Part shown: in pieces, positions 1 through 55,742 of the stretch
Layout: the number at the start of each line of letters is the position of its first letter
Position numbering within the stretch: position 1 is the first letter of the stretch
DNA from: Eubacterium sp.
Lineage (GTDB): Bacteria > Bacillota > Clostridia > Lachnospirales > Lachnospiraceae
DNA length: 55,742 nucleotides
Direction: 5' to 3'
NCBI GenBank assembly: GCA_017420535.1
Contig: JAFOIV010000123.1
Coordinates: forward strand, 1-55,742
The notes under the pieces: generated by a model
The model's input: only the letters and a program-made list of their open reading frames with translations
Told to the model about the DNA's origin: nothing
Database searches by the model: none
Position numbers and translations under genes: made by a program

Positions 1-48
1 CATTATTATATCACTGGAGGTTTTTTACTGTAAGCTAAAGCGATTTCC

Positions 49-80
49 ACCACCTGCATAGCAGGTGGTTTATTTGTTTG
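49..80 (+). terminator. Hairpin with T-rich tail at the left edge
   Basis: A perfect 9-bp stem (ACCACCTGC at 49-57, GCAGGTGGT at 61-69) with a 3-nt loop is followed by TTATTTGTTTG on the plus strand. It looks like an intrinsic terminator for something left of the window. Hairpins of this kind also occur at ends of IS200/IS605-type elements, which I cannot test because the neighbouring sequence is missing. Confidence 0.45.
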
Positions 81-140
81 GCCATTTACTGCTTCTTAAA
101 TTTCTATATTCTTTATGCCAAACGGGGCCATGCCCCAACA

Positions 141-171
141 AAAAAAACGCAGCTGTCATATGACAGCTGCG
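141..171 (-). terminator. Intrinsic terminator of the licCA-licC-BCCT operon
   Basis: A perfect 24-nt palindrome (148-171) is followed on the minus strand by a run of T (141-147). It lies 17 nt past the BCCT stop codon, so it should end the choline operon transcript. A second small hairpin (GGGGC/GCCCC, 124-136) follows. Confidence 0.85.
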
Positions 172-187
172 CTGTAATCATAATATA

Positions 188-1726
188 TTAGTTTTTCTTC
201 TTTTCCTTTAGCTCTCCCATATACTTCTTTCCATCTTTTATAAAACTGATAGCGATAAGTACAAGAACTAAGGCAAGTGGGAAGGCTGCTATTATACTTA
301 CAGCCTGAATATTAGTCATTGAGCTCTCTGAGAAAAGAAGAGCTATTGGAAGAAGGATAAGAAGAAGGCACCACATAAGTTCAACAAGCTTATTAGGATT
401 CTTTCCTTCATCAAGTTTTCTATAACTATAGCATGATGCAATGAAAGCAATTGAGTCAAATGATGTAGCATAGAAAGCGATCATTGTACAAATAAGCCAT
501 ACAAGTACTACAGGAACAATAGGAAGGGTCTTCATCATTGCGATGATAATGTCATATACGTTATCGCCATTGTTATACATTGCAATAAAATCAGCTGCAC
601 CTGACATATGTTTACCCATTGAGTAATTACCAAGAATGATAAAACTTACAAGAGTTGAACCAACACCAAATACATATCCACCTAGTACAGTCTGTCTTAC
701 TGTTCTACCCTTTGAAATCTGTCCGATAAAGAAAGGAGCAGCAACACACCATACCATCCAGTATGCCCAGTAATAGATTGTCCAGTTCTGTGGAAAACTA
801 TTCTTTCTAAGCGGATCAGAATAAGTTGATAATTCAAAGAAATTACCAAATAATTTACCAATTGATTCTACGCCAGTTTCAATAATATACTTTGTCTGTC
901 CTCCAAAGAAAAGAACGAATAATAATAATCCGAAGAATAAATACATACAGGCATTTGCAAGATGTGAGATACCCTTGATTCCATGAAGAAGTGAATATGT
1001 ATAAATGATACATGTTACAAAAAGTATCACTATTGTAATAACAGTTCTGTTAAGCTGAATTCCAGTAAGAGCTTCAATAGCCGCTGCCATAAGTGGAGTT
1101 GCAACTGAGAAAGTTGTAGCTGTTCCTGCAATAAGTGCAAATACTGCAAGAAGGTCTATGATTCTACCAAGGATTCCATCAGTATGCTTTCCAAGAATCG
1201 GACGACAAGCTTCTGAAAACTTCTGTCTGTCTCTCTTTCTTACATGAAGCATAAAACCAAATGCTACAGCAAGTACAAGGTAAAATGACCATGGGATAAA
1301 ACTCCAGTGAAAAAGAGGGAAAACTCCAGCCCATTCCTGAACAGAACCCATTTCAGCAATATGTGGCTCAGCAGCATACATTACCCATTCTGAAAATGAA
1401 TAAAAGAGAATATCCGCTGCAAGTCCACAAGTAAACATCATAGAACCCCATTTAAAGAAACCATATTTTGGCTTCTCATCTGGAGCACCCAGTACTATAT
1501 CTCCATATTTACTAAATGAGATAAATATTGAAACAAGGAAAAGTCCAAGGCCTATTATTAAATAATAAGATCCAAGAGTATCACCAAAGAAAAATCTAAC
1601 CTGGCTTACAACCGCGTTGGATTTATCCGGGAAAATAAAGAATAATAATGCTAAACCTACGATGATAGCCAATGGAACCAATGTGATTATCCAGTCCACC
1701 TGGCTTTTTTTAATTCTTTCAATCAT
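188..1726 (-). CDS. BCCT-family transporter, probable choline importer
   Basis: A 512-residue polytopic membrane protein with about 12 hydrophobic segments. The family hallmark is seen as YYWAYWMVWC (about 318-327) followed by ISKGRT (337-342); BCCT proteins carry quaternary amines such as choline, betaine or carnitine. The glycine-rich stretch expected in TM3 is replaced by CGLAADILFYSFSEW (about 100-114), so the protein is a divergent branch and coupling ion and substrate cannot be read directly. The start has an AAAGGAG site, and the gene begins 7 nt after licC, as the last gene of that operon. From the context I infer that it supplies choline to LicCA, the job done by the unrelated permease LicB in Haemophilus and pneumococcus. 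Confidence 0.85.
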   Translation of the reverse strand: MIERIKKSQVDWIITLVPLAIIVGLALLFFIFPDKSNAVVSQVRFFFGDTLGSYYLIIGLGLFLVSIFISFSKYGDIVLGAPDEKPKYGFFKWGSMMFTCGLAADILFYSFSEWVMYAAEPHIAEMGSVQEWAGVFPLFHWSFIPWSFYLVLAVAFGFMLHVRKRDRQKFSEACRPILGKHTDGILGRIIDLLAVFALIAGTATTFSVATPLMAAAIEALTGIQLNRTVITIVILFVTCIIYTYSLLHGIKGISHLANACMYLFFGLLLFVLFFGGQTKYIIETGVESIGKLFGNFFELSTYSDPLRKNSFPQNWTIYYWAYWMVWCVAAPFFIGQISKGRTVRQTVLGGYVFGVGSTLVSFIILGNYSMGKHMSGAADFIAMYNNGDNVYDIIIAMMKTLPIVPVVLVWLICTMIAFYATSFDSIAFIASCYSYRKLDEGKNPNKLVELMWCLLLILLPIALLFSESSMTNIQAVSIIAAFPLALVLVLIAISFIKDGKKYMGELKEKKKN

Positions 1727-1733
1727 TTTAAAG

Positions 1734-2612
1734 TTACTCCTTTTCTGTGATCTTAATTATTTTTTTGTCGGCATATTTATATGAATACTTAATACCTTTT
1801 AAATTAAAAGTAAAACCTGAGGCTTCGTTATTCTTATCATTAAAGGATTTGAAGCCATCCATGTCACACTCAGATACATTAAGTCTCGCTGCAATACTTT
1901 TTAATATTGAAGAACGAGTATTATCTACATATGAATCATCAAATTCTCTTAATTCATCTATAGTATCAAATTCAAAGATTATATCATCAGGATATTTCTT
2001 CATCTTCATTTTTAATCTATCAATATTTTCAATGAAGATGTCTTCCCAATATTTATCTGCTGTTTCCGGAAGATCATAAACTTCATCCAATATCTTGGTA
2101 AAAACATTGCTGAAGTTCTCATCCCAGAATACATGCCCCAACATATACCAGGATGAAATACCACCAATAGAAACCTTTGAGATAAACCCATCCTCATCTG
2201 TTGTGATACACCATTCATTTGTTCTTCCATCTGAATAAAGCGCTGAATAGAATGCACATTCTTCCTCACTATTAAATGGATTATCATTAAAATAATTATC
2301 AGCACAACAGATATATGTATTCTTTAATATATCTTCTATTGCTTTAATACTTGAATTATTATTTCTTGTTTTGTAATAAGGATTATGTCTTAATTTAATA
2401 TCACATTTTTCCTCTAAATACTGGAAAAGCTCTGCCTTATACCCTGTTACAACATAAACCTCTTTTATACCAGCTTCATGTAACTGCCTTATCTGTCTCT
2501 CAATAAGGACCTCTCCTTTTACCTCAGCTAAAGCCTTAGGTTTTTCATAGGATAAGGGTGCAAATCTGCTGGCTGTACCAGCCGCAAGTATTACGGCATT
2601 ATCGACTTTCAT
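1734..2612 (-). CDS. licC: CTP:phosphocholine cytidylyltransferase (LicC) with a kinase-lobe remnant
   Basis: The nucleotidyltransferase domain spans about 4-226. It shows the nucleotide-binding loop (ILAAGTASRFAPL with KPKAL, residues 8-28), the likely metal-binding ADNY (104-107), NEW (132-134), FWD (162-164) and YWED (188-191); from memory these match pneumococcal LicC closely. The expected reaction is CTP plus phosphocholine to CDP-choline, in the cytoplasm. LicC is usually about 230 residues. The extra C-terminal part (about 230-292) aligns with the linker and first kinase lobe of the upstream LicCA protein and then stops, so this gene looks like a LicCA paralogue that lost its kinase domain. 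The gene starts 3 nt after the licCA stop, which suggests translational coupling. Confidence 0.85.
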   Translation of the reverse strand: MKVDNAVILAAGTASRFAPLSYEKPKALAEVKGEVLIERQIRQLHEAGIKEVYVVTGYKAELFQYLEEKCDIKLRHNPYYKTRNNNSSIKAIEDILKNTYICCADNYFNDNPFNSEEECAFYSALYSDGRTNEWCITTDEDGFISKVSIGGISSWYMLGHVFWDENFSNVFTKILDEVYDLPETADKYWEDIFIENIDRLKMKMKKYPDDIIFEFDTIDELREFDDSYVDNTRSSILKSIAARLNVSECDMDGFKSFNDKNNEASGFTFNLKGIKYSYKYADKKIIKITEKE

Positions 2613-2615
2613 GCC

Positions 2616-4364
2616 TTACATCCTCTCTTTCGCATATATATAATAGTCTTTGGCATATCGATATTGTCTAAGGCTGTATTCACCAAATTCAATTCCAAGA
2701 TGAGCCTTATACTCGCACCAGTTGGACCATAAAAGTCCCGCAATGGCTATATAACAATAAATCTTTGTCCTTACTTCTTCAGGGCATTTATCTTCATAGT
2801 AAATGTCTATGATAAAGTCAACCATGCTCTTTTCGTACATACTGTAAATGGCAAACATTGCAATATCCAGATCAGGATCCTGCATACCTGCATATTCCCA
2901 ATCGGTAAGCTGAAGCTTCTCTTCTCCATTTTCCTTATAGAAAAGGAAATTATCGCAATTTGCATCTATATGTGTAAGGCATCTCTTTTTATCAAGGCCA
3001 TCTACATAAGAAATCAGCTCTAATACATGTTCCTTGGTCTTAAGATAATCAGGATATGAAGAAGGCTCACCATTCCATAATGATTCATAGAAATTAATCT
3101 CTTTAAGAAGATTGAATTCATGATCCACTTTAAGATTCATCTTGTGAAGCTTCTTAAGTAAAGTAAAGCATCTCTGTATATCTTCAACTTTCCTGTCATT
3201 ACAGGTTCTGACACCCTCGAGGAATTTAGTAACCTTATATCCATTTTCAGGATTAATATAAACAGGATCATCAGAGAATCCTTTGCCTGCAATGGCACGA
3301 TAAACTTCTGCTTCTTCTTTTCTATTTATAAGCTTATCAGTTCCTTCTCCAGGAATTCTCATGATATATTTGTTACCGTCATAACTAAAAAGGAATGATC
3401 TATTAGTCATACCCTTCTTAAGTACTTCAATATTTTTAATATCTTTGACATCACATTTAAATACCTCAGCAAGCACAAGAATTGCTTCTGACTGAAGCTG
3501 TTTAGACTTATCATCTAACTGTCTAAGCTGTTCAAAGGTATTGATCTCATACACTTTTTCCTTTGGGATACATCTTGCTTTGGTGAACATTCTTCCATTT
3601 TCATCATATAAAGCCTCTTCCCAGAAATCATTATCATGATAAGCTGATTTTGAAAGTTCTTTCATTCTTTTCTTTAAAATCATAGAATCATTCTTGCTGA
3701 TAAATGAAAGTCCTATCATTGAATTTCCCTGAACATTTTTAGCAATTTTCACAAGCTCATAGCTTCTTGCAAGTTTAACATCGCTACAGCTGTCTTTTTT
3801 ATCAGTGATCATATACCAGGAATAAGCTTCATTTTTCCCAAATGGATTCTCTTCAAACCATACATCTGAAGGAACAATATAACTATTCCCTATATATTTT
3901 TCAGCTTTCATAAGAGAACAGAGGTTATTCTTTAAGACGTAATCTGGATTTACTATCAGTTCAACATTGTATTTATCAATAAGATAATCAAACTGTTCTT
4001 TCATAAATCCAACTACTACATATATTTTTTTAATTCCCGCTTCATGAAGCTGATTTATAAGTCGTTCAATGAGGATCTCTCCCTTTACCTTAAGAAAAGC
4101 TTTAGGACATTCATGATTGATGGGAACCATACGCATACCAAAGCCAGCCGCAAGGATTATTGCATTCTTTGGCTTAAAAGCATCAATATATTCCCTTCCT
4201 TTATCAGTGATCTTCATCATGTGAATATATTTATCTTCTTCTAATATTCTTAAAGATTTATTCACCAGACCTAAGGCATGTCCTACATGGGATGCAATCT
4301 CTCTTTGAGTTGAATAATCTTTTTCATATAATGCTTTAAGTATATCTGCTTGCTGTATATTCAT
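2616..4364 (-). CDS. licCA: Winged-helix/cytidylyltransferase/choline kinase fusion (LicCA type)
   Basis: Three parts are visible in 582 residues. Residues 1-63 form a MarR-like winged helix (STQREIASHVGHALGLVNKSL, then a wing near 46-56). Residues 66 to about 285 are a LicC-type nucleotidyltransferase (IILAAGFGMR, PKAF). Residues about 295-582 are a choline/ethanolamine kinase with the Brenner motif HIDANCDNFLF (465-475) and metal-binding DWEY (488-491). The kinase should phosphorylate choline. In the transferase domain, acidic residues kept in the neighbouring licC are changed (NEW to YSW, FWD to FIS), so it may be impaired or have another substrate. The gene has a good promoter at 4389-4417 and an AAGGAGG site, and is first in the operon. 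The helix domain could bind the palindrome over its own start site; this is inference. Confidence 0.85.
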   Translation of the reverse strand: MNIQQADILKALYEKDYSTQREIASHVGHALGLVNKSLRILEEDKYIHMMKITDKGREYIDAFKPKNAIILAAGFGMRMVPINHECPKAFLKVKGEILIERLINQLHEAGIKKIYVVVGFMKEQFDYLIDKYNVELIVNPDYVLKNNLCSLMKAEKYIGNSYIVPSDVWFEENPFGKNEAYSWYMITDKKDSCSDVKLARSYELVKIAKNVQGNSMIGLSFISKNDSMILKKRMKELSKSAYHDNDFWEEALYDENGRMFTKARCIPKEKVYEINTFEQLRQLDDKSKQLQSEAILVLAEVFKCDVKDIKNIEVLKKGMTNRSFLFSYDGNKYIMRIPGEGTDKLINRKEEAEVYRAIAGKGFSDDPVYINPENGYKVTKFLEGVRTCNDRKVEDIQRCFTLLKKLHKMNLKVDHEFNLLKEINFYESLWNGEPSSYPDYLKTKEHVLELISYVDGLDKKRCLTHIDANCDNFLFYKENGEEKLQLTDWEYAGMQDPDLDIAMFAIYSMYEKSMVDFIIDIYYEDKCPEEVRTKIYCYIAIAGLLWSNWCEYKAHLGIEFGEYSLRQYRYAKDYYIYAKERM

Positions 4365-4376
4365 CGGAACCTCCTT

Positions 4377-4390
4377 TTGTTCATGAACAA
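4377..4390. promoter_or_regulatory. 14-bp perfect palindrome over the licCA start site (candidate operator)
   Basis: TTGTTCATGAACAA touches the -10 box (4389-4394) and covers the expected +1 near 4382, just ahead of the ribosome binding site. This is a repressor-like position. The core TGTTCATGAACA recurs exactly at 9905-9916, ahead of the second repeat protein. Confidence 0.6.
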
Positions 4391-4417
4391 TATAGCACTT
4401 TTTTATACTGAACTCAA
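4389..4417 (-). promoter_or_regulatory. Sigma-A-type promoter of the licCA operon
   Basis: On the minus strand a -35 box TTGAGT (4412-4417) and a -10 box TATATT (4389-4394) are separated by exactly 17 bp, about 25-50 bp ahead of licCA. Confidence 0.75.
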
Positions 4418-4465
4418 GTAGATTTTATCCTTCTAAACAAATATTTTTAGAAAAAACTTCCATGC

Positions 4466-4517
4466 AAAAAAGCCGACCTCTGAATATTAGATTTATTTCT
4501 AACATCCAGAGATCGGC
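4466..4517 (-). terminator. Intrinsic terminator after the first choline-binding protein gene
   Basis: GCCGATCTCTG (minus strand, 4507-4517) pairs with CAGAGGTCGGC (4472-4482) with one G-U pair, followed by TTTTTT (4466-4471). It isolates the gene at 4550-6793 from licCA. Confidence 0.85.
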
Positions 4518-4549
4518 ATGAATACTTAATACTTATTCAGTTTAATTAC

Positions 4550-6793
4550 TTAAAACTTTATAATTGTGCATTTACCATCTGCTCCTGCAAACCATCCTGC
4601 ACTATCAGGAACATACTCATTTACAAGCATTCCTCCCTCTTCAAAATAGTACCATGATCCATTATACTTGAGCCATCCATTATAGAGATTTCCATTTGAA
4701 TCAGCATAGCCCCATACATTATTATATTTAAACCAGCCTGTTACTAATGAACCATCTCTATTAAAGAAATAATCTTTATCATTGATTTCCATATGATAAT
4801 AGTTTTCATCTGTATAAGATGAAGGCACAGTAACAAAAACACCAAATTTATAATAGTACCACTTTCCATTCTCTTTTACCCATTTGTCTTTAGGGGCAAT
4901 ACCAGTCTTTGAATCAGTTAATACTCTTACTGTTACATCTCCATATTTAGGAGTTAAAGTTGATTTTCCTTTTATGTATTTTCCATCATCGCCTATAACA
5001 TAAGCACCAACAGCATCATCTGAAGAAGAAGAGCCATTTTCATAGTTTATTCTTCCTTTTTCATCCTTAAACAGATATATAATAGAATCTGTAACCATTT
5101 TACCTTCTTTAAAATAATAGTCTCCCATCCATCCCTCATGGGCTTTACCATTATTATCAAAGTAATACCAAACAGTCTCACCATATTCATTATCTTTATA
5201 CCAGCCTTTTACCATCTTTCCATCAGACTTAAAGGCATATTTATTACCATCTATTGTAGTAATAGTATTACTCTTCATTTCTGAATCATTAAAGTAATAA
5301 TAATCACTTCCTGATTTGATCCATCCTGTATAATTCTGGCCTTCTTTATAATAACGCCAGCTGCTTCCATATTTTGTCCAGCCGTTAGCAACCTTTCCCT
5401 CATCATCAAAGTAATATGTTTTGTCATATGATGATGATGAATAAGTGCGCTTATTATCTTTAAAATAATAAGTTCTACCAGCTAAAGTATGTCCATCTTC
5501 AAAGTAATAAGAAGCTCCAGCTGATTTTAACCAGCCATCTTTCTGGATCTGTCCAGTAGCATCTGATAAATACCATCCGTTTGATCCATCAGCATCAACA
5601 CAGTGATACCATCCCTTATTCATTGAACCATCAGGTCTGAAATAGTATTTCTTACCATCGATTGTTTTTACAGAATCAGTAACAAGTCTTCCACCATCAA
5701 GATAATACCATTTACCATTTGACTTGAACCATCCTTTATCCTTAACAACACCCTTCTTATCAACAATAGTGATATCACCATCTGATGTAACATAAGGACC
5801 ACTTGTTAAATGACCATCCTTATCAAAACAATAATATTTATCTTTATCATAAATAATTGTAGATGTTGCCATTTCAGGACAGAAATAATACCATTTACCA
5901 TTTATCTTCTTCCATCCCTGAACAAGAGACCATTTATCATCATTAAAATAGAACCACTTTGCGTCCTCGCTGGAAGTCTGCACCTTCTTCCAGCCTTTGG
6001 CAGTTACAACATGACCATACTGATCAGCAACATATAGTTTTGAATCAACCTCAAAAACTCCCCTTTGCATAACAGGGTCAAGGTAATAATTAACTCCATT
6101 CTGTTTATGCCAGCCGGTTTTTAATTTACCTGTATTATCTAATACATATACCCAGTCTTCTACAGTGGTACTCCAAGATATATCATGTTCATACTTATAC
6201 CATCCAACAGTAGTTGCAATTTTTCCATCAGAATCAGCTACAAAACAATTTGAACCAACCATAAAAACGCCTGTGGCAACTCTTCCCTTATAAGAATCCC
6301 CTGGTTTGAAATAATATTTCTTTCCATTTATTGTCTTAAAACCTGTTGCAAGTTTTCCTGTAGAATCTGTTACATAATATAAATATCCATATTTATCTTC
6401 AACAAATCCAACCTTTGTTACTTTGTTTCCTTTTGAATCAGCCATATAATAGATATTATTTTCCTTATATGGAAGATTTGCTGTATGAGTTGTTGCAAGT
6501 GAAGCATCAATTGTAACTTCCTCTTCCTTTTCCTCAGTTACTACTACAGGATCTTTTTTTACATCTTCTGTTGTTTCAGTAACTTCTTTCTCTGCAACTT
6601 CACCTTCTGTAACCACTTCCTCTGTAACCTCATCTTCTTCGAGCTGTAAAGAAGCATCTGTTCCAGTTGCCACAGTTGATGAATCACTGATTTCATCCGC
6701 TCTAACAGTACTTATCTTTCCAAAATTCATACCTGATACAGTAAATGCACCCGAGAGAAGAAATGCTGCTGTAAGCAAACTCTTTTTTCTCAT
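4550..6793 (-). CDS. Secreted choline-binding-repeat protein (no catalytic domain)
   Basis: A Sec signal peptide (MRKKSLLTAAFLLSGAF, likely cut near VRADE at 30-34) is followed by an acidic Glu/Thr/Val linker (about 40-95). The rest of the 747 residues is more than twenty cell-wall-binding repeats of the CW_binding_1 type, with units such as GWKKINGKWYYF and GWFKSNGKWYYL. In pneumococcal proteins such repeats form aromatic cages that hold phosphocholine on teichoic acid. No enzyme domain is visible, so an adhesin, scaffold or surface-coat role is most likely. Similar repeats in clostridial toxins bind carbohydrate instead, so choline as ligand is inferred from the lic genes alongside. The start has a GGAGG site; the gene is a single-gene unit with its own terminator. 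Confidence 0.85.
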   Translation of the reverse strand: MRKKSLLTAAFLLSGAFTVSGMNFGKISTVRADEISDSSTVATGTDASLQLEEDEVTEEVVTEGEVAEKEVTETTEDVKKDPVVVTEEKEEEVTIDASLATTHTANLPYKENNIYYMADSKGNKVTKVGFVEDKYGYLYYVTDSTGKLATGFKTINGKKYYFKPGDSYKGRVATGVFMVGSNCFVADSDGKIATTVGWYKYEHDISWSTTVEDWVYVLDNTGKLKTGWHKQNGVNYYLDPVMQRGVFEVDSKLYVADQYGHVVTAKGWKKVQTSSEDAKWFYFNDDKWSLVQGWKKINGKWYYFCPEMATSTIIYDKDKYYCFDKDGHLTSGPYVTSDGDITIVDKKGVVKDKGWFKSNGKWYYLDGGRLVTDSVKTIDGKKYYFRPDGSMNKGWYHCVDADGSNGWYLSDATGQIQKDGWLKSAGASYYFEDGHTLAGRTYYFKDNKRTYSSSSYDKTYYFDDEGKVANGWTKYGSSWRYYKEGQNYTGWIKSGSDYYYFNDSEMKSNTITTIDGNKYAFKSDGKMVKGWYKDNEYGETVWYYFDNNGKAHEGWMGDYYFKEGKMVTDSIIYLFKDEKGRINYENGSSSSDDAVGAYVIGDDGKYIKGKSTLTPKYGDVTVRVLTDSKTGIAPKDKWVKENGKWYYYKFGVFVTVPSSYTDENYYHMEINDKDYFFNRDGSLVTGWFKYNNVWGYADSNGNLYNGWLKYNGSWYYFEEGGMLVNEYVPDSAGWFAGADGKCTIIKF

Positions 6794-6860
6794 TAACCTT
6801 ACCTCCGTTAATTAATATTTACTCCAATTATTTTAATATAATACTCATAAAAAACAAGTA

Positions 6861-6876
6861 TGAAAACAACCATTTT
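6861..6876 (-). promoter_or_regulatory. 16-nt upstream motif shared by the two repeat-protein genes (copy 1)
   Basis: The minus strand reads AAAATGGTTGTTTTCA about 68 nt ahead of the start codon. It matches copy 2 (9871-9886) at 14 of 16 positions. Its TTTTCA end sits 17 bp from a TATTAT, so it may overlap a weak -35 box. Confidence 0.45.
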
Positions 6877-6929
6877 TTCTAAAATTATGATACCAAAAGT
6901 ATAGTCTCCAAGAGTTTTAAATCCCATAC

Positions 6930-6968
6930 AAAAAAGGGAGCATACCAAAATAAATTGATACACTCCCC
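6930..6968 (-). terminator. Intrinsic terminator after the second repeat-protein gene
   Basis: On the minus strand a stem of about 12 bp with several G-U pairs (GGGAGTGTATCAA against TTGGTATGCTCCC) is followed by TTTTTT, just past the stop codon at 6992. Confidence 0.8.
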
Positions 6969-6991
6969 AAAAACTATATTCCAGCTATTTT

Positions 6992-9770
6992 TTATTTCTT
7001 AAATGGATTCTTTTCAGAAACCTTACCATCAACACCTGCATAAAGTGCCTTTGTTCCAGAAATAAATGAATCAGTGATCAGATATCCATGATCAAAGAAA
7101 TACTTATTTTCTCCTTCTTCAAGCATACCATCATAAACTGTTGCGTCTTTATTAAGGTATCCTTTAACATCACCAACTTTTACCCAGCCAGTTGCAAGCT
7201 TTCCGGCATTTTGCAAAACAAGGATTATTTCCTGATTAGTTTTTTCATTATAATCCCGCTCAATTATCTGTCCTTTTCTAGCTCCATAGGTTATTCCTGA
7301 TGCAAATAAATAGTAAAGACCTCCAGATGCGTCAGTATAAAAGCCTTTATCTTTTATTAAATAACCAGTCTTTTCATCTGTAAATATTACATAATCCAGA
7401 TTTTCTAGATCATAATATCCAGATTTAATAGACGCAAAATAATAAAAATTATAAAATGGTACTGTATATTTACCCTTAACAGCTTTACCCTTATTATCTA
7501 TAAACATGTAATTTACCTTAGATTCTTCATCTAATGTTTCTGGGAAGTACCATACAGTGTGATATTTATTTTCTTTCTTTTCTTCATCATAAGTAACTTC
7601 AAGGAAGCGATCTCTTATCATATAGCCGTTTTCTACATAGTAGTCACCAACCCATCCTGTATATGCTATACCATCATCACCAGCATATAACCAGTTACCA
7701 TTGCCGATAGATTTCCATCCTTTAGTTACAGGTTTCTTTACAGAAAGGCCTGCTTTTGAGAACCAGTAAATATGTGCTGTTTCACCATCTTTATCAGGAA
7801 TTACATAATATCCATTCTTATATACTCCGTTATTGCGATAATTATCATATCCATAACCAGATAAATAATAGTATCCTTCAGCGACATAATAGAATTTTCC
7901 ACCAGGACCTGTTAACCAGCCTCTTTGATCTTCTCTATCCTTAAGAACAGTCATGCCATATTCATTTGTGGTAAATTCAGTATATTTGTTCCAATTCCAA
8001 TCCCATTTACCGTCTTTATCAACATAGAAATTATCTGGCGTATAAGCATCTGCAAGCATGATTCCATTATCAAGATAATACCATTCATTTTTCCACTTAA
8101 GCCATCCAGTCATGCCTTTTCCATCTTTATCCGCATAGAACCATACTTTATTTCCATAAAGATTAAACTGATACCATTTGTTAACAATAAGCTTTCCAGT
8201 ACTGTCAAATCCGTAATTATACATCTTGTCTTCTTCAATACCATATTTTACTTTTTCAAGTACTTCTTCCTCTTCAATCTTATCTTTGTCAGAAAGCCAT
8301 TCGTATCTATTGCTTACCACATATGAATTTTCAATAAAATACCAGTCATCACCAACCTGAACCCAGCCATAATATTCTTCTCCATTTTCAAAATATCTGA
8401 GACGATCAGAATCTGAATCCATATAAATATCTGATTCTTTTACAAGGCCATTAGCTATGATAGCATTCTTTCTAATTGTAAGCTCATAAGAATCATCATA
8501 ATAGCTTGACATATAGAATCCACCGCCACCATAGTCAATTAAAGAATCATCTTCGTTTGAGAATCTATATGTTCCGCCCGAAAGCGCTTCACCATGGATG
8601 AAATAATAATTAAATGCTCCGACCTTTTTCCATCCATCTTCAGGTAAACTTCCGTCTTCATATGAATATAACCATTTACCATTACTTCTCTTGTACCATC
8701 CATAATTTATGGTACCATCAGGTCTTACATATACTTCTTTATCTTCAATTTCAACAAAAGTATCTACAAGCATTATTCCATCATCAAATACATAATCTTT
8801 TCCATCCTGTTTAACAACTTTAATAGCCTCTTCAATATCTTTAAAGCCGTCACTGTCTGGATAAATTACGCCCCAAGGATGATCCTCACCAACAACTAAT
8901 GGATCATGGCTCACCTGTCCATTTTCATCGAAATAATATTTGTTTCCATCATTATCAATCATCCATTCATCCTGGCACATTTCAGGAATAAAATAGTATT
9001 TCTTTCCATCAATTTCCTGCCAACCAGTATAAAGCGATCCGTCATTATACTTATAGAAGGTTCTCTCATCTTCAAATTCTCTTTCCTCGTCTTCTCCAGT
9101 TTCTGGATTATACCAGTAATCCATTCCCTTATATATGATTACCTTGCACCATCCTGGTTCAAGACTTATCTTACCTTCATAATCTGCTACGAACTGATCA
9201 TATCTACGGGTTATACGATTATATCCATTGAAGACGCCTCTAACCATATCGCCTTCCCAATCATTAAAGTAATATAATTCATCTTCAAGCTCAAGCCATC
9301 CTGTTGCAAGTTGTCCATCCTCTGACATAACGTAGCAGGTATAATCTTCAGGTTTTCCTTCTACATTAATATGAAAACCTATCTGTGTAACAGGATTTCC
9401 TTCTGGATCTACAAGATAAAGAATATCCCTTCCTGTTTCCGGATCAAATTCCCTAATGATAGATTTTACCATAATCAATAGGTTCTTGCTGATTCAGATA
9501 TGCAGGAACAGTTTCTTCATTATTCTGTTCTCCGACTGATGAACCCTTAGTATCTGTATCACCTTCAGATGCCACAACATTTCCCTTATTTACGTTATCA
9601 ATTTCATCGTCGCCCTGGTTCTAGTTATTCATCTCAATGTATGAATATCCGTCACCTGATGAATTTTCGTCATCCGCTCGTACCACAGCTATTTTACCTT
9701 TGTAAAATCCTGTGAAGGCTAAACAAGCAGATAAAGCTAGTCCAATAAGATAAACTTTCTTTCTCCTCAT
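6992..9770 (-). pseudogene. Disrupted secreted choline-binding-repeat protein
   Basis: The full gene should start at the ATG at 9768-9770, which has a strong AGGAGGG site. That frame gives a signal peptide (MRRKKVYLIGLALSACLAF) and an acidic linker like those of the intact neighbour. It meets an in-frame TAG at 9621-9623, where the context AAC-TAG-AAC-CAG suggests a CAG-to-TAG change. The linker frame then continues readably to about 9485. The repeat domain (6992 to about 9478, 828 residues of CW-binding repeats) is in another frame, and 292 nt between the two start points is not a multiple of three, so there is also a frameshift near 9460-9485. The downstream frame alone starts only at a weak TTG or ATG and has no export signal. 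Sequencing error could explain one defect, less easily both. The promoter region and terminator are intact. Confidence 0.8.
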
Positions 9771-9870
9771 AAAATGTCCCTCCTAAAATACTATTTAATC
9801 AATAAACTACCGGTACAAAACACCTAATAAAATTATACTAAAAAATAGTTTTATATATGTTAAAAAGCTG

Positions 9871-9886
9871 TGAAAACGACCGTTTT
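9871..9886 (-). promoter_or_regulatory. 16-nt upstream motif shared by the two repeat-protein genes (copy 2)
   Basis: The minus strand reads AAAACGGTCGTTTTCA, with inverted halves AAAACG and CGTTTT around GT. It lies about 100 nt ahead of the start codon at 9770. Copy 1 is at 6861-6876. Confidence 0.45.
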
Positions 9887-9904
9887 ATGCCTTATTTCAC
9901 CAAA

Positions 9905-9916
9905 TGTTCATGAACA
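9905..9916. promoter_or_regulatory. TGTTCATGAACA palindrome, second copy of the licCA operator-like site
   Basis: This 12-bp perfect palindrome is identical to the core of the site on the licCA promoter. It lies just past the terminator of the L,D-transpeptidase gene and about 135 nt ahead of the second repeat-protein gene, so it probably belongs to that gene's control region. Confidence 0.5.
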
Positions 9917-9923
9917 GGCCATT

Positions 9924-9965
9924 AAAAAAATACCCTTCTTACTGTTATGTTCAGTAAAAAGGGTA
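9924..9965 (-). terminator. Intrinsic terminator of the polysaccharide operon
   Basis: On the minus strand TACCCTTTTTACTG (9952-9965) pairs with CAGTAAGAAGGGTA (9931-9944), followed by TTTTTTT (9924-9930). It ends the long rmlB-to-transpeptidase operon. Confidence 0.85.
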
Positions 9966-9988
9966 CATATCATATTGCGAAAGTTTTA

Positions 9989-11278
9989 TTAATGATATAC
10001 AACTACCTTTGTTCCATAAGGTATATTATCATAAATCCATTTTGCTTCTGATAATGATAATCTTACACAGCCAAGAGAAAGTGGTTTTCCAAGTCTTCCA
10101 TCTATAATGGTATCAGGTGATGATTCCTGTGCATATAATACTGAATGGAAAAGATAATCTCCACAAAACTGAGTATAATACCAGAGACGTGCATTATCAT
10201 GGTCAAAGTAAACACCTTTAGCTTTAGTTGTAAAGGTTCCTTCAATGGTTGGAGTCTTATCACTGCCATCAGAACACTCAAGATATTTGATATTAGTCCA
10301 TACGTCATTTGACTTCCTATAAATACCAACTCTATGAGTAGAACGATTTACAAGTATAAGATATGATGTATCACTGTCATAGCCTTTAGCTTTATTATGC
10401 ATATTATTCGCACTATACTCTTCCCAGGTATTATCCTTACGGCCATTTTTATCCACATGATAATTACCAATCCACGTATTTCTTGCCATCATTCCATTAC
10501 TCTGAAGATAATAATCACCGCACCATGTGTCATGCATCATTCTTCCAGATTGATAGAAAGAATACCAGTCACTACCCAGTTTAAGCCATCCTGTAACCAT
10601 TTTCCCAGATGGATAGAAATAGTACCAGTCTGCTCCGATTTTTTCCCATTCTCTATCCATTATTCCAGAGTTTCTGAAATGATACCAATTTTTTCCTATA
10701 TATTTCCAGCCGGTCTGCATCCTACCGTTGGAATCAAGGTAAAACCATTCATTATTTATTTTCTGCCAGCCAGTTACCATTGTGCCGCCAGCTCTGAAGT
10801 AATACCAGTTATTTTTTATCTTCTGCCAGCCTGTCTGCATCTTTCCTGATTCAGAAAGATAAAAATAATGATTACTTGATTCTATCCATCCTGTAGCCAT
10901 TCTTCCAGATGGATAATGATAATACCAATTATCTTTTACCTTATTCCATCCTACTGCCATAATTCCTTTCTCATTAAAGAAATACCAGTAGTCATCAATT
11001 AATTTCCAACCAGTTACATTTTCACCTTTATCATCATGATAGATCCAGGTAGCATCGCTTTGTTTTATCCAACCAGTAATTATTTCTTCAACTTCTTCAT
11101 TACCGGTTTCACCCTCATCATTACCTTCTGTGTCTTCGCCATCATCTTTTTTTTCTGCATCACTGCTTGTGGCAACCGTATCAACCTTCTCCCCATCCGA
11201 AGCTTCAACCTTGCTAAAAGATAATAGAGATACTGTTATTAACCCACACAATAAAATAAGTTTTTTGCCAACCCTCAT
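9989..11278 (-). CDS. Secreted L,D-transpeptidase (YkuD) with choline-binding repeats
   Basis: A signal peptide (about 1-26) is followed by an acidic linker (27-65), then about nine full 20-residue repeats and two short ones (67 to about 290). The repeats are canonical choline-binding units such as GWQKIKNNWYYFRAGGTMVT. The C-terminal YkuD domain (about 305-429) has the conserved His near 378 and the catalytic Cys near 404 in SLGCVRL, where most members have SHGC. YkuD enzymes cut the peptidoglycan stem peptide and form 3-3 cross-links or attach proteins. The gene starts 13 nt after licD and is the last of the polysaccharide operon, with a GGAGG site. I infer an enzyme held on the phosphocholine polymer made by the same operon. 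Confidence 0.88.
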   Translation of the reverse strand: MRVGKKLILLCGLITVSLLSFSKVEASDGEKVDTVATSSDAEKKDDGEDTEGNDEGETGNEEVEEIITGWIKQSDATWIYHDDKGENVTGWKLIDDYWYFFNEKGIMAVGWNKVKDNWYYHYPSGRMATGWIESSNHYFYLSESGKMQTGWQKIKNNWYYFRAGGTMVTGWQKINNEWFYLDSNGRMQTGWKYIGKNWYHFRNSGIMDREWEKIGADWYYFYPSGKMVTGWLKLGSDWYSFYQSGRMMHDTWCGDYYLQSNGMMARNTWIGNYHVDKNGRKDNTWEEYSANNMHNKAKGYDSDTSYLILVNRSTHRVGIYRKSNDVWTNIKYLECSDGSDKTPTIEGTFTTKAKGVYFDHDNARLWYYTQFCGDYLFHSVLYAQESSPDTIIDGRLGKPLSLGCVRLSLSEAKWIYDNIPYGTKVVVYH

Positions 11279-11291
11279 AGCACCTCCATAT

Positions 11292-12107
11292 TTATTTATA
11301 AAATTCTATAGTATCAACACTATGATGATTTCTTTCTTCCTTAGGCGGAAGGTCATTATAGTTGGAACCATAATCAACTAAAAGCATTCCTTCTGGATTG
11401 TGAGGACATTTAAACTGATATCCTTCAAATTCAATCCTGCCCAGAGGAAAAATGTCATCATATTTATATTTTAAATCCCATTCATTCTCATATCCAAGAT
11501 AAAGATATTCCTTAGATGAAAATAAACTAAAAAATTTAAATATTGGAATAAAGAAATATTTAGATATTCCATATATCATTGAAGAAATAATCGGATGTTT
11601 TCCTAAAGCATGCCATTCATTAATAACCTGAAGTCTCTTTATAAATGCTCTTGGCTTCTTCTTAACCCCAAATCCCCAAGGAAAAAGATCAACCTGAACA
11701 CCTTTATACTTACGCTGATTATGAATAAATTCATCTTTAACATAGCAGGAATTAAGGTCTCTTAATACATTATAATGCCTTACAAATCCTTTATCAATGG
11801 AATGATCCTGTACAACATAATCATATTTTCCACTATTGACTATTTTTCTAAACTTCTTAAGTCCTTCAGGTGACATTACAACATCTGTATCATCATCCCA
11901 TGGAATAAAACCACCGTGTCTTACAGCTCCTAAGAGAGTTCCATATCCAATAAAATAGTCAATATCATTTTCAGTACAGACTTTATCAAGGAAAACAAGT
12001 AGTTCAAGCATACGATCCTGAGCTTTTCTAAGATTACTTCCCTCATAATTATAATTAGATTTAAGCTCTTCTTCAGTCTCTCCAGTGTTGTAAACCTTCT
12101 TATCCAT
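11292..12107 (-). CDS. licD: LicD-family phosphocholine transferase
   Basis: The LicD signature is clear: YFIGYG (51-56) and GTLLGAVRHGGFIPWDDDTD (56-75), where the acidic cluster is the expected metal site. LicD proteins move phosphocholine from CDP-choline to a sugar hydroxyl of a teichoic acid or glycan repeat unit on the inner face of the membrane. At 271 residues the length is normal. The start codon shares one base with the flippase stop (TAATG), so the two are translationally coupled. With licCA, licC and the BCCT transporter nearby, phosphocholine is the best substrate; some LicD relatives move other phospho-groups such as ribitol phosphate. Confidence 0.88.
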   Translation of the reverse strand: MDKKVYNTGETEEELKSNYNYEGSNLRKAQDRMLELLVFLDKVCTENDIDYFIGYGTLLGAVRHGGFIPWDDDTDVVMSPEGLKKFRKIVNSGKYDYVVQDHSIDKGFVRHYNVLRDLNSCYVKDEFIHNQRKYKGVQVDLFPWGFGVKKKPRAFIKRLQVINEWHALGKHPIISSMIYGISKYFFIPIFKFFSLFSSKEYLYLGYENEWDLKYKYDDIFPLGRIEFEGYQFKCPHNPEGMLLVDYGSNYNDLPPKEERNHHSVDTIEFYK

Positions 12108-13546
12108 TATCTCTTCCTCTTTTTTAAGAATTCTTTTATATCTTTATTATAAAAGATAGCAAACACTACTACATAAGCTATGCCACTCAGTACTATATCT
12201 GATACAAAATTTAATATACGATTTTTTATCAGGTTATTTAAAGCAAAGCATATAACAAATATCAAACCACTGCCAACCAATGCTGTAATAAGAGATTTCG
12301 AAACATTACCTATCTTAATCTTTCTTGCATAATAAATACCCATACATGCAAGAGAGGTTTCAGCAAGAAGTGTGGTAAATGCTGCTGCATTTTCTGCATA
12401 TAATGGAATAAGTATAAAATTTAGTCCAATATTAACAGCCGCACTGATAAGAGTTGCAATAGTAACCTTCTTTTCCATTTTAAAAGGTATCATAACTATA
12501 TTTATATAAAAATTAGCAAGTAAAGCCGGAGCCAGTGAAAATGCCAGTATTCCAAGAGCTGTTGTTGCCCCTTCAAACTCGGCTCCTGAGAAAATCATAA
12601 TCAGATTTTCTCTTACCATAAAAAGCCCTACAGAACATGGAACAGTAAGAAGGATAGTAAAATTAAGCACCTTACTTAATTTTGAATTAGCCTTCTCCTT
12701 ATCATTTACAAGATCATTTGATATTCTTGGAATGATAACTACAAATGCAGCATTTATCATTTCTTTAATAAGCTGATAAAATCTAGTTGCCGCTCCATAC
12801 AGCCCATTATGACTATCATCATACGGAAAGAATAACTTTATTATTGATATATCCGAATTAATGTAAATAAATGTCGCTATTGAACAGGCAAAGAAATACA
12901 TTATCGGCTTGATATGCTTCTTCATATCTTTTGATATGAGGAATTTAGGCTTTATACCAAGATTCTTTCTAATATGAAAATAATTAAAAAAATTGGCTAT
13001 GATAACACCTGTCACACTGACAATGGAATAACCAAGTATATCATCTCTGTTTCTTACAAGTACAAAAAGAAGTCCTAAAGCTACAGTCTGAGCTATTATA
13101 TATCTGATGGTTATAAAGAAATAATCTTCAAAAGCACTATTGATCCAATCTGTACCAATCGTTGTAAAAAGAACTGAAACTGAAAGCACCAGAATAAATG
13201 GTGCATAGTCATGAAAATGATCAACAAATATAAGTAAAGCAAAAAGGATCAAAAATGACATAGCTGTTGTAATTATATTAATGGAATATAGTTCATTTAT
13301 CAGCTTTGATAATTTATCTTTATCATCTCTTACTCTTGCACATTCTCTAACTGCATATCTAAGGATACCTGCAGCTGCAAGATATGATATATAATTCACC
13401 ACATTCCAGCTGAAGGTATATTTACCATAATTATTTACACCTAATACTCTGAAAGCATAAGGAAATGTTATCATCGGAAAAATGATAGCACATATCTGTT
13501 TAATAATATTTAATAACGCATTACGTTTTACTGATCTAGTCTTCAT
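12107..13546 (-). CDS. Wzx-type repeat-unit flippase
   Basis: This is a 479-residue protein with about 12-14 hydrophobic segments and the N-terminal pattern of the polysaccharide_synt/MATE-like family (NALLNIIKQICAIIFPMITF, then PYAFRVLGVNNYGKYTF). Such proteins turn lipid-linked repeat units to the outer face of the membrane. It sits between the polymerase and licD genes of the operon, so its cargo should be the repeat unit built by the glycosyltransferases upstream. AGGA site ahead of the start; 23 nt after the polymerase gene. Confidence 0.88.
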   Translation of the reverse strand: MKTRSVKRNALLNIIKQICAIIFPMITFPYAFRVLGVNNYGKYTFSWNVVNYISYLAAAGILRYAVRECARVRDDKDKLSKLINELYSINIITTAMSFLILFALLIFVDHFHDYAPFILVLSVSVLFTTIGTDWINSAFEDYFFITIRYIIAQTVALGLLFVLVRNRDDILGYSIVSVTGVIIANFFNYFHIRKNLGIKPKFLISKDMKKHIKPIMYFFACSIATFIYINSDISIIKLFFPYDDSHNGLYGAATRFYQLIKEMINAAFVVIIPRISNDLVNDKEKANSKLSKVLNFTILLTVPCSVGLFMVRENLIMIFSGAEFEGATTALGILAFSLAPALLANFYINIVMIPFKMEKKVTIATLISAAVNIGLNFILIPLYAENAAAFTTLLAETSLACMGIYYARKIKIGNVSKSLITALVGSGLIFVICFALNNLIKNRILNFVSDIVLSGIAYVVVFAIFYNKDIKEFLKKRKR

Positions 13547-13569
13547 ATTCCTGTCCTTGATAATAATTT

Positions 13570-14826
13570 TTAATTGCTGATAGTTTCAGGCGATTTCTTA
13601 TTAATCTCAAGAAGTACCATACTGAAAAGCAAAGCCAGAAGTCTTTGTGGATCAAGATATGACTGAGTGATCAAAGCCACAGCTGCCATAGTGGTGATCC
13701 CTATGCTTAAGGCTCTCCTCTCCTTATCAGTGTTAATAGTTAACTGTATGATTTTCAGCAAAAATAATATATACCATATTATTGAAAAAATTCCAAGTTT
13801 CGCAAATGTTCCCACAAGTCCTATATCATCAAAGTGATAATTCTCATCAGGACCATGTATTACCTTATATAAAGTATCTCCTTCATCAGGATTTGCAATA
13901 CCAAATCCAAAGAAAAGAGTTGACCCCTTCATTTCAGACATATAATAATCAATTGCCCCGGTTCTTGCATATGAAGATCCTGTATTCTCAGATATATCAG
14001 CATTTACAGATTTATAAATTTTGTATCCAACTGCTGCTCCCATTAAAAGTCCACATAAAAGAAGGAAAAATGCTCCAAACCTGAGTCTTTCCTTATTGAC
14101 AACCAAAAACTCAATTAATATTACTAAAACAACTGTAGCAATATAAAATCTTGAGCCATCCACAAGAAGGATTGCTAAAAGTCCCAGTAATGTATATATG
14201 ATCTCGCACATACATTTTTTGAAATGCTTCTTAAATATAAGATAAGCTGTAAGTATTACAAATATCCTGTTAAATCCTTCAAATACATTATAGATTCTAA
14301 ATCCCAGCTCAGGATGATTGAAATAATAATCCGGAAGCATAACTCCAAGCTTCATAAAAACAGTATGACTTCTAAGATACAAAAATCTTTGAGCCAGGAA
14401 TAAAAAAACAAGTAAACTCCATACTATTTCAGCCGCCCTAAGAAAGAATCTGAAATTTCTCTTACTCTTAAATATCTCTCTTAAGATAAAATAATAAATC
14501 AGATTTATAAAAGGAAATAACGGCCATACAACCTGAGTTATCTTATAATCAAATTTTAAAAGCGAATGAACAGATACTCCGGCAAGAATGACATATAAAC
14601 CTAAAATATATATACCAAATTCTCCAGCAGCAAATTTATGTCTTAATACATAATAAATAAATAAGCAAATACCAAAGAGAGACAGTAACATCTTATTAGT
14701 TCCGTCTCCTGAAAAATATTTAGGCAGATTTATCATATAAAAAAATCTGACATCAAAAATAAGAAATATTATAATTATCAAGCTGTTGATATTTATCTTC
14801 TTTAAACCATTCATAATTTCTACCAT
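13570..14826 (-). CDS. Wzy-like polysaccharide polymerase
   Basis: About ten or eleven hydrophobic segments and a large loop near 275-335 (SSYARTGAIDYYMSEMKGS, FGFGIANPDEG, HFDDIGLVGTFAKLG) fit O-antigen/capsule polymerases, which share topology more than sequence. It should join the flipped repeat units on the outer face. I place the start at the ATG that overlaps the GT2 stop as TAATG; a TTG three codons earlier is possible. About 418 residues. A WaaL-type ligase cannot be excluded from sequence alone, but the place next to the flippase favours a polymerase. Confidence 0.75.
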   Translation of the reverse strand: MVEIMNGLKKININSLIIIIFLIFDVRFFYMINLPKYFSGDGTNKMLLSLFGICLFIYYVLRHKFAAGEFGIYILGLYVILAGVSVHSLLKFDYKITQVVWPLFPFINLIYYFILREIFKSKRNFRFFLRAAEIVWSLLVFLFLAQRFLYLRSHTVFMKLGVMLPDYYFNHPELGFRIYNVFEGFNRIFVILTAYLIFKKHFKKCMCEIIYTLLGLLAILLVDGSRFYIATVVLVILIEFLVVNKERLRFGAFFLLLCGLLMGAAVGYKIYKSVNADISENTGSSYARTGAIDYYMSEMKGSTLFFGFGIANPDEGDTLYKVIHGPDENYHFDDIGLVGTFAKLGIFSIIWYILFLLKIIQLTINTDKERRALSIGITTMAAVALITQSYLDPQRLLALLFSMVLLEINKKSPETISN

Positions 14827-15737
14827 TAAGCCCAAGGATTATTATCATAGCAATCTTTATATATTTCATAAGCATGAATAAGTCTTTTATTCTTAGTAAG
14901 TAATGCTTCTCTTGAAGGAACCGACTTAAATCCACTAGAAATACCATGCCAATGAATAACCTTTATATCACTTGAATAAACCGTCTCATACTTAAGAGTG
15001 TTACATTTTAAGGAAAGAAGAAGTTCTTCTGCATAAAATCCTGTATCAGGTTCAAAACACACTTCTTCCTTTTCAATATATTTTTTTGTAAATATCAGGC
15101 AGGATCCCTGAAGTACAGTTCCATGCAATTCCTTCTCTTTATATAAAGTGATGATGTTTTCACCTTTTCTTTTATTTCTGATCTCTAATATCTTAGAAGG
15201 AATAAGATTTCTATATTTTCGCATTTTCTCACTATGCTGATAAAGCATAACTGCAGCGTCAATATTTTCCATCTCTTTCTTTCGTCCCTCTATCAGGCGA
15301 TCAACCTTAGAACCTGGAAGGATGTCACTATACATTGGGGACTGATGCTTCTTTTCTCTTGGATTATAAATATCTGGCCCTATAAGAAAAGCACCTGTTC
15401 TGTTATAGATATCATGTAATCTATCTATAAAATCTTTTTGTCTTATCTCAATATCATTATTAAGACAAATGATAAACTGTGGATCATAGGCTTTTGCCAT
15501 CTGATAAGCCTTATTCATCCCCTTAGAAAAGCCATCATTATTCTCATTATGAAATAAGATGACATTTTCATATTTCTTATATCTTTCTTCTAACTGTTTA
15601 AAGCTGTCATTATTAGAATTGTTATCAAATATAAGGATTTTAGAATCCATTATATTATTTAATCCTAAAAGAGAATCCACGCACATACTCGTGGCCTTGA
15701 AAGAATTATAATGTAATACATTAAAGAATATATCCAT
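14826..15737 (-). CDS. GT2 glycosyltransferase (rhamnosyltransferase-like)
   Basis: A 303-residue GT-A fold enzyme. It begins with the GT2 nucleotide-binding pattern (FFNVLHYNS, LIFDNNSNNDS) and has the NNDGFSKGMNKAY stretch seen in rhamnosyltransferase-type GT2 proteins, followed by the donor-site ICLNNDIEI around 89-97. No membrane segment is evident. It lies between the Stealth and polymerase genes. The donor may be dTDP-rhamnose, as the operon makes it, but acceptor and linkage cannot be read. AGGAG site ahead of the start. Confidence 0.82.
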   Translation of the reverse strand: MDIFFNVLHYNSFKATSMCVDSLLGLNNIMDSKILIFDNNSNNDSFKQLEERYKKYENVILFHNENNDGFSKGMNKAYQMAKAYDPQFIICLNNDIEIRQKDFIDRLHDIYNRTGAFLIGPDIYNPREKKHQSPMYSDILPGSKVDRLIEGRKKEMENIDAAVMLYQHSEKMRKYRNLIPSKILEIRNKRKGENIITLYKEKELHGTVLQGSCLIFTKKYIEKEEVCFEPDTGFYAEELLLSLKCNTLKYETVYSSDIKVIHWHGISSGFKSVPSREALLTKNKRLIHAYEIYKDCYDNNPWA

Positions 15738-15752
15738 CTATATACTCTCCTC

Positions 15753-16748
15753 TTAAATCTCAAATGAAGACTTCTCTTTAAATTTAGCTTCAAATGCAGC
15801 TATAAGTCTCTTCTTTTCTTTATCAAAATCCACTGTAGAATCTGCATCATTTAAGCAGATGATCTTATATCCTGAATTAAGTGCTTTAGAATAATCAACA
15901 CCATTACCTATGGTAAGATAATCACCTCTCCTAAAAACATTATAAGGTGAAAACTCCCCACGACCTAATTGATCATATCTAAATACAAACTGATTGATAT
16001 CTGTAGCTTCTCTAAATCTATGTCTGCAGGTTGCATCTAACAGCTCCCCGTCTTCTTTCCAGACTCTCTCTAATGTAGACTTGTTAAAACTAACTGGCTG
16101 ATGATGCATCATGATCCCTGGAAAATCCGGGAAGAGCATAAGCACCATAGTCTTTATAAGGCTCTTACCATATTTAAGATTGAGCCACTTACTTCTATCT
16201 TTTTTAATAACTTCCTTAATATTAAAATGCTTGGCAAAATATTCCGCATTATTAAGAAGTATATGGTCAAACTGATTATCTGTACCATTTACATGATTTG
16301 GAAATAAAACCGCCATGTCACAAGGAAGTCCATTTTTAAAGAAATCTTCCTTAGTGGTTTTACTGCAAAGAAAAATATCATCATTAAAATAAACAAATCT
16401 ATCAGCAAGTCCTTTAATCCTATGCATATTAAGCTCTATTGTATGTGAACTGAAAGTTGGAAGATATTCAGCAGGAATATAATCCTTATGATTTACTATA
16501 TGCAACTTAGGATTATCAGTATTAAGCCAGGCAGGAATATGTCCCCAGGTTATAAAATGTACCTTATTAACCCAGTCAGCATATTTTTCAATACCTCTGA
16601 ACCAGTATTTAAGGACTTCCCAGTCTCTAAATCTTACTCCATCTTCTGATGAATCCGGCTTATATATTCTTTTTTCTTTAAGCCATTCTGGATCAGCTCC
16701 ATCTACCCATGGCATTACTATATCAATTTTCTCATTATCACTGATCAT
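15753..16748 (-). CDS. Stealth-family hexose-1-phosphate transferase
   Basis: All conserved Stealth regions can be followed: CR1 DIVMPWVDGADPEW (11-24), CR2 from RFRDWEVLKYWFRGIEKYA to IPAWL and LPTFSSHTIELNMHRI and FVYFNDDIFL (41-129), then CR3/CR4 with MMHHQPVSF and FRYDQLGRGEF. Stealth proteins make phosphodiester-linked capsules by moving a sugar-1-phosphate, for example in Neisseria and mycobacteria. The ATG at 16748 lies inside the end of the previous gene and follows an AAGGGAT site, so I prefer it to a TTG two codons upstream. This suggests that the repeat unit contains a sugar-phosphate bridge. Confidence 0.88.
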   Translation of the reverse strand: MISDNEKIDIVMPWVDGADPEWLKEKRIYKPDSSEDGVRFRDWEVLKYWFRGIEKYADWVNKVHFITWGHIPAWLNTDNPKLHIVNHKDYIPAEYLPTFSSHTIELNMHRIKGLADRFVYFNDDIFLCSKTTKEDFFKNGLPCDMAVLFPNHVNGTDNQFDHILLNNAEYFAKHFNIKEVIKKDRSKWLNLKYGKSLIKTMVLMLFPDFPGIMMHHQPVSFNKSTLERVWKEDGELLDATCRHRFREATDINQFVFRYDQLGRGEFSPYNVFRRGDYLTIGNGVDYSKALNSGYKIICLNDADSTVDFDKEKKRLIAAFEAKFKEKSSFEI

Positions 16749-17877
16749 TCTCAACTAATCCCTTATAATAATTTTCCAGTTCTTTTGCCTCTGACACAAT
16801 ATCAAAGCCTGCTTTTTTGATCTTATCCCCAGCATTATCATCTCTGGTTCTATCAATATTTAATATACTGTCTTTCCACTCCTTTGGATCAAGACTTAAC
16901 CAGGTAATATTTCCAGTAAAATCAGAATCCTTGGTAACACGTTCAGTATCATTTGAAATGACCTTAAGTCCGTTAGCCTGAGCTTCTATCAAAGCAACAC
17001 ATAAGCCTTCAAATATGGAAGGGAATACAAATAAGTCAAACATATTAAGAACTTCTTCTACGTTACTTACAACTCCTGGCAGAAGTACCAGGTTCTCTAT
17101 TCCCAGTTCCTTTTTCTTCTTCTCAAGGCTGTCTCTAAGGCTTCCCTCGCCAAATATCACAAGTCTTATATTATCATTTTCTTTTCTTAATTCATTTATA
17201 ACATCTAATAAGAATGTCTGATTCTTCTGATGCTCTAATCGTCCGATATTGCCTAATATAAGATTATCTTCAGTAAAGCCGTATTTTTCTCTTATAGCCT
17301 TTCTTTTAGCAGGAGAATACTTATATTTACCAACATCTATTGCATTATTTAATATATAAGCCTTTTTACTATTCTTCTTTCCAAAAAGCCACTGGGCTGC
17401 CACAGTACTGCAGGCCATATATTCAGTTGCAACGCGTCTTATATCTAATCTACATTTCTGTAAATATAAATATTTAAGGAATGTCTTTAAAGAATCCGGT
17501 TTAAATGTAAATGCAGTATTATGGCTATGTGCCACTCTGTGTTTTACATTGCATTCTTTCGCAATCTTTAAGATATAAGAACCCACTGCGTCTGTATGAG
17601 TATGTACTATATCATACTTCATTTCATTGAATAAATTTCTTAAATCTTCCTTATTTTTATCAATGCTTTCCTTACGTGGAGTTATCCTATGAATAACAAC
17701 ACCCTCATTTAACAGCTCCTGGGTAAGAACACTCTCTTCAAATTCTTCCTTTGTGGCATGAACTGCAAATTCAATATCTATCTCATTATGATCCATATGA
17801 GAATAGTAATTAAGCACAACAGCTTCTGTGCCGCCTCTGTTAAATGCATTATTTAAAATATAAAGTACCTTTATCAT
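16738..17877 (-). CDS. GT4 glycosyltransferase (EpsF-like)
   Basis: A 379-residue GT-B enzyme. The N-terminal half starts MIKVLYILNNAFNRGGTEAVV, cut here as the typical GGTE loop of GT4 enzymes. The C-terminal half carries NIGRLEHQKNQ and the donor-site FVFPSIFEGLCVALIEAQANG with the EX7E-type glutamates. It acts in the cytoplasm or at the membrane face on the lipid-linked repeat unit. Sugar specificity cannot be read. Its end overlaps the Stealth gene by 11 nt and its start has a GGAG site. Confidence 0.83.
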   Translation of the reverse strand: MIKVLYILNNAFNRGGTEAVVLNYYSHMDHNEIDIEFAVHATKEEFEESVLTQELLNEGVVIHRITPRKESIDKNKEDLRNLFNEMKYDIVHTHTDAVGSYILKIAKECNVKHRVAHSHNTAFTFKPDSLKTFLKYLYLQKCRLDIRRVATEYMACSTVAAQWLFGKKNSKKAYILNNAIDVGKYKYSPAKRKAIREKYGFTEDNLILGNIGRLEHQKNQTFLLDVINELRKENDNIRLVIFGEGSLRDSLEKKKKELGIENLVLLPGVVSNVEEVLNMFDLFVFPSIFEGLCVALIEAQANGLKVISNDTERVTKDSDFTGNITWLSLDPKEWKDSILNIDRTRDDNAGDKIKKAGFDIVSEAKELENYYKGLVENDQ

Positions 17878-17887
17878 AAATGCTCCA

Positions 17888-19204
17888 CTATCTATATGCT
17901 TCCTTTTCTAATTCTTTTGCATGTTCTGAAAGAAGTTTTATCTTTACATTTTTTATTATGTTCTTATTAAGCTTTTTCAACTCAGTCTTATCTATATCTT
18001 TTAGGATCTGATAAAGCTCTTCCTCATCTTTAAACATAAGTAAAGAATCATCAGGAATTATATCTTTTGCACCCACATGATCACTGATGACAACAGGCAC
18101 ACCATAACTAAGAGCTTCAAGCACTGTAAAACCAAAAGTCTCATACCATACGCTTGGAGCAATAAGAAGGTCTGTATCATCAAATATCTTTCCTAATTCA
18201 TCAGACTCAAAATGTCCGAAGGAATAAAGATATTGTCTTTCTACAGGAGAGATAAAAGGTGTATTTAAACTAAACCTCTTTCCTTCCTCATATAATCTAT
18301 CAAGGGTATCTAAAAGCATATAATATCCCTTTGCAGCACTAGGAGCTGCAATATATGTTATTCTTAATTCATCACTGAAATTTTTTTCTTTTTTATTATC
18401 TCTTATCTTTTCATGAGATATGGAAATAACCTGTCCCTTATGTTCTCCAAAATACTTATCATATATCATCTTGGATACTGAGCTGTTGAAATGGATATAA
18501 TCTATCTCTTCATAGATGGATTTATAGAAAGCTCTAAGTCTTATGTAGTCATCAGCACTATTTACAGGCTTATCTTCACTGACCGCCTCTTCATTTAAAG
18601 CAGTATCTCTATGACGCTTTCTAAGACTCTTAACTAAAGGACTGTCCTTAAGAGTTCTATAAAGTGGCGACTGAAGTATGATCATCTTCTTATTTGAAAG
18701 AGCATTCACATTACATTCAGGACACGCCTTGCAGCTTGCCACATCATTACACAATCTGCCATTTTGGCAAAGGGTAACCTTAGGACAGATCATAAAGAAA
18801 TCATGACTGGTATATACTGTCCTTATACCTAACTCTTTTGCAGCATCTACAAGTTCTTTATGAAGTCCCATAAATGTATGGATATGTAATACTTCTATAT
18901 TATTTTCCTTAAGAAAATCTATATAGATCTGCTTATCGCCATTACTAGTAAAGGCCTTGATATCAACAATCCCTTCGTCATAGGAAACAGGAAGGGGATT
19001 TATTATCTCAAAGCTGTTGATTCCAAGCACCAAAGATCTTTTTCTTATCTTATTCTTCTTTCCTATCAGCTTTATCTCTCCAGGCCAGATAAGAGAGACA
19101 TTATGTCCCTCCATCACCTGTTCTCTGGCAAGATCTATGGCATATTTAGTTAATCCACCAGTTCTATACGGCGGAAAGCCTAATGCATAATGTAATATAT
19201 TCAA
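17888..19204 (-). CDS. GT4 glycosyltransferase with Cys-rich insert
   Basis: A 438-residue GT-B enzyme: N-terminal YALGFPPYRTGGLTKY, C-terminal APSVWYETFGFTVLEALSYG with GVPVVISDHVG. Between them lies a cysteine cluster after SHDFFMICP (CQNGRLCN, CKACPEC, about 160-185), a feature of a GT4 subgroup in polysaccharide clusters where it may bind a metal. The apparent start is TTG behind a good AAGGTGA site. The gene lies in the operon between the DUF1972 rhamnosyltransferase and the other GT4 gene. Substrate unknown. Confidence 0.82.
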   Translation of the reverse strand: MNILHYALGFPPYRTGGLTKYAIDLAREQVMEGHNVSLIWPGEIKLIGKKNKIRKRSLVLGINSFEIINPLPVSYDEGIVDIKAFTSNGDKQIYIDFLKENNIEVLHIHTFMGLHKELVDAAKELGIRTVYTSHDFFMICPKVTLCQNGRLCNDVASCKACPECNVNALSNKKMIILQSPLYRTLKDSPLVKSLRKRHRDTALNEEAVSEDKPVNSADDYIRLRAFYKSIYEEIDYIHFNSSVSKMIYDKYFGEHKGQVISISHEKIRDNKKEKNFSDELRITYIAAPSAAKGYYMLLDTLDRLYEEGKRFSLNTPFISPVERQYLYSFGHFESDELGKIFDDTDLLIAPSVWYETFGFTVLEALSYGVPVVISDHVGAKDIIPDDSLLMFKDEEELYQILKDIDKTELKKLNKNIIKNVKIKLLSEHAKELEKEAYR

Positions 19205-19256
19205 AATATTTCACCTTGTCTTATTCAGATTTTGAAAGAAAAAAACCTGAAGATTA

Positions 19257-20462
19257 TTATTTTATCCCGAAGATCTCAGCATATCTGTCAGCTATAAACT
19301 GCCAGCTGTATGCATCACTTATCCTCTTTTTAGCCTTCTGACCATACTGATCTAATTCTTCTTTTGATAAAAGATCAGCCTTATTTATAAGAGCCGCAAG
19401 GTCGCCATCTTCCTTACTCCAGTAAAGAGCTGCATCCTCACCTACTTCTTTATTAAATCCTACATCAAGAAGGAGATTTAATCTGGTTGAACCCAGTGCT
19501 TCAAGAAGAGAAGGGTTTGTACCACCTACTGAATGTCCATGGAAATAACCATAAGCATTTTCTCTTATCTTCTTAAGAAGTTCCTGATCATATACTGTTC
19601 CTACAAACCTGATCCTCTTATCTTCCTTAAAATGTAACTTAGAATCAAGTTCTGCAAGGAATCTGTCGTCATTTGTAGTAATTATTGCAAGATTTTTCTT
19701 AGAATCAGACTTCATAAATTCTCTGATCATTGTCTCAAAGTTATTTTCAGGGACAAATCTTCCTACTACAACATAGTATTCATTCTCTGAAAGGCCCTTA
19801 TCCTTAAGCCAGTCTTTAAATTTTGGATCATCGTCCTTAAGGATACTTGGTTTTATATCTGCACCATAGGCAATAAATGTAGTTGCAGGATTATATTTTT
19901 TGTATTCCTCATGGATATATTTCTCAATATTTACAGAGTCACAAACAAGAAGGTCACTAGCCTTAACCATGCCCTTCTCTGATTCTTTCCAATATTTTCT
20001 AACAGGCTTTGACCATTTAGCTCTCATCCATTCATGTCCGTCTGGATTTACAAGCAGTTTTCCGCCTAGCTTTTCAATCTGATTCTTATATTTGCCAATA
20101 AATGGCCCAATACGGCATGCCAGGATATAGAATATCGGATCCTTAATGTCATTCTTCTTACAATAATTAATAAATACCTTAAGAGCAGCTATATCATAAT
20201 AAATAGCCTGAGCAGCTCCTATCTTTTCAGGTATATGTATCTTAAAGCAGTCTGCATTATGATATACAAAACAATGAGGATTGATCTTCTTTACGCCTGT
20301 AAGCTTGTCCTCATCCATATATCCGCTTCCATTCTCTTTGCAGGCTATATGATACTTAATATTCTTATTATTCTGATGATATTCTGTAAGCTTATCGACG
20401 AATGTTTCATATCCGCCATAGTTTCCAAGGCCCTTTGAGCCAATGATAAACACATGTTGCAT
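19257..20462 (-). CDS. DUF1972-type rhamnosyltransferase
   Basis: A 401-residue GT-B protein. The N-terminal part (IIGSKGLGNYGGYETFVDKL, NPDGHEWMRAKWSKPVRKY) is the DUF1972 pattern found in Cps2T/WchF, which adds rhamnose as the second sugar of pneumococcal capsule units. The C-terminal half has VVGRFVPENNFETMI and the donor-site GHSVGGTNPSLLEALG. It is the first transferase gene after the rml genes, which fits a dTDP-rhamnose donor. AAGGGGA site ahead of the start. The initiating sugar-phosphate transferase it would follow is not in the window. Confidence 0.85.
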   Translation of the reverse strand: MQHVFIIGSKGLGNYGGYETFVDKLTEYHQNNKNIKYHIACKENGSGYMDEDKLTGVKKINPHCFVYHNADCFKIHIPEKIGAAQAIYYDIAALKVFINYCKKNDIKDPIFYILACRIGPFIGKYKNQIEKLGGKLLVNPDGHEWMRAKWSKPVRKYWKESEKGMVKASDLLVCDSVNIEKYIHEEYKKYNPATTFIAYGADIKPSILKDDDPKFKDWLKDKGLSENEYYVVVGRFVPENNFETMIREFMKSDSKKNLAIITTNDDRFLAELDSKLHFKEDKRIRFVGTVYDQELLKKIRENAYGYFHGHSVGGTNPSLLEALGSTRLNLLLDVGFNKEVGEDAALYWSKEDGDLAALINKADLLSKEELDQYGQKAKKRISDAYSWQFIADRYAEIFGIK

Positions 20463-20524
20463 ATAGAATTCCCCTTATATTTTAATTTTTTAATTATACT
20501 GAAAATCCTCTATTATTTCAATCT

Positions 20525-21133
20525 TTAGAACTTAAATGTACCTTTAAGCCCAAGCCACTTCTGATCCTTATCAGAAAGATTAAGAGGTGTACCATCGCTT
20601 AAAGTATAACCTTCTGCAGAAGCACTTCCCTTATATTCACCGCAAAGTTCTGGCCACTCAATGCCAATTTCAGGATCATTCCAAGCCATACCGCCTTCAT
20701 CATTTGGATGATAGAAATCATTTACCTTATAGCAGAATTCAGCTTCATCTGAAAGTACAAGGAAACCATGAGCAAATCCTTCCGGAATAAGGAACTGAGT
20801 CTTATTCTCAGCTGAAAGGATAACACCATACCACTTTCCATATGTCTTTGAATCAGCTCTTAAATCTACTGCCACGTCAAATACTTCACCACGTACGGCA
20901 CGAACTAATTTGCACTGTGGATAATTTTTCTGGAAATGAAGGCCACGAAGTACACCTTTAGTAGACATTGACTGATTATCCTGTACAAATTTGATATCAA
21001 AACCAGCTTCCTTCATGTCGTTCTCATTATAAGTCTCCATAAAATAACCTCTTTCATCACCATGAACAGCTGGAGTTATAACACAAAGTCCTTCGATTCC
21101 GCCTACATTCTTTTCAACATTGATCTGTCCCAT
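20525..21133 (-). CDS. rmlC: dTDP-4-dehydrorhamnose 3,5-epimerase RmlC
   Basis: A cupin-fold enzyme of about 202 residues that epimerises C3 and C5 of dTDP-4-keto-6-deoxyglucose, the third step to dTDP-L-rhamnose. Visible family patterns are GDERGYFMETYN, QDNQSMSTKGVLRGLHFQ with the catalytic His, and IPEGFAHGFLVLSD. I use the ATG at 21131-21133 because an AGGAG site lies directly ahead of it; the ATG six codons upstream has none. The C-terminal segment is a little longer than in short RmlC forms, as is usual in Firmicutes. It follows rmlA across a 48-nt gap with a strong hairpin. Confidence 0.93.
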   Translation of the reverse strand: MGQINVEKNVGGIEGLCVITPAVHGDERGYFMETYNENDMKEAGFDIKFVQDNQSMSTKGVLRGLHFQKNYPQCKLVRAVRGEVFDVAVDLRADSKTYGKWYGVILSAENKTQFLIPEGFAHGFLVLSDEAEFCYKVNDFYHPNDEGGMAWNDPEIGIEWPELCGEYKGSASAEGYTLSDGTPLNLSDKDQKWLGLKGTFKF

Positions 21134-21156
21134 TTTTATTTCTCCTATCATAACAA

Positions 21157-21191
21157 ACTACTGTATCTAACAACTTGTTAAATACAGTAGT
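21157..21191 (-). other. Strong stem-loop between rmlA and rmlC
   Basis: A perfect 10-bp outer stem (ACTACTGTAT / ATACAGTAGT) and an inner TAACAA/TTGTTA stem lie in the only sizeable gap inside the rml genes. No T run follows on the minus strand, so it is more likely an RNA-processing or stability element than a terminator. Confidence 0.5.
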
Positions 21192-21199
21192 AATAATAA

Positions 21200-22084
21200 T
21201 TAATATTTAACTTTTCCAAGAGCAACCTGTTTTAAATGCTGCCCATATCTGCTCTTTCCATATCTTTCAGCAGATACCATTAATTCTTCTTTAGATATCC
21301 ACTTATTGATAAATGCGATCTCTTCTGGTGCAGATATCATGATACCCTGAAGAGTCTCAATAGTCTTAACAAATTCCGCTGCCTCAAGAAGACTTTCCAT
21401 TGTGCCTGTATCAAGCCATGCAAAACCACGGCCTAATAACTGTACATTAAGTAAGTTATCCTGAAGATACATATCATTAAGAGTTGTTATCTCAAGTTCC
21501 CCTCTCTTAGAAGGCTTAACCTCCCAGGCTCTCTTACTGACACCTGCCGGATAAAAGTAAAGACCTGTAACTGCATAGTTTGACTTTGGATTCTCAGGCT
21601 TTTCTTCAATGGAAATGGCCCTTCCTTCTGAATCAAATTCAACTATTCCAAATCTATGAGGATCATTTACATAATAACCAAATACAGTTGCCTTACCTTC
21701 CTCGGCATCACGGGCAGCCTTTCTTAAAGTAGAACCAAATCCATTTCCATAGAAAATGTTATCTCCCAGAACCATAGCACATGGCTCACCATCTATAAAC
21801 TCTTCACCGAGAGTAAAGGCCTGTGCAAGTCCGTCTGGAGATGGCTGTACCTTATAGCTAAGGTTAATGCCAAACTGATGTCCGTCACCTAAAAGTGCTT
21901 CAAATCTTGGAGTGTCTTCAGGTGTTGAAATGATGAGTATATCCTTTATGCCTGCTAACATAAGTGTTGATAAAGGATAATAGATCATCGGTTTATCAAA
22001 TATCGGAAGTAACTGTTTACTGGTTACCATTGTAAGCGGATAAAGTCTTGTGCCTGACCCGCCAGCAAGTACTATACCTTTCAT
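21200..22084 (-). CDS. rmlA: Glucose-1-phosphate thymidylyltransferase RmlA
   Basis: The first step of dTDP-rhamnose synthesis: dTTP plus glucose-1-phosphate to dTDP-glucose. The 294-residue product shows the nucleotide loop [17 protein letters not shown], the [18 protein letters not shown] segment, VLGDNIFYG and the EEKP loop, all hallmarks of RmlA. The chosen ATG (22082-22084) follows a GGAGG site inside the end of rmlD; a longer reading from 22105 has no such site. The gene is thus tightly coupled to rmlD. Confidence 0.95.
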
Positions 22085-22085
22085 A

Positions 22086-23009
22086 TTAGTCCTCCATTTC
22101 CCCAAGGGCTGATAAATAACGTCCTAAAGCATCTTTCCAATCTGGAAGTGGCTTAAATCCTGCTTCTACAAGTTTTGATTTATCAAGTCGTGAATTAAAT
22201 GGACGCTTTGCCTTTGATACTCCATATTCTTCTGTAGTAACAGGAAGAACTGTAGTATTAAGGCCAGCCTGCTTATATATTTCCTTTGTAAAATCATACC
22301 ATGATATATAGCCACCCTCATTTGTAGCATGATAATAGCCATACTTTTCTGTCTCAACCATATCCACAAGAAGTCTTGAAAGATCAAGTGTATATGTAGG
22401 AGTTCCTACCTGATCTGATACAACTCTTACAGTATCATGTTTTTTTGCTACATTAAGCATAGTCTTAATGAAATTCTTTCCATTAAGTCCAAATACCCAG
22501 GCAATTCTTACTATAAAGTATTTATCTAATGTCTCTGAAACAGCCTTCTCTCCACCAAGTTTAGTCTCTCCATATACATTAAGAGGTGCATAATCCTTAT
22601 TGTCTGGAGTCCATGGTGTTTCACCCTCACCGTTAAATACATAATCAGTGCTTATATAGACCATCTTTGCATCTATCTTTTTTGCTGCCTCGGCCAGGTT
22701 TTTTGTTCCGTCAGTATTGATCGCTCTTACCAAGTCCTTCTTATCCTCATCTTCAGCTGCATCAACCTGAGTCCAGGCTGCACAGTGGATAATAACGTCA
22801 GGATGTGATTCATTAATAACCTTATCTACCATTTCCTTATTGGTTATATCCATTGAAACATAGGGCATTTTTGTTACTGCTGTATCATCTTCTATACCAT
22901 TATATGAAGGATTTAAATCTGAGCCTATTCCATCATATCCTCTACTATTAAGTTCATTCATTACGTCATGGCCTAACTGACCACATACGCCTGTAACTAA
23001 AACTTTCAT
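22086..23009 (-). CDS. rmlD: dTDP-4-dehydrorhamnose reductase RmlD
   Basis: A short-chain dehydrogenase of 307 residues that reduces dTDP-4-keto-rhamnose to dTDP-L-rhamnose. The Rossmann motif [12 protein letters not shown] (4-15), the catalytic [10 protein letters not shown] and the [12 protein letters not shown] stretch with the active-site Tyr and Lys are all present. It lies between rmlB and rmlA. GGAGG site ahead of the ATG. Confidence 0.94.
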
Positions 23010-23032
23010 CGACTGCCTCCGGATAATATTTC

Positions 23033-24067
23033 TTATTTATCAAGTACTTCTTTCTTGCCGTACATTTCTTTATAGTAATTCTGATATTCTCCGCTGATGA
23101 TATTTTCCCACCAGTCTTTGTTATCAAGATACCACTGAATTGTCATCTTGATGCCATCCTTAAACATTGTCTCAGGAAGCCATCCTAATTCACTGTGGAT
23201 CTTAGTTGGGTCTATTGCATATCTCTGATCATGACCTTTTCTATCTGTTACATATGTAATAAGTGATTCAGGCTTCTCAAGATATTCACAGATAAGCTTA
23301 ACAATATCAATGTTCTTCATTTCATTATGTCCGCCGATGTTATATACTTCACCAACTGTACCATTATGAATGATAAGATCTATAGCCTTGCAGTGATCTT
23401 CAACATAAAGCCAGTCACGAACATTAAGTCCTTCGCCATAAACAGGAAGCGGCTTATCAGCTAATGCATTAGCGATCATAAGAGGGATAAGCTTCTCTGG
23501 GAACTGATAAGGTCCGTAGTTATTTGAGCAACGGCTGATTGTTACAGGAAGACCATAAGTTCTATGATATGCCATAACAAGAAGATCAGCTGAAGCCTTT
23601 GATGTTGAATATGGGCTTGAAGTATGGATTGGTGTATCCTCATGGAAGAAGAGATCCGGTCTGTCTAATGGAAGATCTCCATATACCTCATCAGTTGAAA
23701 CCTGATGATAACGCTTAATACCATATTTTCTACAAGCATCCATAAGTACTGCTGTACCAATGATATTTGTCTGAAGGAAAATCTCTGGATTTTCAATAGA
23801 TCTGTCTACATGAGACTCTGCCGCAAAGTTAACGATGATATCCGGCTTTTCTTCCTCAAATAATTTGTCTACTCCTGCTCTGTCACATATATCAAGTTTT
23901 ACAAATCTGAAATTAGGATTATCCATTACAGGTGCAAGTGTTGATAAATTACCCGCATAAGTAAGGGCATCAATACAAACGATACGATAATCAGGATATT
24001 TCTTTAACATATGAAATACAAAATTACTGCCTATAAATCCTGCTCCGCCTGTTACGATAATATTCAT
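23033..24067 (-). CDS. rmlB: dTDP-glucose 4,6-dehydratase RmlB
   Basis: First gene of the polysaccharide operon. The 344-residue enzyme converts dTDP-glucose to the 4-keto-6-deoxy sugar. Motifs: NAD-binding VTGGAGFIGSNFV, the catalytic VSTDEVYGDL, HTSSPYSTSKASADLLV with the active-site Tyr and Lys, and SRCSNNYGPYQFPEKLIPL. I start it at the ATG at 24065-24067, behind a GGAGG site; five extra codons upstream have no site. That ribosome binding site lies in the 3' arm of a hairpin (24075-24109), and the promoter at 24110-24140 has MerR-type geometry. Confidence 0.95.
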   Translation of the reverse strand: MNIIVTGGAGFIGSNFVFHMLKKYPDYRIVCIDALTYAGNLSTLAPVMDNPNFRFVKLDICDRAGVDKLFEEEKPDIIVNFAAESHVDRSIENPEIFLQTNIIGTAVLMDACRKYGIKRYHQVSTDEVYGDLPLDRPDLFFHEDTPIHTSSPYSTSKASADLLVMAYHRTYGLPVTISRCSNNYGPYQFPEKLIPLMIANALADKPLPVYGEGLNVRDWLYVEDHCKAIDLIIHNGTVGEVYNIGGHNEMKNIDIVKLICEYLEKPESLITYVTDRKGHDQRYAIDPTKIHSELGWLPETMFKDGIKMTIQWYLDNKDWWENIISGEYQNYYKEMYGKKEVLDK

Positions 24068-24074
24068 AAATAAA

Positions 24075-24109
24075 ACCTCCAAATAGATTATTTTTTTCTA
24101 TCTGGAGGT
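24075..24109 (-). promoter_or_regulatory. 12-bp hairpin covering the rmlB ribosome binding site
   Basis: On the minus strand ACCTCCAGATAG (24098-24109) pairs with CTATTTGGAGGT (24075-24086) over an 11-nt loop, followed by TTTTATTT. The 3' arm contains the GGAGG of rmlB. The 5' arm starts directly after the -10 box, so a promoter-born transcript would contain only about half of it, while read-through RNA from upstream would form the full stem. It could also terminate the upstream operon. Confidence 0.6.
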
Positions 24110-24140
24110 ATCATAATAGGTGACGTAACGTCACTGTCAA
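24110..24140 (-). promoter_or_regulatory. MerR-type promoter and operator of the polysaccharide operon
   Basis: A -35 box TTGACA (24135-24140) and a -10 box TATGAT (24110-24115) are 19 bp apart, and the spacer is filled by the palindrome GTGACGTTACGTCAC (24120-24134). Long 19-20-bp spacers with a central palindrome are the hallmark of MerR-activated promoters. A MerR-family fusion gene ends 10 nt upstream. Confidence 0.8.
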
Positions 24141-24149
24141 GTATTTTTT

Positions 24150-25325
24150 TTATTTTTCTGAGATAAATATTCCCGCTTCTTTAGTTATATGAAACCCGTC
24201 CCTGGTCTTTTCTTCTACGAAATCCTTAAACTCCTTATATTTATTAAGGATGTAGCGATTCTGATTTCCATGGCAGGAAAGGATATAAGACATGATAGGT
24301 TCTGCCTCATCTATCTCAATTGAATCCTGATATATTTCTTTTCTGATATTTTTAAAATATGGTCTTAATATCTTTGCTCCATTTTCCAGTCCAAATACAT
24401 CATACAATCTATCAGCTGAAAGAACGATATCTTTATTAAAGCACTGAACCAGTTCCGTTATCTCTTTCATATGATTACTTCCATAGGTTGAACAGATAAG
24501 CTTTCCACCCGGCTTTAATACTCTTCTTATTTCCTTTAAAGTCTTTTTTATATCTTCGCAGTAAAAGAAGACATGATTGGCATAAACTATATCAAAGCTT
24601 TCATCCTTATAAGGCATCCTCTGGCAGTCACAGATATCAAAGGAAAATCTAGGATCCTCATCGAATTCTTTTTTTACTTCCCTTATCATTCCATCTGAAA
24701 TATCAGAAAGAATGATCTTTAATTTTTTAGGCAGGGTATCTATTGTTTCTTTCCAAATGGCTCCGCTGCCACATCCTACTTCTAAGATCTTCATACCGGA
24801 TTTTATCCCTGTATTTCTTACGATCCATGGGAACCATCCCTCTTTATTGGTGGAGAAATCCGTATGAAGCCTGATCCTTGCAGATATATTGGCTGAATTC
24901 TTATACTGCTCAGCTAAACTTCTTTCCATGGCAGTAAGATGAATAAGATTCATCATATCATTCCAGTTAATCTGCTGATCCTTCTCTAACATCTCATAGG
25001 TAGAATCAATGGCTTTTGTCATTTCTTCCATTTCTTCTATCTTTTCTTTAACCAGTCTTTTCTGAAGTTTAAGAGACTCTTTTAAAGAATATGAATCAAA
25101 TGAAGATAAGGTCATTTGCTTTATCTCTTCTAAAGAAAATCCAAGATATTTAAGTAGCAGGATCTGCTGAAGTTTAGCAAAATCCTTATCTGTATATAAT
25201 CTGTTTCCTGACTCTGTATGAAATGAAGGTTTTAATATATCCTTTTGATCATAAAACCGTATTGTTCTTAAAGTGACATGAGCCTTACTGGCAAACTGTC
25301 CTGATGTATAATATTCTTTATCCAT
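24150..25325 (-). CDS. MerR-family regulator fused to a SAM-dependent methyltransferase
   Basis: The N-terminal MerR domain (1-75) has the helix-turn-helix and wing (YYTSGQFASKAHVTLRTIRF, GNRLYTDKDF), followed by a coiled-coil region (about 80-115). Residues about 165-300 are a class I methyltransferase with SAM motif ILEVGCGSGAIW (180-191), DISDGMI and the post-motif region LKEIRRVLKPGGKLICSTYG. The C-terminal domain may sense a small molecule or modify one; the substrate is unknown. It is the last gene of the operon that starts at 27387 and lies directly ahead of the MerR-type promoter of rmlB, its likely target. The start is 1 nt after the zinc-ribbon gene. Confidence 0.85.
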   Translation of the reverse strand: MDKEYYTSGQFASKAHVTLRTIRFYDQKDILKPSFHTESGNRLYTDKDFAKLQQILLLKYLGFSLEEIKQMTLSSFDSYSLKESLKLQKRLVKEKIEEMEEMTKAIDSTYEMLEKDQQINWNDMMNLIHLTAMERSLAEQYKNSANISARIRLHTDFSTNKEGWFPWIVRNTGIKSGMKILEVGCGSGAIWKETIDTLPKKLKIILSDISDGMIREVKKEFDEDPRFSFDICDCQRMPYKDESFDIVYANHVFFYCEDIKKTLKEIRRVLKPGGKLICSTYGSNHMKEITELVQCFNKDIVLSADRLYDVFGLENGAKILRPYFKNIRKEIYQDSIEIDEAEPIMSYILSCHGNQNRYILNKYKEFKDFVEEKTRDGFHITKEAGIFISEK

Positions 25326-25326
25326 T

Positions 25327-25728
25327 CTATCCTCTAAACAACTGGAGCAACCATAAGAAAAAATATGTAATAAGTCCTCTTGCTATTAAAGAAAGGAGGG
25401 CCGTAAGTATAAGAAGCACAGCAGCGGTTGTTAATACTATATTAAGTATGTCCTTTCTCGCTTTTCTATCCTTTTCTTCATGATAAGCTGTACTTTGAAT
25501 ATTGGTCTTTCGATTATAAAGATCATAATAAGGACTATCTGCAAATCTTTTATCCTCACTGATCTTATCCTTTTCTTCAACTTTATATTCTTTTACCTGC
25601 TCTATTTCCTGTGGTTCTTCCACAGGCCCCTCATAATATTCGCCACATTTAGGACAAAGGCTTAAACACTTGTCATAATCAAACACCCTGCCACAACTAG
25701 GGCATTTGACTTTCCTCTCTTTTATCAT
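25327..25728 (-). CDS. Zinc-ribbon membrane protein
   Basis: A 133-residue protein with an N-terminal zinc ribbon (CPSCGRVF at 9-16, CPKCGEYY at 30-37; two CxxC pairs), a charged Glu/Lys-rich middle, and a hydrophobic C-terminal segment (about 93-128) that probably spans the membrane once or twice. Such proteins are common in Firmicutes and their function is unknown. It lies between the PHP phosphatase and the MerR fusion genes with short gaps, so it is co-transcribed. GGGGG site ahead of the ATG. Confidence 0.75.
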   Translation of the reverse strand: MIKERKVKCPSCGRVFDYDKCLSLCPKCGEYYEGPVEEPQEIEQVKEYKVEEKDKISEDKRFADSPYYDLYNRKTNIQSTAYHEEKDRKARKDILNIVLTTAAVLLILTALLSLIARGLITYFFLWLLQLFRG

Positions 25729-25758
25729 AAAAATACCCCCGTAAATCTATTATTTTTA

Positions 25759-26532
25759 TTAATTAACCTTCTTTAAATCTAAATAATCTATATGTTTAAG
25801 ATTATATTTTGAAACCAGTAAAGAAGCAAGTTTCTCTGCCTTTTTATTGATCACCATTTCCTTTGAATGGCAATCCGCTCCGAATATAACCTTATTTCCA
25901 ACTTCCCCTGCTATCTTCCAGAACTTTGGATTTGGATAAACCCTTTCATCCATTAATCCTAAAAAGTTAATCTCTAAAGGAACATCCACCTCTTTAGCCT
26001 TAATACATATATGTTTCATCTCTTGATAATAAGTCTCATCACTTCCAGTAAAATTAATGATGTCCGGATGAGCAAAGCAGGAAAATTTTCCTGTTTCTAA
26101 AGCTTCAATAGTCTGATTTACATATTGCACTAAAAGCTTCACATCATCAGTTGATGTCCCTGAAGCTGGAGCACCCATTTCATTATATAAGAAATGCTGC
26201 CCCAATATGAGATAATCCACCTCCGGATACTTTTTTAATTCATCCATGATCTTATAAAAATAATCCGGATAATATTCCGCCTCAAAACCAAGAAGTATCT
26301 CTATATCATTTTTATATTCCTTCTTAAGATCTGAAATAGTCTTTATATAATCTGGCAGCTGATCAAGCAGCATCCTCATTCCGGAATCATAACCTTCAGG
26401 CCATACCTGAGGTATGTGATCTGAAAAGCCAAAGCACTTAATCCCTCCCTTTATAGCTTCTTCAATATATTCTCTTTCTGTCCCGAATGCATGACGACAA
26501 CGCCATGTATGAGCATGATAATTCGCTAACAT
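25759..26532 (-). CDS. PHP-domain phosphatase, histidinol-phosphatase-like
   Basis: A 257-residue PHP-family protein. Metal-binding motifs are NYHAHTWRCRHA (4-15), GFSDHIPQ (35-42), the EAEYY segment, CFAHPDI and the C-terminal GADCHS. This arrangement fits the HisJ/HisK type of histidinol-phosphatase, the penultimate step of histidine synthesis. No other his gene is adjacent, although hisH and hisF lie 4 kb away, so another phosphoester substrate is possible. AAAGGG site ahead of the start; 12 nt after the methyltransferase gene. Confidence 0.8.
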   Translation of the reverse strand: MLANYHAHTWRCRHAFGTEREYIEEAIKGGIKCFGFSDHIPQVWPEGYDSGMRMLLDQLPDYIKTISDLKKEYKNDIEILLGFEAEYYPDYFYKIMDELKKYPEVDYLILGQHFLYNEMGAPASGTSTDDVKLLVQYVNQTIEALETGKFSCFAHPDIINFTGSDETYYQEMKHICIKAKEVDVPLEINFLGLMDERVYPNPKFWKIAGEVGNKVIFGADCHSKEMVINKKAEKLASLLVSKYNLKHIDYLDLKKVN

Positions 26533-26544
26533 ATTTTTCCCTTT

Positions 26545-27387
26545 CTATTTGGTAAGCTCAAAGAAACAAAGTGCACTGCAGGCTGCAACATTTAAAGAAT
26601 CAACTCCATTTGCCATTGGGATCTTTACTGTATAGTCTGATTGTTCTATGGTACTTTCTCTAAGCCCCTCTCCTTCAGTTCCAAGAAGGATGGCCATCTT
26701 ACCTATCTTTTTTAATTCTTCGTCATCTATATCCACTGTATTTTCTCTAAGAGCCATGGCTACAGTCTTAAACCCGAGATTATGAAGATCTTTAATATAA
26801 TCATCGCAAGAATCAAGATAAGTCCATGGAACCTGAAATGCCGTTCCCATACCTACTCTTAAGGCTCTTCTGTAGAGAGGATCTGCCGAATCTGGTGTAA
26901 GTAATACCGCTTCAACTCCAAGGGCTGCCGCGCTTCTAATTATTGCTCCTACATTTGTAGGATTAACAACGCTTTCTAAAACCGCTATCCTTCTCTTATC
27001 TTTAATAAGCTCCTTCGGGTCTTTACTTTCTTTACGTTTCATTGCTGAAAGTACTCCTCTTGTAAGCTTAAAGCCTGCCATTTTAACCAGAACGTTAGTT
27101 GGAGCGCTAAATACCTTTATGTCATTATTTCCTGAAAGCCTTTCAGCCTTTTCGATAACTTCCTTTGTCTCCCCCTGTATCATACTGTCTTCCACAAGAA
27201 ATGATACCGCTTCATATCCGGCATTAAGGGCCCTATCTATAACTTTTGGACTTTCAGCAATAAATATGTTTTCCATAGGTCTTTCAGGATCACTACCACC
27301 TATTCCATTTATAAGCTGTTTTTCTGAAAGCCTAACATAAATATCTAATTCTTTATCTAAAAAGTCATTTATCTCTATAATCTTCAT
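26545..27387 (-). CDS. SpoU/TrmH-family RNA 2'-O-methyltransferase
   Basis: The C-terminal SPOUT domain (about 125-280) has the three family motifs: NPTNVGAIIRSAAALG, ILLGTEGEGL and VKIPMANGVDSLNVAACSALCFFEL. The N-terminal 100 residues are a substrate-binding-like domain of the kind that recognises rRNA or tRNA. It transfers a methyl group from SAM to a ribose 2'-OH; the target nucleotide cannot be read. At 280 residues it is of normal length. It is the first gene of the operon ending with the MerR fusion; an extended -10 promoter lies about 95 nt upstream. Confidence 0.85.
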   Translation of the reverse strand: MKIIEINDFLDKELDIYVRLSEKQLINGIGGSDPERPMENIFIAESPKVIDRALNAGYEAVSFLVEDSMIQGETKEVIEKAERLSGNNDIKVFSAPTNVLVKMAGFKLTRGVLSAMKRKESKDPKELIKDKRRIAVLESVVNPTNVGAIIRSAAALGVEAVLLTPDSADPLYRRALRVGMGTAFQVPWTYLDSCDDYIKDLHNLGFKTVAMALRENTVDIDDEELKKIGKMAILLGTEGEGLRESTIEQSDYTVKIPMANGVDSLNVAACSALCFFELTK

Positions 27388-27481
27388 ATTCTTCCTCTTA
27401 CAAAAAACACCTTTGATATTAATGGAAATCCCTATCTTTATCAGATTATGGATCCATTTCTATCGAAACTTGTGTCTAGAT

Positions 27482-27490
27482 ATTATAACA
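27482..27490 (-). promoter_or_regulatory. Extended -10 promoter of the methyltransferase-MerR operon
   Basis: The minus strand reads TGTTATAAT, an extended -10 box (TGnTATAAT), about 95 nt ahead of the first gene. A weak TTGTGA lies 19 bp upstream. The stretch from 27388 to 27614 holds this and the divergent promoter and no other gene. Confidence 0.55.
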
Positions 27491-27556
27491 CCATGTATAG
27501 CATTAATCACAAATATTTTTCTTTTATTATTTTCTTATTTTTTATATAATATTAAG

Positions 27557-27586
27557 GTGTCTGCTTATTTTAGACACAGTTATATT
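27557..27586 (+). promoter_or_regulatory. Inverted repeat and -10 box ahead of the NifX-SlyD gene
   Basis: GTGTCT (27557-27562) and AGACAC (27572-27577) form an inverted repeat with a 9-bp spacer, next to TATATT (27581-27586), which is the likely -10 box. A GAAAGG ribosome site follows at 27601. The repeat may be an operator. Confidence 0.5.
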
Positions 27587-27614
27587 ATAAACCCGTTATT
27601 GAAAGGATTTAAAA

Positions 27615-28553
27615 ATGAGAATTGCAGTAGCATATGAAGATGGTCTTGTTTTCCAGCACTTTGGCAAGACAAAAGAATTTAAAATATATGAAATCGATGG
27701 TACAGAAATCGAAAATTGTGAACTTATCACTACCGATGGAGAAGGTCACGAAACCCTTGCTCCTCTTCTTTCAGACTATGATATCGATGTAGTTATCTGT
27801 GGCGGCCTTGGAGAAGGCGCACAGAACGCCCTTGCAGAAGAAGGCATCCACGTTATATCAGGAGCTTCCGGCGATGCAAATCAGGCTGTTAAAGATTTTC
27901 TTGCAGGAAATCTTACATCTCAGGGTGTTAACTGTAACCATCACGAAAATGGTGGCTGCGGCAGTGACGAAGGCTGCGGATGCGGCAGTGATGAAGGTTG
28001 CGGATGCGGCAGTGACGAAGGTTGCGGTTGTGGCGAAGGCTGTGGCAGTGATGAAGGTTGCGGTGGCTGCGGCGGTGGCTGTGGCGGCTGTATGGATCCA
28101 AAATCACGCCCAATCATCTACGAAGGTCCTAATGCAGGAAAGATAGTAAGCGTTCACTATACAGGCACTCTTGATGATGGTTCTAAATTCGACTCATCTT
28201 ATGACAGAAATGAACCACTTTCATTCGTATGTGGAACAGGTATGATGATCGCAGGTTTTGATAAGGCTGTAGTTGAAATGACAGTAGGTGAAACAAGAGA
28301 GATCCATCTTCTTCCTGAAGAAGCATATGGAGAAAGAGATCCAAAGGCCATCCTTAAGGTAGAACAGACAGAGATTCCAGGCTCTGAAAAATTAAACATC
28401 GGAGATCATATAATCCTCTCTAACAGCTATGGACAGCGCTTCCCAGTTGTTGTATCAGAGAAGGATGATACAATGATCACTTTCGACGCTAATCATGAAC
28501 TTGCGGGAAAAGAGTTGAACTTTAAGATTGAATTAGTTTCAGTTGAAGACTGA
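27615..28553 (+). CDS. NifX-like domain fused to a SlyD-type prolyl isomerase through a Cys-rich linker
   Basis: Three parts in 312 residues. Residues 1 to about 105 are a dinitrogenase iron-molybdenum cofactor-binding (NifX/NafY) fold (MRIAVAYEDGLVFQHFGKTKEF, cut here at 20 by type: AYEDGLVFQHFGKT). Residues about 108-163 hold 13 cysteines in CGCGSDEG-like repeats plus a HH pair. Residues about 164-312 are an FKBP-type isomerase with the SlyD insert-in-flap layout (VSVHYTGTLDDGSKFDSS, AYGERDPKAI, NHELAGKELNF). SlyD helps nickel insertion and protein folding; NifX-type domains bind metal clusters. I infer a cytoplasmic metallochaperone. The gene stands alone on the plus strand with its own promoter. 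Confidence 0.85.
   Translation: MRIAVAYEDGLVFQHFGKTKEFKIYEIDGTEIENCELITTDGEGHETLAPLLSDYDIDVVICGGLGEGAQNALAEEGIHVISGASGDANQAVKDFLAGNLTSQGVNCNHHENGGCGSDEGCGCGSDEGCGCGSDEGCGCGEGCGSDEGCGGCGGGCGGCMDPKSRPIIYEGPNAGKIVSVHYTGTLDDGSKFDSSYDRNEPLSFVCGTGMMIAGFDKAVVEMTVGETREIHLLPEEAYGERDPKAILKVEQTEIPGSEKLNIGDHIILSNSYGQRFPVVVSEKDDTMITFDANHELAGKELNFKIELVSVED
27955..28092 (+). repeat. Tandem 24-bp coding repeats of the Cys/Gly linker
   Basis: About three near-identical 24-bp units, with synonymous differences only, encode CGCGSDEG. A shorter variant and a GGC run follow. The stretch is much richer in GC than its neighbours and could change length by recombination in frame. Confidence 0.7.
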
Positions 28554-28582
28554 TCAATTGTTCTTACATGTAGATAATAACC

Positions 28583-28646
28583 AAAGCCCCCATGGTATAG
28601 ATGTGAAATATCTGTCTTGAAGTAGTATATGTTTAGGCTTTTTTTT
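28583..28646 (+). terminator. Possible terminator of the NifX-SlyD gene
   Basis: AAAGCC (28583-28588) can pair with GGCTTT (28636-28641), followed by a T run up to 28646 on the plus strand. The loop is long (47 nt), so this may be a folded 3' region rather than a simple hairpin. Confidence 0.4.
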
Positions 28647-28648
28647 AT

Positions 28649-28768
28649 GGATTTCAAATAATATAAAAATGTACCAGGTATCTTTCGAAGGTCATTGCAG
28701 GGCGCCGCAACTAAGGCGGGAGCCGGGCCGAAGAAAGATTGCCTGGTACATTATATCGTCTGAAATCC
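28649..28768. repeat. GC-rich 120-bp palindromic element (MITE-like or structured RNA)
   Basis: Nested arms pair across the whole element: GGATTTCA/TGAAATCC at the ends, AATGTACCAGG/CCTGGTACATT, then ATCTTTC/GAAAGAT, around a 46-nt GC-rich centre with GGGCGCC and GGCGGGAGCC. It is far richer in GC than the flanks and has no reading frame that looks coding. No other copy is in the window. Either a mobile palindrome or a structured RNA. Confidence 0.6.
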
Positions 28769-28797
28769 ACCCAAAAAACAATCTGGCTTTTATTTTT

Positions 28798-29217
28798 TTA
28801 TTTATGTATGAAAGAAATCATCCCCGGGCCAAGCTTCTCATTAGGCCTTTCAATAAATCCATTTTCTATGTAGAAATTCTCACGGCCCTTGGCACACATC
28901 AGATCCAGCATCATTTCCTCTCCCTCCATGGTCAGGGATGATACATAATTCTTTAAATACTTTATTAATTTAGATCCGATTCCTCTTTTACGATATTCAG
29001 GAAGAATGATAAGGTCCTGGATGTAACAGATTACTCCTCCATCCCCTACGATTCGGCCCATTCCAATGATCTTTTCATCATCATAGACTCCTACCATATA
29101 AAGACAATTTTCTACTGCAAGACCTGCCTGTCTTTTGGTAAGCATCTTCCAGCCTACTGCTGCTCTAAGAGAAAGATATTCCTCAACACTTAATTTCTTT
29201 TCAATATATTTAATCAT
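28798..29217 (-). CDS. GNAT-family N-acetyltransferase
   Basis: A 139-residue protein of GNAT fold with the acetyl-CoA loop seen as [20 protein letters not shown] (about 81-100), that is the R/Q-x-x-G-x-G/A pattern, and a preceding strand [18 protein letters not shown]. Target unknown; the short form often acetylates small amines or protein N-termini. Its ATG overlaps the hisF stop as ATGA, so it is translated together with hisF, though a link to histidine synthesis is not evident. Confidence 0.82.
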
Positions 29218-29975
29218 AATCTAACTGATACGCCTTTATCCTTAAGATATTCTTTTAAATTCTTTATTTCCAGCTCTTTAAAATGAAATAAAGAAGCTGC
29301 CAGTGCTGCATCGGCATGGCCTTTAGTAAGAGCCTCGTAAAAATGTTCCTTATTTCCAGCTCCACCAGAGGCAATTACAGGAATATTTACCATTTCTGCA
29401 ATAGTGTCAGTAAGTTCAATATCATATCCTGCCTTTGTTCCATCACAGTCCATGCTGGTAAGAAGGATTTCACCAGCTCCGCGTTTTTCACACTCAGCTG
29501 CCCATTCAACTGCATCAATACCCATATCAAGTCTTCCGCCATTTTTATAAATGGTCCAGCCGTCTCTATCCTTACATCTTCTGGCATCTATAGCAACCAC
29601 AACACACTGGCTTCCAAATTTATCTGCTGCTTCAGAGATGAGATTTGGATTATCGATGGCTGAAGAATTAATTGATACCTTGTCAGCCCCTTCTCTAAGT
29701 ATTGCTCTGAAATCATCTACAGTTCTTATTCCACCACCAACAGTAAATGGAATAAAGACTGTTTCAGCAACACGTCTTACCATATCAGTAACGATGTTTC
29801 TTCTATCAGATGATGCAGTGATATCAAGGAATACCAGTTCATCTGCTCCAGCAAGATCATAGGCCTTTCCACATAAAACAGGATCACCTGCATCTATTAG
29901 ATCAACAAAATTTACGCCTTTAACTACTCTTCCATCCTTAACATCCAGGCATGGGATAATTCTCTTTGTATGCAT
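29214..29975 (-). CDS. hisF: Imidazole glycerol phosphate synthase, cyclase subunit HisF
   Basis: A 253-residue TIM barrel. It begins [18 protein letters not shown] with the catalytic Asp near 11, has FTVGGGIRT and VVVAIDARR (second catalytic Asp near 130), and the phosphate-binding VIASGGAG near the C-terminus. With HisH it uses ammonia to turn PRFAR into IGP and AICAR, joining histidine and purine routes. It lies 15 nt after hisH, with a GGGAG site. Confidence 0.95.
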
Positions 29976-29990
29976 TATTTTTCTCCCGAA

Positions 29991-30596
29991 TTACAATTCA
30001 ATAAAGTTCTTAAGTATCTTCAGTCCCACATCCGAACTCTTCTCTGGATGGAACTGGCATGCATATACATTTCCTCTTTCAACTGATGCATCTATATCTA
30101 CAGAATAATTTGTAGTAGCTGCAACATCTTCTCTATTCTCAGCCTTTAAATAATAAGAATGGACGAAATAAACATATGGCTTATTTTCCAAGCCTTTAAA
30201 TAGGGTTGCCCCTTCTTTAATACTAAGGTCATTCCAGCCTATCTGAGGTACAGGAGTATCCTTTGAATCAGGAATACGATGGATCTTACCCTTTAATATA
30301 CCAAGACCTTTAACTCCAGGTGTCTCTTCACTTTCTTCAAACAAAACCTGAAGACCAAGACATATTCCAAGGAATGGTTTCTTAGTATCAATAAAATCAT
30401 GAATAACTTCTTCTAAACCATATCTTCTTATTTTATCCATAGCATCTCCAAAGCTTCCAACACCCGGAAGGATTGCTTTATCAGCTTTCATTATCTCATG
30501 TCTGTCACGAGTAACGATACATTCTTCTCCCAGATATTCGATTGCCTTTTCAACGCTCTTAATATTACCAGCGTCATAATCAAGTATTGCTATCAT
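29991..30596 (-). CDS. hisH: Imidazole glycerol phosphate synthase, glutaminase subunit HisH
   Basis: A class I glutamine amidotransferase of 201 residues. The catalytic Cys is in PFLGICLGLQVLF, and the His-Glu pair in CQFHPEKSSDVG near the C-terminus; ILPGVGSFGDAM is the oxyanion-side loop. It releases ammonia from glutamine for HisF. The gene is first in the hisH-hisF-GNAT operon. No other histidine gene is in the operon; the PHP phosphatase at 25.8 kb might be the histidinol-phosphatase. Confidence 0.94.
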   Translation of the reverse strand: MIAILDYDAGNIKSVEKAIEYLGEECIVTRDRHEIMKADKAILPGVGSFGDAMDKIRRYGLEEVIHDFIDTKKPFLGICLGLQVLFEESEETPGVKGLGILKGKIHRIPDSKDTPVPQIGWNDLSIKEGATLFKGLENKPYVYFVHSYYLKAENREDVAATTNYSVDIDASVERGNVYACQFHPEKSSDVGLKILKNFIEL

Positions 30597-30694
30597 ACGG
30601 TCATCCTCTCTAAGTTATCCATATCAATAATAACGTTTCTTATTTTTACATAAAATATTAAGGTTATCAAGTAAAACCAAAAAAATTTTTTATA

Positions 30695-30731
30695 TAAAAA
30701 AAATCAAAGGGGAAGAGATTTACTCTTCCCC
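30695..30731 (-). terminator. Intrinsic terminator after the 72-residue conserved protein
   Basis: GGGGAAGA (minus strand, 30724-30731) pairs with TCTTCCCC (30709-30716), followed by a T-rich stretch (TTTGATTTTTTT). Confidence 0.8.
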
Positions 30732-30742
30732 ATAATAATCAT

Positions 30743-30961
30743 TTAGAAATCATTCTGTGTATTTATGATAGGAAATGAACCTGACTCACTATCATTAAAT
30801 ACGTAATATACTCTGTCATCTTCCGGCTTAAGGAAAAGCTTTATAGATGTGAGCTTTTCTAATTTGTTTCCTGAAGCTTCCCAGATCTTTTTTGCTTCTG
30901 CAATAAGATCAGCTTCTCTTACCTGTTCGCCATAAAATTCCACGAATACATCTTTTTTCAT
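30743..30961 (-). CDS. Small conserved protein, DUF6465-like
   Basis: A 72-residue soluble, charged protein (MKKDVFVEFYGEQVREADL at the start; SIKLFLKPEDDRVYYVFND near the end). It resembles small DUF6465-type proteins widespread in Lachnospiraceae, whose function is unknown. An AGGAGGG-like site lies ahead of the ATG and a strong terminator follows, so it is probably a one-gene unit. The family call is from memory of the pattern and is moderate. Confidence 0.65.
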   Translation of the reverse strand: MKKDVFVEFYGEQVREADLIAEAKKIWEASGNKLEKLTSIKLFLKPEDDRVYYVFNDSESGSFPIINTQNDF

Positions 30962-31038
30962 TTTAAACCCTCCTAAATACTAACCTGGATGTAAGTTATA
31001 TAAAATAAATCACTCTGTAATTTTAATAAAATCACGAG

Positions 31039-32613
31039 TTATTTGTCAACTTTATCACCTCTGGTGTTTAATTCAAAATAGAATACAACACCATTATCTA
31101 CATTATAAACTCCATAATCCTGCTGGTGGGACTTCATTATCGCTTCAACTATAGAAAGTCCGATACCAGATCCGCCATAGCTTCTGGTTCTTGCTTCATC
31201 ACCCTTATAGAATTTGATAAATACCTTATTGATATCCTTTTCAGCAATCCTGTCGCCTTCGTTAAATACATTAACCCTGACGCATTCATCCTTCTTTTCA
31301 TACCATACACGTATGGTACCGCCTTCTTTAGCGTAGTGAATAGCATTACTGAGATAATTGGTGAATACCTCTTCTATCATGAATTCATCTGCCCATACAG
31401 GTATCATCTCAGGATCATCAAAGCAGAATCTTATATTCTTTTGCTGCATTGGAAGCTTATTAGCTGTAACAACATCATTTACAAGATCTGTTATATTAAA
31501 TCTCTCAATACTAAGAGTTTTACCATATTCTAATTCATTAAGATCCAAAAGCTTCATAACCAGAGTATTCATCTTTTCAGCTTCATCTTTAATAACATCA
31601 ATGTAATATTCCATTGATTCCGGATCATCTGTAATTCCGTCACTGAGACCTTCTGCATATCCCTGTATCAATGCAATTGGTGTTTTTAATTCATGAGACA
31701 CATGAGATAAGAATTCCGATCGCATGGATTCAAGTTTATTTTTTTCCTCCAGGTCGTTTTGCAACTGAAGATTTGCTGATTTCAGCTTTGAGATATTCTC
31801 TTCAAGAGTAGTAGAAAGCTTATTCATACTTCTTCCAAGACGTCCTATCTCATCATCAGTCTTAACCTGAACCTTGGCATCAAAATCAAGCTTTGTCATC
31901 CTGTCAGCGATCTGGCTCATTTCAATAATAGGAGCTGTAAATCTGTGAGTCAGGATAAGAAGTGCAAAGGTCTCAAGAAGAATCAGTGCAAATGTAGCTA
32001 TAGTAAAGAACTTGGCTGCAAATTGCATACTTGTATTTAAGGTTTCAAAATTTCTTCTTAAGATTACAATGTTTCCATTATCAAGCACTCCGTAAAGATC
32101 GAGAGTCGACCCAAGACTGGTATCATCAATCCCATCTCCATTATAATCAAAAAGATTATCTGAAATGGAGGATAATTTAATGATATATCTCTCAGGAGTT
32201 TTACTGATGGCACTAAAATCATTATTCGCTATGATACTCTGAATAGAAAGCGACATTTTCCTGTTGATATATGCCGATGAATATATCTGCATATTCTCTG
32301 TATTTATTATAACAATGAGGGAATTTCCCGAATTTTTTACATTTCCATAGAAATCTCCAACACCGTTAACTTCAAGACTATCATCATTTTCAATAGATTT
32401 AACAAAATCATTACAGGAATAATATGTATCTACCAGGGTTTTCTTTGCATTGATAAGATAAAAATCTTCAATCATAAATCTGCTTATGATCCATGCAACG
32501 CAAACAATAGCAATGGTTATTGATACTGTAATACCAATGATCCTAAATCTAACTGAATTATTATACCCGTGTTTCTTTTTTATGCTGATTTCATTTCTTG
32601 TTACGGTATTCAT
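31039..32613 (-). CDS. Membrane sensor histidine kinase
   Basis: Two membrane segments (about 24-46 and 200-222) enclose an extracellular sensor domain of about 150 residues. A HAMP domain (about 223-276), a coiled coil, HisKA with phosphoacceptor His307 in SHVSHELKTPIAL, and an ATPase domain with N, G1 and G2 boxes (TNYLSNAIHYA, GSGIGLSIVEAI) follow. The sensor holds DYNGDGIDD (156-164), which looks like a calcium-binding loop. It lies 14 nt after its response regulator gene and should phosphorylate it. Signal unknown. Confidence 0.92.
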   Translation of the reverse strand: MNTVTRNEISIKKKHGYNNSVRFRIIGITVSITIAIVCVAWIISRFMIEDFYLINAKKTLVDTYYSCNDFVKSIENDDSLEVNGVGDFYGNVKNSGNSLIVIINTENMQIYSSAYINRKMSLSIQSIIANNDFSAISKTPERYIIKLSSISDNLFDYNGDGIDDTSLGSTLDLYGVLDNGNIVILRRNFETLNTSMQFAAKFFTIATFALILLETFALLILTHRFTAPIIEMSQIADRMTKLDFDAKVQVKTDDEIGRLGRSMNKLSTTLEENISKLKSANLQLQNDLEEKNKLESMRSEFLSHVSHELKTPIALIQGYAEGLSDGITDDPESMEYYIDVIKDEAEKMNTLVMKLLDLNELEYGKTLSIERFNITDLVNDVVTANKLPMQQKNIRFCFDDPEMIPVWADEFMIEEVFTNYLSNAIHYAKEGGTIRVWYEKKDECVRVNVFNEGDRIAEKDINKVFIKFYKGDEARTRSYGGSGIGLSIVEAIMKSHQQDYGVYNVDNGVVFYFELNTRGDKVDK

Positions 32614-32627
32614 TGATCGATCCTTAT

Positions 32628-33302
32628 TTATACCTCAAACTTGTAACCGAGAGCCCATATAGTCTTTATATATTTTCCGCTTTCTCCAAGCTTAGCACGA
32701 AGTTTTTTAACATGTGTATCAATTGTTCTGGCATCGCCAAAATAATCATAATTCCAAACGTTGTTAAGAATCTTCTCTCTTGATAAAGCAACCCCCTGAT
32801 TTACCATGAAATAGTTAAGGAGTTCAAATTCCTTAAATGAAAGATCTATAAGATTTCCATCCACTGTAACCTTATGCGCTGTAGCATCAAGTTTGATATT
32901 TCCAGCAACAATGATGGAATTTTCATCACTGGTCTGATAACGACGAAGCACTGCCTCGACTCTAGCAACTAAAATCTTAGGTGAAAATGGTTTTGTTATA
33001 TATTCATCAACTCCAATTTCAAAACCACGGAGTTCATCTTTTTCCTCTGATTTAGCTGTTAACATTATGATAGGCACTTTAGAGATTTTTCTTATCTCTT
33101 CACTGGTCTCATAACCATCCATCTTTGGCATCATAACGTCCATGATTATAAGGGAAATGTCTTTATTCTCAACGAATTTATCGTAAGCTTCTTCTCCATC
33201 TCCCGCTTCGATCACAATATAATTTTTCTTTACCAGGAAATCTTTTACGAGTTTTCTCATTCTAGGTTCATCATCAACCACCAAGATTTTTGTATCTGCC
33301 AT
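32628..33302 (-). CDS. OmpR-family response regulator
   Basis: A 224-residue two-domain regulator. The receiver (1-120) has the acidic pair DDE near 10, the phosphorylated Asp in LIIMDVMMPKMDGYE (near 55), and the switch Thr and Lys (MLTAKS, TKPFSP). The C-terminal winged helix (about 130-222) ends in the typical RTIDTHVKKLRAKLG and WALGYKFEV. It is the first gene of the pair with the histidine kinase. GGAGG site; probable promoter at 33351-33378. Confidence 0.94.
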   Translation of the reverse strand: MADTKILVVDDEPRMRKLVKDFLVKKNYIVIEAGDGEEAYDKFVENKDISLIIMDVMMPKMDGYETSEEIRKISKVPIIMLTAKSEEKDELRGFEIGVDEYITKPFSPKILVARVEAVLRRYQTSDENSIIVAGNIKLDATAHKVTVDGNLIDLSFKEFELLNYFMVNQGVALSREKILNNVWNYDYFGDARTIDTHVKKLRAKLGESGKYIKTIWALGYKFEV

Positions 33303-33350
33303 AATTATAACCTCCAGAATAATTCTCTAAGCATAGTAGCCCCACAATCC

Positions 33351-33378
33351 TTTATATGATAACAAGTATATTTGACAA
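33351..33378 (-). promoter_or_regulatory. Probable promoter of the two-component operon
   Basis: TTGTCA (33373-33378) and TATAAA (33351-33356) are 16 bp apart on the minus strand, about 50 nt ahead of the response regulator gene. Confidence 0.5.
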
Positions 33379-33391
33379 AATTGTGAAATAT

Positions 33392-33422
33392 AAAAAAGGA
33401 CTGCTAAATATATTAGCAGTCC
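33392..33422 (-). terminator. Intrinsic terminator after the lipoprotein gene
   Basis: GGACTGCTAA (minus strand, 33413-33422) pairs perfectly with TTAGCAGTCC (33398-33407), followed by TTTTTTA. Confidence 0.85.
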
Positions 33423-33429
33423 TAAAAAA

Positions 33430-34020
33430 CTATTTTGCGTCTGATGGAGAAGCTTTGAAGTTGTCCATCTGAAAATTACCATTAATAGTGATCTGGTTCT
33501 GCTGACATAAAGCTTTAAGCTCATCTTCATATTCCTTTAAAGCAACTTTAGAATCTTCAATATCCTTCTTTGCTTTTTCTACATATGAATCATCATTCTT
33601 TGTAATAGAAGTCACTATCTGGTTTATTGCATCACGCTGTAATTCAGCGCTCTTAACATATTTATCTCTAAGGTCATTAACCTCTTTATTTTCGTATTTT
33701 AACGCCTTAAGGTCATTTATATATTCATCATACTTTGGCAGAGCCTCGTCTGTAAGCTTCTTTACCCAGTCAGTAGAATCTGCCTCTTTAGTATCAGAAG
33801 CGAAATATTCATTATAGATTTCTACAGCCTGCTGTCTCTTGACATTAAGTCTTGAAAGATCTTCACCAACAAACTTAACTATTTCAGACTGCAAAACTGA
33901 CTGACTTACCCCTGTTGTGAAAGTAGATGGTTCTACATTAATATCTTTTCTCTTACCACAACCAATAAGTCCAAATGAACAAATACCAATGACTACAAGA
34001 GTTAATACTTTTTTTCTCAT
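33430..34020 (-). CDS. Putative lipoprotein with coiled-coil character
   Basis: A 196-residue product starting MRKKVLTLVVIGICSFG with lipobox LIGC; Cys21 should be lipidated and the protein held on the outer face of the membrane. The mature part is rich in Lys, Glu and Asp and looks mostly helical (two long helices, about 60-125 and 135-175). No family is recognised. It has its own promoter inside the end of trmD and its own terminator, so it is a one-gene unit. GGGAG-type site ahead of the ATG. Confidence 0.8.
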   Translation of the reverse strand: MRKKVLTLVVIGICSFGLIGCGKRKDINVEPSTFTTGVSQSVLQSEIVKFVGEDLSRLNVKRQQAVEIYNEYFASDTKEADSTDWVKKLTDEALPKYDEYINDLKALKYENKEVNDLRDKYVKSAELQRDAINQIVTSITKNDDSYVEKAKKDIEDSKVALKEYEDELKALCQQNQITINGNFQMDNFKASPSDAK

Positions 34021-34056
34021 TTTTCATATCTCCCTCACTTATATAATGACTTGTAA

Positions 34057-34085
34057 ATTATATCAAATTTCTTGGGATTTGTTAA
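34057..34085 (-). promoter_or_regulatory. Promoter of the lipoprotein gene
   Basis: TTAACA (34080-34085) and TATAAT (34057-34062) are exactly 17 bp apart on the minus strand. The -35 box lies inside the last codons of trmD. Confidence 0.65.
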
Positions 34086-34812
34086 CTCTTTTTTGTTTCT
34101 TTTTAACAAAATCATTTTTGTGCTCTTCCATATACTTTTCGTACATATCAGGCCTTTTGATTTTTGTTCTCTCAATTGCAGTATTTCTTCTCCATTCTTC
34201 AACCTTTTTATGGTCTCCAGAAAGAAGAACTTTAGGAACACTAAGTCCCATATAGCACTCAGGTCTTGTATATTGAGGATATTCTACTAAACCATCATAA
34301 AATGTCTCATACACTGCACTGTCGTCTTTACCAAGCACCCCTGGCACAAGTCTTGAAATGCAATCAATCATAGTAATTGCAGGAAGTTCTCCACCAGTTA
34401 AGACGAAATCTCCTAAAGAAACTTCTTCAGGCTGTATAAGTTCTAAAGCTCTTTCATCTATTCCTTCATAATGTCCGCAAAGAAATACTACATCTTCCTC
34501 TTTAGCCAGCTCTTCAGCAAACTTCTGATCAAAGGTTCTTCCCTGAGGTGACATATATAAAACCCTTGGCTTTTTACCTATTTTTTCTTCTACATCCTTG
34601 TAGCATAGATAAACAGGTTCTGCCTGCATAAGCATGCCACTTCCTCCGCCATAACAGTAATCATCAACATGCTTATATTTATTTGTGGCATAATCTCTTA
34701 TATTTACAGTATTAAGATTTATAAGTCCTTTATTTATGGCTCTTCCGGTAATACTTTCATTTAAAGCATTCTGGATCATTTCCGGAAATAGAGTAAGTAC
34801 ATGAAAATTCAT
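34063..34812 (-). CDS. trmD: tRNA (guanine-N1-)-methyltransferase TrmD
   Basis: A 249-residue SPOUT enzyme that methylates G37 of tRNAs with SAM and so prevents +1 frameshifting. Visible motifs are MNFHVLTLFPEMI at the start, YGGGSGMLMQAEPV, LCGHYEGIDER and SLGDFVLTGGELPA, which form the trefoil-knot SAM site. It follows rimM by 13 nt, a conserved pair in Firmicutes. AGGAT-type site ahead of the ATG. Confidence 0.95.
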   Translation of the reverse strand: MNFHVLTLFPEMIQNALNESITGRAINKGLINLNTVNIRDYATNKYKHVDDYCYGGGSGMLMQAEPVYLCYKDVEEKIGKKPRVLYMSPQGRTFDQKFAEELAKEEDVVFLCGHYEGIDERALELIQPEEVSLGDFVLTGGELPAITMIDCISRLVPGVLGKDDSAVYETFYDGLVEYPQYTRPECYMGLSVPKVLLSGDHKKVEEWRRNTAIERTKIKRPDMYEKYMEEHKNDFVKKKQKRVNKSQEI

Positions 34813-34825
34813 AATATTATCCTAT

Positions 34826-35332
34826 CTATATCATTCCTTTAATAAGGCGAACTGTCATAGTATTATTTTCTATATCAACTTTTTTTACAAATTCATCTAT
34901 GGCCGGTATAAGCACTTCTTTTCCATCATCGGTTATTACCTGATATACAGTCTGTGCTGCAGTCTCAAAATAATCCTTAAGGACTCCAACCTTTATACCG
35001 TCTTCAGTTACAACATCTATACCTAATACATCAGCTAAATAGTATTCCCCTTCAGCAAGTGGTACAGCATGCTCTCTATCAACATATATAGGGCACTGAC
35101 GAAGTCTTTCTACATCATCGATGCTTTGAAATTCTTTAAACTGAAGTATAACAAGATTTTTAAAATATTTTACCCCTGTACATGTTACAGGAACCATTTC
35201 TTTCTTTATCTTTAAATAGCATTCCTTAAGATCATCAAATCTTTTAATATCATCTGAGATTGGAAATACTTTTACCTCACCATGGATCCCATGAGGCTGG
35301 GTGATCACACCCACCTGAAAATACTGAATCAT
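34826..35332 (-). CDS. rimM: 16S rRNA processing protein RimM
   Basis: A protein of about 168 residues with an N-terminal RimM domain (QVGVITQPHGIHGEVKVFP) and a C-terminal PRC barrel (YYLADVLGIDVVTEDGIKVG, VLIPAIDEFVKKVDIE). It helps mature the head of the 30S subunit. I prefer the ATG at 35330-35332, which has GGAG at the right spacing, to a TTG four codons upstream that overlaps the site. A terminator hairpin lies between khpA and this gene. Confidence 0.93.
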   Translation of the reverse strand: MIQYFQVGVITQPHGIHGEVKVFPISDDIKRFDDLKECYLKIKKEMVPVTCTGVKYFKNLVILQFKEFQSIDDVERLRQCPIYVDREHAVPLAEGEYYLADVLGIDVVTEDGIKVGVLKDYFETAAQTVYQVITDDGKEVLIPAIDEFVKKVDIENNTMTVRLIKGMI

Positions 35333-35364
35333 ATTATTCTCCAAATATTTAAACTACTGGTAAA

Positions 35365-35391
35365 AAATAAAGCCGTGCCAAATGACACGGC
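35365..35391 (-). terminator. Terminator or attenuator between khpA and rimM
   Basis: GCCGTG (minus strand, 35386-35391) pairs with CACGGC (35372-35377), followed by TTTATTTTTT. It may separate the ribosomal-protein part from rimM-trmD or give lower expression of the latter. Confidence 0.75.
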
Positions 35392-35404
35392 CATATTTTT
35401 ATAA

Positions 35405-35632
35405 TTACTTGATATCCACAATAACCTTCTTGTCACCCTTCGAAGCAGCTGCTTTAACAACAGTACGGATAGCTTTTGCTATTCTACCGCTCTTTCCGAT
35501 AACTTTACCCATGTCATCTGCCGCAACGTTAAGTCCAATTGTAATTGTGTTCTCATCGGTTGTTTCAGTTACTACAACCTGATCAGGTTCGTCCACAAGA
35601 GATTTTGCAATGATTTCAACTAATTCTTTCAT
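35405..35632 (-). CDS. khpA: KH-domain RNA-binding protein KhpA
   Basis: A 75-residue single KH domain with the GxxG loop in ADDMGKVIGKSGRIAKAIRT. KhpA with its partner KhpB binds RNA and affects cell division and small-RNA function in Firmicutes. It lies between rpsP and rimM, its usual place. AGGAGG site ahead of the ATG. Confidence 0.92.
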   Translation of the reverse strand: MKELVEIIAKSLVDEPDQVVVTETTDENTITIGLNVAADDMGKVIGKSGRIAKAIRTVVKAAASKGDKKVIVDIK

Positions 35633-35653
35633 TACGTGTCACCTCCTGGGAGC

Positions 35654-35899
35654 TTATTTCTCGATACCTGCCTGCTTTAAAAGTCTTGCAACTGTTTCAG
35701 TTGGCTGAGCACCGTTTGAGAGCCATTTCTTTGTCTCATCAGCGTCAACCTTAACTAAAGCTGGCTCCTGGTTAGGATCATATGTTCCAAGCTGAGCGAT
35801 AACAGCTCCATCTCTTGGTGACTTAGAATCAGCAACAACCACTCTATATAAAGGATGCTTCTTATATCCCAGTCTTCTTAATCTGATCTTTACTGCCAT
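35654..35899 (-). CDS. rpsP: Ribosomal protein bS16
   Basis: An 81-residue protein beginning [20 protein letters not shown] and continuing [20 protein letters not shown], the invariant N-terminus of bS16, a 30S subunit protein. It lies 31 nt after ffh with a strong AGGAGG site. Confidence 0.96.
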
Positions 35900-35930
35900 G
35901 TTTTTTTCCTCCTAAAATTTAATGTATTAT

Positions 35931-37271
35931 CTAAAAGCCAAACGGCATTTTAAATCTTTTCTTTTTTCCTTTACCCATCATTCCTGAGAACTGCTTCATC
36001 ATCTTCTTAGTCTGTTCAAACTGTTTGATGAATCTGTTTACCTCAGCCATATCAAGTCCACAGCCCTTAGCAATACGCTGTTTTCTACTTACATTGATAA
36101 GATCCGGGTTAGCTCTTTCTTCCGGTGTCATGGAAAGAATTATAGCCTTTGGATGAAGTGTTGCATTATCATCAATCTCCACATCCTTCATCTTATTTCC
36201 CATACCAGGAAGCATGTTCATGATATCGGATAAGCTGCCCATCTTTTCCATCTGTGCCAGCTGATCAAGGAAATCATTATAGTCAAATGATGCCTTTCTG
36301 ATCTTCTTTTCCATCTCAGCGGCTTTTTCTTTATCGATTGCGGCTTCAGCTTTCTCGATAAGGCTTTCAACATCACCCATACCAAGAATACGGCTTGCCA
36401 TTCTATCTGGATAAAATGGTTCGAGATCAGTTAATTTCTCCCCCATACCAGCATACATGATAGGCTTACCTGTTACAGCCTTTATTGAAAGTGCAGCACC
36501 ACCTCTGGTGTCACCATCAAGCTTTGTTAGTACAACGCCGTCAACACCAATCTCTTCATTGAAGGTCTTGGCAACATTTACAGCATCCTGACCTGTCATT
36601 GAGTCAACAGTAAGGAGCGTATATGTAACAGCAACTTCCTTCTTGATACATTTAAGCTCATCCATCATGTCCGCATCAACATGAAGACGACCAGCTGTAT
36701 CTACAAATACAACATTTATTCCATTCTTATCAGCATGCTTTAAAGCAGCCTTAACTATCTCAACAGGTTTATATTCTGTTCCCATTTCAAATACAGGAAC
36801 ACCAACCTTTTCACCATTGATCTTCAGCTGTTCTATCGCAGCAGGTCTGTATATATCACATGCAACCAGCATGCACTTCTTACCCTTGTTCTTAAGCTGT
36901 CCGGCAAGTTTTGCAACTGATGTTGTCTTACCAGCACCCTGAAGACCACACATCATAATGATGGTAATTTCATTGGATGGAAGAAGTTTTAATTCTGTAA
37001 CTTCAGAACCCATAAGTGAAACGAGTTCATCTTTTACTATCTTAATTACCATCTGTCCAGGATTAAGACCTTTAAGCACTTCTTCGCCTACAGCCTTCTC
37101 GCTGACAGAATTGATAAATTGTTTAACGACCTTAAAGTTAACATCGGCTTCAAGTAAAGCACGTTTAACTTCCTTCATGGCTTCCTGAACATCTTCTTCT
37201 CTCAGGGCGCCTTTGCTGCGGAGCTTCTTAAACACATTCTGAAGTTTATCACTCAAACTATCAAATGCCAT
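35931..37271 (-). CDS. ffh: Signal recognition particle GTPase Ffh
   Basis: A 446-residue SRP54 homologue: N-terminal helical domain, G domain with P-loop GLQGAGKTTSVAKLA (about 109-123), DTAGRLHVD, TKLDGDTRGGAAL, and a C-terminal M domain rich in Met (MEKMGSLSDIMNMLPGMG; MKQFSGMMGKG) that binds signal peptides and 4.5S RNA. It targets nascent membrane and secreted proteins to the translocon. It follows ylxM. The SRP RNA gene is not seen in the window. Confidence 0.96.
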   Translation of the reverse strand: MAFDSLSDKLQNVFKKLRSKGALREEDVQEAMKEVKRALLEADVNFKVVKQFINSVSEKAVGEEVLKGLNPGQMVIKIVKDELVSLMGSEVTELKLLPSNEITIIMMCGLQGAGKTTSVAKLAGQLKNKGKKCMLVACDIYRPAAIEQLKINGEKVGVPVFEMGTEYKPVEIVKAALKHADKNGINVVFVDTAGRLHVDADMMDELKCIKKEVAVTYTLLTVDSMTGQDAVNVAKTFNEEIGVDGVVLTKLDGDTRGGAALSIKAVTGKPIMYAGMGEKLTDLEPFYPDRMASRILGMGDVESLIEKAEAAIDKEKAAEMEKKIRKASFDYNDFLDQLAQMEKMGSLSDIMNMLPGMGNKMKDVEIDDNATLHPKAIILSMTPEERANPDLINVSRKQRIAKGCGLDMAEVNRFIKQFEQTKKMMKQFSGMMGKGKKKRFKMPFGF

Positions 37272-37302
37272 ATTATCCTCCGTTTAAGCACTGTGTGCAT
37301 AA

Positions 37303-37659
37303 TTATAGTTCTTCAAAAATCTCTTCGGATTTTGTAAGAATCTCATCTATCAAAGTATCAAGACCAGCATCCTTATTCTTTTCCTTTATAAGTTCTGCAG
37401 TCTTTTGTATTTCTGTAATCTTCTCTTTAGCTGATAGAAATTTATTAACAAGATGAAGCTTTTCTTCATAACCTTCTAACAGTTTGTCGCACCTTTTGAT
37501 CATATCATAGGCGCCCTGTCTAGAAATGTTACTTGTTCTTGCAATTTCCGCATAGGACATATCATTAAATACTATGTCTTCATATGCCTGCTTTTGATGT
37601 TCTGTAAGCAGTTCTCCGTAAAAATCATACAAAAGAGACTGGCGTACTATCTTTTCCAT
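37303..37659 (-). CDS. ylxM: YlxM-family SRP-associated protein
   Basis: A 118-residue protein with a sigma-factor-like helix-turn-helix (LTEHQKQAYEDIVFNDMSY, then SYAEIARTSNISRQGAYDMI). YlxM is encoded next to ffh in most Firmicutes and stimulates the SRP GTPases. First gene of the ylxM-ffh-rpsP-khpA operon, behind a strong promoter. AAGGCGG site. Confidence 0.92.
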   Translation of the reverse strand: MEKIVRQSLLYDFYGELLTEHQKQAYEDIVFNDMSYAEIARTSNISRQGAYDMIKRCDKLLEGYEEKLHLVNKFLSAKEKITEIQKTAELIKEKNKDAGLDTLIDEILTKSEEIFEEL

Positions 37660-37680
37660 AAAACCGCCTTATTAATTTCT

Positions 37681-37702
37681 TGTAAAGTAATCTTCCTTTA
37701 CA
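37681..37702 (-). other. Leader stem-loop ahead of ylxM
   Basis: TGTAAAG and CTTTACA form a 7-bp stem in the leader between promoter and ylxM. No T run follows; it may stabilise the 5' end of the transcript. Confidence 0.35.
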
Positions 37703-37711
37703 GCCTTGTTT

Positions 37712-37740
37712 AATATACTATATGAAGATCTTAGTGTCAA
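37712..37740 (-). promoter_or_regulatory. Promoter of the ylxM-ffh operon
   Basis: A consensus TTGACA (37735-37740) and TATATT (37712-37717) are exactly 17 bp apart on the minus strand. The -35 box overlaps the stop codon of the preceding gene. Confidence 0.85.
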
Positions 37741-38417
37741 GTATTTTTTCTTGACGCTTTTCTTTTTTTCTTTCTTATGACTTTACTGACTCTTAAATTC
37801 GGTTCCTTCCTCCTTTTCCTTACCTTTTTAACGGTTATCCCTGTCTTTGTTTTTCTATATTTCTTATCCGGTTCCTCTTTGTCAAAAATCGTATAATCTC
37901 TATCAAAAAGTATTCCGGTTATAAGATGCTTTAAAACAACAGGATCTGTCTTTTCAATGATCCTTTCTTCTACCTTAGCCTTAGAATAAGACTTATATGC
38001 CGGATAGGATAAAGAAATCACCATATCATCTATCTCTCTTCTCCATAACATATCCAGCTGATATTTTATCTTAACTCTAGGACACTCTTCAGCTTCTCTT
38101 TGAAGAATCACTTCATTTTCATCTGCCACCAGTATTCCCCAATAAGCCGGAACATGTTCCTTGGCATGTAACTCATGTTTTTTTCCAACTACCAGATAAC
38201 ACTCATCGCAATATTTTTCATAATCCTTAATCTGTGTCTTAAGCCTTGTATAAGAATCACTATCAGACTTTATCTCGAATCCTATTATCTTATCTTCAAT
38301 TATCCCTATAGCATCTGCTCTAGAACCATAGATTACCTTTTCTTCCAGGATCCTGATCCTTCCATATGTTTCATCGAGATAATCGAATAATACTTCTCTT
38401 ATGTCTACATCTTTCAT
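37737..38417 (-). CDS. sce7726-like nuclease-fold protein
   Basis: A 226-residue protein. The N-terminal 110 residues have the sce7726/PD-(D/E)xK pattern: SRADAIGIIEDKIIGFEIKS with Asp and the ExK pair, followed by DSYTRLKTQIKDYEKYCDEC, also typical. The last 40 residues are extremely basic (KKVRKRRKEPNLRVSK, IRKKKRKASRK), which suggests binding of nucleic acid. Some relatives occur in phage-like and defence contexts; here it lies alone between ylxM and the HPr-like gene, so its role is open. AAAGGAA site ahead of the ATG. Confidence 0.72.
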   Translation of the reverse strand: MKDVDIREVLFDYLDETYGRIRILEEKVIYGSRADAIGIIEDKIIGFEIKSDSDSYTRLKTQIKDYEKYCDECYLVVGKKHELHAKEHVPAYWGILVADENEVILQREAEECPRVKIKYQLDMLWRREIDDMVISLSYPAYKSYSKAKVEERIIEKTDPVVLKHLITGILFDRDYTIFDKEEPDKKYRKTKTGITVKKVRKRRKEPNLRVSKVIRKKKRKASRKNT

Positions 38418-38444
38418 AAATCATTTCCTTTAATAAGGATTTAG

Positions 38445-38476
38445 TAAAAAAATGGGACCACCGAAAAGTGATCCCA
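38445..38476 (-). terminator. Intrinsic terminator after the HPr-like gene
   Basis: TGGGATCAC (minus strand, 38468-38476) pairs with GTGGTCCCA (38453-38461) with one G-U pair, followed by TTTTTTTAC. Confidence 0.8.
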
Positions 38477-38489
38477 TGGATGATTCTTT

Positions 38490-38726
38490 TTATTCCTCTA
38501 CAAGATAAGGCTTAAGAACATTTAAGATTTCAACAATATTCTTATCTCCATAGATATTTAAGTCAATTGGCTTAGAGATATCAAGACTGAAGATTCCCAT
38601 AATTGACTTCGCATCTATAACATATCTTCCAGCTACAAGGTCAAATTCTGCTTCAAAGCCGCTAATGTCATTTACAAAAGCTTTTACCTTATCTATAGAA
38701 TTTAATGATACTTTAACAGTAGTCAT
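38490..38726 (-). CDS. HPr-like protein lacking the phosphorylatable histidine
   Basis: A 78-residue protein of HPr fold. The regulatory-serine region is kept (DAKSIMGIFSL, about 38-48, compare KSIMGVMSL in HPr), but the active-site GIHARP segment is replaced by SIDKVKAF (11-18), so PTS phosphotransfer through His15 is impossible. This recalls Crh of Bacillus, which lacks His15 and works only as a Ser46-phosphorylated co-regulator of CcpA. A regulatory role is therefore more likely than sugar transport. It has its own promoter and terminator. GGGAGG site. Confidence 0.8.
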   Translation of the reverse strand: MTTVKVSLNSIDKVKAFVNDISGFEAEFDLVAGRYVIDAKSIMGIFSLDISKPIDLNIYGDKNIVEILNVLKPYLVEE

Positions 38727-38774
38727 ACTTTTTGTACCTCCCTAAGTTTACATATTTATTTTCTGTATGATACA

Positions 38775-38803
38775 ATAATAAAAGTTGCACACTTAAAAGT
38801 CAA
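38775..38803 (-). promoter_or_regulatory. Promoter of the HPr-like gene
   Basis: TTGACT (38798-38803) and TATTAT (38775-38780) are exactly 17 bp apart on the minus strand. The divergent mtaB promoter must lie in the same short gap. Confidence 0.75.
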
Positions 38804-38834
38804 CAATTCTTAAATGAAATGGTGTAATAATTAT

Positions 38835-40121
38835 ATGAAATTACTAGAAGGAAAGAAAATATATATCTATACTCTTGGCTGTAAAGTTAATCAATATGAG
38901 TCTGATGCCATGTTAGAAAAACTATTGGCTGCCGGAGCAATAAAAGGAACTGAAGACGATGCTGATATCTGTATCGTAAATACCTGTTCCGTTACAAATA
39001 TGGCCGATAGGAAATCCCGTCAGATACTAAGCCGCATGAGAAAGCAGTGTCCTGATGCCCTTGTGATAGCTACTGGCTGTTATGTTCAGGCCTGCTCAAG
39101 TGAGTTATTAGAAAATCAGCTCTGTCATATCATAATGGGTAACAACCGAAAGAAAGATGTTGTAAGGATCATTTCCGAATTCCTTTCTGAGAGAATTACA
39201 ACTGATAATATCATTGATATAAACAAAGATTCTGAATTTGAAGATTTAAAGGTTAATATGCCTGAAACCCACACAAGAGCATATATTAAGATACAGGATG
39301 GCTGCAACAGCTTCTGTTCTTACTGTATAATCCCGTTTTTACGTGGAAGGATAAGAAATAAGCCTATTGATGAAATCTATGATGAAGTGGCAAATTATGC
39401 TAATAACGGCGTAAAAGAAGTGGTGCTTACAGGTATCAATATCTCATCTTACGGAGATATCGGAGAATATGACTTGGCAGATGTAATTTGCCGCATTTCT
39501 TCAGTTGATGGCATTGAACGTATCCGACTGGGTTCTCTTGAACCAAGGGTAATAACTGATGAATTTTTAGAAAGGATCAGTTCACTTCCTAAGGTATGTC
39601 CTCACTTCCATCTTTCTCTTCAGAGTGTATGCGACAAGACTCTTAAGAATATGAACCGAAAATACACTGTAGATGATATAAAAAGAATCTGCACAGCCCT
39701 TAGAAAGACTTATAAATTCCCAGCACTTACAGCTGATATAATCGTTGGCTTCCCTGGGGAAACAGATGAGGATTTTGAAGTTACAAGAGCAAATCTTGAA
39801 GAACTTAACCTTTATGAGATGCATGTATTTAAGTTTTCCCGCAGAAAAGGTACTGTGGCTGATGGCATGAAGGATCAGGTACCTGAAACAGAAAAATCAA
39901 AGAGAAGCGATGTCCTCCTTAAAATGAGAGATGAAAACATGAAGAATTATAATGATCTCTTCAAAGGCGATACTATCAGCGTTTTAGTTGAAGAAATAGT
40001 TGAAAAAAATGGCAAAGCGTACTACCGCGGTCACACCGAAAGATATATGGATGTGCTTATTCCAATTCAAGGCGAAGCTGATCCTACAAAGATCAATACT
40101 ATAATCCAGACTGAATATTAG
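38835..40121 (+). CDS. mtaB: tRNA t6A37 methylthiotransferase MtaB
   Basis: A radical-SAM methylthiotransferase of about 428 residues that turns t6A37 into ms2t6A in tRNAs. N-terminal UPF0004 domain with three cluster cysteines (TLGCKVNQYESD, CIVNTCSVTN, ATGCYVQ), then the radical-SAM motif CNSFCSYCIIPFLRGR, and a C-terminal TRAM domain. KVNQYES distinguishes MtaB from MiaB. The start is uncertain: the ATG at 38835 gives the usual length, while one seven codons upstream (38814) is possible; neither has a strong ribosome site. It ends at a two-way terminator. Confidence 0.92.
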   Translation: MKLLEGKKIYIYTLGCKVNQYESDAMLEKLLAAGAIKGTEDDADICIVNTCSVTNMADRKSRQILSRMRKQCPDALVIATGCYVQACSSELLENQLCHIIMGNNRKKDVVRIISEFLSERITTDNIIDINKDSEFEDLKVNMPETHTRAYIKIQDGCNSFCSYCIIPFLRGRIRNKPIDEIYDEVANYANNGVKEVVLTGINISSYGDIGEYDLADVICRISSVDGIERIRLGSLEPRVITDEFLERISSLPKVCPHFHLSLQSVCDKTLKNMNRKYTVDDIKRICTALRKTYKFPALTADIIVGFPGETDEDFEVTRANLEELNLYEMHVFKFSRRKGTVADGMKDQVPETEKSKRSDVLLKMRDENMKNYNDLFKGDTISVLVEEIVEKNGKAYYRGHTERYMDVLIPIQGEADPTKINTIIQTEY

Positions 40122-40135
40122 ATCTATTCCGTCAT

Positions 40136-40186
40136 AAAAAGGCCTCTGCATAGAACTTAAATGTTCTTATGCAAAGGCCTTTTTTA
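40136..40186. terminator. Bidirectional terminator between mtaB and the AAA+ gene
   Basis: AAAAAGGCCTCTGCATAGAAC and its near-complement GTTCTTATGCAAAGGCC form a long stem flanked by an A run on one side and a T run on the other, so it serves the two convergent genes. One bulged position in the stem. Confidence 0.85.
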
Positions 40187-40202
40187 AAAGAAAAATATGT
40201 TA

Positions 40203-41309
40203 TTACACATCAAAGATCTTATCCGGCTCAGTTTCGATCATATCTTCTCTTGCCAGCATAATAAGATCATCCTCTGTAATATCAGGATTTTTTACGATTC
40301 TAGTAGCCTGTCTGTCAACGCATCTTTCAAAATAGTTACGAACGAGACGTGCATTTGCAAAGTTCTCTTTCTTTCCTTCAGCAATACCACGTAAATAATT
40401 CTCAGCCATCATATATGCGCCTGGATCAAGATCATAATCATTCTCACTGCACATAACAACGAAGATATCCATAAGTTCATCACTTGTATAATCTCCGAAA
40501 CTGATATATTTATTGAAACGTGACTTAAGACCTGGATTGGATTCGATGAATGCATTCATCTCATTTGGATAACCAGCAACGATAACGATAAGGTCATCAC
40601 GGTCATCTTCCATTCTCTTAAGGAGTGTATCTACAGCTTCCTGACCATAGTCACCCGCGTCACCATAGTTAGTAAGTGTATAAGCTTCATCGATGAATAA
40701 AATACCACCAACTGCTCTATCAACTACTGCTGATGTCTTGATAGCTGTACCACCTGGGAAATGGTCAACAAGACCAGATCTGTCAACTTCTATAAGCTGT
40801 CCACGGCTAACAACTCCAAGCTGTTTATAAATCTTTGCAAGAAGTCTTGCAACTGTCGTCTTACCTGTACCAGGATTACCAGTAAATACAAGGTGAAAAG
40901 ACATATCAACCTTTTTAAGTCCCTGAATCTCTCTAAGCTTACGAACCTTGATCAGGTTAATGATGTGCATCAGATCCTTCTTAACTGAATTAAGACCGAT
41001 CAGATTGTTTAATTCTTCAATAAGCTCATCAAGAGGCTTCTCAATCTTGTCATCTTCTGCAGCTTTGCCTTTTCTGCTACGTCCTACAGCACCTTTGCCT
41101 CTGTGAAATGATGCATTAGGATCCTCTTCCTTTTTGATATTCTGGAATTCAGAGATATCATCTGCTCTTTTCTTAATTAAGTTGTATCCTTCAGCATCTA
41201 CAGAAACCTTTGTTGTAAACTGTCCTGTTGCGGCATTAAATTTAGCTGTTGTCTTTATGTCAGAACCAGCTTCAGGCATACTAATACTGTCTTCTCTGTT
41301 AAGCAGCAT
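40203..41309 (-). CDS. CbxX/SpoVK-type AAA+ ATPase
   Basis: About 368 residues. An N-terminal region of about 90 residues has no recognised fold and a basic stretch. The AAA+ core has Walker A FTGNPGTGKTTVARLLAKIY, Walker B ILFIDEAYTL and sensor LIVIVAGYPNEM, the CbxX/CfqX pattern with DHFPGGTAIKT as pore loop. Relatives are SpoVK of Bacillus and rubisco activase CbbX; the substrate here is unknown. I start at the ATG at 41307-41309 behind an AAGGAG site, not at the TTG/ATG codons 17 residues upstream. A TATAAT lies about 60 nt upstream. Confidence 0.85.
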   Translation of the reverse strand: MLLNREDSISMPEAGSDIKTTAKFNAATGQFTTKVSVDAEGYNLIKKRADDISEFQNIKKEEDPNASFHRGKGAVGRSRKGKAAEDDKIEKPLDELIEELNNLIGLNSVKKDLMHIINLIKVRKLREIQGLKKVDMSFHLVFTGNPGTGKTTVARLLAKIYKQLGVVSRGQLIEVDRSGLVDHFPGGTAIKTSAVVDRAVGGILFIDEAYTLTNYGDAGDYGQEAVDTLLKRMEDDRDDLIVIVAGYPNEMNAFIESNPGLKSRFNKYISFGDYTSDELMDIFVVMCSENDYDLDPGAYMMAENYLRGIAEGKKENFANARLVRNYFERCVDRQATRIVKNPDITEDDLIMLAREDMIETEPDKIFDV

Positions 41310-41417
41310 ATTCGATATTTCTCCTTGATACTTAAATTGTAATTGCATAATTAAAAACACAACTACTATATATTATTATATAATGCACTTGTGTCTAATT
41401 AAAGGCTAATTGTGTAC

Positions 41418-41468
41418 AAGTTTCTGTCAATTTTGATAAATTTATTTTATCAAAATTGACAGAAACTT
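41418..41468. repeat. 23-bp perfect inverted repeat with 5-nt loop
   Basis: The arms at 41418-41440 and 41446-41468 are exact reverse complements. The right arm touches the stop codon of the DtxR-type gene. On the plus strand a T-rich tail follows, as in a terminator; on the minus strand, where the gene reads, none does. Confidence 0.85.
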
Positions 41469-41845
41469 TATTTTTTATTGATCACCTTATCTCTTAAAGC
41501 CTCAAAGCTTTCATTACTGATAAAATGTTCAATTCTGCAGGCATCTTCCTGTGCAATCTCTGCATCTACACCAAGGGAAATAAAGAAATCCTTAAGAACT
41601 GTATGTCTCTCATATATTCTTTCAGCAATTTCCATACCTTCTTCAGTAAGATAGATATATCCTGCATCTGTAACTGTAATATACTTCTTTTCCCTTAAAT
41701 TCTTCATAGCAATGCTGACACTGGACTTCTTAAATTCAAGTTCATTTGCAATATCTACAGCTCTTACTACAGGAAGCTTCTTTGATAACATGAGAATTGC
41801 TTCAAGATAATTCTCTGTTGATTCATTTGATTTAATATTATGCAA
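41468..41845 (-). CDS. DtxR/MntR-family metal-dependent regulator
   Basis: A 125-residue repressor. The winged helix (8-70) shows ESTENYLEAILMLSKKLPVV and FKKSSVSIAMKNLREKKY; the dimerisation and metal-binding part has ERHTVLKDFFISLGVDAEIA and EDACRIEHFIS, with the Cys/Glu/His ligands usual for MntR/IdeR types. It would sense Mn(II) or Fe(II) and control uptake genes. No SH3 domain, so a short MntR-like form. The start is TTG behind a GAGGTGA site. Promoter and a palindrome lie upstream, which fits self-control. Confidence 0.88.
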   Translation of the reverse strand: MHNIKSNESTENYLEAILMLSKKLPVVRAVDIANELEFKKSSVSIAMKNLREKKYITVTDAGYIYLTEEGMEIAERIYERHTVLKDFFISLGVDAEIAQEDACRIEHFISNESFEALRDKVINKK

Positions 41846-41905
41846 AATCTGTCACCTCTGAAAAATATTAAAAGGATCTACCCCTCTTTTAACTTTACTT
41901 TTTGT

Positions 41906-41934
41906 ATAATACAACATACCAGGTCAGTTTGCAA
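41906..41934 (-). promoter_or_regulatory. Promoter of the DtxR-type gene
   Basis: TTGCAA (41929-41934) and TATTAT (41906-41911) are exactly 17 bp apart on the minus strand, about 60 nt ahead of the start codon. Confidence 0.65.
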
Positions 41935-41937
41935 CCT

Positions 41938-41972
41938 CTAACTTATGTTAGTTTTTAAGGGTTCAAACTAAC
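41938..41972. promoter_or_regulatory. GTTAG half-site cluster upstream of the DtxR-type promoter
   Basis: The palindrome CTAACTTATGTTAG (41938-41951) lies 3 bp upstream of the -35 box; a further GTTAGTTT/AAACTAAC pair (41947-41954, 41965-41972) overlaps it. TTAG/CTAA half-sites recall DtxR/IdeR-type operators. Could be an autoregulatory site. Confidence 0.4.
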
Positions 41973-41975
41973 CAA

Positions 41976-42848
41976 TCATCCTTCATCAGGAATATAGTAA
42001 CTACCCATTATCTTAAACACATCTGTTTCATTCATCAGCTGGAAAATAAGGGCTTTAGTCTCTTTTTTTACAAAAGAACACTTCAGTTCAGCAATGAAAA
42101 CATAATTCCAGATTTCTTTTTCATCAGCTTTTGAATGTATCTCAGCAAGATTAATACCGTAGTCAGCTATCATTGAAAGAACACTAGCAAGACTTCCGCT
42201 CCTGTTCTCACATACAAACATTATCTTTAATCTGTTATCTTCAGGCCTTACCACAAGATTTCTTGTAAATTTAATCAGCTTTTTCTTATGCTCAATACCA
42301 TTTTCAATTGAAGGAATGATACGGCATTCATTGATATATAAAGGATTATCGCATATTATCTTATGCATCTCATCAGAAACGCTATATCCGATATCCTCCA
42401 TAATGCCAAGGCCTGCTGTTTCTTCATCTTCTAATACACATTTTAAAAGATTGTCCATTCCCTCTACAGTATCAACATTCTTTTTATCTATATGTTTTAA
42501 GATGTCTTCATCTCTTTTTTCAATAACATATTTTTTTATTTCCGGCATGGAATCTACATATGAAACATCAAGGCAATTTCTTAACTCAAGGGTTCTTCCA
42601 TATTGGTATTTCCTGCTAACTTCCATAATTCGTTTGATAAGAGCTTTGTACTCCATCTTAATGGAAGGGTCCACACCGGTTGTGAGCCTTTCAATTATTT
42701 CCACTTCTCTATCAGGTTTATAGATTGCATCCTCAGTTTCAGCCTTGCAACGAGCAACACAATCTGATAAATGCATTCTCTCTTCAAAAAGCTTCTTGAT
42801 CTCATTATCTACACGGTCAATGTTTACTCTTACTTCTGAAAGATCCAT
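41976..42848 (-). CDS. Chorismate mutase-ACT protein with degenerate prephenate dehydratase domain
   Basis: About 290 residues from the ATG behind GAGGAG; a GTG nine codons upstream is less likely. Residues about 1-85 form an AroQ-type chorismate mutase (DLSEVRVNIDRVDNEIKKLF, ERMHLSDCVA, YKPDREVEIIERL). The C-terminal part (about 205-285) is an ACT domain (MFVCENRSGSLASVLSMIAD, YGINLAEIHSK) as in P-proteins. Between them a prephenate dehydratase domain of about 180 residues is expected, but only about 110 poorly matching residues are present, with a relic such as KFTRNLVV. It probably keeps mutase and phenylalanine sensing but not dehydratase activity. It overlaps nothing essential upstream and follows the DHHW gene closely. 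Confidence 0.72.
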   Translation of the reverse strand: MDLSEVRVNIDRVDNEIKKLFEERMHLSDCVARCKAETEDAIYKPDREVEIIERLTTGVDPSIKMEYKALIKRIMEVSRKYQYGRTLELRNCLDVSYVDSMPEIKKYVIEKRDEDILKHIDKKNVDTVEGMDNLLKCVLEDEETAGLGIMEDIGYSVSDEMHKIICDNPLYINECRIIPSIENGIEHKKKLIKFTRNLVVRPEDNRLKIMFVCENRSGSLASVLSMIADYGINLAEIHSKADEKEIWNYVFIAELKCSFVKKETKALIFQLMNETDVFKIMGSYYIPDEG

Positions 42849-42862
42849 ATACTCCTCTTTTC

Positions 42863-43981
42863 TTAATAAAGCCACACAAAATTGTCATCAGTATCAATAA
42901 AGTCTATATTATAAATAAATATAACCTTAGTTATATTATTGTCTTTCATAAATTTGCTTAAACTCTCAGTATGGAAATATCTTAAGTCCGCCATATATAT
43001 ATCACTATAATTATCTGCTAAAAATGGTACCAGGGCATGAGCATAAGAATCCTTTATTATAAGCATTTTCTCATCATTATCTGCCTTGGAAGTGATATGT
43101 TCCATGGCATGATTTCCGTCCAGATATGTAGTGTACATATCTTTCTTATACAGATTCTTATAATTATATACATCACTGAAACTGATAGATTCCTCAGTTA
43201 TATCTACATTGTATGTATTATTCTTATTATCGTAAAGGATAAAATCATCTTTAGCTGCTGTATAAACCGGTGCTTTTGAGTATGAAGAACCTAAAAAAGC
43301 CTTCTTCATTTCTGTTCTGTCATATTCTTCCTTACTAACAGGAGTCTCTCCTAAGGCTTTAATCAGTTCTTCATATCCTAAATAAGCACCATCCTGTGTC
43401 CAATGGTGATCAGTCCTATAAAAGATATATTCGTCCCTATGTTCCCCTAAGGCAGGGCTGATATCAATAAGTTCAACTCTTTTATTAAGATTATCCTTAA
43501 TATAACTAATGGCAAGACTTTCCTCATCAGAAGGAAGCATTTCCCTTTTCTTTGAGTAATAATATGAGGCATTAGGTATCATAAGGAAATAAAAGGATCT
43601 GTCTTTATTCTTATCCACAAAATCATTGATATATCCTATATTTTTTGAAAGCTTATCCTCGTCATATCTAAAATCTGTAAGATAACTTCCATCCCTTTCA
43701 ACATATACTCCGTTCATCAGGCTATATCCCATGAAATGCTTAACTGAAGTAGATAATCTTACCAGATCATCCTTAAAGATTATCTGATCTGAAAGATAAG
43801 CTTCTATCTCCTCAGTATATTCACCGGTTTTAACCTTTTCAAAAGTTATAGAAGGTTTTAAAGTAAGATTCCTATTCTCAAGATCAGAAAACTTTCTATC
43901 CTTTTTAAGGAAAACTCCCAAAGAAAAGATGAGAATATATAAACAAAATGAAATTGTAATGATAATACTCCTCTTTCTCAT
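42863..43981 (-). CDS. DHHW-family protein of a polysaccharide O-acetylation pair
   Basis: A 372-residue protein with one N-terminal membrane anchor (about 5-25) and an extracellular SGNH-like domain. The naming motif appears as TDHHWTQDGA (near 190), and MIPNASYYY and LIIKDSYAHALVPFL give the remaining catalytic-type residues. Proteins of this type act with an MBOAT acyltransferase, as AlgJ/AlgX do with AlgI, to place acetyl groups on exported glycans. Its gene follows the MBOAT gene by 9 nt. AGGAG site ahead of the ATG. Confidence 0.85.
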   Translation of the reverse strand: MRKRSIIITISFCLYILIFSLGVFLKKDRKFSDLENRNLTLKPSITFEKVKTGEYTEEIEAYLSDQIIFKDDLVRLSTSVKHFMGYSLMNGVYVERDGSYLTDFRYDEDKLSKNIGYINDFVDKNKDRSFYFLMIPNASYYYSKKREMLPSDEESLAISYIKDNLNKRVELIDISPALGEHRDEYIFYRTDHHWTQDGAYLGYEELIKALGETPVSKEEYDRTEMKKAFLGSSYSKAPVYTAAKDDFILYDNKNNTYNVDITEESISFSDVYNYKNLYKKDMYTTYLDGNHAMEHITSKADNDEKMLIIKDSYAHALVPFLADNYSDIYMADLRYFHTESLSKFMKDNNITKVIFIYNIDFIDTDDNFVWLY

Positions 43982-43990
43982 AAAACGCTC

Positions 43991-45379
43991 CTAAAATCTA
44001 AAATAAATAAAAGGATTATAAGCTCCCTGGGCAAGGAATGCAGTTGAAAGTGTCATTACTGCCAGAATTAATATTACATATAATGCAGTCTTTAAATTCT
44101 CATTTTTTATCTTAATCTTCTTTATCAGATCAGTTGACAGAACGGCTGCAACGATTAAGAATATAAAGAATTCCCCTATGTAAAAACCAGTAGTATTTCC
44201 AGCAAAGGAAAGTCCCTTTCCTAAGAATAATTTAGCCATTCTTTCTTTAAGTACTTTAAACTCATCATTTGCAAATATCACCCATCCAAGATTGATAAAG
44301 AATAAAGTATATATTCTGGATATAAATCCCGGCAGTTTCTTTAACACTTTTTCAAAGCCTAACTTTTCAATCATAAGAAGAACAAAATAATATCCTCCCC
44401 ATATGACAAAGTTCCAGGCAGCCCCATGCCAAAATCCGGTGAGAAGCCATACAACCAAAAGATTTAATGCCTGTCTCTTTTTTCCTCTTCTATTTCCGCC
44501 TAAAGGAATATAAAGATAATCTTTAAACCAGCTAGAAAGTGAGATATGCCATCTACGCCAGAATTCAGTTATAGATTTTGACATATAAGGATGATCAAAG
44601 TTCTCTAAGAATTTAAATCCAAACATTCTTCCAAGACCTATAGCCATATCTGAATATCCTGAAAAGTCAAAATAAATCTGAAAGGAAAAGGCAATTGTAG
44701 CTATCCACATAAGGACAATGGAACTTTTTTCATCAGAAAGTGCATTTATCTCATTATAAATAGAACCTGCAGTATTAGCTAAAAGCACCTTTTTCCCAAG
44801 TCCTGTAACAAATCTTATTATGCCATAACTGAATTTATCAACAGTTTCTTTTCTTGATTTTAATTCTTTCTCTACAGTCTGATATCTTACGATAGGACCT
44901 GCAATAAGCTGAGGGAAAAGACATACATAACAGCTTAGATCTATCAGATTATGCTGTGCTTTTACCCTTCCCCGATACACATCGATATTATAAGAAAGTA
45001 TCTGGAAAGTATAAAAAGATATTCCTAAAGGAAGAGCAACCTTTATCATTTTATATACGCTTCCCGTTAAGGCATTATAATTTTCAATAAAGAAATTACT
45101 GTATTTAAAGAATACCAGGCTGCCTAATTCAATAAATACCCCTGATAAAAACCAGATGGTACTCTTTCTTCCACTGTACTTTTCTGTCATTATCCCTGAT
45201 ATATATCCAACTAAAATGGTAAGGATTATAACTAAAAGAAATTTATGTTCTCCCCAGCCATAAAAAAACAGGCTGGCAATTAAAAGCCAGATATTTCTAA
45301 ACTTCTTAGGAAGAAGATAATATCCAGCAATAACCACCGGAAGAAAACCATATAAAAATGTTATACTTGAAAATAGCAT
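43991..45379 (-). CDS. MBOAT-family O-acyltransferase (AlgI/DltB-like)
   Basis: About 462 residues with ten or more membrane segments. Family motifs are FWRRWHISLSSWFKDYLYIP and the catalytic His in LLTGFWHGAAWNFVIWG; GPIVRY in the middle is also typical. It moves an acyl group from a cytoplasmic donor across the membrane, for use by the DHHW partner. The target glycan is not defined; the capsule-like polymer of this window is a candidate. Start chosen at the ATG behind AGGAT, six codons inside the longest frame. It lies 26 nt after the helicase gene. Confidence 0.88.
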   Translation of the reverse strand: MLFSSITFLYGFLPVVIAGYYLLPKKFRNIWLLIASLFFYGWGEHKFLLVIILTILVGYISGIMTEKYSGRKSTIWFLSGVFIELGSLVFFKYSNFFIENYNALTGSVYKMIKVALPLGISFYTFQILSYNIDVYRGRVKAQHNLIDLSCYVCLFPQLIAGPIVRYQTVEKELKSRKETVDKFSYGIIRFVTGLGKKVLLANTAGSIYNEINALSDEKSSIVLMWIATIAFSFQIYFDFSGYSDMAIGLGRMFGFKFLENFDHPYMSKSITEFWRRWHISLSSWFKDYLYIPLGGNRRGKKRQALNLLVVWLLTGFWHGAAWNFVIWGGYYFVLLMIEKLGFEKVLKKLPGFISRIYTLFFINLGWVIFANDEFKVLKERMAKLFLGKGLSFAGNTTGFYIGEFFIFLIVAAVLSTDLIKKIKIKNENLKTALYVILILAVMTLSTAFLAQGAYNPFIYFRF

Positions 45380-45405
45380 ATTTATCCTACCACCCATAAA
45401 TTCTT

Positions 45406-47253
45406 TTATTCATTATCAAGTTCTTTAAGGAACCTTGATTCATTGCAGCTCTTGCTTCCCATAGTTTTTGGACTATAGATATAAAGCTTGTCACTGCTTC
45501 TTGTTAAGGCCACATAAAACATTCTTCTTTCTTCTTCAATTTCTGATTCAGCCTTAGCTTTTTTATGAGGAATATCTCCCTCAACACAGTTTATTATATG
45601 TACCTCTTTAAATTCAAGTCCTTTCGCACTGTGCATTGTCATTAATCTGACTCCATCTGTGGCGTCCTGATACATCTTCTTCTTTTTACTTTCTTCTATA
45701 AGGATTTTTCTATAATCCTCCATATATGTAAAGAATTCATCGAAATCCTTAGTGCCTTCAGCCATTCCCTGAAAATCATTAAGGATATCAAATATCTCTT
45801 CCTTATCCATATTTCTCTTATCACAGAAATCAGCTATATAATCATCGTAACCTACGGCTTTTCTTATGTAATTGATAGCCCCATAAGGATCCAGCTTGCT
45901 TATCCTACGAAGCTGATTATTTAAGATTCTTATATTAGTTACAAGATAGTCCTTATCTCCTGCTTCCTGGATCAGTTCTCTAAGATCTATATTTTCATAC
46001 TTAAGCATATTTCTGCTGATGTATCTTACAGGTTTATTCATAAAATTAAGAAATATCTTTCTTCTATCATCTCCTATAGCAAACAGCATATAGGAAATAA
46101 TAGGCACCACCGCAAAATGATTGAATATATCCGGCATAAGATCTCTAAGAACAAATGGAATATTAAATTCTCTCAGCTTAAATATAAGCTTTCTTGGATC
46201 CTGATTAGTTCTGTATAATACAGCAATATCTCTTGGCATAAGCCCTTCCTTTAAAGATAGTCTTATCCTATCCACCACCATATCACACTGGGTACCATTA
46301 TCCTTAGGCTTTATAAGAGTAACCCGCCCTGTATCATCAATACCGGATCTAAGCCTCTTTTTATATCTTTTTTTATTATTTGTGATGAGATTTCTCGATT
46401 TATCACAGATAATCCTAGGACATCTGTAATTAAGAGAAAGCGAAAGGATATTTGCCTTCTTAAACTCCTGTCCAAAGGACAGCATTATATCCGGCCTTGC
46501 TCCTCTGAAACCATATATAGACTGATCATCATCCCCCACCGCAAATATATTATCATCTGGATGGACCAAAAGTTTTAAGATCTCATACTGTATCAGATTA
46601 GTATCCTGAAACTCATCCACCATGATATAAGGATAAAGCTTATGGATCTGCTTTAAAATATCTTTTCTTTCTTTAAGAAGGGTATAACACATGGATGACA
46701 TATCATTAAAATCCAATCTTTTTAACCTCTTTTTTTCATCCTGATATTCTGTATAAAGTCTTTTAAAATCGCCAGAAGGCATATCCTTGCTGTAATAATC
46801 CTCTATATCTATCATATCAAAAGATAAGATATCCATCTGAAGGATCACACTGTTTAAGACCTCATTATTATCAGCATATTCTGGATTGATACGTCTAAGA
46901 AGGCTTCTTATGATACCCATCTTTTCTTCTTCAGTGATAACCGCATCATCGCTGAATTTATAAGCAGTACGGATTATCCAGTAGAAAAATGAATGAAATG
47001 TAGCAAATCTAACATTTCCATATTTTCCGCCGGAAATACGAAGAAATCTTTCTTTCATGGATTCAGCCGCAGCCTTAGTAAAGGTTATAACAAGGATATT
47101 CTCCGGCCTAACCTTCTTTTCTTCTATTAAGTTTAAGATTCTATAAGTGATGACTGTAGTCTTACCTGACCCTGGAGTACCCAGTACAAGAAGAGGCCCC
47201 TTGCCCCATCTGATAGCTTCTGATTGTTCCTCGTTAAAAACTGCCTTCTTCAT
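45406..47253 (-). CDS. UvrD/PcrA-like superfamily I helicase
   Basis: A 615-residue DNA helicase, shorter than PcrA (about 720). Motifs in order: Q-motif FNEEQSEAIRW, Walker A LGTPGSGKTTVITYRI, Ia ITFTKAAAESMKER, II MVDEFQDTNLIQYEIL, III VGDDDQSIYGFRGARPD, V VRLMTMHSAKGLEFKEVHI, VI EEERRMFYVALTRS. It should translocate 3' to 5' on single-stranded DNA. The C-terminal region that in PcrA binds RNA polymerase is missing, so it is a PcrA paralogue rather than PcrA itself. AAAGGGG site. Confidence 0.9.
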   Translation of the reverse strand: MKKAVFNEEQSEAIRWGKGPLLVLGTPGSGKTTVITYRILNLIEEKKVRPENILVITFTKAAAESMKERFLRISGGKYGNVRFATFHSFFYWIIRTAYKFSDDAVITEEEKMGIIRSLLRRINPEYADNNEVLNSVILQMDILSFDMIDIEDYYSKDMPSGDFKRLYTEYQDEKKRLKRLDFNDMSSMCYTLLKERKDILKQIHKLYPYIMVDEFQDTNLIQYEILKLLVHPDDNIFAVGDDDQSIYGFRGARPDIMLSFGQEFKKANILSLSLNYRCPRIICDKSRNLITNNKKRYKKRLRSGIDDTGRVTLIKPKDNGTQCDMVVDRIRLSLKEGLMPRDIAVLYRTNQDPRKLIFKLREFNIPFVLRDLMPDIFNHFAVVPIISYMLFAIGDDRRKIFLNFMNKPVRYISRNMLKYENIDLRELIQEAGDKDYLVTNIRILNNQLRRISKLDPYGAINYIRKAVGYDDYIADFCDKRNMDKEEIFDILNDFQGMAEGTKDFDEFFTYMEDYRKILIEESKKKKMYQDATDGVRLMTMHSAKGLEFKEVHIINCVEGDIPHKKAKAESEIEEERRMFYVALTRSSDKLYIYSPKTMGSKSCNESRFLKELDNE

Positions 47254-47283
47254 TTATCCCCTTTAAAGACCTTTTTTGTAACC

Positions 47284-47315
47284 TAAAAGGAGTATAGCAT
47301 TTAAACTATACTCCT
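47284..47315 (-). terminator. Intrinsic terminator after the SEC-C gene
   Basis: AGGAGTATAG and CTATACTCCT form a perfect 10-bp stem (47288-47297, 47306-47315), followed by TTTTAGG on the minus strand. It separates the SEC-C gene from the helicase gene. Confidence 0.75.
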
Positions 47316-47346
47316 CTATATCTCATATTTATATGACTATAATAAA

Positions 47347-47853
47347 TTAAGCATTCTTTCCGCAGCACTGCTTATATTTCTTACCAGAACCGCAAGGACA
47401 TGGATCATTTCTACCGATCTTCTTTTCCTTAACAACAGTGTGTGACTTCTTCTCTGTAAGATAAAGCTCTTTTCTCTTTTCAACTGAGAAGATGTTATCC
47501 CACTGTGGAAGCTCATATAACCAGTCAGCTTTGCACTGTACCATGTTCATATAAAGCTTCTCTGGATCAATATCAAGGCTTACTTCTGAATCCTCTGTAA
47601 TGTTATCAAGGTCATTTGAAGTCTTTAAGCTGTCATCGATGCCATCAAGGAAACCTGTCATTGTTTCGATATCTGTTCCGTACTTCTCTGCAAGGCCCTT
47701 AACTGTGCCCTTTTCAACTGCTGTAACATCAGCAAGAAGCTTCTCATAGATTCCCTTTTCAATAAGGAAATATCTCTGCCAGAACATCTGACCTTCTTTA
47801 GTTCTATCATCTAAATTATAAGCGTGTTCACGCCAATCTTTTAAAAGTCCCAT
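47347..47853 (-). CDS. SEC-C motif protein
   Basis: A 168-residue protein ending in [20 protein letters not shown], the zinc-binding SEC-C motif first seen at the C-terminus of SecA, where it contacts SecB and ribosomes. The N-terminal 130 residues are helical and acidic with no recognised domain. Small SEC-C proteins are common in clostridia with unknown roles, perhaps ribosome or nascent-chain binding. It has its own promoter and terminator. AGGAG site. Confidence 0.8.
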
Positions 47854-47893
47854 CGAATTTCTCCTAAACTAAGTTATTTATTTTTCCTCGTGC

Positions 47894-47922
47894 ATTATAT
47901 CAAATTAAATGTTCACTTTCAA
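47894..47922 (-). promoter_or_regulatory. Promoter of the SEC-C gene
   Basis: TTGAAA (47917-47922) and TATAAT (47894-47899) are exactly 17 bp apart on the minus strand. Confidence 0.8.
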
Positions 47923-47940
47923 TATCCTTTTAACAGGATC

Positions 47941-49215
47941 TTATTCATATCTTAAAGCTTCAATCGGATCAAGCTTTGATGCCTTAATTGAAGGAATAAG
48001 GCCAAATATGATACCGATTACCATTGAAAATGCAACTGATACAATAATAGCCGGAACAGAGATAGCCACCGGCACAGAAGCAAGGTGTGATATAAAATAT
48101 GAAAGTCCGATACCACAGAGGACTCCTAACAGACCGCCAAGGCTTGTAAGAACTGCCGCCTCTGTAAGGAACTGACTTAAGATAACTTTTCTTCTTGCTC
48201 CAAGGGCCTTCTTAAGTCCTATCTCTCTTGTACGCTCTGTTACTGAAACCAGCATTATATTCATAACGCCTATACCACCAACTAAAAGTGATATACCTGC
48301 GATCCAGATAAGCTGACGGCTTGTAGCACTTGAAAGATTCTGAAGTTCTTTAGCTTTCTCAAGAGTATCCTCACTCTTATAAGTTACCTTGGAATTCTTT
48401 TCCTCCTGGTCTGACACAGGAATAAGATTATTAAGGTAATCTGCAGCATTTTTTCCTGCCTTTGTCATATCTTCTGTAGACTTAGCTTTAACCACCAGCT
48501 GATATGGCTGATCATAAGCATATACTTCCTGCCATGATGAATCAGGAATAAGCATCATTCCTGAAGTTGCATCTCCAAAATAAGTCTCCCACTCACTTAA
48601 AGATGTAAGATTGATCTCGAAGTCTCCTTCCATCTTACTTACAACTCCAACAACAGTAAAAGGAATTCCTTTTAATTCAATAACTTTTCCAACAGGATCA
48701 TCGCCATCAAATATATTATCAACAGCAGCATCATCTAAAACTGCTACATTTCTTATCTTTGTAAAGTCTTCCTTGATAAGATTTCTTCCTGCCTTAACCT
48801 GATAACCGTTAAGCTTTAAATAATCTGCATTTGATCCTATGATAGCCAGCTGGATATCACTCTTATTCTTATAAACAAGTCCGTTATATTCATTAGCTTT
48901 GTAGTATCTTACTGCATCCGCGATACCAGGAAGATTTTTTATATCCTCCAGCATCTTTTCTGAAATAACAGGAACCTTTGACATATCAACTCCATCATTT
49001 GGAAGTACCTGCATACCACTCATCTGAGTATTGATATTAACTACATTTGTTCCTGAGCCTACAAGACTATTCTTTATCTGATCATTTGTACCTTTAATGG
49101 TAGAAACGATTGCTATAATAGAAGCAATACCAATGATAATACCAAGCATTGTAAGGAAAGAACGCATCTTATGTCCGATTATTCCCTGAAATGAAAGTCT
49201 AATATTCTCGATCAT
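47941..49215 (-). CDS. MacB/FtsX-type ABC permease
   Basis: A 424-residue permease with one N-terminal membrane segment (about 18-40, within MIGHKMRSFLTMLGIIIGIA of the MacB family), a large extracellular MacB-core domain (about 45-300), and three C-terminal segments (about 305-420, with VSVTERTREIGLKKALGARR in the coupling region). Such permeases drive efflux or signal across the envelope rather than moving substrate through the membrane. Last gene of the four-gene export operon; 12 nt after the second adaptor gene. AAGGGGG site. Confidence 0.9.
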   Translation of the reverse strand: MIENIRLSFQGIIGHKMRSFLTMLGIIIGIASIIAIVSTIKGTNDQIKNSLVGSGTNVVNINTQMSGMQVLPNDGVDMSKVPVISEKMLEDIKNLPGIADAVRYYKANEYNGLVYKNKSDIQLAIIGSNADYLKLNGYQVKAGRNLIKEDFTKIRNVAVLDDAAVDNIFDGDDPVGKVIELKGIPFTVVGVVSKMEGDFEINLTSLSEWETYFGDATSGMMLIPDSSWQEVYAYDQPYQLVVKAKSTEDMTKAGKNAADYLNNLIPVSDQEEKNSKVTYKSEDTLEKAKELQNLSSATSRQLIWIAGISLLVGGIGVMNIMLVSVTERTREIGLKKALGARRKVILSQFLTEAAVLTSLGGLLGVLCGIGLSYFISHLASVPVAISVPAIIVSVAFSMVIGIIFGLIPSIKASKLDPIEALRYE

Positions 49216-49227
49216 ACTTATTCCCCC

Positions 49228-50796
49228 TTACTTATAAATGTCGTCAAGATTATCTGATACTACACATTTCTTATCTTCTACTGCATCTTTAAGATATGGG
49301 AATGCAATGTAATCATTAGGTGAAAGGCCACTCTTTATTTCTATGTATGATCCCCAGTAAGTCTTTCCGGTTTTAACATATTTCTTTTTTAAATGACCAT
49401 TATCATCTACCATTACATATGAATTACCATTTTCTTTTTTAATAAATGCTACTAAAAGACAGATATTATCAGAATCTGTATTATCAGAAGATTTGTCAAA
49501 TGATGCATTTATCCACTGGCCTGGATATATATTATCCTCAGCTGAAGCATTAATTGATACTGTAACAGGATAATAAGAAACATCTGCATCTGAACTATAC
49601 CTGTCTGTAGGAGAAAGTCCGATATCAGTTACTTTGCCTTCATAGTCCCTACCATTATCGTAATTCTGAATGTTTACACTATCACCGATCTTGATATCCA
49701 CTAAGTTCCATTCATCTACATTTAAGACTGCCTGATAACCTGAAGTACCACTGACGGTAATTACTGGTTTTCCTGAAGATATATTTTCTTCAGAAACATC
49801 CATCTTTGTTATGGTACCATCCATAGTTGCAATTATAGTACCCTTATCAATGGTTGTTTCGGCCTGTTTAACTACAATTTCCTGCTTTCTTATCTCAAGT
49901 TTTTTAGATTCGATTGCTTTTTGTTTTTCCTTTATAGCCTTTTCAAGTTCAGATTTAGTATAGGTTTTCTTACCCTGATTATTCTTATATTCTTCATCTA
50001 CTGCTTTTAATGCCTCATCATTTGCTGCCTTAGCTGCATTAAAGGCATCTTCAGCAGTCTTGTGATCCTTATCATACTGATCTTTAAGAACTTTATAACC
50101 GTCTTCAGCAGTTTTAATATCTTCATCAATATTATCTTTTAAAGAAGATCTATATGAAATCACAGCCTGATAACTGTTTTCATCCTGAAAATCTTCTGGT
50201 TTAGGAACATTTTCATCGCTAAGATACTTCTCACTAAACTCTTTTAAAGTTCCTGACTTTATATAATCTTCGCTTTCATCAGGATTATTAGACTCAACTT
50301 CAGATAATTTAGCTTCAGCCTCATCTAATGCAGCCTGTGTTTTTTCAAGTCTTTCTTCAGCCGGACTCTTATAATTCTCTGGATTATCAGCTATAGGAGT
50401 TACATTATATAATTCATTCAGATCATCGTTAAGTACTATGAGATCTGTATTGTATTGATCAAGAGTTGCCTTATCTGACTCAAGATCTAATTCCTGCTTC
50501 GTCATATCCAGAAGCATAAGCTTATCTCCGGCCTTTACAGCATCTCCTTCTGTTGCATATATTTCCTTAACTATCTGGTTCTTTTCCATATATACATTCT
50601 GGCTTGAACTAACAGTAATATTTCCGTCAATCTCATGTCTGTTATAATCCATACTGCCTGCGTTCAGCATTGATACGGAATAAACCTTGATAGGATTTGC
50701 ATTTTTCTGATGTCTTCTATAAAAGAATGTTCCTCCTGAAAGAAGTCCTATCACAAGTGCTACAACAAGGATGGTTATTATTAACTTCTTTTTCAT
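49228..50796 (-). CDS. Membrane-fusion (HlyD/MacA-like) adaptor, second of two
   Basis: A 522-residue protein with an N-terminal membrane anchor (about 4-25), a first half-lipoyl strand set, a long helical hairpin (about 110-315, rich in Glu, Lys, Ala), the second lipoyl half (IIATMDGTITKMDVSEENISSG without its ends), and beta-barrel domains (PVITVSGTSGYQAVLNVDEW). The hairpin is much longer than in the partner adaptor. In Gram-positive bacteria such adaptors extend ABC exporters toward the wall. Its start overlaps the ATPase stop as ATGA. AGGAGG site. Confidence 0.88.
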   Translation of the reverse strand: MKKKLIITILVVALVIGLLSGGTFFYRRHQKNANPIKVYSVSMLNAGSMDYNRHEIDGNITVSSSQNVYMEKNQIVKEIYATEGDAVKAGDKLMLLDMTKQELDLESDKATLDQYNTDLIVLNDDLNELYNVTPIADNPENYKSPAEERLEKTQAALDEAEAKLSEVESNNPDESEDYIKSGTLKEFSEKYLSDENVPKPEDFQDENSYQAVISYRSSLKDNIDEDIKTAEDGYKVLKDQYDKDHKTAEDAFNAAKAANDEALKAVDEEYKNNQGKKTYTKSELEKAIKEKQKAIESKKLEIRKQEIVVKQAETTIDKGTIIATMDGTITKMDVSEENISSGKPVITVSGTSGYQAVLNVDEWNLVDIKIGDSVNIQNYDNGRDYEGKVTDIGLSPTDRYSSDADVSYYPVTVSINASAEDNIYPGQWINASFDKSSDNTDSDNICLLVAFIKKENGNSYVMVDDNGHLKKKYVKTGKTYWGSYIEIKSGLSPNDYIAFPYLKDAVEDKKCVVSDNLDDIYK

Positions 50797-51485
50797 TTGA
50801 TCACCTCCTCATTTTTTTCATCACTTGTTATCATGCCATCAAAGATTCTTATGATCCTGTCAGCATGCTTTGCGATTTCTTCTGAGTGAGTGATCATTAT
50901 AACAGTCTTTCCTTCATCATGAAGTTCTCTAAAAAGTTCCATAACCTGAAGTCCTGACTTTGAATCAAGCGCACCTGTTGGTTCGTCCGCAAGAAGGATC
51001 TTAGGAGAATTAACCATAGCTCTTGCAATGGCAACTCTCTGTTTCTGACCACCAGATAACTGGTTAGGCTTAAAATCCATACGTTCCTCAAGTCCTACTC
51101 TTCTTAAGGCTTCTTCACAGATTGCTTTTCTTTTACTTCTTGGAACTCCTGCATACTGAAGTGGAAGTTCCACATTAGATATTGCTGATTGTCTGGAAAG
51201 AAGATTAAAGTTCTGGAATACAAATCCAATATACTTATTTCTGACCATGGAAAGTTTTCTATCACTCATAAAGCTTATATCTTCGCCATCTAATAAAAAG
51301 CTTCCCTGAGTTGGTCTGTCAAGGCATCCTATAATGTTCATCATTGTTGATTTACCTGATCCTGAAGGTCCCATGATTGCAACATATTCACCTTCTTCAA
51401 TATCAAGATTGATATCCTTAAGAACAGGTATTTCCATATTACCCTGTAGATAATTTTTATAGATATTCTTAAGTGAAAGCAGCAT
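50793..51485 (-). CDS. MacB/LolD-type ABC transporter ATPase
   Basis: About 230 residues. Walker A MGPSGSGKSTMMNIIG, Q-loop FVFQNFNLLSR, signature LSGGQKQRVAIARAMVN, Walker B ILLADEPTGALDSKSG and switch His in VIMITHSEEIA. It energises the FtsX-type permease of the same operon. The start is the ATG abutting the first adaptor's stop, behind AAGGTGAG; a 20-residue longer reading inside the adaptor gene is not supported. Confidence 0.93.
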   Translation of the reverse strand: MLLSLKNIYKNYLQGNMEIPVLKDINLDIEEGEYVAIMGPSGSGKSTMMNIIGCLDRPTQGSFLLDGEDISFMSDRKLSMVRNKYIGFVFQNFNLLSRQSAISNVELPLQYAGVPRSKRKAICEEALRRVGLEERMDFKPNQLSGGQKQRVAIARAMVNSPKILLADEPTGALDSKSGLQVMELFRELHDEGKTVIMITHSEEIAKHADRIIRIFDGMITSDEKNEEVIK

Positions 51486-51486
51486 A

Positions 51487-52926
51487 TTACTCACCTTCAC
51501 TTTCATCTTTAACTGCATCAGAGTTTGATGCAGGAACAAGTTCACCGTTCTCAGTATACTCTACTTTATTACCGTTTGAATCATATATATTTCCTTCATC
51601 ATCAAAGGTATAGGTATTACCATTTTCATCAGTAAATGTATTATCTCCCATACCTCCTTCTTTACCACCACCTAAGGATGATGAACTATCATCTACATAA
51701 CTTTCATCAAAATTAGTAGTTGTATTCATACCATCTTCTATAAATGATTCTGGGAATGCGATATAATCATCCTTTTTAAGTCCTTCTTTAACAATATAAA
51801 TTCCTGAATTTTCCTTATAATCTCCAAGGATGATAGGAGTCTTTCTTATTTTTCCCTTGTCATCTTTCTTCCAAACCAGAGCACGATCCTTTGCATCCTT
51901 TTCAATATCACCATTTTCATTTCTGATGAGATAATATTCAGGGATGTAGACATCATTTTCATTAACATCAGTCTGTCCCATATCATATTCGATATAAAGA
52001 TGCTGACCAAGCATTAAATCTGTTGCATCTTCTAACTCAATATAAAAGCTATATTTAGAAGATTTTTCTCCAGAGTTTTCATAATAACCATAATAATTAT
52101 TATCATTAGATTCAGGCTCTCTATTTATCTTAGTAATCTTTCCTCTCCAGATTTTTGACTCATCAACTCTAGATCTTACGATTACAGGTGTTTCTTCTGA
52201 AAGTCTAACAATATCTTCTTCTGTTGCTGTACCTTTTATTCTATATGCACCAGTAGCCATAATAGTAATAAATCCGCTGTTTTCATCTGATCCATAACCA
52301 CCATAATATGAATTTGAATCATTTGAATCAGTATTATTGATCTTCTTAACTACACCAGCCATTGGTGAAAGAACAGCTGCATTCTTAGAAGAAGCTTCAA
52401 GCCTGTCATACTCAAGTTTTTTTACTGAAAGATCATATTCATTTTTCTTTATTTCTACAGTTTCTGTATTTATCTGACTTGTATAAGATAGTTTCTCATT
52501 ACCTGAAGCAGAATCTCTCATCTTCTTAAGATCTTCGATTGTTTCATAACCTGCCTCAATCTGATTCTTAAGATTATCCAGCTCTAACTGTTTGGACTCA
52601 AGATCAAGCTGAATCTGGTCGGTATCATAAGAAAAAAGTGGTGTTCCAACTTCAACAATATCTCCTTCTTTAACAAGGATTTCTTTTACTGTTTTATCCT
52701 GGTCCTTCTCAACATTTTTAGTTTCCTGAGGTTCTACAATCCCCATAAACTTTGTATCCAGCTGTCCTGACACACCAGTTATCTTATCTAATTTTTCAAC
52801 AAAAACCAGTTTATCACTCTTACTGCCAGAGTTTTTGTTATTGATAATGATCCATGCGATTACAGCCCCAATAAGAAAAATTGAGGCAATGATAATTCCA
52901 ACTATAGTCCCCTTGTTTTTTTTCAT
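51487..52926 (-). CDS. Membrane-fusion adaptor, first of two, with an Asn/Gly/Asp-rich tail
   Basis: About 479 residues. N-terminal anchor (about 6-26), lipoyl and short helical-hairpin regions (VKEILVKEGDIVEVGTPLFS; helices near 110-185), barrel domain, and a last stretch of about 65 residues after the MacA-like core, acidic and rich in Gly, Asn and Asp (TFTDENGNTYTFDDEGNIY and DSNGNKVEYTENGELV). The tail has repeated turns and could bind calcium or partners; no family known to me. First gene of the export operon; start chosen at the ATG behind GGGAGG, eight codons inside the longest frame. Confidence 0.87.
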   Translation of the reverse strand: MKKNKGTIVGIIIASIFLIGAVIAWIIINNKNSGSKSDKLVFVEKLDKITGVSGQLDTKFMGIVEPQETKNVEKDQDKTVKEILVKEGDIVEVGTPLFSYDTDQIQLDLESKQLELDNLKNQIEAGYETIEDLKKMRDSASGNEKLSYTSQINTETVEIKKNEYDLSVKKLEYDRLEASSKNAAVLSPMAGVVKKINNTDSNDSNSYYGGYGSDENSGFITIMATGAYRIKGTATEEDIVRLSEETPVIVRSRVDESKIWRGKITKINREPESNDNNYYGYYENSGEKSSKYSFYIELEDATDLMLGQHLYIEYDMGQTDVNENDVYIPEYYLIRNENGDIEKDAKDRALVWKKDDKGKIRKTPIILGDYKENSGIYIVKEGLKKDDYIAFPESFIEDGMNTTTNFDESYVDDSSSSLGGGKEGGMGDNTFTDENGNTYTFDDEGNIYDSNGNKVEYTENGELVPASNSDAVKDESEGE

Positions 52927-52955
52927 GTCTTCCTCCCTGACTAAATGCAAAATAT

Positions 52956-52978
52956 AAGGACCGGAAACTCCAGTCCTT
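52956..52978 (-). other. Leader hairpin of the export operon
   Basis: AAGGACTGGA and TCCGGTCCTT form a 10-bp stem with one G-U pair and a 3-nt loop, followed by ATATTTTG. It starts a few bases after the expected transcription start, so it is a 5'-end stabiliser or a weak attenuator. Confidence 0.5.
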
Positions 52979-52988
52979 TTTCAATTAC

Positions 52989-53025
52989 ATTATATACTAT
53001 AAAATCATTTTGCACCAAATGCAAA
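52989..53025 (-). promoter_or_regulatory. Promoter and inverted repeat of the export operon
   Basis: The -10 box TATAAT (52989-52994) has a weak TTGGTG 18 bp upstream. An inverted repeat TTTGCA-N5-TGCAAA (53009-53025) overlaps the -35 region and is a candidate operator. Confidence 0.5.
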
Positions 53026-53047
53026 TTAATTTTTAATTAATATTAAA

Positions 53048-53284
53048 TTAATATTTAGAAAAAACTTTTTTAAGCCAGAGAAAAATATAAACAATAAATG
53101 CATAAATGACATTAACGAATAAGATAGCCAGGATAAGGTCGCTTCCCGTAACAATAGCATATATCAGCCATCCTATAAGGCCGAAAAGGATAATAAGGGC
53201 TATGATACTTATTATTCTTTCTGCCAGACTTTTTTTCTCAGTTATTTTACCTGAGTCAGATTCATTAATCTTTTCCTTACTCAT
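53048..53284 (-). CDS. Small membrane protein
   Basis: A 78-residue protein with a charged N-terminus (about 1-20) and two hydrophobic segments (about 22-45 and 50-70) joined by a short turn, ending in a basic tail. No family is recognised. It starts directly after rarA (2-nt gap) with a GGGGAAG site, so it is probably co-transcribed with rarA, and lies ahead of the export operon's promoter. Confidence 0.7.
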   Translation of the reverse strand: MSKEKINESDSGKITEKKSLAERIISIIALIILFGLIGWLIYAIVTGSDLILAILFVNVIYAFIVYIFLWLKKVFSKY

Positions 53285-53286
53285 AT

Positions 53287-54612
53287 TTAATTTTCTTCCC
53301 CTTTAATAAACTCAAACCATTTCTTTATTTCTTTTTCATGTCCATTATCCGAAGGTTCATAAAACTTCATATCTTTAATAGCATCCGGAAGATATTGCTG
53401 TTTAACATAATGATTTGGATAATCATGAGCATATTTATAACCAGTTACTCCCAGATTCTTCGCTCCGCTATAATGAGCATCCTTAAGGTATATAGGCACT
53501 TCACATCCGGAATATTTCTTAACTGCATCATTTGCAGCAAAAATACCATTAACTACAGAATTAGATTTAGGTGCTGTTGCCACATATGTTGCTGCCTGGG
53601 CAAGTATTATCTGTGCTTCTGGCATTCCTACCCTTTCAACAGCCAGTGCCGCTGAAGTAGCTACAGAAATCGCCATAGGATCTGCATTACCCACGTCCTC
53701 CGAGGCACAAATCATTATCCTTCTTGCTATAAATGTTACAGATTCACCACCATATAACATTTTCGCAAGATAATAGAGAGCTGCATCCGGATCTGAACCT
53801 CTCATGGATTTAATAAAGGCTGATATGATGTCATAATGATTATCACCATTTTTATCATATCTTATGGCTCTTCTTTGAATGCATTCTTCCGCCACTGAAA
53901 GATCAATATGTATCTTTCCATCCTCGTCGCTTCTCTTTGTTGAAAGAATTCCAAGTTCTATGGCATTTAAGGCATGTCTTGCATCACCCTCGCACATATC
54001 AGCAATAAAAGAGACTGCTTCATCTGTTATCTGGGCATTATAAGCTCCAAGCCCCTTCTTTTCGTCATATACAGCACGACGGATCAAAGTCTCTATATTT
54101 TCCTTACAAAGAGGACGTAATTCAAATACTGTAGACCTAGATATAAGAGCGCTATTAACTTCAAAATATGGATTTTCAGTAGTTGCACCAATAAGGATTA
54201 TAGTTCCATCTTCAACATACGGAAGTAAGAAATCCTGTTGAGACTTGTTAAATCTATGTATCTCATCAATAAAGAGTATTGTCTTTTTCTGATACATACC
54301 GAGATTATTCTTTGCCTCTTCCACCGCGCTTTCCATATCTTTCTTTCCTGAGGTGGTGGCATTTATCTCTTTAAAATATGCACTACTGGTATTAGCTATA
54401 ACCATAGCTAAAGATGTTTTTCCTGTACCAGGAGGTCCATATAGAATAATGGACGATAATTTATCTGCTTTGATGATTCTGGTAAGGAGCTTATCTTCTC
54501 CAAGAATATGCTCCTGACCTACAATATCATCAAGAGTCTCCGGTCGCATTCTTCTCGCGAGGGGAGACTCTTTCTTTTGTTCTTCTTTTCGCATGTAATC
54601 AAAAAGATCCAT
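53287..54612 (-). CDS. rarA: Replication-associated recombination protein RarA
   Basis: A 441-residue AAA+ ATPase (MgsA/WRNIP1 family). N-terminal SPLARRMRPETLDDIVGQEH, Walker A ILYGPPGTGKTSLA, Walker B ILFIDEIHRFNKSQQD, sensor IGATTENPYFEVN with Arg finger SRSTVFEL, and the C-terminal tetramerisation part (RGSDPDAALYYLAKML). It acts at stalled forks with SSB. AAAGGT site; 24 nt after the receiver-protein gene. Confidence 0.94.
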   Translation of the reverse strand: MDLFDYMRKEEQKKESPLARRMRPETLDDIVGQEHILGEDKLLTRIIKADKLSSIILYGPPGTGKTSLAMVIANTSSAYFKEINATTSGKKDMESAVEEAKNNLGMYQKKTILFIDEIHRFNKSQQDFLLPYVEDGTIILIGATTENPYFEVNSALISRSTVFELRPLCKENIETLIRRAVYDEKKGLGAYNAQITDEAVSFIADMCEGDARHALNAIELGILSTKRSDEDGKIHIDLSVAEECIQRRAIRYDKNGDNHYDIISAFIKSMRGSDPDAALYYLAKMLYGGESVTFIARRIMICASEDVGNADPMAISVATSAALAVERVGMPEAQIILAQAATYVATAPKSNSVVNGIFAANDAVKKYSGCEVPIYLKDAHYSGAKNLGVTGYKYAHDYPNHYVKQQYLPDAIKDMKFYEPSDNGHEKEIKKWFEFIKGEEN

Positions 54613-54636
54613 GTATCTACCTTTCTAATTACTAAA

Positions 54637-55029
54637 TCAGTTACAAAGATCTAGTTTTTTAATAATACTATCTAACTGCTTTATATCAATTGGCTTACAT
54701 ACATAATCATCATAATCTTCACTGGCATATGAAGCATCAAAGTCTTCATCAAGTGCACTGATCATGATAACTTTTGCTCTTGATATTCTTGGAACACCAA
54801 GTTTTCTTTCTGCATCACGAATAGCTTCAAGTGCTTTATATCCATCAATCTTTGGCATCATAATGTCAAGACAGATAAGATCAAACTTATTATTCTGATT
54901 TGAAGCTTTAACAAATTCGTCTACAGCTTCAATGCCATCATGTGTGAGAACAACCTCTCCATACTTTGACATAAATTTATAAAGGAACTTTCCACTAGCT
55001 GCATCATCCTCAGCAATTAAAACTCTCAT
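54637..55029 (-). CDS. Stand-alone CheY-like receiver protein
   Basis: A 130-residue single receiver domain. Acidic pair in LIAEDDAASG (3-12), phosphorylated Asp in LICLDIMMPKIDGYKAL (near 55), switch residue in MISALD and conserved Lys in VCKPIDI. No output domain, so it should act through protein contacts, as CheY or a relay does. The two genes around it give no partner; a kinase or phosphorelay must be encoded elsewhere. 1-nt gap after the TetR gene, so co-transcribed. Confidence 0.88.
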   Translation of the reverse strand: MRVLIAEDDAASGKFLYKFMSKYGEVVLTHDGIEAVDEFVKASNQNNKFDLICLDIMMPKIDGYKALEAIRDAERKLGVPRISRAKVIMISALDEDFDASYASEDYDDYVCKPIDIKQLDSIIKKLDLCN

Positions 55030-55030
55030 T

Positions 55031-55642
55031 TTAGTCCTCCCCTTTATTCTTATCTTTGTTTATTGATAAACCCAAAAGATTTTTAGTAAATTCGCAAATA
55101 CACTTCTTATACGTCCATGAATTATAAGTAATTCTTCTATTAAATGAATCCATAAGGAAATAACCCATAACACTATCAGCAAGCTGTCTCGAAGTAAGTG
55201 GAATGCTAAGTTCTCCTTTATCGATAGCCCCGTCAAAAAGAGTAATAAGAAAATCTCTTCTATTATTCATACCTTCCACTATCTTCTCTCTTGTGGATGC
55301 ATTATGAAGCAATTCTTCAAACTGAAGCATCAAAGTGCAAAGTTCTGAATAACTATCGTAATATGTAGCATATGTTTCAACATATGTCATAATCTTATCT
55401 ATGTATCTACCCTTTTGGGCACGTACAGTTTTTTCAACTGTATTATCGAATTTAAAGTAGTAATCTACTACATCTACCAGCAGCTCATTCATATCTCCAT
55501 AAAATTTATACAAAAGAGGTTCAGAGATATTAGCCTTTAACGAAACTGTTTTTGTAGTTAACTGGGAAATTCCGGAATCACTGATTATTTCAATGGCTGT
55601 AGAAATAATTCTATCTTTTGTTGATATGAAACTTTCAGTCAA
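55031..55642 (-). CDS. TetR-family transcriptional regulator
   Basis: About 203 residues. The N-terminal helix-turn-helix (about 5-55) is typical: RIISTAIEIISDSGISQLTT, KTVSLKANISEPLLYKFYGD. The C-terminal ligand domain is helical with no specific match. I place the start at a TTG (55640-55642) behind a GAAGGGGG site. The ATG 18 codons upstream coincides with the expected transcription start and so is unlikely. The ligand and target are unknown. First gene of a unit with the receiver protein and perhaps rarA. Confidence 0.8.
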   Translation of the reverse strand: MTESFISTKDRIISTAIEIISDSGISQLTTKTVSLKANISEPLLYKFYGDMNELLVDVVDYYFKFDNTVEKTVRAQKGRYIDKIMTYVETYATYYDSYSELCTLMLQFEELLHNASTREKIVEGMNNRRDFLITLFDGAIDKGELSIPLTSRQLADSVMGYFLMDSFNRRITYNSWTYKKCICEFTKNLLGLSINKDKNKGED

Positions 55643-55700
55643 ATCAGGTCTACCCCCTTCTATTAAAATCTGTACTATATGCACAAAACCATACATAATT

Positions 55701-55729
55701 ATATTATGTCTTCACCTATGAAATGTCAA
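55701..55729 (-). promoter_or_regulatory. Promoter of the TetR-receiver operon
   Basis: Consensus TTGACA (55724-55729) and TAATAT (55701-55706) are exactly 17 bp apart on the minus strand. Confidence 0.75.
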
Positions 55730-55742
55730 TGTTTATCAGTAA

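What the first reader, a model, noticed from the sequence alone, without database searches (positions are those of the whole stretch)
188..12107. Complete phosphocholine decoration set in a clostridial genome, with matching choline-binding proteins
Choline uptake (BCCT), kinase and cytidylyltransferase (licCA, licC), transferase (LicD) and proteins with choline-binding-type repeats lie within 12 kb. This mirrors the pneumococcal logic of making phosphocholine and then anchoring proteins to it, but uses a BCCT carrier, a fused enzyme and a Wzy-type polymer in a probable gut anaerobe. Phosphocholine on a commensal's surface would matter for host binding and immune recognition. The parts are seen; the joint function is inferred.
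Basis: partly seen in the sequence, partly recalled or inferred. Interest (0 to 1): 0.82.

Follow-up and report, generated by a model that had tools for sequence, protein, structure and literature searches.

The report
Choline enzyme doubling as gene switch
A probable rumen bacterium carries a full gene set for taking up choline and putting it on its surface sugars, and one of the enzymes looks as if it is also the DNA-binding switch for choline uptake, a design shared by related gut bacteria but untested at the bench.

Summary
A phosphocholine pathway is the best reading, but phosphocholine on a gut Clostridium polysaccharide is already reported. The new point is LicCA: wHTH + LicC-like domain + choline kinase, the layout of NadR. 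A dyad, TGTTCA-N24/25-TGAAC, lies at its promoter or start codon in 20 of 22 genomes searched. The same dyad stands perfectly at 10 of 12 BCCT genes of a second group; six of these ten had already surfaced in dyad searches, and of the six other genes four have it. In the window the dyad covers the -35 and -10. The genome's only other GTTCRYGAAC sites precede a Ugp-like transporter and a choline-binding-protein gene. In cassette-type LicCA the LicC-like domain has no choline-site Trp (0 of 96 loci) and D218 is Asn in 94 of 97; a separate LicC keeps both, 74 of 74. I propose a NadR-like choline kinase-repressor. DNA binding, ligand and surface product are untested.

The parts
188..1726 (-). BCCT-family carrier, probable choline uptake, last gene of the licCA-licC-BCCT operon
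   Evidence: PF02028 and TIGR00842 over cut-off; a BCCT gene follows licCA within 3 kb in 79 of 96 cassette loci, not in 11, 6 too short to tell
1734..2612 (-). LicC, CTP:phosphocholine cytidylyltransferase with intact choline-site Trp; about 55 C-terminal residues are a remnant of a kinase N-lobe
   Evidence: 1jyk 6.5e-35; W134 and D216 kept in 74/74; alignment with LicCA runs into the kinase domain
2616..4364 (-). LicCA: wHTH (about 1-62), LicC-like domain with altered choline site (about 66-290), choline kinase (about 296-575); proposed choline kinase-repressor
   Evidence: AlphaFold2 model mean pLDDT 90.6, Foldseek 4r77 and 1jyk
4378..4389 (.). Perfect palindrome TGTTCATGAACA in the licCA promoter, one of two exact copies in the whole genome
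4379..4413 (-). Operator dyad GTTCA-N25-TGAAC over the licCA promoter
4389..4417 (-). Sigma-70-like promoter TTGAGT-17-TATATT of licCA, overlapped by both halves of the dyad
   Evidence: 9 of 12 matches; shuffles of the region give 1.1 such sites on average, so the score alone is no evidence
4472..4517 (-). Terminator-like hairpin between CBP1 and the licCA promoter
   Evidence: shuffles give 0.1
4550..6793 (-). CBP1, secreted protein with degenerate choline-binding repeats
   Evidence: PF19127 129.4 bits; 2 motif copies
6992..9770 (-). CBP2, broken choline-binding-repeat protein (start 9770, stop and frame change before 9478)
9905..9916 (.). Second exact operator palindrome, upstream of CBP2
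   Evidence: also before the CBP2 homologue of G200 = UBA3772
9989..11278 (-). CBP3, choline-binding repeats plus YkuD L,D-transpeptidase domain
   Evidence: PF19127 136.9 bits, PF03734 55 bits; 5 motif copies
11292..12107 (-). LicD, the only LicD-family phosphotransferase of the genome
   Evidence: PF04991 102.7 bits; 1 match in own genome
12107..24082 (-). Polysaccharide locus: Wzx-like flippase, Wzy-like polymerase (weak), glycosyltransferases, Stealth phosphotransferase, dTDP-rhamnose genes; the likely acceptor glycan

Best explanation
The locus makes and uses phosphocholine. BCCT imports choline, the kinase domain of LicCA phosphorylates it, the separate LicC makes CDP-choline, and LicD, at the end of the rhamnose-containing polysaccharide locus, moves phosphocholine to that glycan, where choline-binding-repeat proteins can dock (pathway inferred from families and residues). 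LicCA is also the regulator: its N-terminal winged helix binds half-sites TGTTCA set 24-25 bases apart in an inverted dyad over the promoter or start codon of licCA and, in other genomes, of unlinked BCCT genes and a Ugp-like ABC transporter, and represses choline uptake and activation (dyads shown; binding and repression inferred). It works like NadR, in which a helix-turn-helix, a nucleotidyltransferase and a kinase share one chain. In the cassette type the middle domain has lost the choline-site Trp and probably reads a nucleotide or pathway ligand instead of catalysing (inferred).
For: Domain order and model. Nine kinase residues invariant 110/110. Unbiased motif search on 93 upstreams: score 638.7 against 57-71 in 5 shuffled sets, estimated in 97% of sequences. 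xGTTCA-N24/25-TGAA in 78 of 92 cassette loci, 61 with the second half on the start codon; GTG starts keep it too (GTGAAC 9). Group 2: dyad at licCA in 12 of 13; the first half ends a TAnnnT -10-like hexamer in 11 of 12 at licCA and 9 of 10 at BCCT. BCCT genes taken by family search: perfect dyad at 10 of 12, 0 of 200 mononucleotide shuffles each; six of the ten had been met, and among the six not met before four have it, G131's BCCT follows licCA directly, G178's has none. Own genome: GTTCRYGAAC at three places only, before licCA, CBP2 and a Ugp-like transporter; the transporter's dyad recurs in both near relatives and twice at a UgpA-like permease in G046. Separate LicC keeps the site 74/74; 12 of 12 genomes checked without an intact licCA-licC neighbour pair hold another LicC-like protein with W or Y and D or E there.
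Against: No binding or expression data. The dyad could be read by another protein. Upstreams are related, so counts are not independent; three pairs of loci are one genome or species. The strict dyad is not rare: 102 places in 21 of 22 genomes, 141 strand hits against 66 for the pattern read backwards, so about half of all places are at chance level. Away from licCA, palindrome sites in cassette genomes looked mostly like chance in the 25 loci I read. G185 and G098 lack a strict dyad at licCA. The wHTH fits MarR_EPS far below cut-off (21.2 against 88). BCCT genes of genomes without LicCA were not examined, so that test has no negative control. The roles of LicC W136 and D218 are recalled; the passages read name an aromatic box, D105, D192, Arg129 and Glu216. 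The Ugp-like solute is unknown.
Confidence: 0.75

Rival explanations
1. Ordinary phosphocholine pathway with a bifunctional LicCA; the wHTH is a structural module and the upstream motif is read by an unlinked regulator.
For: Group-2 LicCA keeps the choline-site Trp (13 of 13) and could be bifunctional; free MarR-type choline repressors exist (GbsR, passages of PMC6207618). I did not annotate the neighbouring genes for free regulators.
Against: The same element sits before licCA in Lachnospiraceae and, less perfectly, in Lactobacillus (L079), Streptococcus (L101), Trichococcus (L115), a Coriobacteriales MAG (L102) and a Spirochaetales MAG (L141); an unlinked regulator would have to follow the gene. 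The conserved wHTH positions are QR and SLGxVN, in the turn and recognition helix.
Confidence: 0.15
2. The inverted repeat acts as an RNA hairpin around the ribosome-binding site and start codon of licCA, controlling translation.
For: In the cassette type the second half lies on the start codon in 61 of 78; two of four licCA leaders fold better than shuffles (z about -3), the window leader (z -1.24) and L152 (z -1.11) do not.
Against: In group 2 the first half ends a -10-like hexamer at 20 of 22 sites and would lie mostly upstream of the transcript; the window dyad spans -35 to -10.
Confidence: 0.08
3. CDP-choline feeds phosphatidylcholine rather than a glycan, as in Treponema denticola.
For: T. 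denticola uses a CDP-choline route to phosphatidylcholine (passages and cited titles seen in PMC7368946).
Against: LicD stands in the glycan locus and is the only LicD; many choline-binding repeats co-occur. I did not search the genome for a diacylglycerol choline phosphotransferase.
Confidence: 0.12
4. The altered middle domain of cassette LicCA is an active transferase for another substrate (compatible with the switch).
For: It is highly conserved and keeps the LAAG-G-R, Lys, D107 and (96 of 97) E216 positions.
Against: The D218 position is Asn in 94 of 97 and the choline-site Trp is absent in 96 of 96 loci.
Confidence: 0.3

Closest known systems
NadR of Salmonella and E. coli (trifunctional)
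   Same: One chain with N-terminal helix-turn-helix, central nucleotidyltransferase, C-terminal kinase; represses synthesis and uptake (pnuC) genes (passages of PMC12421817)
   Different: Other pathway; the domains here are LicC-like and choline-kinase-like; a separate LicC exists beside it; no ligand known
Pneumococcal lic pathway (LicA, LicC, LicD) with choline-binding proteins
   Same: Kinase, cytidylyltransferase, LicD, choline-binding-repeat proteins; 4r77 and 1jyk are the nearest solved structures
   Different: BCCT carrier, fused wHTH-LicCA, a polysaccharide locus with Wzx/Wzy-like genes as the likely acceptor, a probable regulator of its own
Phosphocholine-modified exopolysaccharide of Clostridium immunis
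   Same: Phosphocholine on a gut Clostridium polysaccharide (one passage of the review PMC12355684)
   Different: Its genes were not compared here
GbsR/OpuAR choline-responsive MarR-type repressors
   Same: Winged-helix repressors of choline uptake genes (passages of PMC6207618)
   Different: Free regulators without enzyme domains, linked to osmoprotection
Treponema denticola PntC-AEPT and LicCA
   Same: LicC-like domain in a fusion protein
   Different: PntC uses aminoethylphosphonate and is fused to a transaminase; the T. denticola LicCA sequence was not examined here (fusion recalled)

Membership tests
Lic phosphocholine pathway | Choline kinase with intact choline and ATP residues | tested here: met
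   PF01633 59.2 bits; nine LicA residues invariant in 110/110, E213, N32, Q31 differ
Lic phosphocholine pathway | CTP:phosphocholine cytidylyltransferase with choline-site residues | tested here: met
   Separate LicC, W134 and D216 74/74; not met by the fused domain of cassette LicCA
Lic phosphocholine pathway | LicD phosphotransferase | tested here: met
   PF04991 over cut-off; substrate not tested; NF045866 cholinephosphotransferase model 84.7 against cut-off 225
Lic phosphocholine pathway | Phosphocholine on the cell surface | not testable with these tools
   Needs antibody or 31P NMR
BCCT transporter | BCCT profile over cut-off | tested here: met
   PF02028 417.4, TIGR00842 411.1 against 407.55
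BCCT transporter | Choline as substrate | not testable with these tools
   Solved relatives include DddT, carnitine, betaine and choline carriers
Choline-binding proteins | Choline-binding repeats over cut-off | tested here: met
   All three CBPs
Choline-binding proteins | Repeats keep the aromatic site pattern | tested here: inconclusive
   CBP3 5 copies, CBP1 and CBP2 2 each; the repeat type also occurs in glucan-binding and toxin proteins
NadR | Homologous NMN adenylyltransferase and ribosylnicotinamide kinase domains | tested here: not met
   No NadR model among the 25 of 31 NCBIfam families shown; nearest folds LicC and LicA
MarR_EPS (TIGR04176) | Score over curated cut-off | tested here: not met
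   21.2 against 88 for the isolated wHTH
Autoregulatory DNA-binding enzyme (working like NadR) | Conserved operator at its own gene and at pathway uptake genes | tested here: met
Autoregulatory DNA-binding enzyme (working like NadR) | Protein binds that operator | not testable with these tools
   Needs gel shift or footprint

The most novel reading that the evidence does not exclude
LicCA founds a family of choline kinase-repressors spread over Firmicutes and beyond: a NadR-like design reached independently, in which a lapsed LicC domain has become a sensor of the CDP-choline pathway, and whose operator dyad controls choline and possibly glycerophosphocholine uptake, with one half-site written into the gene's own start codon.
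Probability: 0.55. Interest if true: 0.82.

Novelty: new variant of a known kind. Interest (0 to 1): 0.7.

Why it matters
Surface phosphocholine on bacteria is met by host proteins and antibodies in known cases (recalled), yet how clostridia control it is unknown to me. One protein that both phosphorylates choline and switches its uptake would give a direct handle: a defined operator, a named residue set and a predicted regulon that can be tested with one purified protein. It would also be a second case, beside NadR, of a helix-turn-helix, nucleotidyltransferase and kinase in one chain, with a natural experiment built in: in the cassette type, where a separate LicC is found, the fused domain has changed; in group 2, where none was labelled beside licCA in 12 of 13 loci, it keeps its choline-site Trp.

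Tried and rejected
RNA families: no Rfam match in the window, so no catalogued riboswitch explains the leader. Wider regulon: TGTTCRYGAAMA in 15 genomes; I read 25 of the loci it gave, and outside licCA and CBP2 they looked coding or unrelated; the stretches L219 to L224 fetched for this were not read. That choline-binding-protein genes in general carry the operator was dropped: motif hits at 1 of 40 cassette-type and 0 of 32 group-2 CBP genes, dyads at 1 of 40 and 2 of 32, these three divergent from licCA and sharing its upstream. LicD as a specific marker was rejected: it is in 129 of 200 family genomes, 28 of 31 against 101 of 169. A first pass over the BCCT loci read the wrong side of - strand matches and was redone. 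In one search I placed LicA K45 at window residue 332; by the alignment it is R336, Arg in 110 of 110. One search's alignment also sets the group-2 Trp in an inserted column, so the Trp counts are taken. My first reading of the element as a simple palindrome was replaced by the dyad. Two AlphaFold jobs were allowed, one was used. Papers: no relevant hit for this regulator; other searches. The library holds open-licence papers only, so absence there is weak. I saw passages only of PMC6697681, PMC4364537, PMC12355684, PMC7368946, PMC12421817 and PMC6207618, and listings of the rest.
Full report
WHAT IS THERE. The - strand of window 188-12107 reads, in the direction of transcription, licD, CBP3, CBP2, CBP1, a terminator-like hairpin, a promoter-like site, licCA, licC, BCCT. 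licCA, licC and BCCT are a few bases apart and form one operon by spacing. Upstream of licD lie Wzx-like, Wzy-like (weak), glycosyltransferase, Stealth and dTDP-rhamnose genes. The genome is a 2.67 Mb draft of 134 contigs, 98% complete. Nearest named relatives are Lachnospiraceae MAGs UBA3772 and RUG13451.

THE PATHWAY. The kinase domain of LicCA aligns with pneumococcal LicA. Of the LicA active-site residues named in the passages I read, T29, D176, N181, D194, E196, Y197, W251, W254 and Y268 are invariant in 110 of 110 homologues (97 cassette type including the window, 13 group 2). E213 is Tyr and N32 is Ser in all 110, V178 is Val in 94, Asn in 15 and Ile in 1; Q31 is Arg in 97, Lys in 10, Gln in 2, His in 1, and K45 corresponds to an Arg in all 110. 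Choline is therefore the likeliest substrate. The separate LicC keeps the LicC positions. LicD is the only LicD of the genome. Choline-binding repeats occur in 32 matched stretches over contigs 17, 29, 70, 86, 115 and 118. In 200 genomes of the family, drawn nearly one a genus, the 31 with a LicCA match of 340 bits or more have ten or more choline-binding repeat matches in 27 cases, the other 169 in 29 (Fisher p 6e-14, not corrected for kinship). The four exceptions are G098, G192, G047 and G180. For LicD the figures are 28 of 31 and 101 of 169.

TWO TYPES OF LicCA. I gathered 110 loci: 30 from unnamed family genomes and 80 named ones (the best 80 of 375). A full-length LicCA was found in 109; in L071 it is broken by a stop. 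Three pairs are the same genome or species (L044/L118, L046/L144, L081/L083). In the cassette type (96 loci and the window) licC follows licCA directly in 73 of 96 and a BCCT gene follows within 3 kb in 79, not in 11, with 6 loci too short to tell. In group 2 (L058-L070, 13 loci) licCA stands among choline-binding-protein genes, with BCCT labelled in only two loci, L059 and L060. The fused LicC-like domain differs between the types. The choline-site Trp (W136 of pneumococcal LicC by alignment) is Ser in 95 and Gly in 1 of 96 cassette loci, with no Trp nearby; it is Trp in 13 of 13 of group 2 and 74 of 74 separate LicCs including the window's. The D218 position is Asn in 94 and Asp in 3 of 97 cassette-type proteins, Glu in 12 and Asp in 1 of group 2, Asp in 74 of 74 separate LicCs. 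D105 is Pro in 97 of 97 but also not Asp in group 2 (Ser 11, Pro 1, Ala 1) and variable in separate LicC (Asp 52, Ser 17, Cys 5), so it is not decisive. I then asked whether genomes without licC directly behind an intact licCA have a LicC elsewhere: 11 of the 23 such loci, plus G180 whose LicCA is broken. All 12 have one with Trp or Tyr at the choline site and Asp or Glu at the acidic site; in G208 and G209 it lies just beyond BCCT, and in G202 and G206 it is part of a second open frame of about 590 to 615 residues. So the fused domain changed where another protein can do the work. That it has no activity is an inference; the roles of W136 and D218 are recalled.

THE SWITCH. LicCA begins with a winged helix (HTH_24). 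Q20, R21 and G32 are invariant and N35 nearly so over both types, in the turn and recognition helix. The AlphaFold2 model is confident (mean pLDDT 90.6), and its nearest solved folds are LicA 4r77 (target TM 0.84) and LicC 1jyk (0.87). Helix-turn-helix, nucleotidyltransferase, kinase is the layout of NadR, so I looked for an operator. An unbiased motif search on 93 non-redundant cassette-type upstreams found TGTTCAYGAAAA with a score of 638.7 against 56.6 to 70.6 in five shuffled sets. Inspection showed an inverted pair of half-sites: TGTTCA, 24 or 25 bases, TGAAC. In 78 of 92 cassette loci (four duplicates or near-duplicates left out) a form of it lies around the start codon, in 61 with the second half formed by the start itself (first six bases ATGAAC in 50 genes, GTGAAC in 9); this would explain why residue 2 is Asn in 83 of 97. 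The window itself starts ATGAAT, and its dyad is the upstream one over -35 and -10. In group 2 the dyad lies at the promoter of licCA in 12 of 13. Within -250 to +60 of called gene starts the dyad is found at 46 of 91 and 10 of 13 licCA genes, against 10 of 847 and 1 of 105 other genes; several of the latter share the licCA upstream. In 22 whole genomes the dyad (gap 23-25) occurs at 102 places in 21 genomes, 141 strand hits against 66 for the pattern read backwards, and in 20 of the 22 genomes one place is at licCA.

THE BCCT TEST. In group 2 BCCT is mostly not beside licCA. Five dyads turned out to stand before BCCT genes. I then took all BCCT genes of the 13 group-2 genomes by Pfam search (12 genes over the cut-off; one weak 117-residue match in G088 dropped; G185 has none). 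Ten of 12 carry a perfect TGTTCA-N24/25-TGAACA 32 to 108 bases before the BCCT domain, with 0 of 200 mononucleotide shuffles as good in each. This is not wholly blind: six of the ten (G016, G046, G033, G059, G088, G072) had been met. Of the six genes not met before, four have it (G019, G172, G194, G111), G131's BCCT directly follows licCA, and G178's has none. At 9 of 10 of these and 11 of 12 group-2 licCA sites the first half ends a TAnnnT hexamer, a repressor's position.

THE OWN GENOME. GTTCRYGAAC occurs at three places: the licCA promoter, before CBP2, and before a Ugp-like ABC transporter on contig 17. The strict dyad occurs at licCA, at the transporter, and once inside a coding region. 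The transporter's dyad recurs in both near relatives, and a UgpA-like permease in the distant G046 has two. The binding protein's best solved relatives are UspB and M. tuberculosis UgpB; NCBIfam Ugp models fit below cut-off. The CBP2 palindrome is kept in UBA3772 and was not found as an exact site in RUG13451.

HOW IT LIKELY WORKS. Shown: domain layout, residue changes, dyads and their places. Inferred: LicCA binds the dyad as a dimer and represses its own operon and choline uptake until choline or a pathway product changes it; the kinase commits choline; LicC and LicD finish the decoration. The sign (repression) rests on overlap with the promoter. The ligand is unknown.

WHAT IS NEW. Phosphocholine decoration is known, also on a gut Clostridium polysaccharide. 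Free choline-responsive winged-helix repressors are known (GbsR). Not found in ten searches of the open-licence library, of which searches were aimed at it: a choline kinase that carries its own DNA-binding domain and operator. I file it as a new variant of a known kind: it works like NadR without being a member of the NadR family.

LIMITS. No bench data; related sequences; no negative control of BCCT genes in genomes without LicCA; neighbouring genes not annotated for free regulators; the RNA-hairpin rival is open for the cassette type but fits group 2 poorly.

Noticed in passing
window 6992-9770: CBP2 is broken in this genome (stop and frame change after the signal peptide); longer open copies in L077 4609-7404 and L078 4481-7405. 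Could be a draft-assembly error.
   Followed up: partly
L286:1311-1937, L288:2148-2690, L289:2409-2978, L290:2214-2753, L068:11986-12582: A small lipoprotein of one type (by eye) lies divergent from BCCT, or beside licCA, across the dyad in group-2 genomes.
   Followed up: no
L292:766-5316 (G098): A LicD-like gene, a LicCA paralogue with the same wHTH layout, a dyad, and a sodium:solute symporter in a row (for the last two proteins): a variant of the cassette with another carrier.
   Followed up: partly
window 1734-2612: LicC ends in about 55 residues that align with the start of the choline kinase domain, a remnant of a fused ancestor; LicCs of other cassettes are about 240 or about 290 residues long.
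   Followed up: partly
G000:C17:18036-18070 (L177): Ugp-like ABC transporter with the operator dyad, just behind choline-binding-repeat genes, one of them with a family 5 cellulase domain.
   Followed up: partly
window 24150-25325: MerR regulator fused to a methyltransferase domain.
   Followed up: no
window 15753-16754: Stealth-family protein in the polysaccharide locus, which may mean phosphodiester links in the glycan.
   Followed up: no
L079, L101, L115, L141: The cassette occurs in Lactobacillus delbrueckii, Streptococcus porci, Trichococcus ilyis and a Spirochaetales MAG, which points to transfer between lineages or, for MAGs, contamination.
   Followed up: no
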